From Anthracocystis setariae (lineage: Eukaryota; Basidiomycota; Ustilaginomycetes; Ustilaginales; Ustilaginaceae): 64,000 nucleotides of DNA. Position 1 is the stretch's first letter, and each line of letters begins with the position of its first letter. Below are positions 1 to 64,000 of this stretch, in pieces. The stretch spans positions 248,001 to 312,000 of the forward strand of contig CAKMXJ010000006.1 in the NCBI GenBank assembly GCA_928724745.1, given 5' to 3'. The position numbers and the translations under genes are program-made. Under the pieces are notes generated by a model, which was given only the letters and a program-made list of their open reading frames with translations, made no database searches and was not told the DNA's origin.

Positions 1-2
1 AT

Positions 3-374
3 CCGCCTCCAACACCTGGAAAGGCGCCTCAGTCTCCTCGCGTGTCCAAGGCCTTTTCGCGCCGTGCTTCGATGCTACCTGGACCAGCATCCGAGCTCGT
101 CATCAACGTGGTGGAAGGCGAAAGCGGCGAAGTGCCGCCTGTGCCTGATTTGCCTGTTGACCAATTTGGCCTAGGGCTTAGTGGCATGAACGGCGACAGC
201 GCCGAGCTTTACGACGAGACGCTGCATATCTATGCAGTGCAGAGTCTGCGAGAGTATGAGCAAACGGTCCAGGAGCACGACGAGTTCTTTGCCTCGCTTC
301 CTGACGATCAGTCCGCACAGGTGCCTCGATTGCCTGTCAACTGGCCAGCTATGTGGTCTTCGACGGGCGAATAG
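3..374 (+). CDS. C-terminal end of an unidentified protein (partial, 5' end outside window)
   Basis: An open frame runs from the window edge to a TAG at 372-374. It is open upstream of its first internal GTG/ATG, so this is the tail of a longer gene and not a small ORF. The visible 123 residues start Pro/Ser-rich (PPPTPGKAPQSPRVSK) and end in an acidic segment with a short helical-looking stretch (LREYEQTVQEHDEFF). No domain is recognisable and I do not assign a function. Low-complexity proline- and serine-rich tails of this kind are common in smut regulatory and cytoskeletal proteins, which says nothing specific. Confidence 0.6.
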   Translation, partial: PPPTPGKAPQSPRVSKAFSRRASMLPGPASELVINVVEGESGEVPPVPDLPVDQFGLGLSGMNGDSAELYDETLHIYAVQSLREYEQTVQEHDEFFASLPDDQSAQVPRLPVNWPAMWSSTGE

Positions 375-1149
375 ATGCCTCAGTATCAGATTCCCATGCA
401 TTGATCCAATCACTTGATGTAATAATAGCTTTGTATGTTCGTCTGAGCAATGGTCAGCCCACGATGAGTTAGATTTGTACCCTATTGTGTGTTGAAGGCT
501 TGCTTTGTTGAATGCCAGACTTGGTTAAAACGTGTTCCATGGGATCCTGACGCTGTGTCTCCAGTATTTGACTTGTGTGCTGTACATCACTGTGCGGGTC
601 GGTCGAATCTGCGATGCTTGAAGTCCATCCATTTTTCATGGTGGATTTCTGAAGAAGCCCAAGCTTTTCGAAGCTGTACAGTGTTGGACAGTACTAGGCA
701 TGCGTCTGGACTCCTTGAGACATTTCTGATATGAATCAAGTCTCGTGGTGATGAGAAAATCAATCTATTTAATTGTTAGTTGTTCCTCGAATCTGGCGTG
801 ATTTTCTGCAAAAGTAACGAATTGTTCCGCCGATCGGGGCCAATCGAGACGAGGAGGATGGACTGACTTGCGCTGGACATATAAGCGGGAGAGTTTAGCC
901 TCGTCAACGCCGCGGACATTGAGTTGCAAGGAACCGCATCAGTACGGTACAGTACAGTACATGAAGTGGAGGAAGCTGAGCCTTGGATGAGTGAGCTGAC
1001 CCAGCCGTGTCGTTTGGTTGTGCAGCTGTCGAACCGAATGTTGGTCCCCACACTTTCTTGCACTCTTCCCCATGTTCCTACCTCCAACGATAAAGATCTG
1101 TACCTTCTTCGATTGTCGGTACTGTCACTATTTGCGACGATCATCAACA
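375..1149. other. Intergenic region, 3' UTR and promoter
   Basis: No credible gene is seen. The small ORFs here have no recognisable content. A GTACAGT-type tandem (about 942-961) lies roughly 190 bp upstream of the next start codon. It resembles CAGTAC-rich tracts seen near several other genes of this window. Confidence 0.5.
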
Positions 1150-2790
1150 ATGTCGTCGTCCCAACGACCGTTGGTGCAGGACACCAACTTCAGTGCCGAT
1201 CCATCTCCCACCACTACGACCACCAAGAACCATGGCGATGGTGTCTGCACATATAGCGAAGACGCCGTCCGAGCCGACAACCCAGCCTTGGCACCCAAAC
1301 CCACCACTGCCTCTTCTCGCGTTGTAGCTCCAGATCTGTTGCGAGGCCTCATTCTTCCGCTGATGGCACTCGACCATGCTGCCCTGTTTATGGGCGCCTG
1401 GTCTCACGGCACGACAAAACAGTCCGAAAGCGCTGGCTCCGTCTTCACTCAATGGAACTTTGATTCTGCCTGGTACAGTCGTACGCTTAGCCACATCTGC
1501 GCTCCAGGTTTCTTCTTCCTTTTGGGAATGGGTACTGTTTACTTTCACCGCTCAAGGGCGAGGTCGGGATGGGCTAAGTGGAGGATGGCAAAGCATTTCT
1601 TCCTACGCGCCGTGGCCTTGACGGCTGTAAGCGAAATCATGGGACAGACCCTGATGAAGGGCAGACATATCCTGATCATCAACATTGTGCTCATCGGTCT
1701 GGCGTTCGACTACCTGTTTACCGGGTTGCTTTGCTTGCTGGTGAACGAGACGGAGCAAGCGCTTGCAAAACGTCTTGACAAGCTCTTCACCGCCAAGGGT
1801 GAGCAAGACGAAGAGCGGAGCGCACTGCTTGGGAACCAAATCCAAGGACGAGACGCAGAGGCGGAGGAAGAAGAAGCGTCCCCCCGCTCCAAGAATCTCT
1901 CGTTCTGGCTGCACAACCTCGTTCTCGCCCTTCTCACCTTCGTCACCATCTTCTGGAATGTTTGGCTAAACCCGACTCAGGGCCGATGCGACACCAACCA
2001 CACCCTTCTGACTTTCCTTTCCAGATCCATCGAAACGCTCGCACTTGCACCTCAATCCCCACAGAGCGCTGCAACGCCGTCGATGCCCATCTCGAGGCTT
2101 GGCGCTTGGTTCGATTTCTGGTTCTATCCCGTCCAGAACGAATGGGTCATGTCTGGATTCCCTCCGCTCGCTTGGATCTCTTTCTGCATCTTTGGTATGC
2201 TCTTCGCTCGTGTGATGCTGCACAAGCGATGGACACCGAAAGCAGTCATTGCGGGCAACCTCGGGATGGCTGTCTTGCTCGCCATCTTGTTCGTGGCCAC
2301 CCGTCTCCTGCACTTCGGTAACCTCTCCGAAGGCTGTTTGCGAATGCCAGAACAGCTTGCACATCCCGAAAGGAACCAGTACCTCGCTTCTTTCAAGAGC
2401 TTCTTCTATATCACCAAGTATCCTCCCAGTCCATCTTTCTTCGCACTTACCATGGCGGTCAATTTTGCGCTACTTGGCTTGTTCAGCGCGCTGCCTCCCG
2501 TGGTTGTCACTCGTATTCCGGGCTTGATGAACTACGGTGGGTCAGCACTGTTCTTTTACGTAGCTCATATGTACCTCTACCAAGTTCTTTCGATCCCGGT
2601 CAGGTACTTCTTCGAACATGAGCTGCCAGATAAGCCGCCCAACCCTTGGGAAAGAACGACGGGGACTGGACCCACGGCGCCATTCTGGATTACTTGGGTG
2701 CTCGGACTGTTCATCCTCAGTCCAATGTGCAGGGCATATGGTCGATTCAAGGCGAGCAAGTCGGCGGATAGCATTTGGCGCTTCTTTTGA
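1150..2790 (+). CDS. DUF1624 / HGSNAT-like multi-pass membrane protein
   Basis: 546 residues, intronless. The frame is open 44 codons further upstream, but that stretch reads like leader sequence. The ATG at 1150 is followed by a hydrophilic N-terminus and then the family signature around residues 58-80 (PDLLRGLILPLMALDHA), so 1150 is preferred. This signature, with the Asp-His pair and several later hydrophobic segments, fits the heparan-alpha-glucosaminide N-acetyltransferase catalytic family (DUF1624). Members transfer acetyl groups across membranes in animals; the fungal members are mostly uncharacterised. A hydrophilic acidic loop near residues 210-250 separates the first membrane bundle from the second. 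About nine membrane segments are visible. Substrate and compartment cannot be read from the sequence. Confidence 0.8.
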   Translation: MSSSQRPLVQDTNFSADPSPTTTTTKNHGDGVCTYSEDAVRADNPALAPKPTTASSRVVAPDLLRGLILPLMALDHAALFMGAWSHGTTKQSESAGSVFTQWNFDSAWYSRTLSHICAPGFFFLLGMGTVYFHRSRARSGWAKWRMAKHFFLRAVALTAVSEIMGQTLMKGRHILIINIVLIGLAFDYLFTGLLCLLVNETEQALAKRLDKLFTAKGEQDEERSALLGNQIQGRDAEAEEEEASPRSKNLSFWLHNLVLALLTFVTIFWNVWLNPTQGRCDTNHTLLTFLSRSIETLALAPQSPQSAATPSMPISRLGAWFDFWFYPVQNEWVMSGFPPLAWISFCIFGMLFARVMLHKRWTPKAVIAGNLGMAVLLAILFVATRLLHFGNLSEGCLRMPEQLAHPERNQYLASFKSFFYITKYPPSPSFFALTMAVNFALLGLFSALPPVVVTRIPGLMNYGGSALFFYVAHMYLYQVLSIPVRYFFEHELPDKPPNPWERTTGTGPTAPFWITWVLGLFILSPMCRAYGRFKASKSADSIWRFF

Positions 2791-2917
2791 GAGATTCTCT
2801 AACTTGAAATAGATCAATTGGAGATTTGGAATACGATGCTTTTCTGTTCGACGGCTTCGAATGGGTATAATATATGCAGAGGTTCTCTGGTATGATTGTG
2901 TATGTCTAGCGGCGATT

Positions 2918-3511
2918 CTATGATGAAGAAACAGCAAAGAACTCAGCTTGGTAGATGGTGACTCGGCCATAGTCGTCTGTGCTTCCCTCGATCTCTAGCC
3001 TCAACCAGGTTGCTTGGTTCTGTTGTGTCGAAACCAGAGTGCTGATGTCGAAGTACTGCTTTGCGTTGGTGTCGTTGGGAAAGAGACCTTTGGCGACGTT
3101 GAACCAAGTCTTGCCATCGTGTTCCGATGCGACGATGTTGAAGCTCATTGGGCTGAATCCACCGGCGAAGGTCAGCGAGAGACTGTGCAATGTGTCCAGG
3201 GGGACGGGTTGTGGGAGTTTGAACGAGATGTGGTAGCGCGAGGAAGCGGGATCGCTGTTGGGAGGCAGGTTGTCTGATGTCCAGCAGGTTTCTGCCGAGC
3301 CATCCAGAATGTTTTTTCCGTCTTTGGAGGCGCCAGATGTGACTCTGAAAGGCAGGCAAGAGGATGATTGGGAAGGTCAGCCTTATCGATGGCAGGTCGG
3401 GGCGAGGTATGAGTAGACTTACTTGACTTTCACTTCGCCAGCGACAAGAAGGTTGACTAGTGCCTTGCCGGAGGGAGCGGCAGGCGCAGATAGAGTTGGA
3501 GCCACGCTCAT
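2918..3511 (-). CDS. NR2C2AP-like F5/8C (discoidin/galactose-binding-fold) protein, two exons
   Basis: Two exons on the minus strand, 3511-3423 and 3344-2918, joined across a 78-bp intron (GTAAGT donor, TTTCAG acceptor), give 171 residues. The N-terminal half holds the hallmark ILDGSAETCWTSD followed by a beta-rich body ending DYGRVTIYQAEFF. That pattern matches nuclear receptor 2C2-associated protein and related small discoidin-domain proteins, in which the ETCW(N/T)SD segment sits in the binding face. Length agrees with the family (about 140-180 residues). A further in-frame ATG lies upstream (3607), but the segment it would add has no family resemblance. The fungal role is unknown. It is convergent with the DUF1624 gene, with 127 bp between stops. 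Confidence 0.75.
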
Positions 3512-3687
3512 TCTGTGACCGTCGGAAGGAAGCAATGCTGGACGACATCTAAGGATATCAATCTTGAAGTCGAAGTTGCGCAGATCTGCGCACATGTCAT
3601 TCCACACTTCAGCGCCAAAAAATTATTGTCCCGACACCCGCGTAAATTTCGGGTCGGACCCTGATCAACCTCGTGAGGCTTCTCACG

Positions 3688-3746
3688 TTCGACTTACTTC
3701 GACTTCGACTTGGAACTTCGACTTGGACTTCGACTTCGACTTGGAC
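3688..3746. repeat. Hexanucleotide tandem, (CTTCGA/CTTGGA)n
   Basis: About nine imperfect copies of a 6-bp unit, CTTCGA alternating with CTTGGA, lie between the divergent NR2C2AP-like and RNase H1 genes. Just downstream, at about 3789-3816, a 14-bp direct repeat (TCTGCGCATTT core) occurs twice. Confidence 0.75.
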
Positions 3747-3990
3747 TCACACACACCCCAACACCCTCTACAGCTTCTCGGGACTGGGTCTGCGCATTTG
3801 AGTCTGCGCATTTAAGCTCTGAACTGGCCAAGTGCAAGCCCGAGCTTGGCCCTATGATCTGCGCTTACATTGCGCCATTGTTCAGACGCGCAGGGACGCC
3901 GCATAGCTCGACTGCAAAAACGCGCAGCGCATGGACCGCTCCGTTGGCGTCTATCGCTCCGCGTTTCACTTGGCCGACAGCCAGTGCGCA

Positions 3991-3997
3991 TATAAGT
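3991..3997 (+). promoter_or_regulatory. TATA-like element of the first RNase H1 gene
   Basis: TATAAGT lies 64 bp upstream of the ATG at 4055. The equivalent position in both downstream RNase H paralogues also carries a TATA-like element. Confidence 0.5.
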
Positions 3998-4054
3998 AGA
4001 CTCAACTTTGCACACCTCTTTGTTCCTCCTCCAGCAGATCGCGATCTTGTGGAC

Positions 4055-5014
4055 ATGTCGAAAGCGAGCAAAGGCGGTTACTACGCCGTCCAGAAGGGGC
4101 GGCAACCTGGCATCTTCAATACTTGGGCCGAATGCGAGGCGTCAATCAAAGGATTCCCTGGCGCAGTTCACAAGAAGTTCCCCACAAGAGCACAAGCGGA
4201 AGACTTTCTTCGATTGGATGGCTACGGTCAGTCTTCGTCTCGTAGCTCAGACGCCCCTGCAGCACTCAGGGCTGCTACGTCGGGACAGCCTTGTGGCTTG
4301 GCACAACCATCAGCCACATCGTCTCTACTGAGCAAGCATCAGACGGTATCAACAGATGCGGCACCTCCTAAGCGAATGCATGCAGATCCAGTCTTTCCCC
4401 CTGCGTCAAGTGTCTTCGGGTCTTCCGACAAGATCATCGTCTTTTGCGATGGTTCCTCGATCTCCAACGGCCAATCATCGGCCCGTGCAGGCTGGGGAGT
4501 TTACTTTCCCTCAGCCAACCTCACCCATCTCTCCGAATCTCGCCGCCTCCCCGGCGCGGTGCAAACCAACAACCGAGCCGAACTCATGGCCCTGATCCGC
4601 GCCATCCATCTTGCACCCGACAACGGCGCCGATCTTGTCATCTTTTCCGACTCGCAGTACTCGATGAATGCCGTATCCAAATGGCTGCCAGGCTGGAAAC
4701 GAAATGGCTGGAGGACCGCGGCAGGCCAACCGGTGCAGAACAAGGATCTGATCATGCAATTGGATGAGGCAATGGAGCGGAGGATGCCAAGGCCAAAGTT
4801 GGAGTATGTCAAGGGGCATGCAGGCATCGAAGGGAACGAGATTGTGGATAGGATGGCCAAGTTTGGAGCAAGCCTGCCGGAAGTGGACTCGAAGGATTTG
4901 GCGAGGAGGTCGGAAGCGCCCGAGAGCCATTTGTGGATCAAGGGCGAGCTGAAGGGGTTGCAAGAAGCGGAATGGGAGCTTTCCCAAGAAGACATGCAGG
5001 CGTTGGAGGCCTAG
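4055..5014 (+). CDS. Ribonuclease H1 with hybrid-binding domain
   Basis: 319 residues, intronless. The upstream frame is open but low-complexity; ATG 4055 directly precedes the hybrid-binding (viroplasmin-like) domain at residues 8-56 (GGYYAVQKGR, FNTWAECEASIKGFPGA, FPTRAQAEDFL). A serine/alanine linker follows, then the RNase H fold from about residue 126. The four acidic catalytic residues are visible: D132 (FCDGSS), E176 (NRAEL), D199 (FSDSQ) and D265 (NEIVDRMA), plus the conserved histidine H255 (KGHAG). The enzyme cleaves RNA in RNA:DNA hybrids and, by family knowledge, acts in nucleus and/or mitochondrion. No clear presequence is seen. About 45 residues follow the catalytic core. It is the only one of the three local copies with the binding domain and so the likely housekeeping gene. 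Confidence 0.9.
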   Translation: MSKASKGGYYAVQKGRQPGIFNTWAECEASIKGFPGAVHKKFPTRAQAEDFLRLDGYGQSSSRSSDAPAALRAATSGQPCGLAQPSATSSLLSKHQTVSTDAAPPKRMHADPVFPPASSVFGSSDKIIVFCDGSSISNGQSSARAGWGVYFPSANLTHLSESRRLPGAVQTNNRAELMALIRAIHLAPDNGADLVIFSDSQYSMNAVSKWLPGWKRNGWRTAAGQPVQNKDLIMQLDEAMERRMPRPKLEYVKGHAGIEGNEIVDRMAKFGASLPEVDSKDLARRSEAPESHLWIKGELKGLQEAEWELSQEDMQALEA

Positions 5015-5528
5015 GCCTTTGACAGTTCAGCACCTTTGCATAGAAGCAATCTTTTGTGTATCTTTTGGAAGGTGCCGAGGTTCCTAATAATTACCATGCT
5101 GGCAAAGCATTTTGATCGTCTGTAGGCAGATCACTAAAAAGTAGCAAACCATTGACCGCTAATTCATCATCCTGTATGCACGCCGCAGGTATGTAGCTTC
5201 AAGAGAATGAGGCTCTAAGAGATTGAGGCTTTCAAAGATTGAGTCTTACAAAGAATGAGGCTCTCAGAGAATGGAGCTCGCAGGGTCGAGGATTCAGCAT
5301 ATTCGCCTCCCCTTCCGCTTAGAGCAACACCATGGTCAGAGGGCTGCAGCATCTTTCCCGTGTTAGCACTCGCACAGGCACAGGCGGCCTTTCTCCTCCT
5401 CCTCACACGCCAGAGCAGCTACCGAAGGGAACACTGCATATATAACGGATCCTATGAACACAGCTGTTCTCAACCTTTCTTATCCTTTCCATCCATCCTG
5501 AACGAACAAAGACTTGGGTCTAAGTGCC
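5015..5528. promoter_or_regulatory. Intergenic and upstream region of RNase H copy 2, with minisatellite
   Basis: Imperfect copies of a roughly 16-bp unit (AGAATGAGGCTCTCAG-like) lie at about 5203-5275. A related block occurs at 6531-6560. A TATA-like TATATAA at 5439-5445 lies 84 bp before the ATG at 5529. The segment from about 5245 to 5400 is recognisably similar to 6531-6720 (shared GAGGATTCAG and AGGGCTGCAGCATCTTT words), which marks a duplicated promoter. Confidence 0.65.
5439..5445 (+). promoter_or_regulatory. TATA-like element of RNase H copy 2
   Basis: TATATAA lies 84 bp upstream of the start codon at 5529, close to the equivalent spacing in the other RNase H copies (64 and about 93-100 bp). 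Confidence 0.5.
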
Positions 5529-6050
5529 ATGTCACCTGATCCTTCTCGCGCTCCGCATGTCGTGTACGCCGACGGCTGTTGCCTCGACAACGGAAAGCCA
5601 AATGCCAAGGCTGGTTGGGGTGTCCACTTCGAGTCAACAAACAGCAACGGCCAAAACCATTCGGGTCAGGTGTCTGGACATGTCCAAACCAACACCCGAG
5701 CTGAGCTCACATCCATTATCCAGGCGATTCGGTTGGCCCCAAAAGATGGCACCAACCTCAAGATCTTCACCGATAGCCGAACCAGCATCGATGCCTACCG
5801 ACGCATTAACCATTGGGATCAAAACGGCTGGAGGACCACTCGAGGTGCACCCGTTCAGAATCGCGATCTCCTGAAACAGCTCGACAACGAAATGCGATCG
5901 AGAAACCCGCAACCTACGCTGCAGTACGTACAAGGCCATTCGGGCGTCCCAGGCAACGTTATTGCTGATCATCTCGCCAGGAAAGGCGCTAACAGTCCCG
6001 CTAGAAAAGGCGCTAACAATCCCGCTAGAAAAGGCGCTCGCAACCCTTGA
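5529..6050 (+). CDS. Short RNase H1 paralogue (copy 2), no hybrid-binding domain
   Basis: 173 residues from ATG 5529. The upstream extension of the frame would need a TTG start. The whole protein is one RNase H domain with catalytic D15 (YADGCC), E59 (TRAEL), D82 (FTDSR) and D147 (VIADHLA), and histidine H137 (QGHSG). All key residues are intact, so activity is expected. The hybrid-binding domain present in the 4055 gene is absent. The C-terminus is extended by three in-frame copies of an eight-residue unit, ARKGA(N/R)xP, encoded by a 24-bp tandem repeat. It is closest to the copy at 20306: the two share coding pattern, promoter words and 3' flank, so they arose by tandem segmental duplication. 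Confidence 0.85.
   Translation: MSPDPSRAPHVVYADGCCLDNGKPNAKAGWGVHFESTNSNGQNHSGQVSGHVQTNTRAELTSIIQAIRLAPKDGTNLKIFTDSRTSIDAYRRINHWDQNGWRTTRGAPVQNRDLLKQLDNEMRSRNPQPTLQYVQGHSGVPGNVIADHLARKGANSPARKGANNPARKGARNP
5976..6047 (+). repeat. 24-bp x 3 tandem repeat inside RNase H copy 2
   Basis: Units at 5976-5999, 6000-6023 and 6024-6047 differ by a few bases. Each adds eight residues to the C-terminus. The third unit reaches the stop codon. Confidence 0.85.
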
Positions 6051-6720
6051 TGATGTAGAGACGAGCACATGGTGAAGGCGCAACGGCGATATGCTGGAGG
6101 GAAGGCAGCATGATGGCGAGAATTGCACAGGCAAACAAATGCACAGTGGCATCCACGGCATATCACACACGTACTGTACACCTTCACGGTGTTCACGATG
6201 CAATCAAAGCTGTGCCTTGCAACTTTGTTTCACATCGCATCTTCATTGATTCGACACAATATAATTTAGCCACCATTTCGAGAAGAAGAATGCATTTCCT
6301 GACAGAGAAGTGGGGTTTCATCATAGTGATATTGAGCATGCTGACGAGAGGTGATACTGATGTGAGTTTGAGAGGCCGAGAAGCACGAGATTGAATTTGA
6401 CTGCAGAGCAGATAATGGATCGGTTTGATGCGTGTCGACCTCGTAAAACAGCAAAGCACGAACCGTTGTTTTCATCACCTAGTACAATACACACGCCGCA
6501 GCTATGAACTTTCCGGACTACCAACCTCTCTGAGAATGAGGCTCGCAAAGAATGAGGTATACAGAGTGTAAGGAGCTCGAAGACATGAGGATTCAGTGCA
6601 TCCGCCTGCCCTTTCGCTCAGTTCGAATTTCATGTCGTGGACAGAAGGGCTGCAGCATCTTTGTCGAGGTTCCTACTCCTGACGCACAGGCCCCCTCCTC
6701 GCACGTTTACATGCGCCATG
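6051..6720. other. 3' flank of RNase H copy 2 and displaced distal promoter of copy 3
   Basis: 6051 to about 6470 resembles 20774-21210 downstream of copy 3 (for example the TTTCATCATRGTGATRT word and the following purine-rich block). 6531-6720 resembles the upstream region of copy 2. Read together with 20172-20305 this is the original promoter of copy 3, cut in two by the Harbinger insertion at 6720/20172. No gene is seen. Confidence 0.65.
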
Positions 6721-6774
6721 AGGGGGTATCAATTTCTGCGGACTTCCGAAAGCACGTGCTTTTGATTTTGCGGA
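6721..6774 (+). repeat. Left terminal inverted repeat of the Harbinger element
   Basis: Perfect 54-bp match to the reverse complement of 20118-20171. It contains the palindrome AAAGCACGTGCTTT with a CACGTG core at its centre. Confidence 0.92.
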
Positions 6775-6894
6775 TTTTTTTTGGATATTGAGCGCCCCAC
6801 AACTGCTGCGTGCTTTCAGACGTGTTTTTCACTCGATCTGCTCATCTGACCCCGATCGCACTGATCGGCTTGTTGAACTATCGCTCCTCGTCAC

Positions 6895-8005
6895 TGTCAC
6901 GGGCGGTGAAGCCGAGGCGGCAGAAAAGTGGCCTTTCGACCGCTCTCGGCACTGGCGCGGCCAAGGGGGCTTCAGTTGACCGCCACAGCATTCGGATGAA
7001 GGGGGTAAGCCGTCGGCAGTGCGTCGTATCGAGCATTGTCGTTACCGTAGGCAGCGAAGCCGGAGCGGTGGAAAAACTGTTTCGCGGCCGCGTTCAACGC
7101 GAGTGCGGCTCAAAGAGTCTTTCTCGGCCGCTTTTGCTCATAGTGGTCGGATCGCGACCGTTCGACGCCGCAGAGACGCTGGATCGCGACAACACCATCT
7201 CGAGGTGATCAGCAGTTGAGGGACATCATATCAGACGCTCTCAGAGGCTTGGAGGTGATCAGCGGCTTGTACCACGGTCAGTACATGTGCACACGCAGGC
7301 CATGCAGCTAGACAATAGGCTAGCGCCGGGTCGGCCTCGTCCTAGGGGCTTGAAGCTGTCTTACTTAAGGCCTCCTTCCCTGGCTCGTAGTGGATGAGCT
7401 CCTCATCCACTCTACTTCTTACAACACAGTCTCTAAGCTCAGTATAGCTTCTTAACGTCGTCTTCACGATCATTCAGTTTCTAGTCCAGTAAGTTGCAAT
7501 ACAAGTAGCATTGCAGCTTCCTCGCGTGCCTCCGTTCAAGTCGGAGAACAGCTAGACCTCGTCGGTACCGGTATCGACACCGCAGCGCGTAAACGCTGCC
7601 TACAGGCTGACATCGGGACGTTAGGCCCTACGCCGTCGCCGTAACAGCTTGGTGATCACTCCCAGTGTTCACCTAACCATCTGAACAGCTTCCTGTCTCG
7701 TCAAGAGCGCTCGCGGGACACCAAGCTAACACACCGTAATACCGAGTACGCCGTGCTGCCGCTGAACGGAGCGCCAACAGCGTCAGTCGGTAATAGGTCG
7801 AACGCGGTTGAGAGGCCCACACTCCACCGCCGCCGAGTCGAGTGCGGCCCAGTCGCCTTTATCGGACCGTCGACGTATCTGCGCAACCCACCTCGTACTT
7901 CCCAGTTGCACAGGCGCGTAACCCAAACGCGGCGGCCCAGCCCAACAGGACCGCACCGCTCTCGAAACAAGATTGGCCTATTTACCAGGCGCCCGACCGC
8001 TGACA
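6895..8005 (+). repeat. 5' LTR
   Basis: 1111 bp, TG...CA ends, matching 15438-16548 at a constant offset of 8543 bp. It contains a perfect 10-bp inverted repeat with a 3-nt loop (7389-7411) and a short internal direct repeat GAGGTGATCAGC (about 7203 and 7253). Confidence 0.95.
7389..7411 (+). promoter_or_regulatory. Perfect stem-loop in the LTR
   Basis: AGTGGATGAG, loop CTC, CTCATCCACT. The copy in the 3' LTR is at 15932-15954. It follows a pyrimidine-rich stretch. If it lies downstream of the transcription start it would form a hairpin at the 5' end of the genomic RNA; that location is inferred. Confidence 0.6.
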
Positions 8006-8042
8006 TTAGAGTGGATCGTTCAAGCAGCGCCCCGTACTCGAC

Positions 8043-9719
8043 ATGTCCGACGCAGCCGCGCCGCGAGGCAGCACTCCTCGCAGCCGGGCTTCGTCGCCTC
8101 CTGCAGCGAATCCGGAACCATTGCTGCAAGGCTTAATTGAGGACATACGACTTCAGATGAAGGAGGTCCATAATCAACGCATGGTTTACGAAGCCAGTCG
8201 ACAGGAGGCCATGCTGAAAGAGAGTCAGGACCGACTCCGCTTCCAGGAGAAGCTCTACACACTCATGGACCAGGCGACCGGCTTCAAGTCGTCGTCCACG
8301 CCCCTGATAGCTACTCCAGCCACGTCGCGACCCCTCACGGCGCAACAGGAGGAGATCCTCGCGCTCAAGGCCGAGATCGCAGACCTCAGGGAGCTGATCA
8401 AGCCAGCTCTACGCCAAGGGGGTGAGCCAGAGGTCGCCGCCGTCGCCCCTGGACACGAAGCGCACGAGGAGAGGTCGTACAGCATGCATGATGACCCTCG
8501 GCGCTCTGCTCCGTTGGGTAGCTCTACCCCTGCCCGTCGACCAGGGGCGTCAGCCCTACGCTGGAACGAAGAGTACAGTCAGGAGGACTTGTATTCGACC
8601 TCCACCGGCCGACGCCCCGCCTGGGACCATCCCACCATGACGGCACGGGAAGCAACCTTCGAGCGCAATACTGCCAAGAGCGACCCGAAGCTTGACTTCC
8701 CCGACTGGCAAGAGAATGACTTGGAGATGTCGCTCATCCAGGTCGAGGCCTGGTTCCGGTATCAGGAGATGTCCGACGGCCGCAAGAGGATCCAATTCCT
8801 GGGACCGCATCTCAAGGGTCGGGCTCTCACTTGGTACCGGTCCAAACTACGTGCCGATCCATCCCAGTCGGGCGCATTGTTCGGTGACTGGACCCTTTTC
8901 GTCAACCGGCTCAAGCAGCTCTACGGCGTTCACGACGAGAAGCTGGATGCCTTCAATAAACTCTACGCCCTGCGCCTCGCAACCGACAAGCCAGGCGCTG
9001 CAAGCGAGTACGTCGAAGCGTTCAGGACCCTTGAGGAGCGAGCTGGTATGAGTGACGAGCACCTCAAACTCCACCTTTTCCGGCGGGGCTTGACTCCAGT
9101 TCTCCAGCGTCAATTCGAGCGTACGTCGCCGAAGACGTTGTGGGAGTTCTACCGCGAGGTGGAGGATTTGGATCGCAACCGGGTCTTAGCGCAACAGACG
9201 TACCAAGGCGGTGCAGCGACCCTCGCTCAGCCGATCTCAAACTCATTGCGGTACGATTTCCCCTCGGCGGCTGGAAGAACTCACGCCCCGACCGCCGACG
9301 GTGCAAAAGCGGCCGGGCGGGTATTGGCACCGTCCGCCGTGGAGGCACGGCCGGCTGCAGCCACGCCCTCCCCAGCGCGCCCTCGGCCGTTACCGCCCCA
9401 TCTAGCCCAACGCCTGCCCGTCGTCTACGATCGTTCGCCGACGACTTTCGGCGCCACCACGTGCAAGCGATGCGGTAAGGAGGGTCATTGGGTGCGTGAT
9501 TGCCCTCAGCCGGCCCGGGAGACGGCCACCGGAGCGCCACGACGGCCTGGACCTCGAGCCTACGTCGCACAAGAGGACGTCGTGGCACACGAGGACGCCG
9601 AAGACCAGGAGGAGGAGGAGGAGGTGCTTGATTATGAAGACCTCCCACCCCTCGCGGACGACGACCGGGTCGATGGTGATCCTGACGACGAGGGAAACGG
9701 GCGTGGGACAACCGAATGA
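8043..9719 (+). CDS. gag: Gag polyprotein of the chromovirus
   Basis: 558 residues; ATG 8043 lies 38 bp after the 5' LTR. The N-terminal part is rich in Glu/Gln/Lys/Arg with coiled-coil character (about 33-75 and 100-120). A retrotransposon-gag (capsid-like) domain follows, with WFRYQEMSDG, GRALTWYRSKL and the L-rich FRRGLTPVLQRQFE segment (about 230-370). A CCHC zinc knuckle, CKRCGKEGHWVRDC, lies near residues 474-487, and the C-terminal tail is strongly acidic (EDQEEEEEVLDYED). The protein packages the RNA and forms the particle. The stop codon overlaps the pol start in ATGA (9716-9719). Confidence 0.93.
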   Translation: MSDAAAPRGSTPRSRASSPPAANPEPLLQGLIEDIRLQMKEVHNQRMVYEASRQEAMLKESQDRLRFQEKLYTLMDQATGFKSSSTPLIATPATSRPLTAQQEEILALKAEIADLRELIKPALRQGGEPEVAAVAPGHEAHEERSYSMHDDPRRSAPLGSSTPARRPGASALRWNEEYSQEDLYSTSTGRRPAWDHPTMTAREATFERNTAKSDPKLDFPDWQENDLEMSLIQVEAWFRYQEMSDGRKRIQFLGPHLKGRALTWYRSKLRADPSQSGALFGDWTLFVNRLKQLYGVHDEKLDAFNKLYALRLATDKPGAASEYVEAFRTLEERAGMSDEHLKLHLFRRGLTPVLQRQFERTSPKTLWEFYREVEDLDRNRVLAQQTYQGGAATLAQPISNSLRYDFPSAAGRTHAPTADGAKAAGRVLAPSAVEARPAAATPSPARPRPLPPHLAQRLPVVYDRSPTTFGATTCKRCGKEGHWVRDCPQPARETATGAPRRPGPRAYVAQEDVVAHEDAEDQEEEEEVLDYEDLPPLADDDRVDGDPDDEGNGRGTTE

Positions 9720-12700
9720 TGGCTTGTCTTGCCCTGCAACCGCCCTCGCCATCACCCTGTATATATCGGAACTGTTCGTTGTGTTTCTCGGCCAACTCCA
9801 ATCCATCGGTCCTCGAAGTTACCGGCACCATCAACGGGTGCCCGGCTCGCATCCTGGCCGACACCGGAGCTTCACTGTCTCTTCTCTCCAGCGCTTACGC
9901 TCGTACATATTGTATTAACACCAGGACCACTCCCCAGCCCACCGCAGTCCACGGCGTCAGCGGCCATCGTTTAGCCATCACTCACGATGCGACGCTGGCG
10001 GTCAACATCGGCGAGCAAACCTTACCGCCGCTGCAGGCCTATGTCGCGGACATCAGCGATTTCGATCTCATTATCGGCTACCAGGAGCTTCGTACACTTC
10101 AGCCGAGGATCGACTGGGATTCGGGCCGAATTAAATTCACCGCGGCGCAGCGCAATTTACTGGGCCGCGTTGAACACGACTTCGGCCCGACACATAATGC
10201 CACCAGCCGCGCCCTACCATCTAATGAGCCGGCTATCACTGTCCACGGAAACGAGTTCGTCTCATTCCAACAGCTCGTCCAAGCGTCCTATCAGGACGGA
10301 CCGATTGGCATTATGCTGATCGATGCTCCACCCTCATCGCTGCCTAGCTTCGGCTTCGTCCCGACCGGCGAAGACAAGGGCATCGAGATCGAGGTGGAAC
10401 CGGAGGCACTTACCCCAGTGTCGATCCCAGAGCAATATCGGGATCTCGAGGCGGTATTCAGTGAAGTCGAGGCCGATAAGCTGCCTCCTCGCACCAGCAC
10501 GGATTTGTCCATTGAGCTCGTGCCGGGAGCCAAGCCTCCCCAAGGCCCACTCTACCTCAAGGGGCCTAAGGAGATGGAGGAACTTCGTAAGTACCTCGAC
10601 GAGAACCTGGCAAAGGGGTTCATTCGGCCGTCAAAGAGCCCAGCGCGTTCGCCAGTGCTGTTTGTACCGAAGAAGGATGGCGGTCTCCGCCTATGTGTCG
10701 ACTACCGAGGGCTCAACGAGATCACAGTCAAGAATCGAGCGCCACTACCGCTCATCGAGGAGCAGCTTTTCTTACTGAGGAATGCCAAGGTGTTTAGCAA
10801 GCTCGATCTCAAGGCGGCGTACAACCTGGTACGGATAGCCGACGGTGACGAATGGAAGACGGCGTTCGGCACCCAACTCGGCCTGTACGAGTACCTCGTC
10901 ATGCCTTTCGGGTTGGCCAACGCGCCCTCGCACTTCCAATCACTCGTCAACGGCATCTTCCGTGACATCATCGGAGTCTATGTAGTGGTGTATCTCGATG
11001 ATTTCCTCATCTTCAGCAAAAACGAGGATGAACATGTCGAGCACGTCCGCGAAGTACTGCGGCGTTTGAAGTTGAACCGTCTCTTTGCCAAGCTGTCGAA
11101 GTGCATCTTCCATACAGACACCGTGGAGTTTCTGGGCTACGTCATCACGCCGGGAGGCATCGAGATGGACCAAGAGAAAGTACGAACCATCAAGGAGTGG
11201 CCGCTGCCTCAGTCGATTCATGACATCCAGCGTTTCCTGGGGTTCGCAAACTTCTATCGCCGGTTCATCTCACACTTTGCTCGAATCTCGAAGCCCCTCA
11301 CAGCGCTTGTCAAGCCTACGGAGCGGTTCAAGAAGTTCCAGCTGCCGGAGGAGGCGGCTGAGGCTTTCCACAAACTCATCGAGGCTTTCACGACGGCCGG
11401 AGTATTGCGACACTTCGACTATCACAAGCCAACCCGCCTCGAGACTGACGCCAGTGACTTCGCTCTCGCCGGAGTCCTCAAGCAGGAGACGGACAAAAGG
11501 TGGCATCCCGTGGCGTTCTATTCACGCAAGATGACGGCTGCCGAGAGGAACTACGAGATTCACGACAAGGAGCTCCTCGCCATCGTCGCCTGCCTTCATC
11601 AGTGGCGACATATGCTGGCGGGGCTCCCGTCTCAGTTCGCCGTTCTCTCGGATCACGAGGCGCTCAAATACTTTACCGTTCAACGTCGTATTAGCGGCCG
11701 ACAAGCTCGTTGGGCTGTGTTACTGGCCGATTTCGACTTCGTGGTTCAGTACCGACCAGGAGACAAAGCTGGCGAGCCCGATTCCTTGACACGACGTAGT
11801 GACATGGAGCCAACAGCAAAAGAGCGCGAGCATAACGTACGGCAGCTCCTCCACCCCCGCATTTTCGGAACTGCATTACCGGAAAATCAGTTACCGAGCC
11901 GAATTGAACCCGACGGCGGCTTAGCGAAAACCATTCAGCCGCGGTCGTCGATGGCGGCAATAGTGAGGGGTGGCCTGCCGGACCTAGTGCGTACTTTTCA
12001 ACCGCTCGACACTGAGCTCCAAGAGCTCCACAAGCACACGCCCTTCGAGGTCAGAGACGGTCTTTGGTATCGTGAAGGCCGCCTTGTCATTCCCAAGGTC
12101 TCGTTGGCCGGAAAGCAGGGTCGTCGTGACACACGCTCGGCCAAGATTGTTAGTGAGCAGTCACTTTCGGTGGAGCACCTACGCTTCATGGTAATGACAC
12201 AGTGCCACGACAGCATCACTGCCGGCCATCCGGGCCGTGATACGACGCTAGCTCTCACGCAGCGTCACTACTGGTGGCCGGGAATGCGTGCTTGGATCGC
12301 CGACTATGTAGCGAGCTGTCCAGTCTGTGCTCGCTACAAGGCACCCCGACATCGGCCGTACGGCCTGCTCAAGCCGTTAGCCACTCCCTCGAGACCATGG
12401 GGGTCGATATCCATGGACTTCATTGAGGGTTTGCCACCCTCCGACGGCTACGATTCGATCCTCGTCGTCGTCGATCGGCTCACCAAGCTCGCGGTGCTCA
12501 CGCCGACGGTCAAGACCGTTACATCGGCTCGCACAGCCGAGCTCCTCCAGCAACATGTGTTCCGCCGGTTCGGAATACCAGAACATATCGTCTCTGACCG
12601 CGGTCGTCAGTTCATCTCCGCGGTCTGGAAGCGGTACACCGACGCCCTCTCCATTCAGCATTCTCTATCGACGGCGTATCATCCTCAGACAGACGGACAG

Positions 12701-13474
12701 ACTGAGCGGGTCAACCAAGTTGTCGAGCAGTACCTCCGTATGTATTGCAACTACGAGCAGGACAACTGGGCCTCGCTGCTGGCCAACGCCGAGTTCGTCT
12801 ACAACAACGCGGTACACAGCAGTCTCGGCGTTTCACCATTCTTTGCGTGCTACGGGTGGAATCCTAAGCTGCATCCAGAGGTACCAGAGCGTGCTGGCGT
12901 GCTCGACCCTCAGCGAGCTGAGTTCGCTCGTTCAGAAGCCGAGCTCACTACTTATTTGCAAGATCAAGTCCGGTCGGCTCAGGCTCGTACGGTCGAACAG
13001 TACAACAAGAAGCATCTCGACGTCGAATTCAAAGTTGGTGAGCTCGTCTATGTCAGCCGACGCAACTGGAAGACTCGCCGACCAAGTCCCAAACTCGACA
13101 CCCGCTTCGCCGGGCCATATCCCATTGTCGAGCGTATCGGCGTTCGAGCGTACCGCCTCCAGTTGCCAGCGTCACTACGGGTCCACGACGTCTTCCATGT
13201 CTCGATGCTCGAAAAAAGACGATCCAGCGAACTAGCGGGCAGAGAAGAGCGCGCGGCTGTTCCGCCACTACCCGACGAAGACCTCGAATATGAGGTCGAA
13301 GCTATCACAAGTCATCGTACACGTGATGGCAGGCTTCAATACCGCGTCCTTTGGAAGGGCTACCCTGAGGAGCAAGCGTCCTGGGAGCCTGTCGAACTTC
13401 TGGCCTGCCCCGATCTCATCCAGGAGTATGAGGAAAAGCGGGGGGGACGACTTCCTCGAGTGGGACGGCGGTAA
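9716..13474 (+). CDS. pol: Pol polyprotein with C-terminal chromodomain
   Basis: 1252 residues, uninterrupted. Retropepsin-like protease with ADTGAS (D49). Reverse transcriptase with YLDD (426-429). RNase H with ETDAS (D578), the HDKELLA glutamate and SDHEAL. Integrase with an HHCC zinc segment (about 822-872) and the catalytic triad D901 (MDF), D961 (SDRG) and E997 (DGQTERVN), giving the typical D,D35E spacing. A chromodomain (about 1190-1245; WKGYPEEQASWEP) ends the protein. Domain order RT-RH-IN plus chromodomain identifies a Ty3/gypsy chromovirus. Such chromodomains bind histone marks and steer integration. All motifs are complete, so the element may be autonomous. Pol is in the -1 frame relative to gag and has its own ATG inside the gag stop. 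Confidence 0.95.
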   Translation: MMACLALQPPSPSPCIYRNCSLCFSANSNPSVLEVTGTINGCPARILADTGASLSLLSSAYARTYCINTRTTPQPTAVHGVSGHRLAITHDATLAVNIGEQTLPPLQAYVADISDFDLIIGYQELRTLQPRIDWDSGRIKFTAAQRNLLGRVEHDFGPTHNATSRALPSNEPAITVHGNEFVSFQQLVQASYQDGPIGIMLIDAPPSSLPSFGFVPTGEDKGIEIEVEPEALTPVSIPEQYRDLEAVFSEVEADKLPPRTSTDLSIELVPGAKPPQGPLYLKGPKEMEELRKYLDENLAKGFIRPSKSPARSPVLFVPKKDGGLRLCVDYRGLNEITVKNRAPLPLIEEQLFLLRNAKVFSKLDLKAAYNLVRIADGDEWKTAFGTQLGLYEYLVMPFGLANAPSHFQSLVNGIFRDIIGVYVVVYLDDFLIFSKNEDEHVEHVREVLRRLKLNRLFAKLSKCIFHTDTVEFLGYVITPGGIEMDQEKVRTIKEWPLPQSIHDIQRFLGFANFYRRFISHFARISKPLTALVKPTERFKKFQLPEEAAEAFHKLIEAFTTAGVLRHFDYHKPTRLETDASDFALAGVLKQETDKRWHPVAFYSRKMTAAERNYEIHDKELLAIVACLHQWRHMLAGLPSQFAVLSDHEALKYFTVQRRISGRQARWAVLLADFDFVVQYRPGDKAGEPDSLTRRSDMEPTAKEREHNVRQLLHPRIFGTALPENQLPSRIEPDGGLAKTIQPRSSMAAIVRGGLPDLVRTFQPLDTELQELHKHTPFEVRDGLWYREGRLVIPKVSLAGKQGRRDTRSAKIVSEQSLSVEHLRFMVMTQCHDSITAGHPGRDTTLALTQRHYWWPGMRAWIADYVASCPVCARYKAPRHRPYGLLKPLATPSRPWGSISMDFIEGLPPSDGYDSILVVVDRLTKLAVLTPTVKTVTSARTAELLQQHVFRRFGIPEHIVSDRGRQFISAVWKRYTDALSIQHSLSTAYHPQTDGQTERVNQVVEQYLRMYCNYEQDNWASLLANAEFVYNNAVHSSLGVSPFFACYGWNPKLHPEVPERAGVLDPQRAEFARSEAELTTYLQDQVRSAQARTVEQYNKKHLDVEFKVGELVYVSRRNWKTRRPSPKLDTRFAGPYPIVERIGVRAYRLQLPASLRVHDVFHVSMLEKRRSSELAGREERAAVPPLPDEDLEYEVEAITSHRTRDGRLQYRVLWKGYPEEQASWEPVELLACPDLIQEYEEKRGGRLPRVGRR

Positions 13475-13699
13475 GCAAATTAGCTATCCGACCGCGTTTG
13501 ATAATTTGGCGGCGCGGTGCTGGTCATTCAGCCGCCGTGACGTGACTGCGGTGTGTTGGCATATGCAATCGGCCGCCATCGACACCCGTCGCCACACACT
13601 CACACTCTTTTCTCAATCTTCAAGACATTACGACCAATTCATAAGAGTCTCAAGCACAACAGCATACGACAGAAACGACCTCAATTGCTAAGACGACGG

Positions 13700-15290
13700 C
13701 TAGCGGAAAACTTCAGGCCGGTGGTATCGCACCTCTTCCTCATCGTCACCACGGCTCTCCACGAACCAGCCAAGACCCTCGAAGTTCGGCTCCTCCTCCA
13801 TTACCTCACACGGAAGGTATTGGCCGAGCAAGGAGCGATTTTCGCGGCGGTATCGGGTCAGGGCCTCACGCACCTGAGTGCCGATCGTGCCCTCCGTCGA
13901 GAAGGCATCGCGAGCGTCGAGGTGGAAGGTCCGCTCCTTAAACCAGTCCACCAGGCGATTGCGACGCCGCACAGCACCCAAACCGGGACCACCAGGGTAC
14001 GAGAGGTGGGCACGCACCACAGCCCGCTCGTTCGTGCTCAACGTTGAGTAAGGGCTGTCGCCGACGTACTCGTGGCGTGTGGCGCGCCAGATCGTTCGGC
14101 TGCCACATTTCTTCTTGGCTGTCAAGCAATGACAGCACGACGAAGCTGCAGGACGGGGACGAGGACCGGTCGGATCCCCGTAAGCGACTGGAAAGCATCT
14201 GTCAATACCAAGAAAAGAGGAGGCAGGTCGTCAGTAATGCTCGAGTCATGCATGCCGGAAGCGATACTTACGGTACGTCCAGGTCCGCACAGTGCTGGCA
14301 GCTGTAGTTCGGCCACGGCGAACTACCTTCAGTCAGGCGGCGCACCATCGTTCGGTGTAGCCAGACCTTACCGGCATCGTCAAGCTGCCACTCACGGTCC
14401 CAGGCCTGGTTAACGATCGCGACCAGCAGAGCGGGGGCGGTGAATCGCTCTGTCCATTCCAGCATCTCGACCAGAGTGGGCTTGTGAGGACCCGTTCGCG
14501 GACGCACCACGTCTTCGGCCCGACGAATGGGTGGCGGGCCGACTTCAGGGGTGCGGCGGCCAGGCGACCCCAGTGGCAGGCCGGGACCAGGCGTGTCGGC
14601 GCGCTCAGAATTGGCACCATAAACCGACGAACGAGGGCCCACGGGTGAGGCCGGCGTCAGACCGTGTTCATGGAGCTGCGCGCTTGTCATCGCCCGCAGC
14701 TCCTCGGCCGTAAACCTCTCCGGAGACGTAAGAACTTGCGGAGGAGGGGAGGATGGGACGTACAGCTCCGGCGAGGTACGCACGTAGACAGGCGAACGAG
14801 GAGGTGAGATTGACCCACTCGACGACGGCGATCGCGACGATGGGCCAAGAAACAACGGCACCAACGGTGAACCAACCATGCCAGACGGGACCGGGACCTG
14901 TGGAGGCGTTGCGGCGAGGGGTCCAGCGACGCCAGTAGGCGTTACGTTGGCGTGGGACGGGGGAGCAACAGGAGCTGTACCTACGGTGTCAGATGTGGCA
15001 GCAGCAACAGACACAGCCAAGGCGTCCGGCGCGGCAGAGGCAACAGTCACGGCCAACGCATCAGGAGGAACTACAGCAGCAGCCACGGCTACGGTGTCGG
15101 GCGCGTCAGCAGCAGCGTCGGCGACGATGACGACGGCAGGCGTGGTAGTGCTGTTAGACGCCGTCGGGGCTTGATCACCGCCGGACGGCGAGTCAACGTG
15201 AGCGTCAGCATCGGCTGGCGTCTTAGCAAGCCGAGCCGACCGACGAGAGGGAACGGCAGGAGCATTCGGGGATTGCTTTTTGGGCGCCAT
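13700..15290 (-). CDS. Antisense spliced accessory gene with Zn2Cys6-like cysteine array, inside the chromovirus
   Basis: Two exons on the strand opposite gag-pol: 15290-14272 and 14198-13700, with a 73-bp intron (GTAAGT donor, TTGACAG acceptor). They join in frame to 505 residues. Exon 1 opens MAPKKQ and a basic RRSARLAK segment, then a long Ala/Val/Thr/Pro/Ser-rich region, then an ordered helical segment (LVEMLEWTERF, NQAWDREW). The junction assembles six cysteines: C331, C334 and C341, then 19 residues, then C361, C364 and C371, i.e. C-x2-C-x6-C repeated twice. That is the spacing of each half of a fungal Zn2Cys6 binuclear cluster with an enlarged loop; LTAKKKC resembles the second half. 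Exon 2 ends in an acidic helical tail. A DNA- or RNA-binding role is inference. The ATG lies 147 bp from the 3' LTR, so the LTR may drive it. Confidence 0.7.
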
Positions 15291-15424
15291 TACGCTGTTG
15301 ACGACGGAGAGGAACAGATGTGATGATGGTAGCTCAGTAGCCTTTTCACTCAGCCGCCGACGAGCTCACAGCGGCTGGAAGATGCGCAGCCCATTTCATT
15401 TCGCCTCGCAGGAGCTCGGTTCTC

Positions 15425-15437
15425 GGAAGGGGGGTAA
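15425..15437 (+). other. Polypurine tract before the 3' LTR
   Basis: GGAAGGGGGGTAA directly precedes the TG of the 3' LTR, the expected site of plus-strand priming. Confidence 0.75.
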
Positions 15438-16548
15438 TGTCACGGGCGGTGAAGCCGAGGCGGCGGAAAAGTGGCCTTTCGACCGCTCTCGGCACTGGCG
15501 CGGCCAAGGGGGCTTCAGTTGACCGCCACAGCATTCGGATGAAGGGGGTAAGCCGTCGGCAGTGCGTCGTATCGAGCATTGTCGTTACCGTAGGCAGCGA
15601 AGCCGGAGCGGTGGAAAAACTGTTTCGCGGCCGCGTTCAACGCGAGTGCGGCTCAAAGAGTCTTTCTCGGCCGCTTTTGCTCATAGTGGTCGGATCGCGA
15701 CCGTTCGACGCCGCAGAGACGCTGGATCGCGACAACACCATCTCGAGGTGATCAGCAGTTGAGGGACATCATATCAGACGCTCTCAGAGGCTTGGAGGTG
15801 ATCAGCGGCTTGTACCACGGTCAGTACATGTGCACACGCAGGCCATGCAGCTAGACAATAGGCTAGCGCCGGGTCGGCCTCGTCCTAGGGGCTTGAAGCT
15901 GTCTTACTTAAGGCCTCCTTCCCTGGCTCGTAGTGGATGAGCTCCTCATCCACTCTACTTCTTACAACACAGTCTCTAAGCTCAGTATAGCTTCTTAACG
16001 TCGTCTTCACGATCATTCAGTTTCTAGTCCAGTAAGTTGCAATACAAGTAGCATTGCAGCTTCCTCGCGTGCCTCCGTTCAAGTCGGAGAACAGCTAGAC
16101 CTCGTCGGTACCGGTATCGACACCGCAGCGCGTAAACGCTGCCTACAGGCTGACATCGGGACGTTAGGCCCTACGCCGTCGCCGTAACAGCTTGGTGATC
16201 ACTCCCAGTGTTCACCTAACCATCTGAACAGCTTCCTGTCTCGTCAAGAGCGCTCGCGGGACACCAAGCTAACACACCGTAATACCGAGTACGCCGTGCT
16301 GCCGCTGAACGGAGCGCCAACAGCGTCAGTCGGTAATAGGTCGAACGCGGTTGAGAGGCCCACACTCCACCGCCGCCGAGTCGAGTGCGGCCCAGTCGCC
16401 TTTATCGGACCGTCGACGTATCTGCGCAACCCACCTCGTACTTCCCAGTTGCACAGGCGCGTAACCCAAACGCGGCGGCCCAGCCCAACAGGACCGCACC
16501 GCTCTCGAAACAAGATCGGCCTATTTACCAGGCGCCCGACCGCTGACA
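15438..16548 (+). repeat. 3' LTR
   Basis: 1111 bp, same ends as the 5' LTR. The two substitutions noticed by line-by-line reading are at 15465 and 16517. Confidence 0.95.
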
Positions 16549-16647
16549 GTCACCTTGCTTGACTCAATCAACATCTTTTGTACACACATCTGAGCGAACT
16601 GATTTGCTTGTTATCATTGCAATGTAGAAGGAATTGAACGCGAAGGG

Positions 16648-18267
16648 TTACATGAGAGCTTGGCCTGTGGATGTGACAGAATTGCTGCCCTCGACGTCGT
16701 TGTTCTCGTCGTTGTCTTCGTCCTCGTCTTCATCCTCGTCAGAGTTGTGGCGACGATTAGCTGCTCTTGCTCGCACTGCAGCATATGCAGCAGTGCCCTT
16801 TCCATGGCGCCTGGACTCCGGTGTTGAGTCCACCTCCATCCGAGCAGTTGAATGAAACAGAGCCTGAAACATAGACTCACGAAGATCATGCGCAAGTGCG
16901 GTCCTGCGATTTGAGAGAGCATTTTGACTCATGTTGCGAGTATCGAGGTCGAGCTCTTCCTCGTAGCGCTGCTGGTTAGCACGTCGTATGGCTCTGATTT
17001 CGTGTTCTTGGTCTTGCGCTTGCTCTTGATTGGTACATTCTGCTCGCTCAAACTGCTGAGCAGCGTCCTCGGTCACAGCCAGGAGTTCAGCAAGGTCGTC
17101 AGGCTGATCATATTGACTGGCAAATGTGTGAGCGATGATACAAGCCTGCATCGTCTTTGCTGCTGTGTTGAGGTCTTGAACTCGATAGATGTTTCCGCGG
17201 TAGTCCTTCAGGCATTGAAATCGGTTCTTCAGGTATGCGATTGCGTTCTCAACTCGGCCTCTCACCCTTGAAAGGCTGGCGTTGAAGTGCTTGAGGTCGC
17301 GGCTCTTGTCGGCTTGGATATGGTGGAATGGTCCTACGGTGAAAGGCGAAAAGCCGTATCCACCATCAACCCAGATAAACTCACCTTCGTCAAGATAAAG
17401 ACGGGGTTTCTTTAAGATGTTGCTTCCAGAGGTCCATACTCGTGAATCTTGAACGCTACCAGGCTGACCAACAACAGACTCGACAATGCGCAGTGAGTGT
17501 GGCATGATAACCAAAGCGACGTTGATTGAGAAGATTCCCTTGTAGCTGTAGTGCTCCTTGGACATCAGGCCTGGTCGAAATGCAAGCTTGAAGTGTGTTC
17601 CATCCACAACAAGCCATCCTTTTCCCCACTCTTCAACACCGGACGTCCTGCGAACCCAAGCTGCAGCCTTCTGTCGTTCCTCCTCACTGGCAAATCGCAT
17701 GACTTCTCTATTGAGTTGGTTGAGCCCGTCGACGGTGCGGTCAGTGTAGCTGATTAAGCTACCAACGCTGATACCACATTGCAGGGCAGAGTCACGCTCC
17801 CCTGCTCCGTTACCAGAACGACCGAGCCTGTAAAGAGCGACAGAGACGATCTCTCGAACCTTTGTAAGAGGGAGCGAGCCATGACCAAACGCCTGAGTAC
17901 GCTGTAGTCGACCTGTGAGATTGTCGAAGGCTTTGGGTGACATGCGAACAAGGCCTCGAAACATCGGCTTGTTATTGACGGCGTACCCATCAAGGAGATG
18001 GATCAACTTCTGCGCCCGGTTTTGAGCGTGCACGCGAGAGACAGTATATCGTTGTTGTTGTACCATTGCATAGAGGTAAATGAGTTGACGTGAGGTTGCA
18101 TGTTTGTTGTCTAGAACGTTGTCGAAGTCTTCGTCATCATCGGAGGATGTAGACATTGAGTCCTCGGACGCTTCGTCGTTTGCGTCTTCGAGTTCAGCTT
18201 TGACGCTGATTTCAAGCAGGCGCGCGATATCGTTGAGTAGCTTCTGCTTGTTGCTTGTTCGCACCAT
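16648..18267 (-). CDS. PIF/Harbinger transposase (DDE_Tnp_4, HARBI1-like)
   Basis: 539 residues, single exon. An acidic, serine-rich N-terminus is followed by a helical DNA-binding-like region with QLIYLYAMVQQQRY and REIVSVALYRLGRSG (about 60-180). The nuclease core carries D222 (VVDGTHF), D301 (WVDGGYG) and E340 (RVENAIAYLKNRF). The D301-E340 spacing is typical of the family; D274 (SVQDSRVW) is a further conserved acidic position. The C-terminus is glutamine- and acid-rich with a run of Asp/Glu. The enzyme should cut at the 54-bp ends and needs its Myb-like partner, encoded upstream on the same strand. There is no frameshift or stop. The stop codon lies 95 bp from the LTR insertion duplication. 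Confidence 0.92.
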   Translation of the reverse strand: MVRTSNKQKLLNDIARLLEISVKAELEDANDEASEDSMSTSSDDDEDFDNVLDNKHATSRQLIYLYAMVQQQRYTVSRVHAQNRAQKLIHLLDGYAVNNKPMFRGLVRMSPKAFDNLTGRLQRTQAFGHGSLPLTKVREIVSVALYRLGRSGNGAGERDSALQCGISVGSLISYTDRTVDGLNQLNREVMRFASEEERQKAAAWVRRTSGVEEWGKGWLVVDGTHFKLAFRPGLMSKEHYSYKGIFSINVALVIMPHSLRIVESVVGQPGSVQDSRVWTSGSNILKKPRLYLDEGEFIWVDGGYGFSPFTVGPFHHIQADKSRDLKHFNASLSRVRGRVENAIAYLKNRFQCLKDYRGNIYRVQDLNTAAKTMQACIIAHTFASQYDQPDDLAELLAVTEDAAQQFERAECTNQEQAQDQEHEIRAIRRANQQRYEEELDLDTRNMSQNALSNRRTALAHDLRESMFQALFHSTARMEVDSTPESRRHGKGTAAYAAVRARAANRRHNSDEDEDEDEDNDENNDVEGSNSVTSTGQALM

Positions 18268-18497
18268 GTTGCTAGGGCTGTTATTGTAGAGATATGTGAT
18301 TGGTTTGGCTGTGGTCAGACGATGGAGATGATGGTAGGGCTAGACCATGCGTGTAGGCAAATTTTTTTTGTTTAATAACGCCACTTTTTCAGTATCCTCG
18401 CAGGTCTCACTCGATACTAATAAATGGTCTCTGAATGTTAGTGAATGGTGGTGGAGTTACATTGCTGTGCGAATATCAGTACATGACGTAGAAGAGT

Positions 18498-19885
18498 TTA
18501 CATGCTGTCAAAGAGGTCGGGATTGTAATGAGGTGCTGGAGGAACATTGCCATGAGGGACATTATTGATACCAAGAGCTCGGAGGACATCCACCAAAGCA
18601 GTGCGCTCATTTGCACGTCTCCTCTCCTCGCGTTCTTCGCGTTCACGCTCCCTCTCACGCTCACGCTCATCCCTTTCTCTCTCCTTCTGCAGCTCGGTCT
18701 GGAGCTTCATCTCCGTGCGCTTGGTCTTCTCCTTCTCGCACTCCAGCTTTATGGCATAGCAATCCAGTTGAGACTGATAGAAAGCCTCTGCGATAGAATC
18801 TCGTTTGGCCTCAATTCCTGAGCTTCGCCTGCGCTTGTTGCCGAGATGTGGCGTCTCGCGATTTGACGACGGCGAGGACAAGCGTTGGATGGAGGTGAAT
18901 TGGCGGAGTTGGAGAGGGGGAGTGCGGGGTTCGTCGTCGAGAGCAGATGTGCCTGCAACGTTGGCGGCAGTGGCGCTGGTGGCGGTGTCGGTGGTGGAGG
19001 TAGAGGAAGAGACCAACGCTGGATCGATCATACTCATCAGGTCAGGCAAGCCTCGAGCATGGCCAGAGTGACTTGAGCCTTGAGTGTCGTCGTACATGTC
19101 AAAGTCGTTGTTATCGTCGTTGCTGTCAAGGGCTGGCGTTGTGATCAGGATGTTTGGGGCGCTCTGGTACCGATCCATCATCATCTCGTGCATTTTCTCA
19201 AACCATGGGTTGGCATCAGTGAGGGTTTTGCGGGAGTTGTAAGCCTATACACACGAGGAAAGAAGAGATCAAACTATGTGTTAGCACAAAAGCATCTCTT
19301 CGAAAACAGCAAAACACTTACAGGATTAGAAGGATCGATATCGCGAAGGAGCGTGCCAGCTCCGGTCAACGTCAGCGTGGCCTTCAGCTTCTGGTACGAT
19401 GTAAGGAGACGACGAAGCTTTGTCTTGATGCGATCGGTGTCCACCAATGAGTCGGCCTCTGCAGGGAAGATGAGCTTGAAGATGTCGGCGTGGACACAGT
19501 CCTTATGCAAGGTGCTAGTTGGGTCCTCCGCCATGTTCGTTCGAGAAGGCAGCAATGCGCGCTGGTAGCTTTCGTTATTGTAAATGATACTGACCAACTG
19601 GTAGGTTTCCTCCTTCGTCCAAGAGTGGTTCCGGCGCTTGCCTGCAGTGACGGTGCTGGCCTTCTTTGCATTGGCACGAGCTCTGGTAGTGATTGACGAT
19701 CGAAATGGCTGTACAGACGCTGAGCGAGAAGTTGTTGCTGACCCAAGCTGTGAATTGGAAAGAGGAGCGTTGGCACCTCGCGCGGCTTGCGCATGCTCTT
19801 CATCTGCATGAGAAAGTTGACTGTCATTGAAGTTCAGAACACCACTAAGCTCCGCCGCATCCATGTCTAGCTCGTTAGTTGACAT
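18498..19885 (-). CDS. Harbinger Myb/SANT-like DNA-binding partner, two exons
   Basis: Exons 19885-19322 and 19244-18498 join across a 77-bp intron (GTAAGT donor, TATAG acceptor) into 436 residues. Without the splice, two unrelated-looking ORFs would be called. Residues about 84-170 form a Myb/SANT-like trihelix (HSWTKEETYQLVSIIYNN, then RLLTSYQKLKATL). The junction creates NPAYNSRKTLTDANPWFEKM. The C-terminal half is rich in Glu/Arg repeats with coiled-coil character (about 365-415) and ends with a Pro/Asn-rich tail. In PIF/Harbinger elements the Myb-like protein binds the transposon ends and brings in the nuclease. Both genes read the same way, this one first, about 230 bp ahead of the transposase. 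Confidence 0.85.
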
Positions 19886-20117
19886 TGTGTTGAGAGTTGA
19901 TGGTAGAAGTGGTGGTGGTTGCTGTTGTGAGCGGAGGAAGAAGATTGATCAGGTGTCGGACACACACTGTCCGTGCGCAAGATGGAAAAAGCACGCAGAT
20001 CTTGCGAGTCAAAATCAAAAACACTGCTTTTCTCACGGATTTCTGACAAGGTGTGTGCTTTTGCGTGTTTTGGCAATTTTGGTGAGCTTACATAAGTGAT
20101 GCAGACTTATTCAGAAG

Positions 20118-20171
20118 TCCGCAAAATCAAAAGCACGTGCTTTCGGAAGTCCGCAGAAATTGATACCCCCT
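20118..20171 (-). repeat. Right terminal inverted repeat of the Harbinger element
   Basis: Exact reverse complement of 6721-6774, followed by the target duplication ATG at 20172-20174. Confidence 0.92.
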
Positions 20172-20305
20172 ATGGCTGCCGACTCGTGCCAAAAACCCCT
20201 TATCTTATTTATAGCCAGAAACCTTAATTTCCACCTGCTTTCCTCCTAACAAAGCATTTGATACGTACCCAGCAAGTCGTCGAACCACGACTTGGATCAA
20301 GGATC
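20172..20305 (+). promoter_or_regulatory. Core promoter of RNase H copy 3, left behind by the transposon
   Basis: Between the Harbinger end and the ATG only 134 bp remain. They include a TATA-like TATTTATA at about 20206-20213. The matching upstream half lies at 6531-6720, 13.45 kb away. Confidence 0.6.
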
Positions 20306-20773
20306 ATGCCATATCATCGTCCTTACAGCGCTCATATCGTGTACTGCGATGGCTGCTGCATCGGCAATGGCACAATCTATGCCAGAGCTGGCTGGGGTGT
20401 TTACCTCGCGGATAGCGACGAAGGCTATTGCGGTCAGCTGTATGGAGACGTGCAAACCAACATCCGAGCTGAGCTCACATCCATCATCAAGGCCATTGAG
20501 TTGGCACCCGATGACGGCGACGATCTGAAGATCTTCACCGATAGCCGATACTGTATCGATTCCTATGCACGCATTGGTATCTGGCAGCGAAACGGTTGGT
20601 TAACCACTCGAGGTACACCGGTCAAGAATCGCGATCTCCTTGAAGAGCTCGACTACGCCATGCAATCGAGAGATCCAGAACCGGAGTTGATCTACGTCCA
20701 AGGCCATTCGGGTGACCGAGGCAACGAGATCGCTGATGATCTTGCTAGACAAGGCGCTCAGGAACATTACTGA
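20306..20773 (+). CDS. Short RNase H1 paralogue (copy 3), no hybrid-binding domain
   Basis: 155 residues from ATG 20306; the frame extends upstream only to a TTG. It is a single RNase H domain with D15 (YCDGCC), E56 (IRAEL), D79 (FTDSR), D144 (EIADDLA) and H134 (QGHSG), all intact. It is most similar to copy 2 (AGWGVYLAD, VQTNIRAELTSII, LKIFTDSR) but lacks the C-terminal repeat. The 3' flank is also shared with copy 2. The Harbinger insertion removed its distal promoter, so expression may be reduced or captured by the transposon end; the coding region shows no decay. Confidence 0.85.
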   Translation: MPYHRPYSAHIVYCDGCCIGNGTIYARAGWGVYLADSDEGYCGQLYGDVQTNIRAELTSIIKAIELAPDDGDDLKIFTDSRYCIDSYARIGIWQRNGWLTTRGTPVKNRDLLEELDYAMQSRDPEPELIYVQGHSGDRGNEIADDLARQGAQEHY

Positions 20774-21230
20774 CCAAGACTCTCAGCATGAGCCTGTTGC
20801 GGAACACTCTTGCGAGGGTGCAAGGGCGAATGTCGGGGAGAAGGCAGGATGAAGACGAGTGGAGCGCAGGTAACCAATTGCAAATGTCTGATGGCTTCTC
20901 ACAATCTAACCAAGGGGGGCACTTCAGCATACACTGTGGAACGCACAAACCTCACACATCATCACATGCAATGAAATCTAAACCTACGACGTGACTTCGC
21001 ATCACAGCTTCAAAGGTTCGGCATAGCACAGCAATCACTTTGACACGAAAAAGGCATTGACTGACGGAGGATTAGGCTTTCATCATGGTGATGTCGAGCA
21101 GACTAAGGAGAGGTAGCAATATTAATGGAAATTTGATAGGCCGAGATTCGTGAAGATGGAATCAGACTGCAAAGCAGAGGATGAACCGGTTTGATGCGGT
21201 AGAGATACGTCAGAGACCATGACACACATC
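20774..21230. other. 3' flank of RNase H copy 3
   Basis: Resembles 6051-6470 after copy 2. No gene is seen before the stop of the convergent GPI-protein gene. Confidence 0.5.
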
Positions 21231-21986
21231 CTATGTGGTGACGACCAGGGCTGTGAACGCAGCAATGACCACGACGAACAGGAAGTCGTTACCCAACTGG
21301 CTGCCGATAGCACTGTTCGAATGAGGGTCAGGATGGAAGCTGCCGAAGGTGGAGGATGCACCGTCCATTCTTGGGAGTGCCTGCTCGGTGCTATTACCGT
21401 TGGAAGTCGTATTGGTCACCTTACCACCCTTGCTAGAAGGCAGCACGATTCCAGGCGTCTGGAGGTATGGCTGAATTTGGCTCGGAATGCTCTCCTGGTG
21501 TGAGGAAGGATCGGGAGCGGTACCTTTCGGCTTGATGTCAAACGGTGGAGAGGTATACAGCACATCTTTTTCTGTAAATCGCGAACAAGAATGATTTTGG
21601 CGCTGTAAGTAACTTACTAGAGCAACGTGGCGATGTTTTCACCAGTCGAAGCTGACTGACGCGGACTTACTGTCGTGGTTGTAGTGACTAGCATTGACAA
21701 ACATGAGCGAGTATCCTCCAGCGGAGGGAAGACAAGGCACATAGATCATAGCAGCATTGTCGTTACCCTCAAGAGCATTGCCCACCTCGTAATCGTCGTT
21801 GAGCAGAGTCTTGTTCGAGTTCGTCAACATGATAGTCACGATCTGCGGATCGGCGCTAGAGGACTTCCAAGTCATGTTGTTCCATCCACAAGCCACCCAA
21901 TAGTCGGAAGGTCCTGGAAAGTTGATTTCAAAAGCTGAAGCTGAAGCGGCTACAGCTAGGAAGAATGCCATAAACACTAACAACAT
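21231..21986 (-). CDS. Secreted Kre9/KNH-like, probably GPI-anchored cell-surface protein, two exons
   Basis: Exons 21986-21671 and 21571-21231 (intron 99 bp, GTAAGT donor, TTTACAG acceptor) give 218 residues. Residues 1-18 are a signal peptide (LLVFMAFFLAVAASASA). The body has the Ser/Thr-rich GPI-anchored/Kre9 beta-domain layout: YWVACGWNNMTWKSS, then IVTIMLTNSN, GGYSLMFVNASH, and after the splice DVLYTSPPFDIKPKGT. It ends with a small-residue site and a hydrophobic tail (FLFVVVIAAFTALVV), as expected for GPI attachment. Several NxS/T sites are present. The likely place is the cell wall or plasma membrane; a beta-1,6-glucan or adhesion role is only suggested by the family. Gpi10, which helps build the anchor, is encoded 9 kb downstream. 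Confidence 0.8.
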
Positions 21987-22797
21987 TTTTCAAGAGCGTG
22001 TCCAAGGTCGCGGTAGAGGCCGGGGATGAGGAGGGATGGAGGTGGGTGGGGACGGAAAGCTCAGTTCAAGACGAAGGAAAGCCTCAACTTATATCCAGAG
22101 ACCCCTGTGGTGGGTGTAAAGAGCACATTTGACCTTACGACAAGGTGCCACTTTCATTCTTGTCGGAGGCTTCGCTCGCAAGATTCATTGGCGCCTTGCC
22201 AAAATTTCTGTCCGCTTCTTCATCTGCATGCGATTGTCTCAAGGCTTGCTATCCGACATGCTTGAGGATCCAGCCAAACACGATCGCAGATAAGGCTTAT
22301 GAGGTTAGCAAAGCACATCAGACTTGCAGCCCACCGCTTACGGCGACATTTGCCGCAACCGCGCCGAGCGAGGCCGAGAGTACGCCTATCGATTCGGTTC
22401 GGACGCTGCGGCGAGTTTTCCGGATAGACGCCGTTCAAGCAGCAACCAAGCTAAGCTGATGAATGAAAAGCAGCGCTGGTACCCTTTTGCTCTTCGTGCG
22501 AGATGAGGGGTTGAGTGGGGCCAAGATGAAAGCGTCAACATGCCGACAGCTGGAAAGGAGCCGTGGGACATTTCGCGCAACTGTTAGATCTACTCCGGGT
22601 TTGGGCTGCACCAAATCACGTGATGCATTCTCGAATTTTTTGGCAAGGACCCTTTCGTATCCTCCTCCACCTCCTCGTTGTGCCATTGCTCACTTCAGCA
22701 CTCCATACATTGCCGCTCAAACCTCGTTGATCCTTCACTCATCCAGAGACGGTGTTCGGAGATCTGAATCGATTCCGACCGAGGAAATAGAACCAGA
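21987..22797. other. Divergent promoter region of the GPI-protein gene and TRM112
   Basis: 811 bp. ORFs here have no recognisable content and I see no repeat or RNA gene. Confidence 0.5.
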
Positions 22798-23313
22798 ATG
22801 CGCCTCCTCACACATAACCTGCTGGCGTGCCACGCAAAGGCGTGTCAGACGACATCGAACAACTTCCCCCTCATACTCAAGGACGTGCAGCTGGAGCTCA
22901 TCGAGGCCGAACCCAACGAGATCTTCATCAAGGGCTTCCTTGCCAAGCTCGATTGGCCGGCGCTGGTGAAAACGGCAAGAAGTCTGGGAGACACTTCGTT
23001 GCCAGACCAAGGTCCTGATCCAAGCAAACCGTTGGAGGACGAGGCTTTGATCCAATTGTTGCATCATGTTTTGCTTGAGGTAAGTACCACACACAGACCA
23101 GGACGGCTAACACAGCTGTACTGTCCAGCTCTTTGAAGTTGGCATACGGGAAGGGCACTGATCCATCGCTCTCTACATTACGCGCGTTCTCGTCCATCTT
23201 TGCAGATTCACGTCGTCGAGGGCCAAATGATCTGTCCGAATTGCCAGCACATTTACCAGATCCGCAGCGGTATCCCAAACATGTTGCTCGCTGAGCATGA
23301 GATCGGAAAGTAA
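22798..23313 (+). CDS. TRM112: Trm112, activator subunit of methyltransferases, two exons
   Basis: Exons 22798-23079 and 23206-23313 (126-bp intron, GTAAGT donor, TTTGCAG acceptor) give 129 residues, the normal family length. It starts [16 protein letters not shown] and has [18 protein letters not shown] in the middle. The second exon carries [24 protein letters not shown]. The Cys pair near the start and the CPNC pair form the zinc site. Trm112 is the shared partner of Trm9, Trm11, Mtq2 and Bud23, which modify tRNA, release factor eRF1 and rRNA in cytoplasm and nucleus. A reading frame without the splice would miss the zinc-binding C-terminus. Confidence 0.93.
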
Positions 23314-24125
23314 TGTTCGTCTCCACCTTCACACATTGAATTTTGCACCACGCAACTCTCTGTAACCCTGTAGAAGGAGCTTGTCCAACATAACCGCCAT
23401 CAAGGCATATCATCTATTCCTATTCCCATTGTAATTGTACTTTGATCATAACCTCTCGCCCCTGTAGCAGCTTTCTGTGCAGCTGATTCCACCTGGAGAG
23501 TGTAGAGTGACCGCTTTCGATTCGACCGTTCCTTTCCTTTGCAGTCTCAGTCGAAGCTTTATAATGTGCTAAGGAACCTGGCTAGCTGCTGAGGGCGGCT
23601 ACGTTCTGAATTGGTTTTGAAGAAGCTCGATGTGGGCACAGATGCGGTTGTCCCGCCTGCGCTCGTTGCTTAGGAGGCAGCAAGCAAGCATGTCATAACT
23701 CATGGCAAGCAGAGGACCATATCGGGCAAAAAGGCGAATTGAGCCCGATTCAGCAGTTTGGCCCCTGCACGCATGGCTCGACAGCCGGTGAAATCTCAAA
23801 AAGGCGGCGCACAGGCGCGGCGGTCGACACAGAACAACACACCGCCCTCCACTCGAACACTCTACCTGTCTCATCGTCCTCGCTTTCCTTCTTTTCCAAC
23901 ATCCCGCCTCTACCTACCTTCCTCATCTCGTACCATCCAAGGGTAGCGATTGACTTCAGCGACAGCCGTGATAACTACAGGACCGCACGAGTCTGTCTTC
24001 TGCGCCCCGAGTCTGCAGTAGAAGCAGTTAAAACACAGAAGCAACGGTCAAGCGTACTGTTGTGACTCTCACGTTCAGCATAAAGGAAAGGACATCATAC
24101 GGCCAGAACCACAGCAGCAGCAATC
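23314..24125. other. Intergenic region between TRM112 and VPS26
   Basis: 812 bp with no supportable gene, repeat or RNA. Confidence 0.5.
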
Positions 24126-25361
24126 ATGGCATCTTTCTTTTCCTTCTCTTCACCAGTCGACGTCGACGTTCGTCTCGAAGGCGAGGATGCGAGGAAACAG
24201 GTCGAGATCAAGATGGACAAGGCCAGCAAGGAGAAGTGCCCCATCTACTTTGATGGAGAGAGCGTCAAGGGTTCGGTAAGTAGACTTATATGGGCGAGGC
24301 CGATGTCCAGAACTTTCAGCCTGGCTGACATGTTCAATTCCTAATCTGGTGATGAAATCGATAGGTATCAGTGCGGGTGCGAGATGGCAAGAAGCTCGTT
24401 CACGAAGGCATCAAGATCGAGTTTGTTGGAAGCATAGGTAGGTACATCCATCCATCTGAGGTCTCTAATAGCATACGTAGAGTTTTTGTGTGCTGACAAC
24501 TTGCTCATCTGATGTGGCTTAGAGATGTTCTACGACCGCGGCAACCACTACGAGTTCCTCTCGCTCGTGCAAGAGCTTGCCTCGCCAGGAGAGATGAGGG
24601 CAGCGCAAAACTTTGACTTCGAGTTCAAGAACGTCGAAAAGCAGTACGAGAGCTATAACGGCATCAACGTCAAGTTGAGGTATGTTTCACTGGCTGTCTA
24701 CATTCAAGCTCGAGTCTCGAGAGCGACGCTGACCTTTGGCGGTTGTTCTGCTGAATTTAAGATACTACATACGAGTGACGATATCGAGAAGGCTAACGGA
24801 CGTGGTCAAGGAACGCGACATTTGGGTGCATTCGTACCGCATGCCACCAGATTCCAACAATGCCATCAAAATGGAAGTTGGTATCGAAGATTGTCTGCAC
24901 ATCGAGTTCGAGTACAACAAGTCAAAGTAAGTTCCGCTTCAACTGCGTATCCGTCCTAGATCTGAAGGCGCTGGACTGATCCGCCTCTTCTGTCCTGTTC
25001 CTGTCACAGATACCACCTCAAAGACGTCATCGTGGGCAAGATCTACTTCCTGCTGGTTCGAATCAAGATCAAACACATGGAACTTTCCATCATTCGGCGC
25101 GAAACCACCGGCACCGCTCCCAACCAGTACAACGAGTCAGAGACCATCACCAAGTTCGAGATCATGGATGGCGCGCCAGTGCGCGGAGAGACGATCCCAA
25201 TCCGACTGTTTTTGGGAGGATTCGAACTGACACCTACCTTCAGGGACGTCAACAAGAAATTCAGCACGAGGTACTATCTCAATTTGGTGCTGATCGACGA
25301 GGAGAACAGAAGGTACTTCAAGCAGCAGGAGATCACCGTCTTCCGCATCCCGGAGAACTAG
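24126..25361 (+). CDS. VPS26: Retromer subunit Vps26, five exons
   Basis: Exons 24126-24275, 24365-24437, 24523-24679, 24762-24926 and 25010-25361 join in frame to 298 residues. All four introns have GT...AG ends (GTAAGT, GTAGGT, GTATGT, GTAAGT). It is an arrestin-fold protein with the family landmarks FFSFSSPVDVDVRLEG, GSIEMFYDRGNHYEFLSLV, LKDVIVGKIYFLLVRIKIKH, RRETTG, GAPVRGETIPIRLFL and NLVLIDEENRRYFKQQE. Vps26 with Vps29 and Vps35 forms the cargo-recognition core of retromer on endosomes, returning receptors to the Golgi. It is the most intron-rich gene of the window, and its intron positions are supported by continuity of the conserved protein. Confidence 0.95.
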
Positions 25362-26110
25362 CATGTATCGATCCGCTGGGAAAGGAGAAAGCACATACCC
25401 TTTAATTGATTCATCTTTGGCTGACGATGCGAGAGGTTGCCGGGCGAGGGGCGAGATTCCATCGAGAGATTCAGGCCGCATTGCACGGATCTCCTCCTTT
25501 CACTTTCCCGCCACTTGCGGATGTGCCGATTTGCATGCGCTGCAGCGCAGCGAGATTAAATACTCTGAGACGTCGTCTTATTATGACGGCAGCACGTACC
25601 TCTTCTTTCTCCATATCGCCCGCGATCGGACGCTTCGCTGAATGAGGTGGTTGATGAGTCGCAGCAGTATTGATGTCTCGATCGACGATCGTGAGTTTGT
25701 GACCCCATCTAGTTTGTGGGGCGCACAGTTAGAAGTGCTTCATGCTGAGATAGGTTCGACCCCTGCTCACTTAGTGTTTCTGACAGCGGCGTACGCTGCT
25801 TGTGTACAAAGCGGCAACAAGTTTTCTGCCTCTTCATCCAGATTCGGAAGAGGGACAAGCGTCAACGATGAGCTCAATGGGATCACTCCTCGAGTTGGCG
25901 CAACAATAGCCAGGTCCACCGCTGTATATTTGGTCTCCACCGACGAGCAGGAACACAACACTTAACGACAAGGGCGCAAGAGCCGACCTTCACTACAAAT
26001 ATACCTCCGGCAGTGCTAACGCAATCGCATTGATTTGTGTCTTACGCTCATCCAGCTTCTTGCCCGACGTTTTGTCCCAGCTCTGAACTGGTCTCGACAA
26101 CACGTTCTTC
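25362..26110. other. Intergenic region between VPS26 and the next gene
   Basis: 749 bp. A GGTTCGACCCC word near 25753 was examined as a possible tRNA T-arm and rejected. Nothing else is seen. Confidence 0.45.
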
Positions 26111-28090
26111 ATGTCTCGACCAAATTCCAAAACGGCCGGCGCCATCTGTCCCGGGGGCACCCTTCCATCCCCCATCGCCACCGATGATCCTCCTTCGATC
26201 TCCGCCGAGTCAGCAAAGCTCTCTAAGTTCAGACAACTCGATGCCATCGCCTTCAGCACGAACACTGACAATCGCCCAACACCTGCCATGTCGAGTCAGT
26301 GTGACCTTTTGCATCGACAGATGTACGACGCCGTCGATGAGGTCTATGTGTATTCCGAGCCCTCTGTGCTGGACGGCCAAGAACCCTGGAGTCCTCTCTC
26401 GATGCTGTTCGAGGGGATCTTGGCGGATTCACGCTCGATCGCTGGAATGCAAGCTTACGATCAAGAGGATGAGCCTTTGCCAGAAAGTCTTCTGCTGGAA
26501 TTCGAGCGACAGACGCTATGGCTTCGGAGCAAAGACGGTCTTGATCCAGATACGGTGTCGCCTTCAACAGCGTCGACTAAACTGACCACGCCAAGTGCGT
26601 CGCCTCAATGTGAGACGGTTTCAGTCCCCGATATAGAATCACCGGATCGCCATGATAACGCCAGTAGAGTCGCCACATACAGTTCTTTCGGCGTTGAAGG
26701 CTCGGGAAAGCCAAAGGACAGTTTGCTCTTTAAGCCTTGGCCCGCACTTCCATTTACGCACTCGGATCGATTTTTTTTCGATCAAGCGGCGATTCATAGC
26801 CCTGCGCAAAATGACGAGGTCGAGGACGCTTTACGTCTGACTATGCCTGGTGGTGGGCCTTTGTTCGAACGAGTTACTGGTGAGGGTATGTTTGGCAAGT
26901 TCTGGACGTCGGGATCGCTTTCAGCCGAACGCATGTTTCCTGGAAAACCTGTACCCATGCTGACCGAGTCCGGGTCGGCTCCTCCACCCAGACCGCCGCG
27001 GCCGCCAAGACTTTCCATACCTCAATCACACGCCGAGACCATCAGCCTCCGATCCGTTCGTAGACCGCCGGCAGAGTACCTCCAGACATACCGTCGATCT
27101 CGCAGCGTCTCGTTCGCGGATGCTTTCAAGCAGCTCAACCCGGCGCATCAGATTGTCGCGGTCGAGCGCGAGGATGACAACATCAGCCTCAGTTCTGTGT
27201 CCACTTTCGTCTCGGCAATGTCTGACCTCACCGTCATTGCACCTTTGCAACCTTTCACAGTGGAAGAAAAGGTGACCAAGATTGCGCAAAAATTGGCGGA
27301 GGAGGATGCCACGGATTGTGGTTTACCGGGTCAGTACTTGGCAGTGCCAATGGCGAATCGGCAGTCAACGGCGCAGAGTCAGGTTACCACTCTGCTTGAA
27401 TCGATGGCCGGTATGGAAGAGGACTTGCAGTCGCACTCGATCCGATGTGTCCCATCGAGCCGACTCAGTCTGACTGGAACCGGTCAAGATCGAGGCGATA
27501 GAAAGCCCTCGCTACTCCGAAAGATCTCGTCGGCCCTAACCAGACGTCGAAGTACCAAGCCCGTTCGAGCACCAACTGCAACAGAACCTACGGATTACAG
27601 CAAAACTCATCGCTTCTCTGCCCAGCTCACGCCATGCACTCTACCTGCCCCCCAATCCACCACTGTCCCAGCGATGATGCTTTCGCCTTCCACCCCACTT
27701 CGCAGTCGCTCGACTCGCCATTTGGCTGACTGCAGGGATAGTCGTTCGATGGAACTTTCTCGCCACCCCTCGAAATCGCCGCTTGTGGGTCGAACGCGAG
27801 CGTCGTCATCAGCGACACTGACGCGTACCCAGTCGAAACTGACCAGAACAACCATCGTGCATTCCACCCAGGCGATCATCCCCACGGCCAGAAGAGTCAC
27901 CTTCGGCGCGGTACACGAGATTCACCTCCCCGCCTCACCAACCCAAAGCGAGGAGTGCAACATCAAGCCTCCCTCACCAGAGACAGACGAGGAGACCACA
28001 GAACAAGCGCAACAAAAGCAAGATGTAGCGCCGTCAAGAAGATCCGTCTTCAACTTCCCCTTCTCATTGCCCTGGTCTCGTCATTCCTAA
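26111..28090 (+). CDS. Unknown serine/proline-rich protein
   Basis: 659 residues, intronless, from ATG 26111. I do not recognise a family. The sequence is mostly low-complexity Ser/Thr/Pro/Arg, suggesting disorder. It has a proline-rich stretch (PPPRPPRPPR) that could bind SH3 domains, basic-serine clusters such as RRSRSVSF and RKISSALTRRRS that look like kinase targets, and a more conserved-looking N-terminal segment with MYDAVDEVYVYSE and LESMAGMEEDL-type helices. The C-terminus (RRSVFNFPFSLPWSRHS) is a short hydrophobic motif. No signal peptide or membrane segment is seen. It may be a signalling or polarity scaffold, which is a guess from composition only. It is convergent with PAAF1/RPN14 (147 bp). 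Confidence 0.65.
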   Translation: MSRPNSKTAGAICPGGTLPSPIATDDPPSISAESAKLSKFRQLDAIAFSTNTDNRPTPAMSSQCDLLHRQMYDAVDEVYVYSEPSVLDGQEPWSPLSMLFEGILADSRSIAGMQAYDQEDEPLPESLLLEFERQTLWLRSKDGLDPDTVSPSTASTKLTTPSASPQCETVSVPDIESPDRHDNASRVATYSSFGVEGSGKPKDSLLFKPWPALPFTHSDRFFFDQAAIHSPAQNDEVEDALRLTMPGGGPLFERVTGEGMFGKFWTSGSLSAERMFPGKPVPMLTESGSAPPPRPPRPPRLSIPQSHAETISLRSVRRPPAEYLQTYRRSRSVSFADAFKQLNPAHQIVAVEREDDNISLSSVSTFVSAMSDLTVIAPLQPFTVEEKVTKIAQKLAEEDATDCGLPGQYLAVPMANRQSTAQSQVTTLLESMAGMEEDLQSHSIRCVPSSRLSLTGTGQDRGDRKPSLLRKISSALTRRRSTKPVRAPTATEPTDYSKTHRFSAQLTPCTLPAPQSTTVPAMMLSPSTPLRSRSTRHLADCRDSRSMELSRHPSKSPLVGRTRASSSATLTRTQSKLTRTTIVHSTQAIIPTARRVTFGAVHEIHLPASPTQSEECNIKPPSPETDEETTEQAQQKQDVAPSRRSVFNFPFSLPWSRHS

Positions 28091-28237
28091 CTCTCACAGT
28101 CCACAGACCAAATCAGCTTCATTGTCGATCTCTTAGAACCTCGTCACTCACTCCACTGTCCAAACACCATCACCTGTACCCCACACACTGTCATTACTGC
28201 CCAAGTAACCCATAAACAAGCTTAGCTTGTGAGAGAA

Positions 28238-29857
28238 CTAATACCGCCTGACAGCCCCCTCGGCACCGGCGACCACTGTCCTGCCCTCTCGATCGCACCC
28301 GATCCAGCTCGTCTGATCACAATCCCACCCTGCATACTCCTCGACCACGCTAGGCGCCCATCCTTGCCACGCATCATCACCCTCGCTTGACGGCAACCTC
28401 GCTCGATAAGGTAGACCATCCTGCGTGGCCACAAGCACATCCAATCCATCTGCCGATGACACAATCTTGAGCGAGTTGATCTCGGCATTGTTCCTCCTCC
28501 ACCCTGTGACCAACCCGGCGGGAGCACCGTTGCTAGTCGACACAGCCTCGGCTGTGGAGGAGAGCGCGCGGGTATCCCACACACTGGCGATACCATTCGC
28601 CGTACCCGTGACGAGCGTTGTCGCCCTAACATCGATCGCCGTCACACCGGCGGTATTCACCTGCGTCCACACATCCGCTGCCTGCGGTGCCTCCCCTGGC
28701 GGAAACACATACTTGGCGCCCAACATCTCGGCCTTTCCACTCCTGACGTCCATCATCTGCCAAGCGCCACTTGCCAGGCCTACGACAAACGTGCTCTCCT
28801 CTCCCCCCTCCCCAACCGCAGCCTTGTCCATAGCCATGCAGTTGACGGCGGAATAACGCTCGCTGCCAAACAGCTTGATCTGCTTGGGCGTCGCTACATC
28901 CCACAACCTCACCGTACCATCCGCCCCACCCGAAAGCACCGTGCGACCGCGTCCGACGATCTCGGCTGCCAAAACCGCGCGCTTATGCCCCTCGAGCGTG
29001 CGTGGATTCTCGCCCGTGAACGGATCCCAGATGCGGACGCTCAGGTCCGACGACGTCGAAAGCACTACGCGATTCGACGGGAAGAACTTGACAAACCTCA
29101 CATCGCCCACATGACCCTTGAGCAACGTCTTATTGCCCAGTTTCGCCTTGGCGCTGTTGACGTGCATGCGAATCCTGGCTTCGATGTCCCATCTGGTTTC
29201 CTGCGGGTCGGGCTTCTCGCCGTTGAGGATCTGCACTTCGTCCTCGCTGAGCGTCTTCAGTGCGGCTTGACGCGCAGAGGCGGCATCGAACGGCGCTTCC
29301 AGCCGACCGGTGTAGAGCGAACCCTCAGTGCCGCCGGCGACAAACAGGTCCAACTCGTCCTCAGCCGTGCCCAGCGAGAGATCGAACGCATCGATGGTCG
29401 GATGGTTGGTGTAGTTGTCGTTCACCTTGGAGGTCGAGCGGGTGGGGAGAAAATGGGTAACTTGCTTGGTGGCAAATTTGATGCGCAGCGGCGAGTCGAG
29501 ATAGATGCCTGGTTGAAGCGTTCGAGCTGATCTGGATTCTTGCTTGGCTCCGTCCTCGGTAGAATTCGAGACAAGGTCAAGGTCCAAGTACCGACCGGCA
29601 ACCCTGTTGACCTGGAGTCCATTCAGAGGCCCACCGGAGGATTCGACTTGGCCAAACCTCACACCGCCCTGAGTGTCGACATCGGAGCCGTTGCCTTTGG
29701 TGGATTCGAGTGGGAGTTTGAGATGCACCGAGCCCGAGGGGGCGTTGGAAGAGTAGTAGGACAGCCATGCTTTCTCGGCAGGGGTGGTGGAAGAGGAGAC
29801 ATCGGTAAATACCTCCGGAAGATTAGGTTGGATACTGACGTAGGGTAGCGCAGCCAT
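28238..29857 (-). CDS. RPN14: WD40 proteasome-assembly factor (PAAF1/Rpn14-like)
   Basis: 539 residues, intronless. The N-terminal third lacks repeats. WD repeats begin near residue 240 (LKGHVGDVRFVKFFPSNRVVLSTSSDLSVRIWD; LEGHKRAVLAAEIVGRGRTVLSGGADGTVRLWD) and continue in weaker form to the C-terminus (GTANGIASVWD). The order and wording match proteasomal ATPase-associated factor 1, yeast Rpn14, a chaperone that holds Rpt6 during assembly of the 19S base. The length is above that of yeast Rpn14 (about 420), mainly through insertions between blades, as is usual in smuts. It shares a strand with the downstream Gpi10 and Tfb2 genes. Confidence 0.8.
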   Translation of the reverse strand: MAALPYVSIQPNLPEVFTDVSSSTTPAEKAWLSYYSSNAPSGSVHLKLPLESTKGNGSDVDTQGGVRFGQVESSGGPLNGLQVNRVAGRYLDLDLVSNSTEDGAKQESRSARTLQPGIYLDSPLRIKFATKQVTHFLPTRSTSKVNDNYTNHPTIDAFDLSLGTAEDELDLFVAGGTEGSLYTGRLEAPFDAASARQAALKTLSEDEVQILNGEKPDPQETRWDIEARIRMHVNSAKAKLGNKTLLKGHVGDVRFVKFFPSNRVVLSTSSDLSVRIWDPFTGENPRTLEGHKRAVLAAEIVGRGRTVLSGGADGTVRLWDVATPKQIKLFGSERYSAVNCMAMDKAAVGEGGEESTFVVGLASGAWQMMDVRSGKAEMLGAKYVFPPGEAPQAADVWTQVNTAGVTAIDVRATTLVTGTANGIASVWDTRALSSTAEAVSTSNGAPAGLVTGWRRNNAEINSLKIVSSADGLDVLVATQDGLPYRARLPSSEGDDAWQGWAPSVVEEYAGWDCDQTSWIGCDREGRTVVAGAEGAVRRY

Positions 29858-30189
29858 GTTTGTATGCGATGATGTTGGAGTGAGGTTGGTGAGAACCGAG
29901 AAGACAAGAAGAGCAAGGCTGAGTTCAAGAAGATGTAAGCGCTAGCCGCATCACTTTTCAAAAATGGCACATTTGAGCTGTTGCAAAAAATAATTAAGGT
30001 CACGAAATTGGCACAGCGCAGACAAGTGGAGGTGCCCTGTGCGCTTCAAGCTCCATAGACCCTCTTGCTCGTATCATCTTCCTGGCTGCTCTCTCAGAAG
30101 CACACTCATGGTGTGAACCATGCTTTCACTGTCTCTATTCAGTTCCAGCTCGTATCCATGGTGTTGCTTCTCGTGGTTTCTACATTTGA
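29858..30189. other. Spacer between GPI10 and PAAF1/RPN14
   Basis: 332 bp holding the GPI10 3' end and the RPN14 promoter. A run of A/T near 29985-29998 is the only visible feature. Confidence 0.45.
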
Positions 30190-32634
30190 TTAGTACTTCA
30201 GGTCTTTCGGCCCCTTGTACTCTAACAGAACAATGTCACCATCCCTTCTGCTGTCTTCATGCTTCGGCGTATTCCACCACCTACCAACCTCCCTATACCC
30301 CTTCAAGCTCAACAAGTTCTTCAACGTCCTCGTATGACCTGGCTTCCGCGTGTTCTCCTTCAACAGACTCTCAAATACAACCAAATGACTCGGCCAACTG
30401 TGCCTCCAACCCTTATCCCACGGATTCGGATCGTCGTCCGCCCACCCTGCTGTCGCTGGCGGAGGAGGGAAGGTCGTGTCCACATTATACGGCAGTCGAT
30501 CGACAAGGTACTTGATTGGATCGTGGTAGAAGAAGTCGCTTTGATCCCAGTACTCGACGTCCCTCTGTGCCTGCGTCATCTCACTGCGAGCCGGCGGAGG
30601 TGGGCAGTGGATGAACCAGCTCCTCTCCACCAGGTGCTTGTTGTGCAAGTGAGTAGCCCACGGCGTAGAATGACACGGCATGAGGAACGCCAGGTTGTGA
30701 ATCCTTCCCAGTCCTTTCGAAAACTCTTTCTCCGAGGGTGGACTCTCTTGCTGCTGCTCGCGATAAAGGCGACCGATTTCGTACGGCACTTGCTCCTGCG
30801 CGATCGAGTGGATCGTGTTGACGTACATCGCCGCGATGGGGCTAAACGTCAGCACGATCAGCCTCAACCAAAGCGGAAGCAGATTCAGCGCATGCCAGAG
30901 ACTCTTCACTACTCCCCGTTTCGCTTCGGCAGCCACGTCCCGTTTCGAATTGGCGTAGGAGCTCGCCAGCCCGCTCGCAGCAAGCACGCTCAGTGGCGGC
31001 AGAAGCGGCTGCAAGAACCTAAACTCCTTATGCCCGAGCAGCGAGTACACCCCCACCGTAACGCAGATGAGCCTCGCCAGCGATCTCCTTGCCGCTCCAC
31101 CCAACTGCACCGTGCTGGCCGAAAACGCTTCGATCAGCCCAATCAACGTCGCGGGAAGCCAGATCGTGCACAGCACCGGCACACCTTGCGAAACGTAGAA
31201 ATGCCAAACGTTGGCACCGTAGAACAGGCTCAGGTTGGCCACCACGTTCTTGTGCAAAAACGAAACGAGGCTCAGCGCGGGCAGAATGCGGTTTTGGTCG
31301 TGCTGGTTGGCGAAAAAGTCGTAGATCGTATCCACAGCGAGTGCAAGACCGATCGAGGAGAAGCCGACCTTAGCTACGATGCGGATGAGGCTGCCCGCTT
31401 CACCAACAAGCTCCAGTGTGGGAGGGAGCGAACCCTCCTCTCCGTCCTTCGCGCTCTTTGCGTTTCGGTTGGTTTTCAGAGCCCTGATCTGCCTCACTAG
31501 CAGCTCTGCTACGAGGTAGATCCAAAGCACGCCGTTTGTGGGGCGAAGCAGACACGCAGCTGCTGCGAGGTGCAAGCTTTTCTTGAGTGAGCGGTCGTAG
31601 ATGATGCGAGACACTTGCTTGAGGTCGAAATCTCGGTCGTATTGACTCTGTTCGTCCACCTTGGCCTTTGTTCGTGGAGCCATCTGCTTCCATTCGCAGC
31701 CTGCGCCCTGAAGCTCCATCATCTGCTTGCGCTCCTGTTTGGTCGAAAACGTAAGCACGTCGAAATGATACGAGGAGAAGGGCAAAAACGGCCAGTAGAA
31801 CAGAGCGGCTGCTGTGACGGCAGCTTCGGTGCAGTTGCTGAACGTCCTCGTCGCCGTGTAGAGCGAGTAGAAGTTGGTCAGGCCAACAAGAGTAGCGAAC
31901 CATGCGACCTGTGAGCCGCCGATACGATGGGCGAGGCGGAAGGTGTACAGGTCTCCTATCGCCGCAAACAGAGCTTGTTGCAGGCGAGGAAACAGAACGA
32001 GCAGATAGGTCTCGTCGAGTTTGGTGAGCTTGAGGAGCAAGTATCCCGGAACAAATAGCAAAGGGTGGAGAATGGAGCGTACTGGCCCGTGCAAAAGGTT
32101 CTGCACCGACGCCGAGAGATACGAGGGGTCCGAGGAGGATGAGTGTGTCGCATTGGTGGGCCACCACTCCCAACTTTTGAAGCCATATCCGAAGACGAGA
32201 CGATGAGCGATCTCGGTGGTTTGGTAATGCTCGTCTGGCTGGAAGAATGTGCGTGTGAGCAGAGCGTTGAATATCCGGAAGATTAGGAGAAAGAAGAAGA
32301 GCGAGCGGAGATTGACTGATGAGCTGCCAGCTTGATTGAGTTTCTTGTCGATCGATGTTGGTACCGGTGAGACGTCGACAGGGGCAGCATCCTGAGACGA
32401 TGGCTGTCGCGTTCTGTTACGGAGTTCCATGATAGACTCGTGGGTGGGCTCCCCACTGATGTACTGTGGTTGCTGGTGAGAAGGCAAGAAAGATGGACGA
32501 GAAGAAGTGACCTCGACAAATTCCAACGCGGCGGTTTCGGTGTTGGTCGCCGAGACGCGTTGCCGCTTCACACCACACTCTGTCTGTCGCTTCAGCAAAC
32601 ACCATGTAACGTCTTGCAGCTTCATTGATAGCAT
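30190..32634 (-). CDS. GPI10: GPI mannosyltransferase 3 (Gpi10/PIG-B, GT22)
   Basis: 814 residues if started at 32634. An in-frame ATG at 32430 (MELRNRTRQ) would give 746 and may be the true start, because the extra 68 residues show no conservation I can recognise. The GT22 signature follows the first membrane segment: FFQPDEHYQTTEIAH, then GFKSWEWWPTNATH and GPVRSILHPLLF. About ten hydrophobic segments follow, including GHKEFRFLQPLLP. The enzyme adds the third mannose from dolichol-phosphate mannose to the GPI precursor in the ER lumen. A hydrophilic insert with Lys/Arg repeats (about 315-355) and one near residue 400 interrupt the membrane core. Upstream on the same strand is TFB2, whose stop is 74 bp from the longer start. 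Confidence 0.88.
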   Translation of the reverse strand: MLSMKLQDVTWCLLKRQTECGVKRQRVSATNTETAALEFVEVTSSRPSFLPSHQQPQYISGEPTHESIMELRNRTRQPSSQDAAPVDVSPVPTSIDKKLNQAGSSSVNLRSLFFFLLIFRIFNALLTRTFFQPDEHYQTTEIAHRLVFGYGFKSWEWWPTNATHSSSSDPSYLSASVQNLLHGPVRSILHPLLFVPGYLLLKLTKLDETYLLVLFPRLQQALFAAIGDLYTFRLAHRIGGSQVAWFATLVGLTNFYSLYTATRTFSNCTEAAVTAAALFYWPFLPFSSYHFDVLTFSTKQERKQMMELQGAGCEWKQMAPRTKAKVDEQSQYDRDFDLKQVSRIIYDRSLKKSLHLAAAACLLRPTNGVLWIYLVAELLVRQIRALKTNRNAKSAKDGEEGSLPPTLELVGEAGSLIRIVAKVGFSSIGLALAVDTIYDFFANQHDQNRILPALSLVSFLHKNVVANLSLFYGANVWHFYVSQGVPVLCTIWLPATLIGLIEAFSASTVQLGGAARRSLARLICVTVGVYSLLGHKEFRFLQPLLPPLSVLAASGLASSYANSKRDVAAEAKRGVVKSLWHALNLLPLWLRLIVLTFSPIAAMYVNTIHSIAQEQVPYEIGRLYREQQQESPPSEKEFSKGLGRIHNLAFLMPCHSTPWATHLHNKHLVERSWFIHCPPPPARSEMTQAQRDVEYWDQSDFFYHDPIKYLVDRLPYNVDTTFPPPPATAGWADDDPNPWDKGWRHSWPSHLVVFESLLKENTRKPGHTRTLKNLLSLKGYREVGRWWNTPKHEDSRRDGDIVLLEYKGPKDLKY

Positions 32635-32708
32635 ATCGAAGCAATCACATCAACCAAGACGCAGTCATACGATTCGAAAGATCTGAATTGCGATTGCATT
32701 GTATGTCT

Positions 32709-34184
32709 CTACGCCCTCCTACGCCGGATGTAATCCCTGACAGGCTCATTACCCGCTTCGTCTACAAAGAAGCGCCTCTTGGCCTCATCCTCCCACACCA
32801 ATACGCCCAGCTGCTTGGCGTAGTTCCTGACCTCTTCAAAGTCGAAATGACTGGTAAAGTCTGTGAAGAGTGATCCCAAATTTTGCTGTACTCGGTTCTT
32901 CTCCCTCTCCCATAGCCTGATTTGGTCCGAGACCGTGACTGGCAAGAGTGGATCGTTGCGATGCATCTGCACGTGCGCGTGGTGTGTAAGATATGCAATG
33001 ATCTGCTCTGCTGTGATGCCGTTCGCTAATGCTGATTTGACAGAGTCTCGAGTGATGGAACCGACCACGAGGTTGGGGAAGCGCGCCTTGATGGTGACAA
33101 ACAGCGAGAGGACGGCGACTCGAAGCGGATTGGATGTATATGCGTACAGGCGGTAGTTGGTCTCCAGAATGATGTAGCCGCGCTCTTCCTGCTCTGTGCC
33201 ATTGCTCGAGAGAAGCGGGATGGCAGCCGACGACGTAAGTGTGGTAGCGAGCCGCGTTGGATAGAAGCGCCGACTGCTCGCTTTGCGTTGATAGACCAGT
33301 CCATAGTCGCGGAAGTCCTCCAACATGTGTAATTGCGTCTCGGGTAGTTCTTCGGTCGAGTAATCTCTGCCGAGCTCCAAGCTTCCCAACATGAACAAGA
33401 ATGCTAGAACTTCGACCAGATCCATGTTCCTCTCTTCCGCCATGTCGAGGTACTGCAACAGCAAGTCCCATAACTGAGTGTTGACATCTTCGAGCAAGAA
33501 TTGAAATCCTCGGCTGGTGATGTTGAGCCCGCCGCCTGAACTCGAGCTAGACCTGGGTTGCATCAGATTGCTCCTACGCAAGAGGTACAGGACGGGTTCA
33601 CGAGGAGTGCTCGAGTTCTCGCTTCCGACCATGTAATGCAGGATCGTTTCCCACTTTGTCCTTGCGTATTGGTCCAGGAATGCGATATCGACTGCGTTCT
33701 TGTCCTCGGTATCGCAAGGAACGCCGAACGATCGATGCTTTCCACCACCTATCAATGCCCTGCGCATACCCTCAGTGTATACGGCGTTGAGTAACAGGAT
33801 CTGCTTGCCCCCTGTTGTCTTGAGCTGCACGATGGACAAGCGCGAAAGCTTGTCAACGGAGGTGTCAAAGTCTTTGCGCGCCTCCTTCTTGACCCATGCA
33901 AGAAAGTCGTCTGCGGCTAGAGGAGCGTCAAGAAAGAGCATGTGCATGATGAGCTGCCGCGCCATCATGGGAAGCAGCCGGAAGATGGCGAGACATGACG
34001 CCGGTTTCTCGTAGAGGCGGATGAGGACGGAGCGCGGTTGTCGATCGAGGAAGTCGTCGATGGTTTCAGCGCCGATGCCAGCAGCTCGTGAATGCTCGGC
34101 TATCGAAAGAGCCGCATTGTTGCCTCCTTTTGCAGTGGATGTGACGCCTTGCCCTGGGCCAGGTGTGTGCCGTTGGCTCGCCAT
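32709..34184 (-). CDS. TFB2: TFIIH core subunit Tfb2 (p52/GTF2H4)
   Basis: 491 residues, intronless. Family landmarks in order: FLDRQPRSVLIRLYEKPASCLAIFRLLP (with the invariant LYEKPA), ARQLIMHMLFLDAPL, LNAVYTEGMRRALIGGG, WETILHYMVGS, VLAFLFMLGSLELGRDYS, GYIILETNYRLYAYTSNPL, LFVTIKARFPNLVVGSITRDS, and a C-terminal domain with HPLL-like and QIRLWEREKNRVQ. In TFIIH this subunit anchors and stimulates the XPB/Ssl2 translocase, in transcription initiation and nucleotide excision repair. Length is normal for fungi. It diverges from DPH2 over 445 bp. Confidence 0.93.
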   Translation of the reverse strand: MASQRHTPGPGQGVTSTAKGGNNAALSIAEHSRAAGIGAETIDDFLDRQPRSVLIRLYEKPASCLAIFRLLPMMARQLIMHMLFLDAPLAADDFLAWVKKEARKDFDTSVDKLSRLSIVQLKTTGGKQILLLNAVYTEGMRRALIGGGKHRSFGVPCDTEDKNAVDIAFLDQYARTKWETILHYMVGSENSSTPREPVLYLLRRSNLMQPRSSSSSGGGLNITSRGFQFLLEDVNTQLWDLLLQYLDMAEERNMDLVEVLAFLFMLGSLELGRDYSTEELPETQLHMLEDFRDYGLVYQRKASSRRFYPTRLATTLTSSAAIPLLSSNGTEQEERGYIILETNYRLYAYTSNPLRVAVLSLFVTIKARFPNLVVGSITRDSVKSALANGITAEQIIAYLTHHAHVQMHRNDPLLPVTVSDQIRLWEREKNRVQQNLGSLFTDFTSHFDFEEVRNYAKQLGVLVWEDEAKRRFFVDEAGNEPVRDYIRRRRA

Positions 34185-34629
34185 GACGTTTCAAGATTGG
34201 TACTGGGCGCTGTGCCGCCCGTCCCTGAGACAGCGGTTTACACCAGCATGGGGTTTGTACGGTGAAGTACGCCAAAATTCGAGCAGCGCCTCGAAAAAAA
34301 TCTTCAGCAACAAGCAAGAAAAAGGCAGCGAAAACAGTGAGACGATGGCAGATGGTGGTTTATTACGACGCAGAGACGACGAATGGGAGCAATGCTTCGA
34401 TGCGCACTGTCGAGCGTCTCCTCCACACAAGACACGCTGATCCGATTTCCGAAGTACTTCCAACGAGACGGAAAATGATTGCGACTGGAGGTACGGTGAG
34501 ACGATAGCGATTTAGACGCAATGATTAAAGTATTCCTGCTTTCGCCAATCTTGGCAAGAAAAATTTAAGGGCTCAGCCAGGGTCCCACTTTACTTTCTCT
34601 TGCTCACCTCATACCATCGCCGCAACACA
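34185..34629. promoter_or_regulatory. Shared divergent promoter of TFB2 and DPH2
   Basis: 445 bp between two divergent start codons. No TATA-like element or repeat stands out. Confidence 0.5.
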
Positions 34630-36573
34630 ATGGCAGCCTTCAGCACCACCGACGAGGCTGTAATCACTGCTCCACTCGAGCTCGATCCCCTCGCCCAGTC
34701 CGCCACTGCATCCTCATCCGGTCGCTCCATCTACTATGTCTACGACGTCCTCTCTACTGCAGCTAAAATCCATTCCGGCCGCTTCCGCAGAGTAGCGCTC
34801 CAATTCCCTGACGAAGCCCTTTGCGATTCGGTCCCCGTCTATTGGGCGCTGAAAAGAGAAGTACGTCATCTTTATTCCTCCGATTTCTCACCGTCTTCGT
34901 CCTCCTTGCCCGAGTTCTACATCCTCGCAGACACAAGCTACGGTGGCTGCTGTGTAGACGAAGTGGCCGCAAAGCACGTCGAAGCGGACTTGGTTGTGCA
35001 CTATGGTCACGCCTGTCTGTCGGCAACAGCAAGATTGCCTGTGATCTATGTGTTCACCAAGCAGCCATTACACGATGTCGAGGCTGCGGCGAAAAGTCTA
35101 GTGCAACAGGCAAAGGAGCACATCAGTGATGCGAGCAAGGGCGAGGATCAGGAGGAAATCAAAGCACTGGTGCTGACCTACGATGTGTCGTGGGAGCATG
35201 TGGTGGAGGATCTCTTCAAAGTGACCAAGCAAGCGCTCAAGGAGCAGGGTGTTGAGCTTCCGCTCGTCAGGACGCATGTTGACTTTAGAAGGAATTACGA
35301 TGACAAACTGGTCGATGGCAAGAGCCCAGCTGAAGAGGAGCCAACAACGCAAAGCGCATGCTGGGGAGGATCAAATGGTGATTGCAACAGTGGAGAGCAG
35401 CAGTCATGTTGCGCAAGTGGCTCTTGCTCTTTTTCGGCACCATCTGCCTCCTGTGCTAAAGCCACCGCAACAACGTCATTGTCAAATCCTCTTGCAACAG
35501 CAGCGCCCACGACCGATATCGCCTCGGACCGCGCATCGCAACCGCTCGGATCGTGTCGCGCCGTCACCCTCCCCACGGGCGTAGATTACGCTCAATGTGC
35601 CTATCTGTATCTCGGGCCTGAGTCGCTCTCCCTGACCAACCTTATCCTCACCCTCGGTCCTTCGACTCCGGTCATCTCGTACAATCCTCTCACCTCGTCG
35701 GCTCGCATCGAGACGGGCTCGACTAACCGTCTGCTCATGAAACGGTACGCCTCGGTGCTCAAAGCGCGTGATGCTTCTGTAGTCGGTCTCCTGGTTGGAA
35801 CCCTTGGTGTGCATTCGTACCTGCCCCTGCTCAAATACCTACGCAATCTTTTGACTTGCAAAAAGAGCGGTCGAAAAGTATACACGATCTCTGTGGGCAA
35901 GTTGAACCCAGCCAAACTGGCCAACTTCCAAGAAATCGATGTGTTCGTGCTGGTAGCCTGTCCCGAGAACACGTTGGTGGATAGTAAGGAGTTCTTACGG
36001 CCGATCGTTACGCCGTTCGAGATGGAGTTGGCGGTTAAGGCGTCCGAGAGAATGGAGAGGGGCGAGGAAGGTGTGGATTGGAGTGGAAAGTATGTTTTGG
36101 ATCTTGAAAAGTTGGTACCGGATGGGTTTAAGCATGGTGACGAGGCTTTAATAAGCAAGATCGACCAACTTCAAGTCGATGACGAGGAGCAGGATGAAGA
36201 TGACGATGACGATGACGATGACCGGCCTCACTTTTCGCTGATCAGTGGGACGTACGTTCATCGACGCAAGTTCAACAACCACACCACCCCCACCACCCCG
36301 GCTCAACTTCCCGGAAGATTAGCTTCAGAACAAGCAGTACAACTGCACTCCGATCCAACAGGCCAAACCGCAGACGCTGTAGTTGTGCGCAACCCAACAA
36401 CAGGCCAACTCACTACAGTGCTCGAAACAGCTTCGCTCCAACACCTCCACAACCGAGGCTGGAAAGGCCTCGAACAAAGACTCGGCATGGACCAACCAAG
36501 TGTGCTGGAAGAGGGAAGACAAGGTATCGCTAAAGGGTACAAGGATGCCGGCGGACAAGGCCATACCATGTAA
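34630..36573 (+). CDS. DPH2: Diphthamide biosynthesis protein Dph2 with cysteine-rich insert
   Basis: 647 residues from ATG 34630; the upstream frame has no ATG of merit. Dph2 pairs with Dph1 as a radical-SAM-like [4Fe-4S] enzyme making the first step of diphthamide on elongation factor 2 in the cytoplasm. Seen: RRVALQFPDEALCDSVPV, ILADTSYGGCCVDEVAAKH (C107/C108), VHYGHACLS (C129), the middle domain YAQCAYLYLGPES and the third-domain LVACPENTLVDSKEF (C444) followed by RPIVTPFEMELA. The three domain cysteines are therefore kept. Between domains one and two lies an extra segment with six cysteines (C244, C252, C260, C261, C266, C275), not part of the usual core. A second acidic insert (run of Asp) lies near residue 525. 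Confidence 0.92.
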   Translation: MAAFSTTDEAVITAPLELDPLAQSATASSSGRSIYYVYDVLSTAAKIHSGRFRRVALQFPDEALCDSVPVYWALKREVRHLYSSDFSPSSSSLPEFYILADTSYGGCCVDEVAAKHVEADLVVHYGHACLSATARLPVIYVFTKQPLHDVEAAAKSLVQQAKEHISDASKGEDQEEIKALVLTYDVSWEHVVEDLFKVTKQALKEQGVELPLVRTHVDFRRNYDDKLVDGKSPAEEEPTTQSACWGGSNGDCNSGEQQSCCASGSCSFSAPSASCAKATATTSLSNPLATAAPTTDIASDRASQPLGSCRAVTLPTGVDYAQCAYLYLGPESLSLTNLILTLGPSTPVISYNPLTSSARIETGSTNRLLMKRYASVLKARDASVVGLLVGTLGVHSYLPLLKYLRNLLTCKKSGRKVYTISVGKLNPAKLANFQEIDVFVLVACPENTLVDSKEFLRPIVTPFEMELAVKASERMERGEEGVDWSGKYVLDLEKLVPDGFKHGDEALISKIDQLQVDDEEQDEDDDDDDDDRPHFSLISGTYVHRRKFNNHTTPTTPAQLPGRLASEQAVQLHSDPTGQTADAVVVRNPTTGQLTTVLETASLQHLHNRGWKGLEQRLGMDQPSVLEEGRQGIAKGYKDAGGQGHTM

Positions 36574-36746
36574 AGCGCACTGCATAGACCACAAATCCAC
36601 CATCTTCTCACACGTAAACCAACCTCACAGCTCGAGATAGGATCTGACGTGACCAGGAGAATTACATTATCGAAGCAACTAGATATTCTCGCAGGAGGGA
36701 AACAGGTGACAAAACTTGAACAAGGTATCTACTTAAACGACGACAT

Positions 36747-37952
36747 TCAAATGTTGCCTGCATCACTGCCGCCCTCCAGCAGACCGACGAGCAACCACGA
36801 CGCACCTGCAGCGACACCGCCAACGGCAAGCGTCGAGATGGCGCCGTACGCATAACCCTTGAATCCACCCTCACCACCCGTCACCCTCTGCTTAACCACG
36901 CCAAAGATGAGCAGGATGACACCAGTAATGACGACCGACAGCAACAAAGCCCTGCTCGCCTCGTCGACAAACATGTATGGCAGCAGCGGGATGATTCCAC
37001 CGATAAAGTAGCTGAGACCGATGGTGAGCGCCGAGATGTAGAGTCGCGAGGTGCTAACGGGCTCAAGACCCTCGCCCAACTTGAGGAGGAAGGGAGTCAA
37101 ACCAACCTGTTCGAGATCCTCCTGGTCGCTCATGAGGGACTGCGATTCTTCGTCGCCAGCCAGGCGCTTGGGTGCGAGGTGAGACGAGCCAGACGAGCCA
37201 GGCACGGGGATGCAACCAAAGATCTTGCGACGCGAAGTGGAAGAGGCACGCTGCTTCTGGATGGTGGCGAGGTGCTGTGCTTCGCGACGAGCTTGCTCCT
37301 TTGCGGTCAGCTCGGCGGCGATCTGTGCGCTGGTCTCGGGAGCAATACCGTAACCCTTGAGAATGTCGTGGACTTGACGTTGAACCTCGGTGCCGCAAGA
37401 TCGCTGTACGCGCTGCTGTGTGGATTTGTGGTTGAAGGCAAAGTGGCTCAATTCGGCTTGAGCTGAGAGGAAACCACCGATACCCATCGAGATGGCGCCA
37501 GAGACGAGTTCGGCCAGACCAGCGAGGACGACGAGTTTAGTGGAGCCAGTGGAGGAGAGACCGGCAGTGAGCGCGAAGGGAACAGTGAGGCCGTCGGAAA
37601 GACCAACGATGCAGTCGCGAGCAAAGTCCGGGTCGATGAGGGTTCGCTCGTCGGAAGAGACGATATCACGACAGCAGACAAAGGTGGGATCGTGCTGTTG
37701 CGCAGCAGTGGAGGGGCATTCGTGGGTGGCGCTGAGAGTGGAGGCGGAGGACGATGCGGTGCCGTTGACATCTTGGGTGGTGGCGTGGTAGTTGGCAGAG
37801 TCGGCACCGGCGGGATTAGTAGACCAGAGGAGAGGAGTGGACTCGGACTTGTTCTTGATGGGCAGCTTGACGGATGCGCCGGTGGTCTTGGAGGCAGAGG
37901 CAGCACCGCACGCACAGTTGGCGCAAGCACCCTTGGAAGTGGAGCAGGCCAT
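36747..37952 (-). CDS. CCC1: Vacuolar iron/manganese transporter, Ccc1/VIT1 family
   Basis: 401 residues from ATG 37952; nine more in-frame codons exist upstream (37979). The VIT1 core begins at about residue 100: DFARDCIVGLSDGLTVPFALTAGLSS, then LAELVSGAISMGIGGFLSAQAE with the conserved metal-binding side chains. A hydrophilic cytosolic loop of about 120 residues follows, then the last membrane helices (LYISALTIGLSYFIGGIIPLLPYMF and VVITGVILLIFGVVKQRVTGG). Family members load iron or manganese into the vacuole. Unusual is the N-terminus, where C3, C10, C13 and C15 (ACSTSKGACANCACG) resemble a metallothionein-type metal-binding cluster, with further Cys at a later CC pair. It is convergent with DPH2 (173 bp). 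Confidence 0.9.
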   Translation of the reverse strand: MACSTSKGACANCACGAASASKTTGASVKLPIKNKSESTPLLWSTNPAGADSANYHATTQDVNGTASSSASTLSATHECPSTAAQQHDPTFVCCRDIVSSDERTLIDPDFARDCIVGLSDGLTVPFALTAGLSSTGSTKLVVLAGLAELVSGAISMGIGGFLSAQAELSHFAFNHKSTQQRVQRSCGTEVQRQVHDILKGYGIAPETSAQIAAELTAKEQARREAQHLATIQKQRASSTSRRKIFGCIPVPGSSGSSHLAPKRLAGDEESQSLMSDQEDLEQVGLTPFLLKLGEGLEPVSTSRLYISALTIGLSYFIGGIIPLLPYMFVDEASRALLLSVVITGVILLIFGVVKQRVTGGEGGFKGYAYGAISTLAVGGVAAGASWLLVGLLEGGSDAGNI

Positions 37953-39288
37953 GTTGAAGAGGATCGAGTAAGAGATCAAAGAGGATGGGCCGAAGACGTT
38001 GCTTGAGTAGGAGCTAGGAAGAAGGGCAAAGGTTGATGCGATGAGGATGAGACAAGGAAGGCTAGCTGACTCTCTTTATAGTCTGGTGGGCATCAGTTGG
38101 CAGAGACGCTTCTTCTCGAAAAAGTGGCTGCTGAGTTGAATACGGAAATGGTCCGACCGAGCTTTGTTCTGCATACCGAGACTAAGCGACGAAAAAACTA
38201 AAAATCGACAAAAAAAAAATGAAAGCGACGCTCATCACGAAGCGGAACGTTTTGTACCGAATTGCTGTTACAGTATTATTTGAGGGATCTGCATGACCAA
38301 TGAGCTACGCTGTATTTGACAGCTTCTCGTTCTCCTCGTTGGATAGAGCGGCTCAGATAGCATCAACCTGCAGGCGAAAACTGTATGGGACAACACTGCC
38401 AAGTGCTCGTTGCGTTCGGAGCGAATCATATTGCGTGCATTTGCAGTCATTCACCGAGCAGTCGAGAGCTTCCATTCACCATGTCGTGCTTGTCGTGCTT
38501 ATCTATTCCTGGCGTTGTGATGTGACGTTGTCCAGTCTGCCTTGACTGATATTGATGCAGACGGTGGGTTTACGGGTTGCCCGGTGGGTTTGTCAGAGGT
38601 CGGCCAAAGGAGGAAAACAAAGTTCGGTTGTGTTTGAGCTAGCCGAACCGCCTTAATGCCGAAGCCATGCCTATGTTGAGACTCAGCCAATCAGAAGCGT
38701 GCTATTTGAAATGATCAAGTCGGGTTTTTCTTCTTCCTGTGAATGGAGAAATAACGGTCTAACATAATCAAGTTGAAAAAAAGGAAAAAGGCTTAACAGT
38801 GAAAGAACGAAAAAGAAAACCTTTGAAGCGTGATGCTGCAGCAACTCCGCGCGTCGCGTTAAGGATCAGCCTGTTGGCAGCAAAAAGGGGTCCGCATCTT
38901 CGCGCTCTGTGTCAGACTCCACTTTTGGCGACCGCTACTCACTCAGCCATTTCTCAGAAGCCTTTCTCTCTCTCTCTCTCTTCTCTTCTCTCTCTTCTGT
39001 CACTCCGTCCTTGTCATCTGTCACTCTCATCCATCATCATAGCCACTGCCGCTTCTATCACCAGTGTCATACCTGTGTGCTATCATCGTCCAAGGCGATA
39101 GACACATTCTCTTTCTGTAGCCGATCGGTTCGACGCAGTCGCGCTTACACCCACTTTGGACAACCATCGCACAGCCGGATCCCAACCATTGAACTTTCGG
39201 CAAATGCTCACGGGCTCACTCTCTTAAACCACACGATCTGACGGCCAGCGATAGAGACACTTCTCACTCCAAGGCGCTCCAAATCACG
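37953..39288. promoter_or_regulatory. Long divergent promoter of CCC1 and MRC1
   Basis: 1336 bp. A poly-A run lies at about 38210-38220 and a CT-rich microsatellite at about 38965-39000, in the probable MRC1 leader. I looked for TGATAA-type GATA sites near CCC1 and did not find a convincing one. No gene is seen. Confidence 0.5.
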
Positions 39289-42200
39289 ATGCAGGTCGAA
39301 CCTCATTCTTTCAACTCCTCTTCCCCTCTTACCTCGGTCGTTGCTTCTTCCAACCCTTCCATCGAGCCAGTGCCGCTTCCCGGTGCCAGAGCCAAAGTCA
39401 CCTACTCGCGCAAGCCGATCGAGCAGCAAAACACCGATCCATCCTCATCCTCTCAGCCTCCTTCTCCATCCGAGGATCTGTTCGATACCCCCATGCGTTC
39501 TTACGGCCGTAGCCACGCTCAAGCCGCCGATCACGATGCCAACGATGTCACCGTCACCACCGAAGTCTCGCCTGCAACAACGGCTCCTGCTACCAACTCT
39601 GCGATCAAACCTCGCTCCTCTCTCTTTCGGCGCGTCGACTCGTACCCATCTCAGCACAGTAGTGATGACGAGCCAGACGTTCAGCGTTCCTCCAATCACT
39701 CGCCCGCCGTCAATCGATCCAAAAAGTTTCAGCTCGGCAAGGCCAAAGCTATCTTTGAATCCGACTCGGATACCGATGCCGTTGCTCGTCCAAGTGACAC
39801 CATCGCCGACGCTAACGACGACGATGCTGTGATTGCGCGCATCCGTGCACAGGCCGCACGCGACGCGCACTCGGACCCCTTCGATGGCTCTCTGTCCTCT
39901 GTCCCACCAACGAGCTCACAAACAGCCTCTTCGTTGCAGCGAGCTTCAGCACCATCCGACGACGACTTGGACATGCACGAAAATGAAGCTAGCATCACCC
40001 TCACCCGTCGTCGCGCTACCAAGATCTCAGCCATGCGTGGCAAGGCTGGTCAGCCATCTCGCTCCAAATTCTCTTCTACCTCTTCCAACAGCGAAGCAGC
40101 CGATGTGTCGGATGATCAAGATTCACCCGTGCAATCCCGCAAGAATCGCATCTTCAAGCTTGTCAGCTCCGAGTCTTCGGCAGCGCCTGCTGACGAAACT
40201 GACGCTCAAGTCGGTCCTTCCAACAGCAACGCTGGCTTGTCACGCCGCGAAAGGATGGAAGCCCTCGCTGCGAGAGCTAGAATAGCTCATGGAGACAACC
40301 AAGCAGATGAGCTCCTCGATGCCTTCTTCGGCGGTGGAAGCCCTGCTAGGATACCATCACGCTCTCCATCCCTTGACATCCAAGACAGCAACGACGACGA
40401 CGAGCAGGCCGATGCCATGCCGGCCATCACCACCAACCGAGCCAAGACTGCCAAATCAAATGGCAAATCCCACAGGCCCAAGAAGAAGCAAAGTGTCCCA
40501 GTCGAGCGCGATATCCTCAGCGATCCCGAAGGCGACTTCGATCAAGCCAACGCCACGGTGGCATCCAAGCGAGCTGCTATGACCAAGGAAAAGCCCCAGC
40601 CCAAAGTCAAGCCTCTGACCAAGAAGGAACTTGAAATCATGCATCGCCAGACTGCTCGTCTCGCACGCGAAAACCGTCCACGACTCAGCTCCGGCCTACC
40701 AAAAAAGACCATCGGTCTCAACGAACTCTTTTCCAAGATCCAAAGTGCCGAGACTCGGCGCAGTAATGGCAGTCAGGGTGCTAGCGGCACAAGCGCCGAC
40801 AGTGCCACGGTCGATGATCACGCAACGTCTTCCGCAGCTCAGTCCTCGTCCCAGATCCCCTCTGGTCAGTCCAAGAGTCAGCATGCATCCGATCCCATCG
40901 AATCGTCCGATCCTATCCCCGAACATTCCAGTCCGCATCCCGATTACGAGAGTAGCCCGGTGGTTCCCATGAATCGTCAGCAGGAGCGCAAGCTTGGACT
41001 TGACCAATTCACCAGCTCAATTGGTTCTTTGCCGACCCACAGCAATATCGCTGCTGCGGCTTCTCGTACCGCGGGTCTCGCTACAAAGCCAGACTTGGAC
41101 TACGACATGGAAAATGAAGATACTGAGCTGCCCGATCTCGCCGCTCTCGTCAGCAAGAGTCGTGCCGACAAGGAGGCAAAGGAGGAAGCAGCACGCAAAC
41201 AGAAGCGACTCCGAGATATCAAGTTGCGTTTGCTGGAGAAATCGCGCCAGTCTCAACCACAGCAAACATCATCGGAGGCAGCAGGCTCCTCAAAGTCTGG
41301 TAAATCCGTTGCCGTAATCAAGACGGCCGACGACGACGACGATGACCTGATCTTGGACGAGCCGGGCGCGCTTCTGGCCAAGAAGCACGGCTTGCCCGTC
41401 ACTCCCGGTAAGAAGCGGCCGACAGACCTGTTGTACCGCGAACTTGGAATTCGATCCAACAAAACCCCTCCAGGCCGTAAGTCCTATACTGGCACTGGTG
41501 CCAATGGCTCGCCAAACGCTGCTTCCACCACCAAGGAGCAGGACGATTTCGTAGTCACCGACGCCCAGCTACAAACGGCAGGCAAGGGTCTCTTTGTTGC
41601 CGCGGACCAAGCAGCAGGCAACCCGCCAGCTATGCAGCCGCCGTCTGCATCGACTCAGATTCGTGAGAGCGCATCTCACCCTTCACACTCCAACACGCAA
41701 CGTGCAGGCCCGCTCAAGATGACGCGCGAACAGCTCAATGCCACATTGATGCGAAAGATGCAGACTCAAAGCGTCAAGGCTCGCTCGCAAAAGGAGGGCA
41801 AGGATGCAACCGTCCGACCAGGCACACAGGTTCGAGCTCCAGCTCCCGACGTCAAGACTTTGCTCGCCAATGTCGTCGCTACGGCTCATCAGGGTCAAGA
41901 TCACGAAGCTGACGAGGACGAGGATGATCCGGACTACATCATGCCTCCTGCTCGTGACGCTGAGTCCGTCATTGGCAGCGATGTAGACATGGGTAGCGCC
42001 AGCGAAAACGAGGCTGTTGACGATGCTGATGCTGATGATGCCATTGACATGGGCAGCGCGGATGAGGACGATGAGAATGAGCACATCGAGCAAGACGAAT
42101 TCATGAACACGATCGAAGATGTTGACGAGGATCACGACAGCGAGAAGGAGAATGCTCCACCAACCAGCCAGCCAATCGGATCCCGATCGCGCACGTCTAC

Positions 42201-44976
42201 CAACGTAGACCATAGCGTGCCGCCAAGTCAAGCTGTCATGGACGAAGATGAGGACGAGATGCCTGCGCCTCGTGCTCCCGCCCGGCGTGGCAGACGAAGC
42301 GCCCTTGCGGACGACGACGACGACGACGGTGAGGAGAACTCCTTGCAGGCGGGCCCCTTCAGGCCCGGCCGCAACAACACACAAGGGGATGACATGTCTC
42401 AAAGCCAAAGTCGACCTCGAGTACCTCTTGGTGATATTTCGAGTCAATCCATTGATCAGAGCATGCCGTTTTCACGCTCAAACACCTCTTCACCCGCGCT
42501 TCCGCATGCCATCCCGACAGGGGCAGCAGGGCCTGTTCGCCGAGACTCTCTCATCTTTCCGGCCCCGACTGGGCAAGACGAAGGCGAGTCTTTCCGCACA
42601 GACGACATTCCATCCGAGGCTGGCGACCTCGGCCGCTTCTTCGAGCCCACCCTACCGCCGCGTCCTGCTACCAAGTCGGCCAAGACGCCGTCTCAGCCTC
42701 TCGCCAAGGATTTCTGGGATCAGACTCAGACTCAAACCCAGAGCCAGAGCCAGGCAGCTAGTCAATTCAATCCCAACGCTCGCGCCCGACCGCTCGTACG
42801 TGACGAATCGGCCAATTCGGCGCTCGGCGCCTTCTTCGAAGACACGCAGCAGGAAGAGTTGCGAGGTGAGAGCCTCGACATTTTCGAGAACAAAAAAGTC
42901 GTTGGAGGCAAGGCGAAAGGCTTCACGCAAGCGCCTGGATTTTCGCAACTGTTTGCTGACGGTACGCCTGCTTCTACCACCAATGGGGCCAATGCCAAGG
43001 TGTGGGACGCTTCGTCGATGCCCCCGCCTAGGTCGGTCGATGTTGATGCGTTCGCTGCGCTGCGCAGGGCTCAAATGGGTGAAGCCATGGACTTTGACCC
43101 CACGCCTTCGGTGCTTCCTAGTCTGGACGAAAGTCAGGCGGAACGGGAGGCGTATGCTCAAGCTCAGGCAGAGATGCAGAACACGTCTCCCGAAAAAATG
43201 TACATGAATCGCGACGGTTTCTTCACTCAGACTAAGCCGAGCCAGCAGATGGGCGTCTGGTCACAGTACGATACGCAGAGTCAAGCTGCCGCGGGTAGCT
43301 CCGAGAACGGAGCTGCACTTGATGCGCCTTGGCCGAGTCCTGCTCTTCCTCGTGCTTCCGCTCGACAAGCGGACGGTGAAAGCGACGCAAGCCGCGACAA
43401 CGGGGAGCGTCACGCCGCTGAGTCAGAAGAGGAGGAGGAGGAGGAGGAGGAGGAGGAGGAAGACGCTCCGATCCAACTCAAGCGTTTGCGTCGAGGTGTT
43501 GTCGCTTCACCCAAGCCAAACGAGGAGAGCGCCGACGAAGACGAGAATGGCCCACCGTCGAGCCAGCCTGAGCCCAAGATGCGCAACGCATTCGATGTGC
43601 TGCGAGCCGGCCCCGTCGACATCAACGAGGAGGAGCGTGTCACCAATGGCAAGAAGCGCAAGTCTGCATTCATCGAAGGCGAGGCGGAAGAGTCGGAGGA
43701 CGAAGAGCTCGGTGGCAACAAGCGTGGTGATGGTGGAGGACTCAAAGGTGTATTTGGCGATGACAGGGACAGCGATGCTGACAGCGACGATGAAGACGAC
43801 GAAGATGATGCCGATGCGGAAGATCTACAGGAGCTTGTCAACAATGACCGCGAGGCGGACGAGGCGCAGAAGGACGAAGTTGCGCGTGCTCGGTTCCGTG
43901 AAGACATGGAGGCGAAGGATCGGGAGGATCTCGAGATCCATCAGAAGGCGATCCAAGGCGGATACCGCAACCGTCGTCGCGGGGTGGGTCTAAATGGGTT
44001 GGAAGGGTTTTTGGATGACGATGCGGATGAGGAGGAGCTCAAGAGGGCTGCGATGGGTGCGAATAGGGGTGCGGCGTGGAAGAAGAGGAAGCTTCTTGAT
44101 GGGACTGAGGATGGAATGGATGCGCTGGCTGTTCATGAAGAGGCAAAGGCGTTTGTGCAGAGTTATGCTGCTACGCATCGCATCGATCATGAACTGGATA
44201 AGTACGAGTTCCTTCAGGCTCCTGCGTGTGACGAAGACGAAGACGATGAGGAGGAGGAGGAAGGGGATGGGAAGGAAAGCGAAGGGGAGGAGGATGGAGG
44301 TGAGGGGGATGAGGAAGATGCGTTTGGACCTGTTGTTAGGAAGCAGCCTCGGACGTTGCGGTATGATGATGTCAAGGCGGCGATTCGGGAGCGTCGTAAA
44401 GCTAAACATCGTCGAGCTTTCGATCAAGATGATGATCAAGAACGCGAGGCGGGTAAAGAGAATGATTGGGACTCGGACAACGACCAGGAGGAACGTCTGG
44501 CTGCTGCGCTGCATGATCGGATCAAACGTGTTTCGGCCTCGGGTGCTCAGACGCTTGTGCCTCGTAGGAAGCATGCCGTCGGTGTTGGGTATGGGCGTCG
44601 TGCGGGTCCGGCGCAAGGTGTCGAGGAGGCTGTTCATGAGGATGAGGACGATGAGGAGGGGGAGGGTGGTTCGCTCATTTCGCGCATCATTACTTCGTCG
44701 CATCGCAACAAGGGTTCGGCGGTGGTCGAGAGCTTGGAGGATGCAGAGCCGGAGTGGGGCAACGATGCCGACATTGTGCGTGCGCCCAAACCGTCAGCTG
44801 CGGGGACTAGTCAGAGTGCCAACGCTGCAACCAAGGCTGTGGCGTTTAGGGGAAAGCCGGATGAACCAGCAGGGAAGAAGAAGCTCGGCGTTAGGGGCGG
44901 TAGCATGTTGCTCGGTAAGGGTGGGATCATGCGCAGGGATAGTGGATTCTCAACGTCTTCGTCATCGCGATCATAA
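39289..44976 (+). CDS. MRC1: Replication checkpoint mediator Mrc1/claspin-like
   Basis: 1895 residues, intronless, very acidic and Ser/Gln-rich. Many SQ/TQ sites are visible (for example in QTQTQSQSQAASQ), as expected for a Mec1/ATR target. The conserved Mrc1-like domain lies near residues 1420-1590: AEESEDEELGG, then DDEDDADAEDLQELVNNDREADEAQKDEVARARF and REDLEIHQKAIQGGYRNRRRGVGLNGLEGFL. Further upstream a KKTIGLNELFSKIQ segment recalls the replisome-binding region. Mrc1 travels with the fork, ties polymerase epsilon to the helicase and passes the stalled-fork signal to the effector kinase. Long Glu and Asp runs (about 1383-1396) and low complexity explain the length relative to yeast (about 1100). 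Confidence 0.85.
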   Translation: MQVEPHSFNSSSPLTSVVASSNPSIEPVPLPGARAKVTYSRKPIEQQNTDPSSSSQPPSPSEDLFDTPMRSYGRSHAQAADHDANDVTVTTEVSPATTAPATNSAIKPRSSLFRRVDSYPSQHSSDDEPDVQRSSNHSPAVNRSKKFQLGKAKAIFESDSDTDAVARPSDTIADANDDDAVIARIRAQAARDAHSDPFDGSLSSVPPTSSQTASSLQRASAPSDDDLDMHENEASITLTRRRATKISAMRGKAGQPSRSKFSSTSSNSEAADVSDDQDSPVQSRKNRIFKLVSSESSAAPADETDAQVGPSNSNAGLSRRERMEALAARARIAHGDNQADELLDAFFGGGSPARIPSRSPSLDIQDSNDDDEQADAMPAITTNRAKTAKSNGKSHRPKKKQSVPVERDILSDPEGDFDQANATVASKRAAMTKEKPQPKVKPLTKKELEIMHRQTARLARENRPRLSSGLPKKTIGLNELFSKIQSAETRRSNGSQGASGTSADSATVDDHATSSAAQSSSQIPSGQSKSQHASDPIESSDPIPEHSSPHPDYESSPVVPMNRQQERKLGLDQFTSSIGSLPTHSNIAAAASRTAGLATKPDLDYDMENEDTELPDLAALVSKSRADKEAKEEAARKQKRLRDIKLRLLEKSRQSQPQQTSSEAAGSSKSGKSVAVIKTADDDDDDLILDEPGALLAKKHGLPVTPGKKRPTDLLYRELGIRSNKTPPGRKSYTGTGANGSPNAASTTKEQDDFVVTDAQLQTAGKGLFVAADQAAGNPPAMQPPSASTQIRESASHPSHSNTQRAGPLKMTREQLNATLMRKMQTQSVKARSQKEGKDATVRPGTQVRAPAPDVKTLLANVVATAHQGQDHEADEDEDDPDYIMPPARDAESVIGSDVDMGSASENEAVDDADADDAIDMGSADEDDENEHIEQDEFMNTIEDVDEDHDSEKENAPPTSQPIGSRSRTSTNVDHSVPPSQAVMDEDEDEMPAPRAPARRGRRSALADDDDDDGEENSLQAGPFRPGRNNTQGDDMSQSQSRPRVPLGDISSQSIDQSMPFSRSNTSSPALPHAIPTGAAGPVRRDSLIFPAPTGQDEGESFRTDDIPSEAGDLGRFFEPTLPPRPATKSAKTPSQPLAKDFWDQTQTQTQSQSQAASQFNPNARARPLVRDESANSALGAFFEDTQQEELRGESLDIFENKKVVGGKAKGFTQAPGFSQLFADGTPASTTNGANAKVWDASSMPPPRSVDVDAFAALRRAQMGEAMDFDPTPSVLPSLDESQAEREAYAQAQAEMQNTSPEKMYMNRDGFFTQTKPSQQMGVWSQYDTQSQAAAGSSENGAALDAPWPSPALPRASARQADGESDASRDNGERHAAESEEEEEEEEEEEEDAPIQLKRLRRGVVASPKPNEESADEDENGPPSSQPEPKMRNAFDVLRAGPVDINEEERVTNGKKRKSAFIEGEAEESEDEELGGNKRGDGGGLKGVFGDDRDSDADSDDEDDEDDADAEDLQELVNNDREADEAQKDEVARARFREDMEAKDREDLEIHQKAIQGGYRNRRRGVGLNGLEGFLDDDADEEELKRAAMGANRGAAWKKRKLLDGTEDGMDALAVHEEAKAFVQSYAATHRIDHELDKYEFLQAPACDEDEDDEEEEEGDGKESEGEEDGGEGDEEDAFGPVVRKQPRTLRYDDVKAAIRERRKAKHRRAFDQDDDQEREAGKENDWDSDNDQEERLAAALHDRIKRVSASGAQTLVPRRKHAVGVGYGRRAGPAQGVEEAVHEDEDDEEGEGGSLISRIITSSHRNKGSAVVESLEDAEPEWGNDADIVRAPKPSAAGTSQSANAATKAVAFRGKPDEPAGKKKLGVRGGSMLLGKGGIMRRDSGFSTSSSSRS

Positions 44977-45075
44977 GTTTTACCATGTTCATTGCGGTGG
45001 CGCTGTACTGTAATTGTACTGTACGAAGTGGAAATGCGTGTTTGTCAACACTCTTATGTGCGGGGGGAAGGGGAT

Positions 45076-47310
45076 TTAATAGACCCAGACGGTGCGGTTG
45101 GTGGAGAACTGGTCTTTGCGCAGTAGGATCTTTGGTGTTTCAGAGGTGTCGTTGTTGAATTGAGTGTGGCATTCTTGTTGGATCCATTCGAGCGTTAGAG
45201 CTTGAACCTGTTGAGACACGCTTTGGTCTCCTACTGATGATGATGTTGTTGTGCAGCTGTCCAGCTCGGGTGGCGTTAGACGGGAGAGGACCCATCGATC
45301 GATTGGGACCGGTTTGGCTTTCTTGCCACCAGTTAGACTCTTCGGTAACCACCCTCCCCCCTCCTCCTGCTCCTGTTTGGGTCTGTTCTCCGGTCGACCG
45401 ATCCCGATTCGCAAGCGCGCCAGTTTTGGCCCTGCTTGGCCCTCCATGGGGATGTTGAGTTTGGCAAGAATATCGCGGACTCCATTATGACCTCGAGCAC
45501 TGCCATGCGTTTTCAGTTTGACGACACTGAAGTCGAGATCGAGCTCATCGTGCAGGACCAGCACGTCATCTTGCACCCCTTGGGAGGAGGATGATGGGTG
45601 GTTCGAGTTGAGGAACGATCGGAGTGCTGAGCCGGAAAGGTTCATCGGATGCGACGGCTTGTATAGCGCCACATCGATCTGATAGACTACAGACGAAGAG
45701 GCGGACGGCACGAGGAGGGGCAGAGTGGCACTCCATCCACTCAGGCCGAACTTGGTCAACGAGCTCGGGTGCACCGGATCGACGGCGGGGTCAAAGGTGT
45801 GGTCAGATGCTGATCCGTCGACATTCTGCACGGGCAGGTGTTTCGGGACTGGGTGGGCCCAATCCGGTCGTATGATTAAGTCGATTTTGTCGGTAGATAT
45901 CGAATCCTGTCGAAGGTCTTCCAGCTTTGTACAGGTTTCGACGAGCCGCTTACGAGTAAGGGCATCCTGGTCGATTAGTCCTTTGAGTAATGGGTCCAAT
46001 ACAATTTGGCCAATACTATGACGTGTCAAAGGATGCGTCATCGCATTGCCCAACCCAATCACCACCAGCTTACGCTCTGTGATTCTGACGACCCTCGGCA
46101 GTCGTTCAACAGGTGGCCGGAGATCATCATGCAACCTCTCAACAAGCTTATGCTGTCCTTTACCAAACTCTGCTACGAGGCGAGGCAGCGGCGGGGAGCA
46201 AGAAGAGAAGCTCGGTCGGTAGAGAAGTTCCGCCAGACGTTGGTGGAACGCGAGACCATTACGGTCCAGCCAGCTGCCTCGGTCGGCCTTTTCGACAGGC
46301 TGATCGGTGCTGCTGGAACTGAGGTCAAGATGACGCTCACCAATCAGCGCCGCCGGATCCTCGTGTGCCCTGACTTCTTCTGACAATTGATTCCATTCGC
46401 GCCTGGGGATGTAGGGAGGATTGCTGACGATCACGTGGAAGGGCCCACCAGCTACGTTTGCGAGCGTGTCCATGTGACTATCATCGAAGACATCCGCTTC
46501 GAGAATGTGCAGCCTCTCTCCCAATTGTAAGCCGAGCTTGGCTGCATTCTCTTTGGCCAGCTCCACAGCAAGAGGGGACTTATCGCATGCAACTACGTTC
46601 CATGTTGCCTGTGATCCAAGCTTCTCACGTAGCGCATGAGCAATGAGGAGGGCTATGCACCCAGAGCCTGTGCAAAGGTCGACTATGCGTATGCTGGAGG
46701 AAGGGGATGTGTGGGCTATTAAATCTTCCACGAATTGGGTAGCCCAATGCTCTGTTTCCGGTCGAGGGAGGAGGGTGGGGGGACGGACGGTGAGTTCCAG
46801 CGGGAGAGATCCGAAGGGCATGCTGCCAACAAGGTAGGACAGGGGAGTGTTGTGTCGGGTCATCTGGACTGCCATGGAGATCAAGTGTCGTCGCGAAGTG
46901 CGACTAAGACTCGTCTTGGACTTGGGTGAAGGCTGATGATCGGCTTGGAGTTTACGCACGTGCTGCGTAGCCCATCGAATCTCTGCCTTTGCGAGAGAAG
47001 CCGCTTCAAGCCGATCGGACTTCTTCCTGTTGCTATTGCTGACTTGGCCCAGGCGATAGGCCTCCTGACGTCGACGAAGGGCTTTGAGGAGCGGATCGTC
47101 GGTAGTAAAGAATGTCTCTGCTCTTGAACTGGAAGAGCTTCTGTGATGAGAAGATGAAGTGTGGACAGCTCGACTGAGAATTCGGCGTGCTGGCGCTCGA
47201 AGAAGCTTTGAAGAGGCAGCGGTTGATGTTGCTTCAGCATAGATAAGGCTTCGAACAGAAGTTGCCGTCAACCACATTCTACCTCTGGACATCATGTTGA
47301 GACCCATCAA
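45076..47310 (-). CDS. Fusion: HemK/Mtq1 release-factor methyltransferase + peptidyl-tRNA hydrolase
   Basis: 744 residues in one uninterrupted frame. Residues 1-60 are basic and Ser/Arg-rich without acids, a likely mitochondrial presequence. The first half is HemK/PrmC-like: PFGSLPLEL, LLPRPETEHW (181-190), SAM motif I VDLCTGSGCIALL (210-222) and the catalytic NPPY (297-300). These enzymes methylate the GGQ glutamine of release factors. From about 408 a bacterial-type peptidyl-tRNA hydrolase follows: N422 (GLGN), H431 (TRHS), the MNLSG segment (N557), D588 (LHDELDL) and N609 (GHNGVRDI), i.e. all catalytic positions. It frees tRNA from peptidyl-tRNA that has dropped off. Both activities belong to mitochondrial translation termination and rescue. 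No stop or frame change lies between the halves and I see no splice pair there. Confidence 0.85.
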   Translation of the reverse strand: MMGLNMMSRGRMWLTATSVRSLIYAEATSTAASSKLLRAPARRILSRAVHTSSSHHRSSSSSRAETFFTTDDPLLKALRRRQEAYRLGQVSNSNRKKSDRLEAASLAKAEIRWATQHVRKLQADHQPSPKSKTSLSRTSRRHLISMAVQMTRHNTPLSYLVGSMPFGSLPLELTVRPPTLLPRPETEHWATQFVEDLIAHTSPSSSIRIVDLCTGSGCIALLIAHALREKLGSQATWNVVACDKSPLAVELAKENAAKLGLQLGERLHILEADVFDDSHMDTLANVAGGPFHVIVSNPPYIPRREWNQLSEEVRAHEDPAALIGERHLDLSSSSTDQPVEKADRGSWLDRNGLAFHQRLAELLYRPSFSSCSPPLPRLVAEFGKGQHKLVERLHDDLRPPVERLPRVVRITERKLVVIGLGNAMTHPLTRHSIGQIVLDPLLKGLIDQDALTRKRLVETCTKLEDLRQDSISTDKIDLIIRPDWAHPVPKHLPVQNVDGSASDHTFDPAVDPVHPSSLTKFGLSGWSATLPLLVPSASSSVVYQIDVALYKPSHPMNLSGSALRSFLNSNHPSSSSQGVQDDVLVLHDELDLDFSVVKLKTHGSARGHNGVRDILAKLNIPMEGQAGPKLARLRIGIGRPENRPKQEQEEGGGWLPKSLTGGKKAKPVPIDRWVLSRLTPPELDSCTTTSSSVGDQSVSQQVQALTLEWIQQECHTQFNNDTSETPKILLRKDQFSTNRTVWVY

Positions 47311-47822
47311 GCGTTGCCGTCAACTAAACCCAAACATTGCTGTAGGCGTTTCAAGGGGATTTGAGGTGATGCTGCTTTGTAAGGTCTGTTTCGCGTTTGG
47401 GTGGGCCTGTCCTCGGGGAAGGGAAGAAGAAGAAGAAGAAGAAAAGAAAAAAAAAGAAAAAAAGTTGGGTCGAGGTGGAGGATTCAGCTCCGAGTCCCGA
47501 AGTCGGCCATGCGAGCGGAGAACGCGGTGCCTTGACGTCCGATCTCGGCAAGCAGAATTCTCACTGGCCCGTGCAGCTCCCCCACTTGGCCTGGTTTGAG
47601 GAACGCATCCACGCATGGTGCGCGGCTATACACATCGCTGCGACAGACACTGACAGTTGAACGCAGACTCGCTCCGAGGAAGTTTCCTCTGAGGCCTTGC
47701 ACGACTTCCCGCTGGACTGTTCGGTCAGGGACGCCGTATATATACATCGACCTCTTGGTCCCCACATCTATCCATCTCACCCTAACCCAACATTCCCGAC
47801 CAGATCAAACTATCCTCCAAAA
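47311..47822. promoter_or_regulatory. Divergent promoter between the HemK-Pth fusion and the aldo/keto reductase
   Basis: 512 bp. A purine-rich GAA/A tract (about 47424-47464) lies near the fusion gene, and a TATA element precedes the reductase. Confidence 0.5.
47737..47744 (+). promoter_or_regulatory. TATA box of the aldo/keto reductase gene
   Basis: TATATATA lies 79 bp before the ATG at 47823, followed by a C/T- and A-rich leader. It is the clearest TATA box of the window and fits a highly or inducibly expressed gene. Confidence 0.6.
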
Positions 47823-49000
47823 ATGGCTCCCACCGCTGCCAACCCTAAGGACTGCCCCGTGTATGATCCCAAGAACATGATCTTCCGCCGCCTCGGCTCC
47901 TCGGGTCTTCGCGTTTCTCTCTTCTCGCTCGGTGGATGGCTTACCTACGGTGGTACCGTCGCCGCTGATGAGACCAGAGAGATCATCAAGCTCGCATTCG
48001 AGCTGGGCATCACGACACTCGACACTGCTGAGGTGTATTCGGCTGGTCAGTGTGAGATTGACATGGGGCGGGCCATCCGTGACCTCAACCTTCGTCGATC
48101 TGACCTTGTACTCATCTCGAAGCTATTCTTCGGCACTGGCAGTAAAGATCCAAATGGAAGCGGCCTTTCCCGTAAACATCTGATCGAGGCGGCCAATGCC
48201 AGCTTGGAGCGCGCCGGTCTTGCCTACTGGGACGTGCTGATGGCTCACCGCCCCGACCCAACTGTGCCCATGGAGGAGATTGTGCGTGCATTTAACCGTC
48301 TGATCGAAAGCGACAAGTGCTTTTACTGGGGCACTTCCGAGTGGTCTGCGCAGCAGATCGAGGAGGCTCACGCCGTCGCTGCCCGCCTCAACCTCATCCC
48401 TCCCATTGCCGACCAATGCCAGTACAACATGTTCCACCGCGAGCGTCTCGAGAAGGAGTACGACCCTCTGTATAAGTCGCACAGCTATGGCACCACCATC
48501 TGGTCTCCGCTTGCTTCGGGCTTGCTGACGGGCAAGTACAACGATGGCATTCCCTCGGGTTCGCGCTTCGACACCAACAAGAGCTTCTTCGACAACACTG
48601 TCAAGGAGCTCCAGACGCCCGAAGGCAAGGCCAAGATCGAGAAGGTGAAGAAGCTGACACAGATCGCCGACAGCCTCGATGTCAAGGTGGCCAACTTGGC
48701 TCTCGCTTGGTGTGCCAAGAACCCCGTAAGTAGACTCTGCTTTGTGCCAAGCCCCCTGTGGCTGTCTGATCGTGGTAGAGGCTGAAAGGTGACTGACTGA
48801 TACTGATTGTTTTTCAATAATATGCTGTTGGACATGAACAGAATGTCTCGACCGTCATTCTGGGTGCTTCCAAGCCCCAGCAGATCATCGAAAACCTCAA
48901 GTCGCTCGACTTGCTCGAGAAGCTTACTCCCGAGATCATGTCGCAGATCGACGAGATTCTCGGCAACAAGCCTACCCTGCCCCCTCTTTACGGAAGGTAA
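47823..49000 (+). CDS. Aldo/keto reductase, voltage-gated K-channel beta-subunit-like, two exons
   Basis: Exons 47823-48725 and 48842-49000 (116-bp intron, GTAAGT donor, AACAG acceptor) give 353 residues. A (beta/alpha)8 reductase with the tetrad D67 (TLDTAEVY), Y72, K100 (LISKLFF) and H142 (MAHRPD). The NADPH-binding C-terminal part reads TIWSPLASGLLTGKYNDGIP and, after the splice, VSTVILGASKPQQIIENLKS. The wording is that of the Kv-beta/YakC-type group, cytosolic NADPH-dependent carbonyl reductases; fungal members have no known channel partner. The substrate is unknown. The intron splits the ASK cofactor region from the barrel, so a single-exon call would be truncated and inactive. Confidence 0.92.
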
Positions 49001-50638
49001 ATAGTCGATTTGCCCAGAACCCTGTCCTTGTACCGCTAGGAAATTCTATGGAAAACGGAGGAAGAACGAGCCAAAGTGGATGCAATTCCAATTCGAATTG
49101 CCCCTGATGTCTCGACCGCCCCGCTGGTCATGTCGCATCACCAAATGCTGCATCGTTGGCGAGTTTGTGGTGGACTGTGTTTCCGTGCTAGGCTGCTTGC
49201 ATTGTTGAGGAAGGGACGCTTTATTTACTCTAAACCTCTCTTTCTGCCTCTCCTCTTGACGTTTCTCTCGTCGTTGGATACTGTACACCGTATGCTGGCA
49301 TTGCTAAGGGGACGATCGTCGTTCGCACCAAACCGAGTCAAGAGCAAGCTTTGAGGTATCAGTTGATGGATTCACGGCAATTTCGCCGCGTCAGTTGGAG
49401 AAGAGCTGTCAAATGTAAAGGAAGGGTACAAATGAAATGGAATCCAACAATCTTGTGGAAATTGAAAAATGAAAAAATGGTCTACGTCATGCCTCACGAT
49501 GTGACGCTCTTGGCCTGCCACGGAAGCCGTGACACACTTGCATCGTATCGAGAGGAGCGTAAGACCTTGATATCATGATTTGAGTTACGATGCAAGTTGT
49601 TGTGACATGATGTCGTGCCATAAAGGATTGCAGTGAAAGATCCAAGATTCACCTTTTAGCGTTGTGCTGCATAGACGCCCAAGTTCGATGCCACAGACTG
49701 TCCATAATTCCCGAGATTTTGACACAATGGGAAGGAGCAGCATGCAGGGATGCAGCCCCACTGAGAAATAACCGTACTGTGATCAGGTGTCCAGTCTCGC
49801 TTGACCTTGACTGGCCAAGTGCTCGTGGGGTAAAATTGTGTTAGTCAAGCGAGCTACAGCAGGAAACAATTAAAAATAAAATAGTAATTTTAATATGCAT
49901 GCGTCGCCGACTCTTCGTTACAGCAGTTGCCCAAGGGTTCTGTCACTCTTGAACAGGAGAAATTGAAGTAGAGCAAATTCGAATTCGAATGCAGTACGGT
50001 GCAGTGCGGTGCAGTAGCAGCGTGAGTGTGGCGCTTATCTTGCTGAACTCAGACACCCGCCCCGCGCTGCAAGCCGAATCAACGTGTGTTTGTGTTGGTG
50101 TGGGTGTGGTTGTCGGGTGAGAGTGTGTGTGTGCTTACCAGTGAAATTGATTCTCTGTGTAGTGCTGATTTCTCGGTTGGGCCCTCAAGTCACCGAGCTC
50201 GGCGTCGCAATGGCAGCAGCAGCAGGCGATCCAAACTCTGGATTCAGCCTGTCATACTCCTACAAAACACTCACATTCGCTGTACTGTATTTCATTACGC
50301 CGCCGTCTCTTAGCACTTACTCATCTTCTCTCACTCCGCCCCTTTCTCATCTTCTCCTTCAACCACGTCTCGTCTGATCCCCTTCCCTTGTCACTCTCCT
50401 TGTCACCACTTTTCTCGGTCTCGCTCGTTTCAAAAGTGCTTCTCGCATACTAATCTGTCCAGTCGGCGATCCTGCGCAAGTTTCCTTATCACAGCACGTA
50501 GGCTCATCCGAACCTGAAGCCAAAAGCTGCTGCAGCAGCAGCAGCAGCAGCATCCTCCTCCTCCTCATCAAACATCTGGCATCATCGGCTTTTCCGTATC
50601 ACCTCCTTGCATCACCTGACTCCTGTGCGCTCAGCATC
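49001..50638. other. Large intergenic region with simple repeats
   Basis: 1638 bp without a supportable gene. Contents: an AT-rich patch (about 49864-49905), a CAGTRC-type tract (about 49990-50020), a GT-rich stretch (about 50083-50138) and a CTG/CAG trinucleotide run (about 50527-50551) followed by CTC repeats in the probable leader of the next gene. Confidence 0.5.
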
Positions 50639-51979
50639 ATGTTTCAGTCCGAGAGCAGCAGCCATGCTCCTCAATCATCGTCTTTGGTGTTGGTCGCCCC
50701 CATGCCTCGTCGACCCATCGCTCTCGTAGCTCGGCGTCATCACCATCGTCACACTTCGCACTCATCATCCCACCCTCGCTCGTCCCGTACCGTCTCGAGC
50801 GGTAATGTTGGCGCCCTTGTTTCTTCAGCTTCTTCACCGGACTCCGCAGAGCACGCCTCTCAGCGTACGGCATCGCCTGGCTCGGCTGCCTCCACTATCC
50901 GCCTAGTTGCCCACCCCTATTCCCGAGCCAAGACGCCTAGCAATGCTAGCACTGCTTCCACGTCCATGTCGCTTGGGCTTGCCTTCTCTGCCGCCTCTCC
51001 TCCTCCTCGCTCAAAGACTACCTCTCGAGACGGCGTCTCTCGACCGCATCCCGGCCACCGACGCCCTTCATTGCGAGATATAGCAGCAGCAGCCACCACC
51101 GTGGCGGCAGCAGCCAGTGACGCTCACAAGGATGAACCCATGCCCGTCTCTCCTGCCGCCTCTCCTGGACCTGCTTCCACCTTGCCGCAAATGGATGTCG
51201 AGCGAACCCCCACCAAACGCAGCAGCCGTGGCCATCTGCAGCACACGCAGAACCCTGTCCACCACAACGGCACTCTCGATTACGAGCCTCGTTCCACTCC
51301 GATCATCGGCACCACGTCCCCTACTACGAACCATGCAGAATTGCACATCTCTCCCACGTCTCCTACCAAGCAGCGTGCCAACGCTGCATCGTCCGCATCA
51401 TCACAGCTTCCTCTTGCATACTCTTCGCCCCCTGCGATCCCCGTTGACGTTGTCAACTATCTCAAGAAAACCGATCCTTCGGCTTCGGTAGCACCCTCAC
51501 CCAACTTGTCTGAAAGCCACTCACGAAGTCCGACTGCGAGCCCCTCGCCCTGCCCCTCGCCATCGCTCAGCGCCGTTCCTGACGCCAACCCTGAATCCGA
51601 TAAGGGGGCTAACTCCGAATCGGAGCTAGGTGTTGGGCATGATGCGCGCAAAATGGGCCTACCACCCATGCCGACCTCTCCAATTCCTCGTAAGATGACT
51701 CGCAATCCGTTTGAACGCTACCTCAGCATTGGAAGCGCGAGCAATGGTAGCATGACGCTCCATGCACGTCTGGCGCTAGCCATGGCTCAAAGTGACAAGT
51801 TGCGTCCTTCGGTGATCCAGGCAATGGAAGCTCAGGCTAGCCAGTCAGCCGAGCAAGCGGACGAGGAGATGGTCGCGGTGGAATCGTTCTCGTGCTCTCA
51901 TGCTGCTGTCAACACACCGGCACTGGTGAGTGTCGCCTCGAGCGGCAGCAATGGTAGCAGGATGGAAGTCGAAGATTAG
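50639..51979 (+). CDS. Unknown serine-rich, probably disordered protein
   Basis: 446 residues, intronless. No family is recognised. It has a His/Ser/Arg-rich start (RRHHHRHTSHSSSHPRSSR), many SP and TP dipeptides that could be proline-directed kinase targets, an alanine run (AAAATTVAAAA) and a more ordered C-terminal segment (PIPRKMTRNPFERYLSIGS, then TLHARLALAMAQSDKLRPSVIQAME) that may be the conserved functional part. No signal peptide or membrane helix. The frame is open and codon use looks like the neighbours, so I accept it as a gene. The function is not inferable. Confidence 0.6.
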   Translation: MFQSESSSHAPQSSSLVLVAPMPRRPIALVARRHHHRHTSHSSSHPRSSRTVSSGNVGALVSSASSPDSAEHASQRTASPGSAASTIRLVAHPYSRAKTPSNASTASTSMSLGLAFSAASPPPRSKTTSRDGVSRPHPGHRRPSLRDIAAAATTVAAAASDAHKDEPMPVSPAASPGPASTLPQMDVERTPTKRSSRGHLQHTQNPVHHNGTLDYEPRSTPIIGTTSPTTNHAELHISPTSPTKQRANAASSASSQLPLAYSSPPAIPVDVVNYLKKTDPSASVAPSPNLSESHSRSPTASPSPCPSPSLSAVPDANPESDKGANSESELGVGHDARKMGLPPMPTSPIPRKMTRNPFERYLSIGSASNGSMTLHARLALAMAQSDKLRPSVIQAMEAQASQSAEQADEEMVAVESFSCSHAAVNTPALVSVASSGSNGSRMEVED

Positions 51980-52355
51980 ATGCTTGTCTCGACTTCATCA
52001 AACGCATCACATCGCATCGCATCGCATCGCACGCATCGCCAGTCCTGTTCTCGTTCTCGATCTCGATCTCAATATTGTCACTGCCCGTTCGCCTCGTTTC
52101 TCGTCAAGGTGTCTACTGCATTCTCGTTTCGCATCGTCAAGGTTTTCTTTCCTCGGGGCAATTTTTTTTTCCACTTTCTCGCTGTGTTTTAGGTGCCTCA
52201 GGGTTGTTGGTTGCATATCATTCTGTCTTTTTTGGTTCTATCGAAGCCAAACTGTGTGGCTGTAGGCGTGTCTATTGATACCTTGCAAGTGTGGGACTGT
52301 ATGTTGTTGAGTTGGGGGTTGGGTGTTGGGGGTTAGGGGGGGGTGGGAAAAGACT
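51980..52355. other. Convergent 3' region
   Basis: 376 bp between two stop codons. It starts with a GCATC/CGCAT pentanucleotide tandem (about 52005-52038). G-rich runs near 52312-52347 lie just past the carrier gene's stop. Confidence 0.55.
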
Positions 52356-53273
52356 CTAGACATGTCTCAAATTTCTAGCGGCGAATTCGAAAGCGACGAA
52401 GGTGGCTGCGTTTGCGAAGGGGCTTCTGACGAGGGTTGGGAGGAGGCCACGGAAGAAGCCTTTGATGCCGTCGTGTTTTAAGATTTGCTTGACACAATCT
52501 AAGGTACCTTTGTACTTTCTTTGGGTGGGGTTGAGGGAGTCGGTTTGGAGTTTGCTTTTGATGATGTCGGCGGGGTAGGCGGTTAGCCAGAGCGCGTAGC
52601 CGGCCATGGCTCCTGCGAACATGGCGTACGAGCTGGGCAGTTGATCGCGAGTGAGCTGGTCTTTGGCGAGTTTATGCTGGACAAGCGCTTCGTAGGTGAG
52701 GAAGTACATGCCCATTCCATGGAATTCTCGTGCAAAGGTGGGGATTTGGCCACGGTAGACGCCGTGCAGTAGACCCGATTGGGAAGTGATTTGTTTGATG
52801 CAGTCGATGGGGCCTTTGTAGAGGGGTGGGGTGGGTTGGGTTTGAAGACGGATACGGATGTGTTCGACGGGGCCTGCAACGAAGCTGTTTGCGACGCCGG
52901 CGATGCCTCCAGCAAGGTAGAATTGGGTGTAGCTGAGGGAGCCAGCAAGACCGGAGGCTTTATTGGAGGATTCAAAGTAGCGTTTCAGGGCTTCGACAAC
53001 GCCGAATTGGATCGAGACACAGGCACCGACACCGAGGAGGGGAGTGAGGGTGCCTTTGTAAAATGCAAGCGGTCCTTCGTTGCGGATGATGCGCGTGGCA
53101 CAGTCGACCATACCAGTGTAGGTGCCCGGTGGAGATGTTTGCAGGCGCACTTTGAGGATGTCGAGAGGTTGTCCAACTAGGACTTGGGCGATACCACCGA
53201 ATGTGCCGGCGAGCACATCCTTGTTTCCCTGGGAAAGTAGAGGGTCCTTGGGGAGGGTGTTGAGCTCCGCCAT
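52356..53273 (-). CDS. Mitochondrial carrier, Ymc1/Ymc2-like
   Basis: 305 residues from ATG 53273; 20 more in-frame codons lie upstream but add nothing conserved. Three tandem carrier repeats each start with the family signature: GQPLDILKVRLQT, GPVEHIRIRLQTQ and AYPADIIKSKLQTD, each followed by a G-x-x-x-x-Y/F-[KR]-G element (AFYKG, GVYRG, GFFRG). Six membrane helices are predicted, placing it in the inner mitochondrial membrane. The contact-site wording, including REFHGMGMYFLTYEAL, is closest in memory to yeast Ymc1/Ymc2 and the carnitine/acylcarnitine-ornithine branch. The substrate is uncertain. A function in amino-acid or carnitine exchange is inference. Confidence 0.82.
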   Translation of the reverse strand: MAELNTLPKDPLLSQGNKDVLAGTFGGIAQVLVGQPLDILKVRLQTSPPGTYTGMVDCATRIIRNEGPLAFYKGTLTPLLGVGACVSIQFGVVEALKRYFESSNKASGLAGSLSYTQFYLAGGIAGVANSFVAGPVEHIRIRLQTQPTPPLYKGPIDCIKQITSQSGLLHGVYRGQIPTFAREFHGMGMYFLTYEALVQHKLAKDQLTRDQLPSSYAMFAGAMAGYALWLTAYPADIIKSKLQTDSLNPTQRKYKGTLDCVKQILKHDGIKGFFRGLLPTLVRSPFANAATFVAFEFAARNLRHV

Positions 53274-53916
53274 GTTGGATCGAGCGAGGTGAGGATGAGA
53301 ACGAGTGGTAAGGATGAGCAAGGGGATGCTCAAGATCCTTGCCGCTCTCTATGAAATGCGGCTAGGGTCCATCACACCACACAGATAGACACGCACTACT
53401 ACTATATAATAAACTCAAAAAAGAGATAACGCGCGTTTTCCGCCCTCTTCTTCTTGATTTTTTCTTCCAGCGTTTCTCGATAGAAGAGTGCAGTACGGCG
53501 GCTGACTCGGAAACGCTCTCTCTGCTCTTGTGTCAAAAGACAGCGAGCGGGAAAATCTCGGTTTTCGGACGAAAAGACTTGTTTTTTTTTCGCCTCTGGT
53601 TGGTTGTGAGTTGATTCTGCTCTGCTCTGCTCTGCTCTGAATCCTCCACATGTTGCTGCTTCTCTCCCAACTCTGTCAATCCATCGTCGTCACCATCTAC
53701 TCTTTCATCTGCGAGAAGCGAGGAGCGACCACAATCAACGAGCCCGCATCTGCCCCACTCGATCAAGCGAACTCGACTGAAGCTCGTTGTCTGAACTGAA
53801 CGCACCTACGCTACCATCCTCTCAACGACCGCACTAGAAACGCTTGTCGACGCAACCTTTCCACTCATCCACCCGACCGACCGACCGACCGACCGAACAG
53901 CTGACTTGATCTCATC
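53274..53916. promoter_or_regulatory. Divergent promoter of the carrier and RRP40 genes, with simple repeats
   Basis: 643 bp. A CTCTG tandem (about 53617-53639) and a CCGA tandem (about 53872-53896, some 20 bp before the RRP40 ATG) are visible. No gene. Confidence 0.55.
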
Positions 53917-54855
53917 ATGACCATCCTACTTCCAGGTGATGTGGTCCCTTTAGCCTCTACTTCTGCCATCAAACTCGGACCAGGCCTACTCCCAACCCCA
54001 TCCTCCTCCGCTTCCCTCACCGCCATCCGCCCCGGTGCCCTCGGCCACATCGATGCCACCACCACCACCACCACCTCCTCATCGAAATCATCATCTGAAA
54101 ACGCATACTGGGTCGAAACTAACACCACTCGTGTACGTCCCCCTTCCCCCACCCCAATCCACCCTGCTCGCTCTACACAATCTCCGCCAAACTAACACAC
54201 ACACACACACACTCTCTCTCTCTCTCTCTCTGTGTGTTTCTTTTGTGTGCAACAGTATATACCGTCTCCGGGCGACTCTGTGATCGCGCAGATCACGAAC
54301 CGCGGATCGGAATCGTACACGCTGTCGCTGTTCTCAGCGCACTCTGCCACGCTGCCTGCGCTCTCGTTTGAGGGCGCGACGAAACGACACAAGCCGAACC
54401 TCAAGATCGGCGCACTCGTGTATGCGCGTGTGGTCTCGGCCGATCGATTCACCGAGCCCGAGCTGACGTGTGTCAATCCAGTGACGGGCAAGTCGGACGG
54501 GTTTGGCGATTTGAAGACTACCGATCAGAGGGGGGAGAACGATGGGTTTGCGATGGTGTTTCGCATCTCGCTTGGGTTGGCGAGGAGTTTGCTGAGACCC
54601 GGGTATGGATTGTTGAAGTTGGTGGCGGCGTGGTTTGCGTTCGAGGCCGCGGTTGGGTTGAATGGGGTGGTGTGGGTGAGGGCTAATGAGGTCAGGCATG
54701 TGATCGCCGTGGGGAGGGTGTTGCAGGTTGCAGATCAGAGACAAGTGCATGGTGGTGAGGAAGCGGTGGAGGTGGATGCAGAGGAGGTACTTAAGGGTAG
54801 AGCGAGCGCGTTGGATGCCAAGAGGGTCAAAGCGATTGTTGATGAGTTTTTGTAG
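53917..54855 (+). CDS. RRP40: Exosome cap subunit Rrp40 (EXOSC3), two exons
   Basis: Exons 53917-54132 and 54256-54855 (123-bp intron, GTACGT donor, CAACAG acceptor) give 271 residues. The N-terminal domain starts MTILLPGDVVPL. The S1 domain carries YIPSPGDSVIAQITNRGSESYTLSLF, then PNLKIGALVYARVVSAD and PELTCVNPVTGKSDGFG. The KH-like C-terminal domain has LGLARSLLRPGYGLLKLV and GLNGVVWVRANEVRHVIAVGRVL. Rrp40 is one of the three cap proteins that thread RNA into the exosome, in nucleus and cytoplasm. The intron contains a (CA)n(CT)n microsatellite that ends near the acceptor. Its stop is 76 bp from that of the convergent RAMP4-like gene. Confidence 0.92.
54182..54242. repeat. (CA)n(CT)n microsatellite in the RRP40 intron
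   Basis: A run of about nine CA and ten CT dinucleotides then TG-rich sequence, lying 14-70 bp before the acceptor. The CT part probably serves as the polypyrimidine tract. Confidence 0.85.
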
Positions 54856-54931
54856 TTCGCTGCATTGCACCCATTCGATACAAACTCTTTGGTCCTATGT
54901 CGTGTTGTTAAAGTAAGGTGTGAGCGGGGAC

Positions 54932-55405
54932 TTAGAAGAACAGACGCATGAGTTCGAAGAACACTATACCCTCATCCCGCGGAAGAAATGAATGTCAGCT
55001 CACCTCCTCTTCATCCTCCCCTCAAGCTTCCTGGAATTAGATTCTACTTACCGCCACCGCAAACGACGAAGACTAGCAGGGCTAGGGCTAGACGGTTGTT
55101 CTTCCAGTGGGACGAAGATGCGGAAGAGTTTGAGAGTTTGCGTGCGGGTTTGACGATATTCCTACCACGTTTTGGCTGCTGTTGTTCTTTTGCATCCTCA
55201 TCGTTGTTGTTGTTGTTGTTGTTATTGTTGTTGTTGCGGATGCGCGGTTTGCCAGCATTGTCGCGAGCGGCTTGGGCAAATTGCGCATTCTTGGCTTTGA
55301 TCAAGTTAGGCTTTCCATCCACCCCCCACCCCCAACATATAATATACCGTCAGTCCAGCCCCAAGAGATACTCAAGTTTGAGGAAAGGGGGAAAGATCTT
55401 ACCAT
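54932..55405 (-). CDS. RAMP4/SERP1/Ysy6-like small ER membrane protein, three exons
   Basis: Proposed exons 55405-55403 (just ATG), 55310-55052 and 54963-54932, giving 97 residues. The middle exon has no ATG of its own. The last intron (88 bp) has a GTAAGT donor, CTGAC branch word and TATAG acceptor; the first has GTAAGA, CTGAC and a non-consensus AAAG acceptor, so exon 1 is the weak point. The protein starts MPNLIKAKNAQFAQAA, has a run of 11 Asn, a basic segment (KRGRNIVKPARK) and ends in a membrane helix LALALLVFVVCGGVFFELM, very like FVVCG in RAMP4/SERP1 and VGGGV in yeast Ysy6. Those are tail-anchored translocon-associated stress proteins. The Asn tract is an addition. Confidence 0.65.
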
Positions 55406-55759
55406 GGTGGTGAGTGCAGTGATGGTCGACGCAGATGGTGGATAGGAAGATGTCTCTCCCCCACATTCGCTTTGTTGCGCACAAGCCTAAACCACTACTG
55501 CCCTCTCTCTCTCTCCTCCCCCGACTCACCAACTCTCGCCCAACTTGCTTCGCATGCGTCGCGCTCATCACTTCTACACTCTAAATTTCAAAAATCAGAC
55601 AACAAAGAATTCAACACTCAACTCTAAATTCCCCGACACCGACCTTGTATCGTGTGGCCACGTCACACACACACGTACTCCAACTCATTACTTTATCTAT
55701 ATCGGGTTTCCGTTATTGGTAATACAGTACAGTGCAGTATCCTCCTTTACGTTTTGCAA
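55406..55759. other. Upstream region of the RAMP4-like gene and 3' end of ATG13
   Basis: 354 bp. CT- and CA-rich short tracts occur, plus a TACAGTACAGTGCAGT tract at about 55722-55738, immediately after the ATG13 stop. Confidence 0.5.
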
Positions 55760-58700
55760 CTAATCATCTTCGTCGTTCGCCTCGTCTCTTGAAACGGGAT
55801 TCGAGCTAGCCGATGCCTTGTCCGAACTATGCTGAGGCTGGTAATGGAATTGCGTACTGGGAGCCGAAACGCCGTAGCCTCTCCTCGTATCACCGCCCTG
55901 CGCTAGACCCAACCCTGTGGTCGCAGCCGAGCCGTACGCCCCACCCATATTGCTGTTCCCCACACCAACCAATCTGCTCGTCCCCGTAAGTGGACGCGTC
56001 GACGACGATCGGAATCCCAGCGCGCCTGTGGTACTAGTCGTCGACTGAACAGACATGGGTGTAGCTGTGCTCGTCGACAAGCCCGATGTCGGGTGCGCAG
56101 TCGAGCGCCAGGGAGAGTGAGAGTCTCGTCCGCGAATGATGGCGCCCACCCCTTGACCAAAGTTGCGCGACATCTCTGCGTCAGCTCGGCGCCGTTCCGC
56201 TTCCTGCGCACGCTCTCGCTCCCACCTCTCAGTCGCATGCCATTCGCTCATCGGTCCGCTCCGTACCCGTTCCACTGTTCGTCCTTCCCGGTGAGCTCCA
56301 ACAGGCAGAGTGGCACCCATCCCACCCTCGATGCCACCACCCGGCCTATGCTCTGCCGAACGTCCATAGGCGGCATCGGCGTTGTTCGTGGCAGCTTCGT
56401 CAGGAATCATCTCCATCTCGCCGGCCAACTCGTCCTCGGGCGTATACTCCTGCTGACCGTCTACAGTGAAGATGAGATCCCCCTCCGCTTCGTAGTCCGG
56501 CGTTGAGTTGGATGAAATCGGTGCAACTGAGGTCGTCCTCGGTATCTCACCAGTCGCAATCTGGTCCCGCGCTGTCCTGGATGCCTCATCTCCCGATATC
56601 GCCATTCGTGCTGCCGATGTGCTGTAAGCTCGAGCCTGGTGCCCTTCGGTGCTACGGGTTCGCATGCCAACATCCATTGGCGCTCCAGGAGCGACGATTG
56701 CCGGGTTCGAGCTTCGGGTGGACAACAGTTCAGTGCTATGCTTGGCTTCCATGGATGAGCCCCCTCTTCCTTTACCGAGAGTCGCCGCAACTTGAGACCG
56801 CGTCAGCGGTTGAGACGCTTTGGTGCCTGCAGACCCAGCATCAGGTGTTGGCTGACTTGTATCGGCGGCTGCAGCCCGTGTTTCATCCGAGGCTGCGACA
56901 TCCGACGGCGTCTCGCCACTCGCCGAACAAGCTTGCTCCTTGGATCCGACAAGGCCGACGGATTCGGCCATTCGGCTGAGCAAGTCATCCAGCTGACTGC
57001 GCGACATTGGATTGGCTGTGCGAATACCGCCAGCACGCAACCCGCTTCCCGATAACGACGAGGTCCGCTCAGCACCGGAATTCGATTGTACCGAGTCCGT
57101 CAAAGCCTCGGATGCATGGCCGGGGCGGGTACCTGCACCCTCTTCAGGTGTGCTGCTCAACCCTGAAACACCGCGACGTTCGTTTCGCAGACTGGTTATT
57201 TTGCCAATGGAAGACGTCCCGAAAGCAGGTCGCGTCTCCAACAGCCTCACGAGATCATCAATCTCTTCGTCGTGGCTCCTGGAACTCGGCGTAATTCCAC
57301 CGACAGGGACCGAGCCCGTTGCTGAGATCGGACGGTATCTCGATGCAGTAGCAGTGCTAGCAGCAGTAGTTGCGTTGTCTAGGCTGGAAGTGCGCGCGAA
57401 AGCTCCGCCGGTGCCAAGACCTTGTCGCTGTTCCATTCTCGAGATCCAGTTTCGACCCTGCGCCGATCCTAGACTGGCGGCAGTTCCTCCAAAGCGAGGA
57501 TAGCTGGAGGCCTCTGCACCTGCACCGAAACTTGACCCCTCGGAGCCTAGACTGCTTCCATACACGCCGGATCGCTCGCGGTTCTGGCGGTATGCAAAGT
57601 TGGTGCTGTAGCGCTTGATCATCTGAGGCTTGGCAGCCGAGGAAGAGGTCATGCTCGCGCCAAAAGCCGAGCCGGATCCCGCATCGCTAGTGCTCGAATT
57701 GCGTCGGATGCTGCTTCGTAGGCCCGTGCCCAAGTTTGAAGGCGAGTAGCTACCGTGCACAAAAGCGTTGGTCGAGGTGGGCGGCGTCCGAGACATGGAG
57801 AGAGACGTCGCATTCTGCGATCGAGGTACATAGGTTTGGAAGACGCTGCGAAGACTGGGGGTTGTAAGCATCCCGGTGCCTGGCGCGGACGAGCGCAGAA
57901 TCGAGCCGGATGCACTCCTCAGCGAAGACGCCGAGTAAGAGCCTGTTGGCGCCAGACCTGAGCTGGTCCCCGGTCTAGATCCCTGCAGCGACATCTGCTG
58001 TGCGAGGGGCGAAGATGAAGAAGGGCTGAAAGAGACACCAGACCGCGACTGAGATGAGCCTGAAGCAACACCGGCAGCAAGCGAGCCGACAAAGCCGCTC
58101 GTTGTCCGAGTGGAGATGGAGCGAGACGCGCTGGTAGCAAAAGCAGCCGAAACACTCCTAGGCAAAGCACCACCGGATTCGGGAAGCTCCGAGGTGGCAG
58201 TGACAGGGGACACGGGCGGACTGGGTCTACCACTTGAAAGGCCGCTGAGCGAGCGGAGTCGTCTCTCGCTGGTGCTCGCACGTCGCACCGAGCTGGGAAC
58301 CACAAAGGCGGGCTCCGTGCTGAGAGCAGCTGCCAGGGCTGGACTCGATGGCGTGGCGGAGGCATTGGCAGGACTTAAAATCGAGACATTGCTCTTGTTC
58401 GATGCGGTCCTCCTAAGGCTTGAAAGGCCAGCAGTGTTGCGTCCGGACGAGCTAGTGCTGAATACGCTTGCATTGGCCGGTGACTGCGACAGGTGAGCTT
58501 CCGTACCAGCAGCATGACCAGCTAGGTTGGTCAAAGCAGTCGATTCGGGTGAGTTGCGCTGAGCTGCCAAGGCCGAGGGCCTAGCAGCCGAGATGCCGCT
58601 AATGCGTTGCTGCGCTGGCACTAGGAAGGGTGGCGTGTTGGTGCGCAGCTCGGTATTCGAGACGGTCTCCGAAGAAGGTGTGCGACGAGTGGTCGTCTGT

Positions 58701-60094
58701 GGCGGAGCCATCGAGTTATCGAGCAACCTCGATTCATGCTGCGCTATAAGTTGGCTCGGTTTAGCTTTGAAGTAGTCCTCATCCAAATCGACTGTGATCT
58801 CATTGGCGCTGCGGAGACTCTCTGCGTTCTCGACTGAGAAGCTTGTAAGCTTACGATATGTTACGGAAAGCTCGAGATGGCCGATCGGTGTGGCGACGGG
58901 GGCAAGCGTCCGTACACCATAGTGGGTGCGTGTACCTGATTCATTGGGTGTATCTGCCTCCTCTTGACCGGCATAGTCCAAGTCCTGCTCTGCAGGCAAA
59001 GCCTGGGTTACGCCAATCTCTTCTGCTGAGAATGGATGTGGATCCTCTGTGGCATCATCAGAGGGAACGCTGATGCGGCAGCCAATGGTCATTTGTCGGT
59101 CGTACGAGCCCATGTCCTCGCGTGCAGCTAGGGATGGAAATGTTTTCTGGCTTGGCTGGTGACTGCTGCGATGTTGCGGAGACGTCTTGAGCGCCTCGAT
59201 CTTGGCACAAAGAGGGTTGGAAGGCAGCGTACAAAGCAGAGTGAAAAGCGCACGGAAATGTACGACAGACCTCTTGTAGAAGGTTGAGAGATCTGGCGGA
59301 GCAGAAGGAGGATTCGGGTTGAAACGCAGCCTCCATCGCTCCAACACGATCCTTTGGGGTCGAGTAGCGGGCTTTGAGGCGGTTTGTTCGCCTGGCTTTC
59401 TGCCGTCGAGACATATGCGGCTACTTCTAAAGTCTTCGGAGCGGGGTTTGCTGTGCGCAAGGGGTTTGAGAGATTCAGTTTTGGGCGATCGTGCCAAGAG
59501 CAAGACTTCATGTTGATCAGAGACGCGGGAAAGATCGAGCAGAACATCAATGTTGAGTTCGGGAACGGAGGAGGTTGTTGTGGGCAACTCCTGGGATGGG
59601 TCATGCTGGTGGCCTTCGAGGCCGAGAAGAGTAGTGATGGATCTCCAGAGTCGCAGCTCCTCTTTGAAGAGGTCATTGTCTGGAATGAGAAGTCCAAACC
59701 ACCGAGACAGCTTGGTGGTCTGCTGCGACGCTGAGGTAGCTGTCAGTGGCTTCGATTCGCTAGCATTGGTGTCAAAGGGAGCAGTGACAAGAGAGGGGCG
59801 GAGATGGGGGAGTCGAGACTGGGTGACGAGATGGGCGGTAGTGGTGTAGAAGTGGTAAATGACGCCGTCGAGTTTTGTCAGTTGGGATGCGGCGGTAGAG
59901 GAGGAGCCTTCTTGTCGCTGAGACGGCTGCCTCTGCAGAGAGGGCCGAGCCTCATGCTGCTGCTGGTGGTGCTGGGAATGTGAGTCAATGTTCTGAGATG
60001 AGTCTGGCGCTGTGATTGAAGAAGTCGAGGGTTGGCGGCGCGAGTGAGCAGAGGAGGTACGACGGTGGTGTATGTGGTCCTGTTGCGACTGCAT
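55760..60094 (-). CDS. ATG13: Autophagy initiation factor Atg13
   Basis: 1444 residues, intronless. The HORMA-type N-terminal region starts near residue 75 (LDGVIYHFYTTTAHLVTQSRLP) and includes WFGLLIPDNDLFKEELRLWRSI, VLLDLSR, RIVLERWRLRFNPN, YKRSVVHFRALFTLLCTLPSNPL and RQMTIGCRISVP, with APVATPIGHLELSVTYRK near 405. This sequence of blocks is that of Atg13. The rest is a very long Ser/Thr/Ala-rich tail, in line with the TORC1-phosphorylated, Atg1- and Atg17-binding tail of the family. Atg13 with Atg1 starts phagophore formation when TORC1 is off. Length is about twice that of yeast (738), nearly all of it tail. Upstream it diverges from the securin-like gene. Confidence 0.88.
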   Translation of the reverse strand: MQSQQDHIHHRRTSSAHSRRQPSTSSITAPDSSQNIDSHSQHHQQQHEARPSLQRQPSQRQEGSSSTAASQLTKLDGVIYHFYTTTAHLVTQSRLPHLRPSLVTAPFDTNASESKPLTATSASQQTTKLSRWFGLLIPDNDLFKEELRLWRSITTLLGLEGHQHDPSQELPTTTSSVPELNIDVLLDLSRVSDQHEVLLLARSPKTESLKPLAHSKPRSEDFRSSRICLDGRKPGEQTASKPATRPQRIVLERWRLRFNPNPPSAPPDLSTFYKRSVVHFRALFTLLCTLPSNPLCAKIEALKTSPQHRSSHQPSQKTFPSLAAREDMGSYDRQMTIGCRISVPSDDATEDPHPFSAEEIGVTQALPAEQDLDYAGQEEADTPNESGTRTHYGVRTLAPVATPIGHLELSVTYRKLTSFSVENAESLRSANEITVDLDEDYFKAKPSQLIAQHESRLLDNSMAPPQTTTRRTPSSETVSNTELRTNTPPFLVPAQQRISGISAARPSALAAQRNSPESTALTNLAGHAAGTEAHLSQSPANASVFSTSSSGRNTAGLSSLRRTASNKSNVSILSPANASATPSSPALAAALSTEPAFVVPSSVRRASTSERRLRSLSGLSSGRPSPPVSPVTATSELPESGGALPRSVSAAFATSASRSISTRTTSGFVGSLAAGVASGSSQSRSGVSFSPSSSSPLAQQMSLQGSRPGTSSGLAPTGSYSASSLRSASGSILRSSAPGTGMLTTPSLRSVFQTYVPRSQNATSLSMSRTPPTSTNAFVHGSYSPSNLGTGLRSSIRRNSSTSDAGSGSAFGASMTSSSAAKPQMIKRYSTNFAYRQNRERSGVYGSSLGSEGSSFGAGAEASSYPRFGGTAASLGSAQGRNWISRMEQRQGLGTGGAFARTSSLDNATTAASTATASRYRPISATGSVPVGGITPSSRSHDEEIDDLVRLLETRPAFGTSSIGKITSLRNERRGVSGLSSTPEEGAGTRPGHASEALTDSVQSNSGAERTSSLSGSGLRAGGIRTANPMSRSQLDDLLSRMAESVGLVGSKEQACSASGETPSDVAASDETRAAAADTSQPTPDAGSAGTKASQPLTRSQVAATLGKGRGGSSMEAKHSTELLSTRSSNPAIVAPGAPMDVGMRTRSTEGHQARAYSTSAARMAISGDEASRTARDQIATGEIPRTTSVAPISSNSTPDYEAEGDLIFTVDGQQEYTPEDELAGEMEMIPDEAATNNADAAYGRSAEHRPGGGIEGGMGATLPVGAHREGRTVERVRSGPMSEWHATERWERERAQEAERRRADAEMSRNFGQGVGAIIRGRDSHSPWRSTAHPTSGLSTSTATPMSVQSTTSTTGALGFRSSSTRPLTGTSRLVGVGNSNMGGAYGSAATTGLGLAQGGDTRRGYGVSAPSTQFHYQPQHSSDKASASSNPVSRDEANDEDD

Positions 60095-61156
60095 TCACGC
60101 TGTCGTGATGACGGCCAGGCTGCCTTGGATGCAGCGGATAAAGCAGGCTCCAGCTCGGGAATATGGATCCGGAGAGATCTCAGATCGAACGACCAACCGT
60201 GTATGTGGATGTGTATGTGGATGTGGATGTGGATGTGGTGCGGGGTTTGATACTTGGACGTGGACAAATCGAGTCTGGGGCAGCGAGCGTGTGCTGCCAA
60301 CTGGTGTGAGGTTGGTTGTAGATGCGGGTGTTGTGTCTTGAGGCGATCGGCGCGACGAAGGATGTGCGGCCTAGATCGAAGCGGGTGGTAGGAAAGGGAG
60401 AGACGATGGATGGTGTTGATTGGAGAGGTTCAAGTACTGTACTGTACTGCATAGTACCAAGTGGAGGGGAGAATACTGTAGTGTTGTGCGCTCAAGCCAA
60501 GTCAGGCGATAAGCCGGCCACTAGCTCAGTCGTATTTAACCGATGCTGCCATCCCACCGCAGCTACGGTGCAGTGCAGTACAGTGCAGTGCAGTACAGTC
60601 AAATGCAACTAAAACCTTCACTACTCTGGATTTTATTTAATTTTTAACGGTACTGACAAGCGATAGGTACTTGACCATCCTTAGCTTGGCTTGACACATG
60701 TATATGTGAAATGGCAGCTCCATTGTGTTGCAGCCGTGACGATGTGTGGATCACGCCCAAGTCATAAGTGTAGAACAGTGGCGACAGAGTTCCCTTTAGC
60801 AAACACGAACATGGGTGAAAAAAAGGGTTTGATTGACTGTTGAGCCGTTATGTTATAATATCACGTGATGGTTCTTTTGGTCGACGCGGACGAGGTGTGG
60901 TGGGGCGGCAGTTAGTGGCAGAGTGCTGTTGTATGCATGTTAATTTCCACTTCCACCCACCTTTTTATGGAGACGGCCATCCACTTATACCCTTGACACG
61001 CACCACTTGCCTTTCCTTACCAACCCTTCTTCTTCACCACCTATGTCCTTCACCGTATCGTCTATATCTGCGTGAGATACTGCTACCGACAGCTACAGTT
61101 TCAGCGCATCTTTCCTTCCGTCGGTGCCGCCCACCTCACCACTCACCTCTGCCAAC
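60095..61156. promoter_or_regulatory. Divergent promoter of ATG13 and the securin-like gene
   Basis: 1062 bp. Near ATG13 is a GGATGT hexamer tandem (about 60198-60240). Two CAGTAC/GTACTG tracts lie at about 60432-60452 and 60563-60600. No gene is seen. Confidence 0.55.
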
Positions 61157-62746
61157 ATGATGCATTCCAGAGGCTTCGTTCTCTCGGAGAATCAGGCGTT
61201 TGCAGGTCAGACAAGGACGCCTGGTCCTTCTCGTCTCCATGCCTCACCCACCCGCAAGAATATGACCACAGGCAAGCGTGGTCTCGGTGGATCGTCCAAA
61301 CTTTTCGGCCAGGACGTTGCCTCTACAGGATCGAAACAGCTGTTCCAGGATGTATCCAAGTCGCCCGTCAAGGCCTTAAGCGATCGCAATGCTGCAAGGA
61401 CGCCTGGCGCTTCCACGTTCGTGCCAAGCAAGGGCAAGGGTGCTGCCTCAAATAACAACGACTCGTCTCCATCCAAGAAAGGATCTACCGAACTGAGTCC
61501 ACGTAAAGCGACTACTTCCAACGCATTGCGGTCCATCAATGGCAAACAACGACAAGCGATCGATCTACCTTTCGCAAAGCCAAGTCAAACCTCTTTCAAC
61601 GATGCAGCCGAAGCGATAAAGACGCCGGCCCCTAGTCAGCTGGGCAAGTCGAGGTCGATGAGCCGTCAGAACAGCTTCGTCACGCCTGCTGCCAATGTCG
61701 GACGCGCCGGGCAGATCAAAGCGCGCATGGGCGAGATTCTGGATGCTGAGAAGGGTCTTTCGATGCAGAAGCCAGACAATGCAACCGAGCAGAGCACCGA
61801 GCAGCCGGCGGTGCAGTTGACAGAAGAGGAAATGTATCCCGAGATCGAGTACATGCCACCTAGCTTTCACGCCAAGCATCCGGTGTTCGAGTTTCCCGAC
61901 GAGCTCGATGCTCTACCCAGAGCCAAGGAGCTCGGAGCAAAGCTTTCTGCATTCTCGCCCGTCGAACTCCGCGTAGCATGTTCTCACGATCTAAGTGATA
62001 CAGAGATCCCCCGCATGGAATCTGTTGACCACGATGCGCTTGCACCTCCTGCCTTTATCGTGGACAGCGACGATGACGACCCTTGGCCAGATGTGCCCGA
62101 GGAGCAACATGTACCAACAGTCCGAGCGCCCCCTGCAGCAAAACAGCTAAGCAAAACACCAGTCATGGCAGCTCGGACTTCATCTGCTATTTCTGCACGG
62201 GCTCCAACTGGCAGCATTCGTCCTCCTGTAGCTATCGGTGCCAAAAACTCAGGCGTGACACCGACCGTTGCGGCTCGGACAGCAACCAGTCTCGCCAAAG
62301 GACGCACTGTATCGGCTACGGGACCGAGCCAGTCGAGCGTCCGATCAGCAGGCTTGCAGCGGTCGATCGCATCGGCTCCGGGTAATCGAACAGGCACATT
62401 GTTGAGCTCTATCAATCGATCTGCAAACGCTGTCCAGGCGTCAACTGCAGGTGTACGATCCACTACTCGTCCTGCCATCGGTGCGAAAAGCGGGTCAGCC
62501 AGGCCTGTCAACCAGCAGATTGCTGCACAGGCTCAGCGAGGTGCCTTGCAAGCTGTAAAGCAAGCTGTTCAGCCAGAACCGGTTGCGCAGAAAGCTGCAA
62601 CCAAGATCAATCCTCAGCTTGTAGACTTTGTCGATGATGAGCTCGGAAAGCAGACAGCCGCAGCATTGCATCGCATGGACGCTGAGGACGACATGGAGGC
62701 TTTTCAGCTCGACCTAGGATCTCTGTCCGACCCAGATGATGCCTAG
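61157..62746 (+). CDS. Securin-like protein (Pds1/Cut2/PTTG type)
   Basis: 529 residues from the double ATG at 61157; the frame upstream has only GTG. The N-terminal half is basic and disordered with KRGLGG and RNAARTPGAS segments, which could hold degradation boxes, though I see no textbook KEN or RxxLxxxN. The central block MYPEIEYMPPSFHAKHPVFEFPD, followed by LPRAKELGAKLSAF, aligns by eye with the separase-binding segment of animal securin (YPEIEKFFPF...). The C-terminal half is Ala/Ser/Thr/Val-rich with repeated RPx and AARTATS-like phrases and ends acidic (FQLDLGSLSDPDDA). Securin blocks separase until the APC/C destroys it at anaphase. It is longer than yeast Pds1 (373). The call rests mainly on the YPEIE block. 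Confidence 0.7.
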   Translation: MMHSRGFVLSENQAFAGQTRTPGPSRLHASPTRKNMTTGKRGLGGSSKLFGQDVASTGSKQLFQDVSKSPVKALSDRNAARTPGASTFVPSKGKGAASNNNDSSPSKKGSTELSPRKATTSNALRSINGKQRQAIDLPFAKPSQTSFNDAAEAIKTPAPSQLGKSRSMSRQNSFVTPAANVGRAGQIKARMGEILDAEKGLSMQKPDNATEQSTEQPAVQLTEEEMYPEIEYMPPSFHAKHPVFEFPDELDALPRAKELGAKLSAFSPVELRVACSHDLSDTEIPRMESVDHDALAPPAFIVDSDDDDPWPDVPEEQHVPTVRAPPAAKQLSKTPVMAARTSSAISARAPTGSIRPPVAIGAKNSGVTPTVAARTATSLAKGRTVSATGPSQSSVRSAGLQRSIASAPGNRTGTLLSSINRSANAVQASTAGVRSTTRPAIGAKSGSARPVNQQIAAQAQRGALQAVKQAVQPEPVAQKAATKINPQLVDFVDDELGKQTAAALHRMDAEDDMEAFQLDLGSLSDPDDA

Positions 62747-63928
62747 AATGATTTTCGCATCACCCCCTTCGAGTAGAGCATACAATACCACATCAACTTC
62801 GTTTTCAGTAATATCGGCCCATACTATACCTGTCATAACATCATCAGCAGCGCCATCCCTTCTAGCAATGTTGTTCAGTTCTTGCATTTCATAATCCCCC
62901 GCCTATACTGATGTTGCGTATGACCAATGAGCCAAGCCTGTGTCATCGACGACCGGATTGATTTGAAGGAGGTTTGCAGCAGTTGGCTGGTTTGACGGCT
63001 TTTGTCGGCAAAGAGCCATATTGTTAGGGCGACGGATGCTACGGTGAGTAGTTGTGTAGAAAAATGCAGATCGCATTTGAAAGTGGCAGCTGAACCGCGA
63101 TCCGCCCTTTGAACGCGAATGACAATCCTCGAAAAAAGGACGAGGCACGCTAGTGTAGTGCAGTGTGAGGCACGCACGTAGTGTATATACAGTACTTTGA
63201 TAGAGGGTCTGAGCGTGCGTTTTTTCTTTTGCGGGAAACGGATGCATGTGTGCGTGGATGGGTGACTGGCTGGTTGGCTCAAGACGAGCCGTGCACGCCT
63301 GCGTGTTTTGCGCTCGAGCGAGCGATGGCCAAGCAAAGCTCAGATTTCGCCGACACGAAACACACACACACACACAGACTCGACACAGCACAGCACAGCA
63401 CAGCACAGCTCAATATAGAGTGCCAGGCTGCTTTGCAGTTTCGTCACTCGGCACACACACAGCTGCAACGCAACAACTCTAACTCAATCAGAACCAACTC
63501 GCATCCATCGCAGCTTGGTTTCGTATTCCACCTCCCTCTTCTCTTCACATCTCTCCCTCAGTCCAAACGCCTGCTGATAGCATCACCTCACGACCTATCG
63601 TCCGCCATCTCGTGTGCTGTGCTGTGTGCGCATTTCTTCACTTGCACGCGGCCACTTTCAGCACCTGCAACGGCCTCCGCATTCGCCCAAGCTAGCTCGG
63701 AATCGTTACACCAGCGGTGCACTTCCTTCGAATCTCGATCCATACAGTCATCCTTCTCCCTCGCTCTTCACGGATGACGTTCAGCCTCGACGCTTTTACT
63801 TGGTTCTGAATTGCCTGCGGGCTACAGCTCTAATCTCCTATCGCTGCGTTGGCTGATCAGCCATTGACGATTCAAGTCTCGACAATCACCTCCTGTGCAG
63901 AACCCGCTTCCCGGACGCTTACGCCATC
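62747..63928. promoter_or_regulatory. Intergenic region upstream of the last gene
   Basis: 1182 bp. A CA run followed by a CACAG pentamer tandem lies at about 63358-63409. The last 450 bp are C/T- and CA-rich, like a long 5' leader. The longest frames here (about 63181-63777) have no recognisable content and I treat them as non-coding. Confidence 0.45.
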
Positions 63929-64000
63929 ATGTCGAGACATTCGGGTGCCTTCTTTGGCGACGATGTTAGCTCGCTACCGCTTCACAACGATCCGCACGTC
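63929..64000 (+). CDS. Start of an unidentified gene (partial, runs off the window)
   Basis: ATG 63929 follows a C/T-rich leader (CTTACGCCATC) and opens a frame to the window end: 24 residues with no motif (MSRHSGAFFGDDVSSLPLHN and on). The frame is open and the context is good for a start, but the product cannot be named from this length. Confidence 0.5.
   Translation, partial: MSRHSGAFFGDDVSSLPLHNDPHV

Follow-up and report, generated by a model that had tools for sequence, protein, structure and literature searches.

Accessory genes on the antisense strand of LTR elements are already known, and their function is open, according to the available parts of two papers (PMC7264820, PMC11963269). 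The same excerpts describe aORF-3R antisense genes in plant Ty3 elements, namely gene23 of Grande, the gene of RIRE2, and that of Retand, with TRP28; gene23 is transcribed from its own promoter and has a nuclear product. A fungal case is brtn, which Boty-like elements of Botrytis cinerea are reported to carry in addition to their other genes, in antisense and between pol and the 3′ LTR (Zhao et al. 2011, as cited in PMC7264820 and PMC8365987). An initial sequence-only reading of the locus described here named Grande and RIRE2 as precedents; these stand, and brtn provides a fungal precedent that the plant-only list lacked.

We analyzed a 64,000-nt stretch of Anthracocystis setariae DNA (contig CAKMXJ010000006.1), referred to as the window, from a genome of 21.5 Mb in 36 contigs. 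The window contains an LTR element in which the gag and pol frames are open and an additional gene lies on the minus strand between pol and the 3′ LTR (Table 1). A chromodomain at the C-terminus of pol (PF00385, residues 1192-1241, E 2e-15 in Pfam) places the element among the chromoviruses (Ty3/gypsy). Its LTRs differ at 2 positions over 1111 bp, and this near-identity suggests a recent insertion. A 5-bp repeat, GTCAC, is discernible on the outer side of each LTR, before the 5′ LTR and after the 3′ LTR.

Table 1. Features of the element, numbered from the first nucleotide of the window.
Feature	Positions	Strand	Content and basis
5′ LTR	6895..8005	+	1111 bp, TGTCAC...GCTGACA; LTR comparison
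U3 counterpart in 5′ LTR	6895..7232
gag	8043..9719	+	Retrotrans_gag, zinc knuckle (Pfam)
pol	9716..13474	+	protease, RT, RNase H, integrase, chromodomain; PF00078, PF00665, PF00385 and others
gap, pol stop to antisense stop	13475..13699		six GCGG/CCGC words, better conserved than the remainder
antisense exon 2	13700..14198	-	last base of codon 340 and residues 341-505; C341, C361, C364, C371
antisense intron	14199..14271	-	GTAAGT...CTGAC...TTGACAG
antisense exon 1	14272..15290	-	residues 1-339 and two bases of codon 340; C331, C334
cysteine cluster, interrupted by the intron	14105..14300	-	C-x2-C-x6-C-x19-C-x2-C-x6-C; 22/22 full-length copies and PSEUBRA_003866
leader, 3′ LTR to antisense ATG	15291..15437	-	polypurine tract at LTR end
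3′ LTR	15438..16548	+	LTR comparison
U3 (assumed), first 338 nt of 3′ LTR	15438..15775		12 GCGG/CCGC words; putative regulatory sites

Other frames lie near the element in the window. An RNase H-domain frame occupies 5514-6050 on the plus strand (PF00075, E 9.6e-29), and 300 nt of it (5648-5947) recur at 20416-20715 with 75% identity. A DDE_Tnp_4 transposase frame on the minus strand (16648-18267) adjoins the 3′ LTR, and the frames beside it (18498-19193 and 19274-19885) have no Pfam match above the cut-off.

Joining the two antisense exons gives 1518 nt that encode 505 residues followed by a stop, which bears out the two-exon, 505-codon frame proposed from the sequence. The 73-nt intron has the canonical ends that had been claimed for it, and its CTGAC word begins 36 nt before the 3′ end. 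Cysteines occur at residues 331, 334, 341, 361, 362, 364, 371, and 470 of the product. Of the six cluster cysteines, exon 1 encodes C331 and C334 and exon 2 the remaining four, so the motif is complete in neither exon by itself; the proposal that splicing builds the cluster agrees with these positions. The N-terminal part of the protein is of low complexity, with a basic RRSAR sequence near the N-terminus. This sequence is found in all 22 full-length copies considered below, and the homologues PSEUBRA_003866 and family 2 carry RRS.R. The highest 19-residue Kyte-Doolittle mean among the three proteins scanned is 1.76, indicating no clear membrane span.

The remainder of the genome was searched with 141 residues of exon 2. 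The search returned 26 matches, two of which are the same place, giving at least 25 loci (family 1); counts from this query, and from the PSEUBRA_003866 query described below, are lower bounds. The whole spliced frame is open at 22 of the 25 loci, encoding products of 494-522 residues, 21 of which are distinct. The other three copies are incomplete: one is cut by a contig end with the remainder open (L016), one is decayed (L033), and one has a displaced exon 1 (L031). At the last of these (C18:229551-256845, which also includes L053 and L059), a distance of ~18 kb, which includes a family-2 pol, separates exons 1 and 2, and the family-1 element was apparently split by a nested family-2 element. 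The end of pol is found beyond the antisense stop at ≥85% identity at 24 of the 25 loci and at 72% identity at L033. An LTR is found on the other side of the gene at 23 loci, the exceptions being L016 and L031. In its antisense coding frame, its position after pol and before the 3′ LTR, and its retention in most copies, the gene is like an aORF-3R.

The splice signals and the cysteines are retained throughout these copies. All 22 full frames have a GTAAGT donor, a CTRAY branch word, and a terminal AG. The introns comprise 17 distinct sequences, in which no invariant stretch is longer than the donor GTAAGTA; CT[AG]AC and AG are also retained, whereas the intron interior shows a median difference of 0.355. 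Since the genomic RNA contains the intron only in antisense orientation, retrotransposition should leave it in place, as the sequence-only reading had argued, and its presence in all 22 copies agrees with this expectation. The six cluster cysteines are invariant in 22/22 copies, as are C362 and C470, so that the comparison among copies revealed no decay of the cluster.

Selection on the gene was examined as the median of pairwise NG86 dN/dS values for pairs with dS >0.05, the pairs being non-independent. Across the 22 copies, the median is 0.19 for the whole protein, 0.365 for residues 1-190, 0.065 for the core (residues 276-505), and 0.031 for the cysteine cluster, with median dS by region of 0.52-0.72. 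For comparison with pol, 18 of 45 listed pol pieces were retrieved and 16 were used, two with an incomplete antisense copy being dropped; the L044 piece has a stop and was represented by its longest open stretch, 901 residues. Over the same 120 pairs, less those under the dS cut, the medians are 0.060 for pol, 0.064 for the antisense core, and 0.194 for the whole antisense protein. The core is therefore conserved like another protein of the element, as is the case for aORF-3R genes. Differences in exon 2 occur at 0.062, 0.026, and 0.258 of first, second, and third codon positions, respectively. The substitution pattern shows that the antisense frame behaves as a protein-coding gene under purifying selection.

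These data bear on two other explanations. The frame might have opened by chance or as a by-product of coding constraint on the other strand, given that GC-rich DNA opens long frames by chance and that one sense frame over exon 2 lacks a stop in 2 of the 22 copies. However, the other two sense frames are stopped in every copy and the third in 20/22, the splice signals are invariant within an intron whose interior has diverged, and the core dN/dS is low. Together these observations refute a chance frame, and we assign it a negligible probability. It is also conceivable that antisense transcription or double-stranded RNA silences gag-pol and that the protein is secondary. The genes are convergent, so antisense RNA that continued past the antisense stop would enter pol, and RNA-based regulation is raised for plant elements in the available part of a review (PMC7264820). 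An RNA-only mechanism, however, requires neither the frame nor the cysteines, and selection acts on the amino acids, as seen in the codon-position differences and most strongly in the cluster. Silencing by RNA as the main role is thus unlikely.

The histories of pol and the antisense gene differ among copies. Distances in the two genes are weakly correlated (rho 0.26), and for the pair L019 and L026 a dS of 0.26 in pol contrasts with 0.85 in the antisense gene. The family-1 copies L019, L026, and L010 show a strong mismatch between the two sets of distances. Distances in the U3 of the LTR correlate with those of the antisense gene (rho 0.35) but not with those of pol (0.07; two U3 sequences are short), although a correlation with the antisense gene is also seen for the final 300 residues of pol (rho 0.38). 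These mismatches and correlations therefore suggest that element copies swap segments by recombination, with neighboring segments traveling together.

A search for related products, as had been proposed, identified homologues in another fungus and in a second element family. Residues 190-505 compared with 6689 candidates returned a single protein, PSEUBRA_003866 (P0001; 638 residues) from Kalmanozyma brasiliensis, a member of the Ustilaginales. It is 47% identical to the window protein over 81% of the query (E 2.5e-64), and the spacing of its six cluster cysteines is the same. When used as a query against the A. setariae genome, PSEUBRA_003866 returned the 25 family-1 loci and three others, which we term family 2. 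Two of the latter adjoin pol genes 69% identical to the window pol; at the third (C8), the matching part of pol is separated by ~10 kb, with an integrase frame in the vicinity of the antisense frame. The family-2 antisense frame is intronless, encodes 611 residues, and is nearly identical in all three copies. A profile of the family-1 core and PSEUBRA_003866 scores it at 75.6 bits (E 1.8e-24, in a set of 9 sequences). The 845-bp LTRs of the C28 family-2 copy (L052 2393-3237 and L060 330-1174) are 100% identical, which suggests that this copy was inserted very recently. The family-2 protein has no relative at E 1 among 4407 candidates, and PSEUBRA_003866 has none among viral contigs, where 9 pattern matches were seen.

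The sequence-only reading had also raised the capture of a host gene; in such a case the element might harbor a former host regulator that has no set role there. The intron, in a gene carried by a retroelement, is reminiscent of a cellular origin, and Zn2Cys6-like spacing is typical of fungal host regulators. Neither the exon 2 search nor the PSEUBRA_003866 search, both of which give minimum counts, found a copy outside elements in this genome, so no host source was identified for the gene. Furthermore, homologues reside in a second element family and another fungus, and constraint on the core is as strong as on pol. This conservation already speaks against capture without a set role, which we regard as very improbable.

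A third chromovirus family (L055, L061, and L063), with a pol 58% identical, carries an antisense frame with a different cysteine arrangement. The three comparisons between diverged copies give an antisense dN/dS of 0.18-0.20; a sense frame that overlaps the gene gives 0.29-0.33, for which shared third positions may account. The near-identical family-3 pair has too few changes for dN/dS. Homology to families 1 and 2 is unsupported, as all profile scores are negative: the family-1 profile gives a best E of 1.5, hhalign gives P 0.25, and a family-1 and -2 profile gives a best E of 0.04 when family 3 is scored as one sequence, at -0.7 bits. The family-3 protein has no relative at E 1 among the best 7994 candidates by shared words, and an LTR pair was not found for the C2 copy. 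By eye, L061 has TATATAAAA upstream and a possible tiny first exon, ATGCGTA, followed by a GTAAGT intron; the same patterns, the TATA word and the short first exon, were not found in L055. Judging from these families, antisense genes with cysteine clusters seem to have been adopted more than once.

The cluster had been described as Zn2Cys6-like, and this description holds in part. Two C-x2-C-x6-C half-sites are present in all 22 full-length copies and in PSEUBRA_003866, as in PF00172 regulators, and the second half-site contains K-x-K-C, another shared feature. The family-2 cluster, C-x2-C-x6-C-x18-C-x2-C-x7-C, deviates in its linker and its last spacing. Canonical Zn2Cys6 members have a basic stretch in the first half-site, and the PROSITE-type pattern calls for a basic residue there and a linker of 5-12 residues. 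In contrast, the linker here is 19 residues (18 in family 2), and the basic stretch, KKKC, lies in the second half-site. This pattern matches none of the 22 copies, nor does it match PSEUBRA_003866 or family 2, and Pfam at E up to 10 yields no match for the window protein or either homologue. A search of the PDB by sequence gave 0 matches. An AlphaFold2 model of PSEUBRA_003866, built on only 3 alignment rows, has a mean pLDDT of 40, with ~30-45 across the cluster and ~70-88 solely over three helices before it, values too low to inform on the fold of the cluster. The half-site spacing thus stands twice over, while the PF00172 profile, the linker, and the basic-residue pattern do not. The product would bind zinc and is best termed zinc-cluster-like.

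The LTRs and the pol-antisense gap were examined for conserved words as candidate target sites. Twenty of 42 listed family-1 LTRs were aligned; the 338-nt cut taken as U3 was chosen after viewing the conservation profile, and the words tested included several that overlap. Each LTR has 9-13 GCGG/CCGC words in these first 338 nt. There, GCGG is the best conserved of the 40 4-mers with ≥4 occurrences, with a mean identity of 0.920 versus 0.799 overall and 0.772 for CpG columns outside GCGG (Mann-Whitney p 0.003), and circular shifting gives p 0.0002. In the rest of the LTR, GCGG conservation is not seen (shift p 0.24). Four other words tried in the LTR shift tests give p 0.011-0.035, and CGG over the whole LTR is outside the ten most invariant 3-mers. 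In the gap, which was compared in 14 of the 22 full copies, shift tests give p 0.0044 for GCGG, 0.0002 for GCGGC/GGCGG, and 0.16 for CGG alone. In the leader, GCGG is not significant (p 0.32), and CGG gives p 0.039. Counts of GCGG show a modest excess over Markov expectation (12 vs 6.9 in U3, P 0.048; 6 vs 2.1 in the gap, P 0.02), and family-1 6- and 7-mers in U3 plus gap show no excess (P 0.62 and 0.54). A terminator and bacterial-type promoter scan, a type ill-suited to a fungus, found nothing, and the RNA fold of the gap has a z of -0.15.

Family 2 has a different iterated word. CACGTTA has two sites within the first 300 nt of the family-2 LTR and three in the family-2 gap, a count of 5 that 0 of 200 shuffles reach. 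It occurs twice more near the 3′ end of the LTR and is therefore not confined to U3. The 6-mer CACGTT is found 0 times in the 1836-nt family-2 antisense gene and 0 times in the family-2 leader. The family-2 copies are near-identical and give no measure of word conservation. Genome-wide, TYCACGTTA occurs 98 times, compared with 285 for the reversed control pattern, and 26 of the 98 sites, counted from the list, belong to copies of family 2 or to what appears to be a solo LTR on C17. Because family 2 has no GCGG excess and its iterated word lacks CGG, a CGG specificity common to the two families is not supported. Two homologous proteins beside different iterated words at comparable places are what would be expected of diverged self-regulators. 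In family 3, CCGGGA-type words are significant in LTR plus leader and in LTR plus gap; similar words are seen by eye throughout its coding DNA, and these words were judged uninformative as target sites.

These observations allow us to propose a mechanism. The antisense gene would be expressed as a protein of ~500 residues in which a basic stretch (RRSAR) near the N-terminus is accompanied by an extended low-complexity region and, toward the C-terminus, by a core with two half-sites. The basic stretch, RRSAR or RRS.R, would take the protein into the nucleus, where the zinc-cluster-like core would recognize the iterated short words in U3 and in the gap. Once bound, the protein would determine, as an activator or a repressor, how strongly the sense promoter in the 5′ LTR and its own promoter at the 3′ LTR are used. 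Control of the element's own LTR was among the roles first suggested, and the GCGG words conserved in the first 338 nt and the iterated CACGTTA of family 2 point to it circumstantially. We therefore favor, with about even confidence, a nuclear DNA-binding regulator through which the element would control its own transcription.

The same words could instead be bound by a host factor, and the protein could act on element RNA, cDNA, or the integration complex, for instance as a nucleic-acid chaperone or in nuclear import or integration-site choice, rather than on LTR transcription. Its conserved cysteine-rich core, its RRSAR stretch, and a selection on the core as strong as that on pol would fit such a role. 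However, gag already has a zinc knuckle and pol a chromodomain, and GCGG is conserved in the first 338 nt and the gap and not in the rest of the LTR. We consider this alternative rather unlikely. Returning to the regulator of transcription, we tentatively extend the proposal: chromoviruses of smut-like fungi may possess their own zinc-cluster-like regulator, produced from a spliced antisense gene, whose sites have co-diverged with it, GCGG in family 1 and TYCACGTTA in family 2. If so, each element would carry a self-contained regulatory circuit that also separates element families from one another.

This locus can be placed among described systems as follows. Botrytis cinerea is an ascomycete. 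As described in the papers that cite it, brtn resembles the gene reported here in that both are extra genes of a fungal LTR element, in antisense and placed after pol and before the 3′ LTR; the two differ in host. HBZ of HTLV-1 is an antisense nuclear regulatory protein of a retrovirus. It and the product described here, for which a nuclear role is proposed, would both be antisense nuclear regulatory proteins of retroelements, and no relation between them is seen. HBZ is itself cited in the available part of PMC11963269. With plant aORF-3R genes, as presented in the excerpts available, the gene shares position, orientation, presence in most copies, and a proposed nuclear regulatory role. In contrast, those elements are from plants, and Retand is a non-chromovirus whose proteins carry TRP28 (PF04195), which Pfam at E up to 10 does not find in the antisense proteins here. 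The words "intron" and "zinc" are absent from the available text of PMC11963269, as are "intron" and "zinc finger" from that of PMC7264820 and "antisense" from that of the survey PMC3248453. In open-access PMC text, we found no description of an antisense gene in basidiomycete chromoviruses or of one with a Cys6 cluster.

The locus adds to these systems a gene whose core is as constrained as pol over 22 copies with 21 distinct proteins. It encodes a recognizable cluster of a metal-binding type, and candidate words that differ between families lie close by. The role of antisense accessory genes thereby becomes open to direct testing through DNA-binding and reporter assays on small pieces of DNA.
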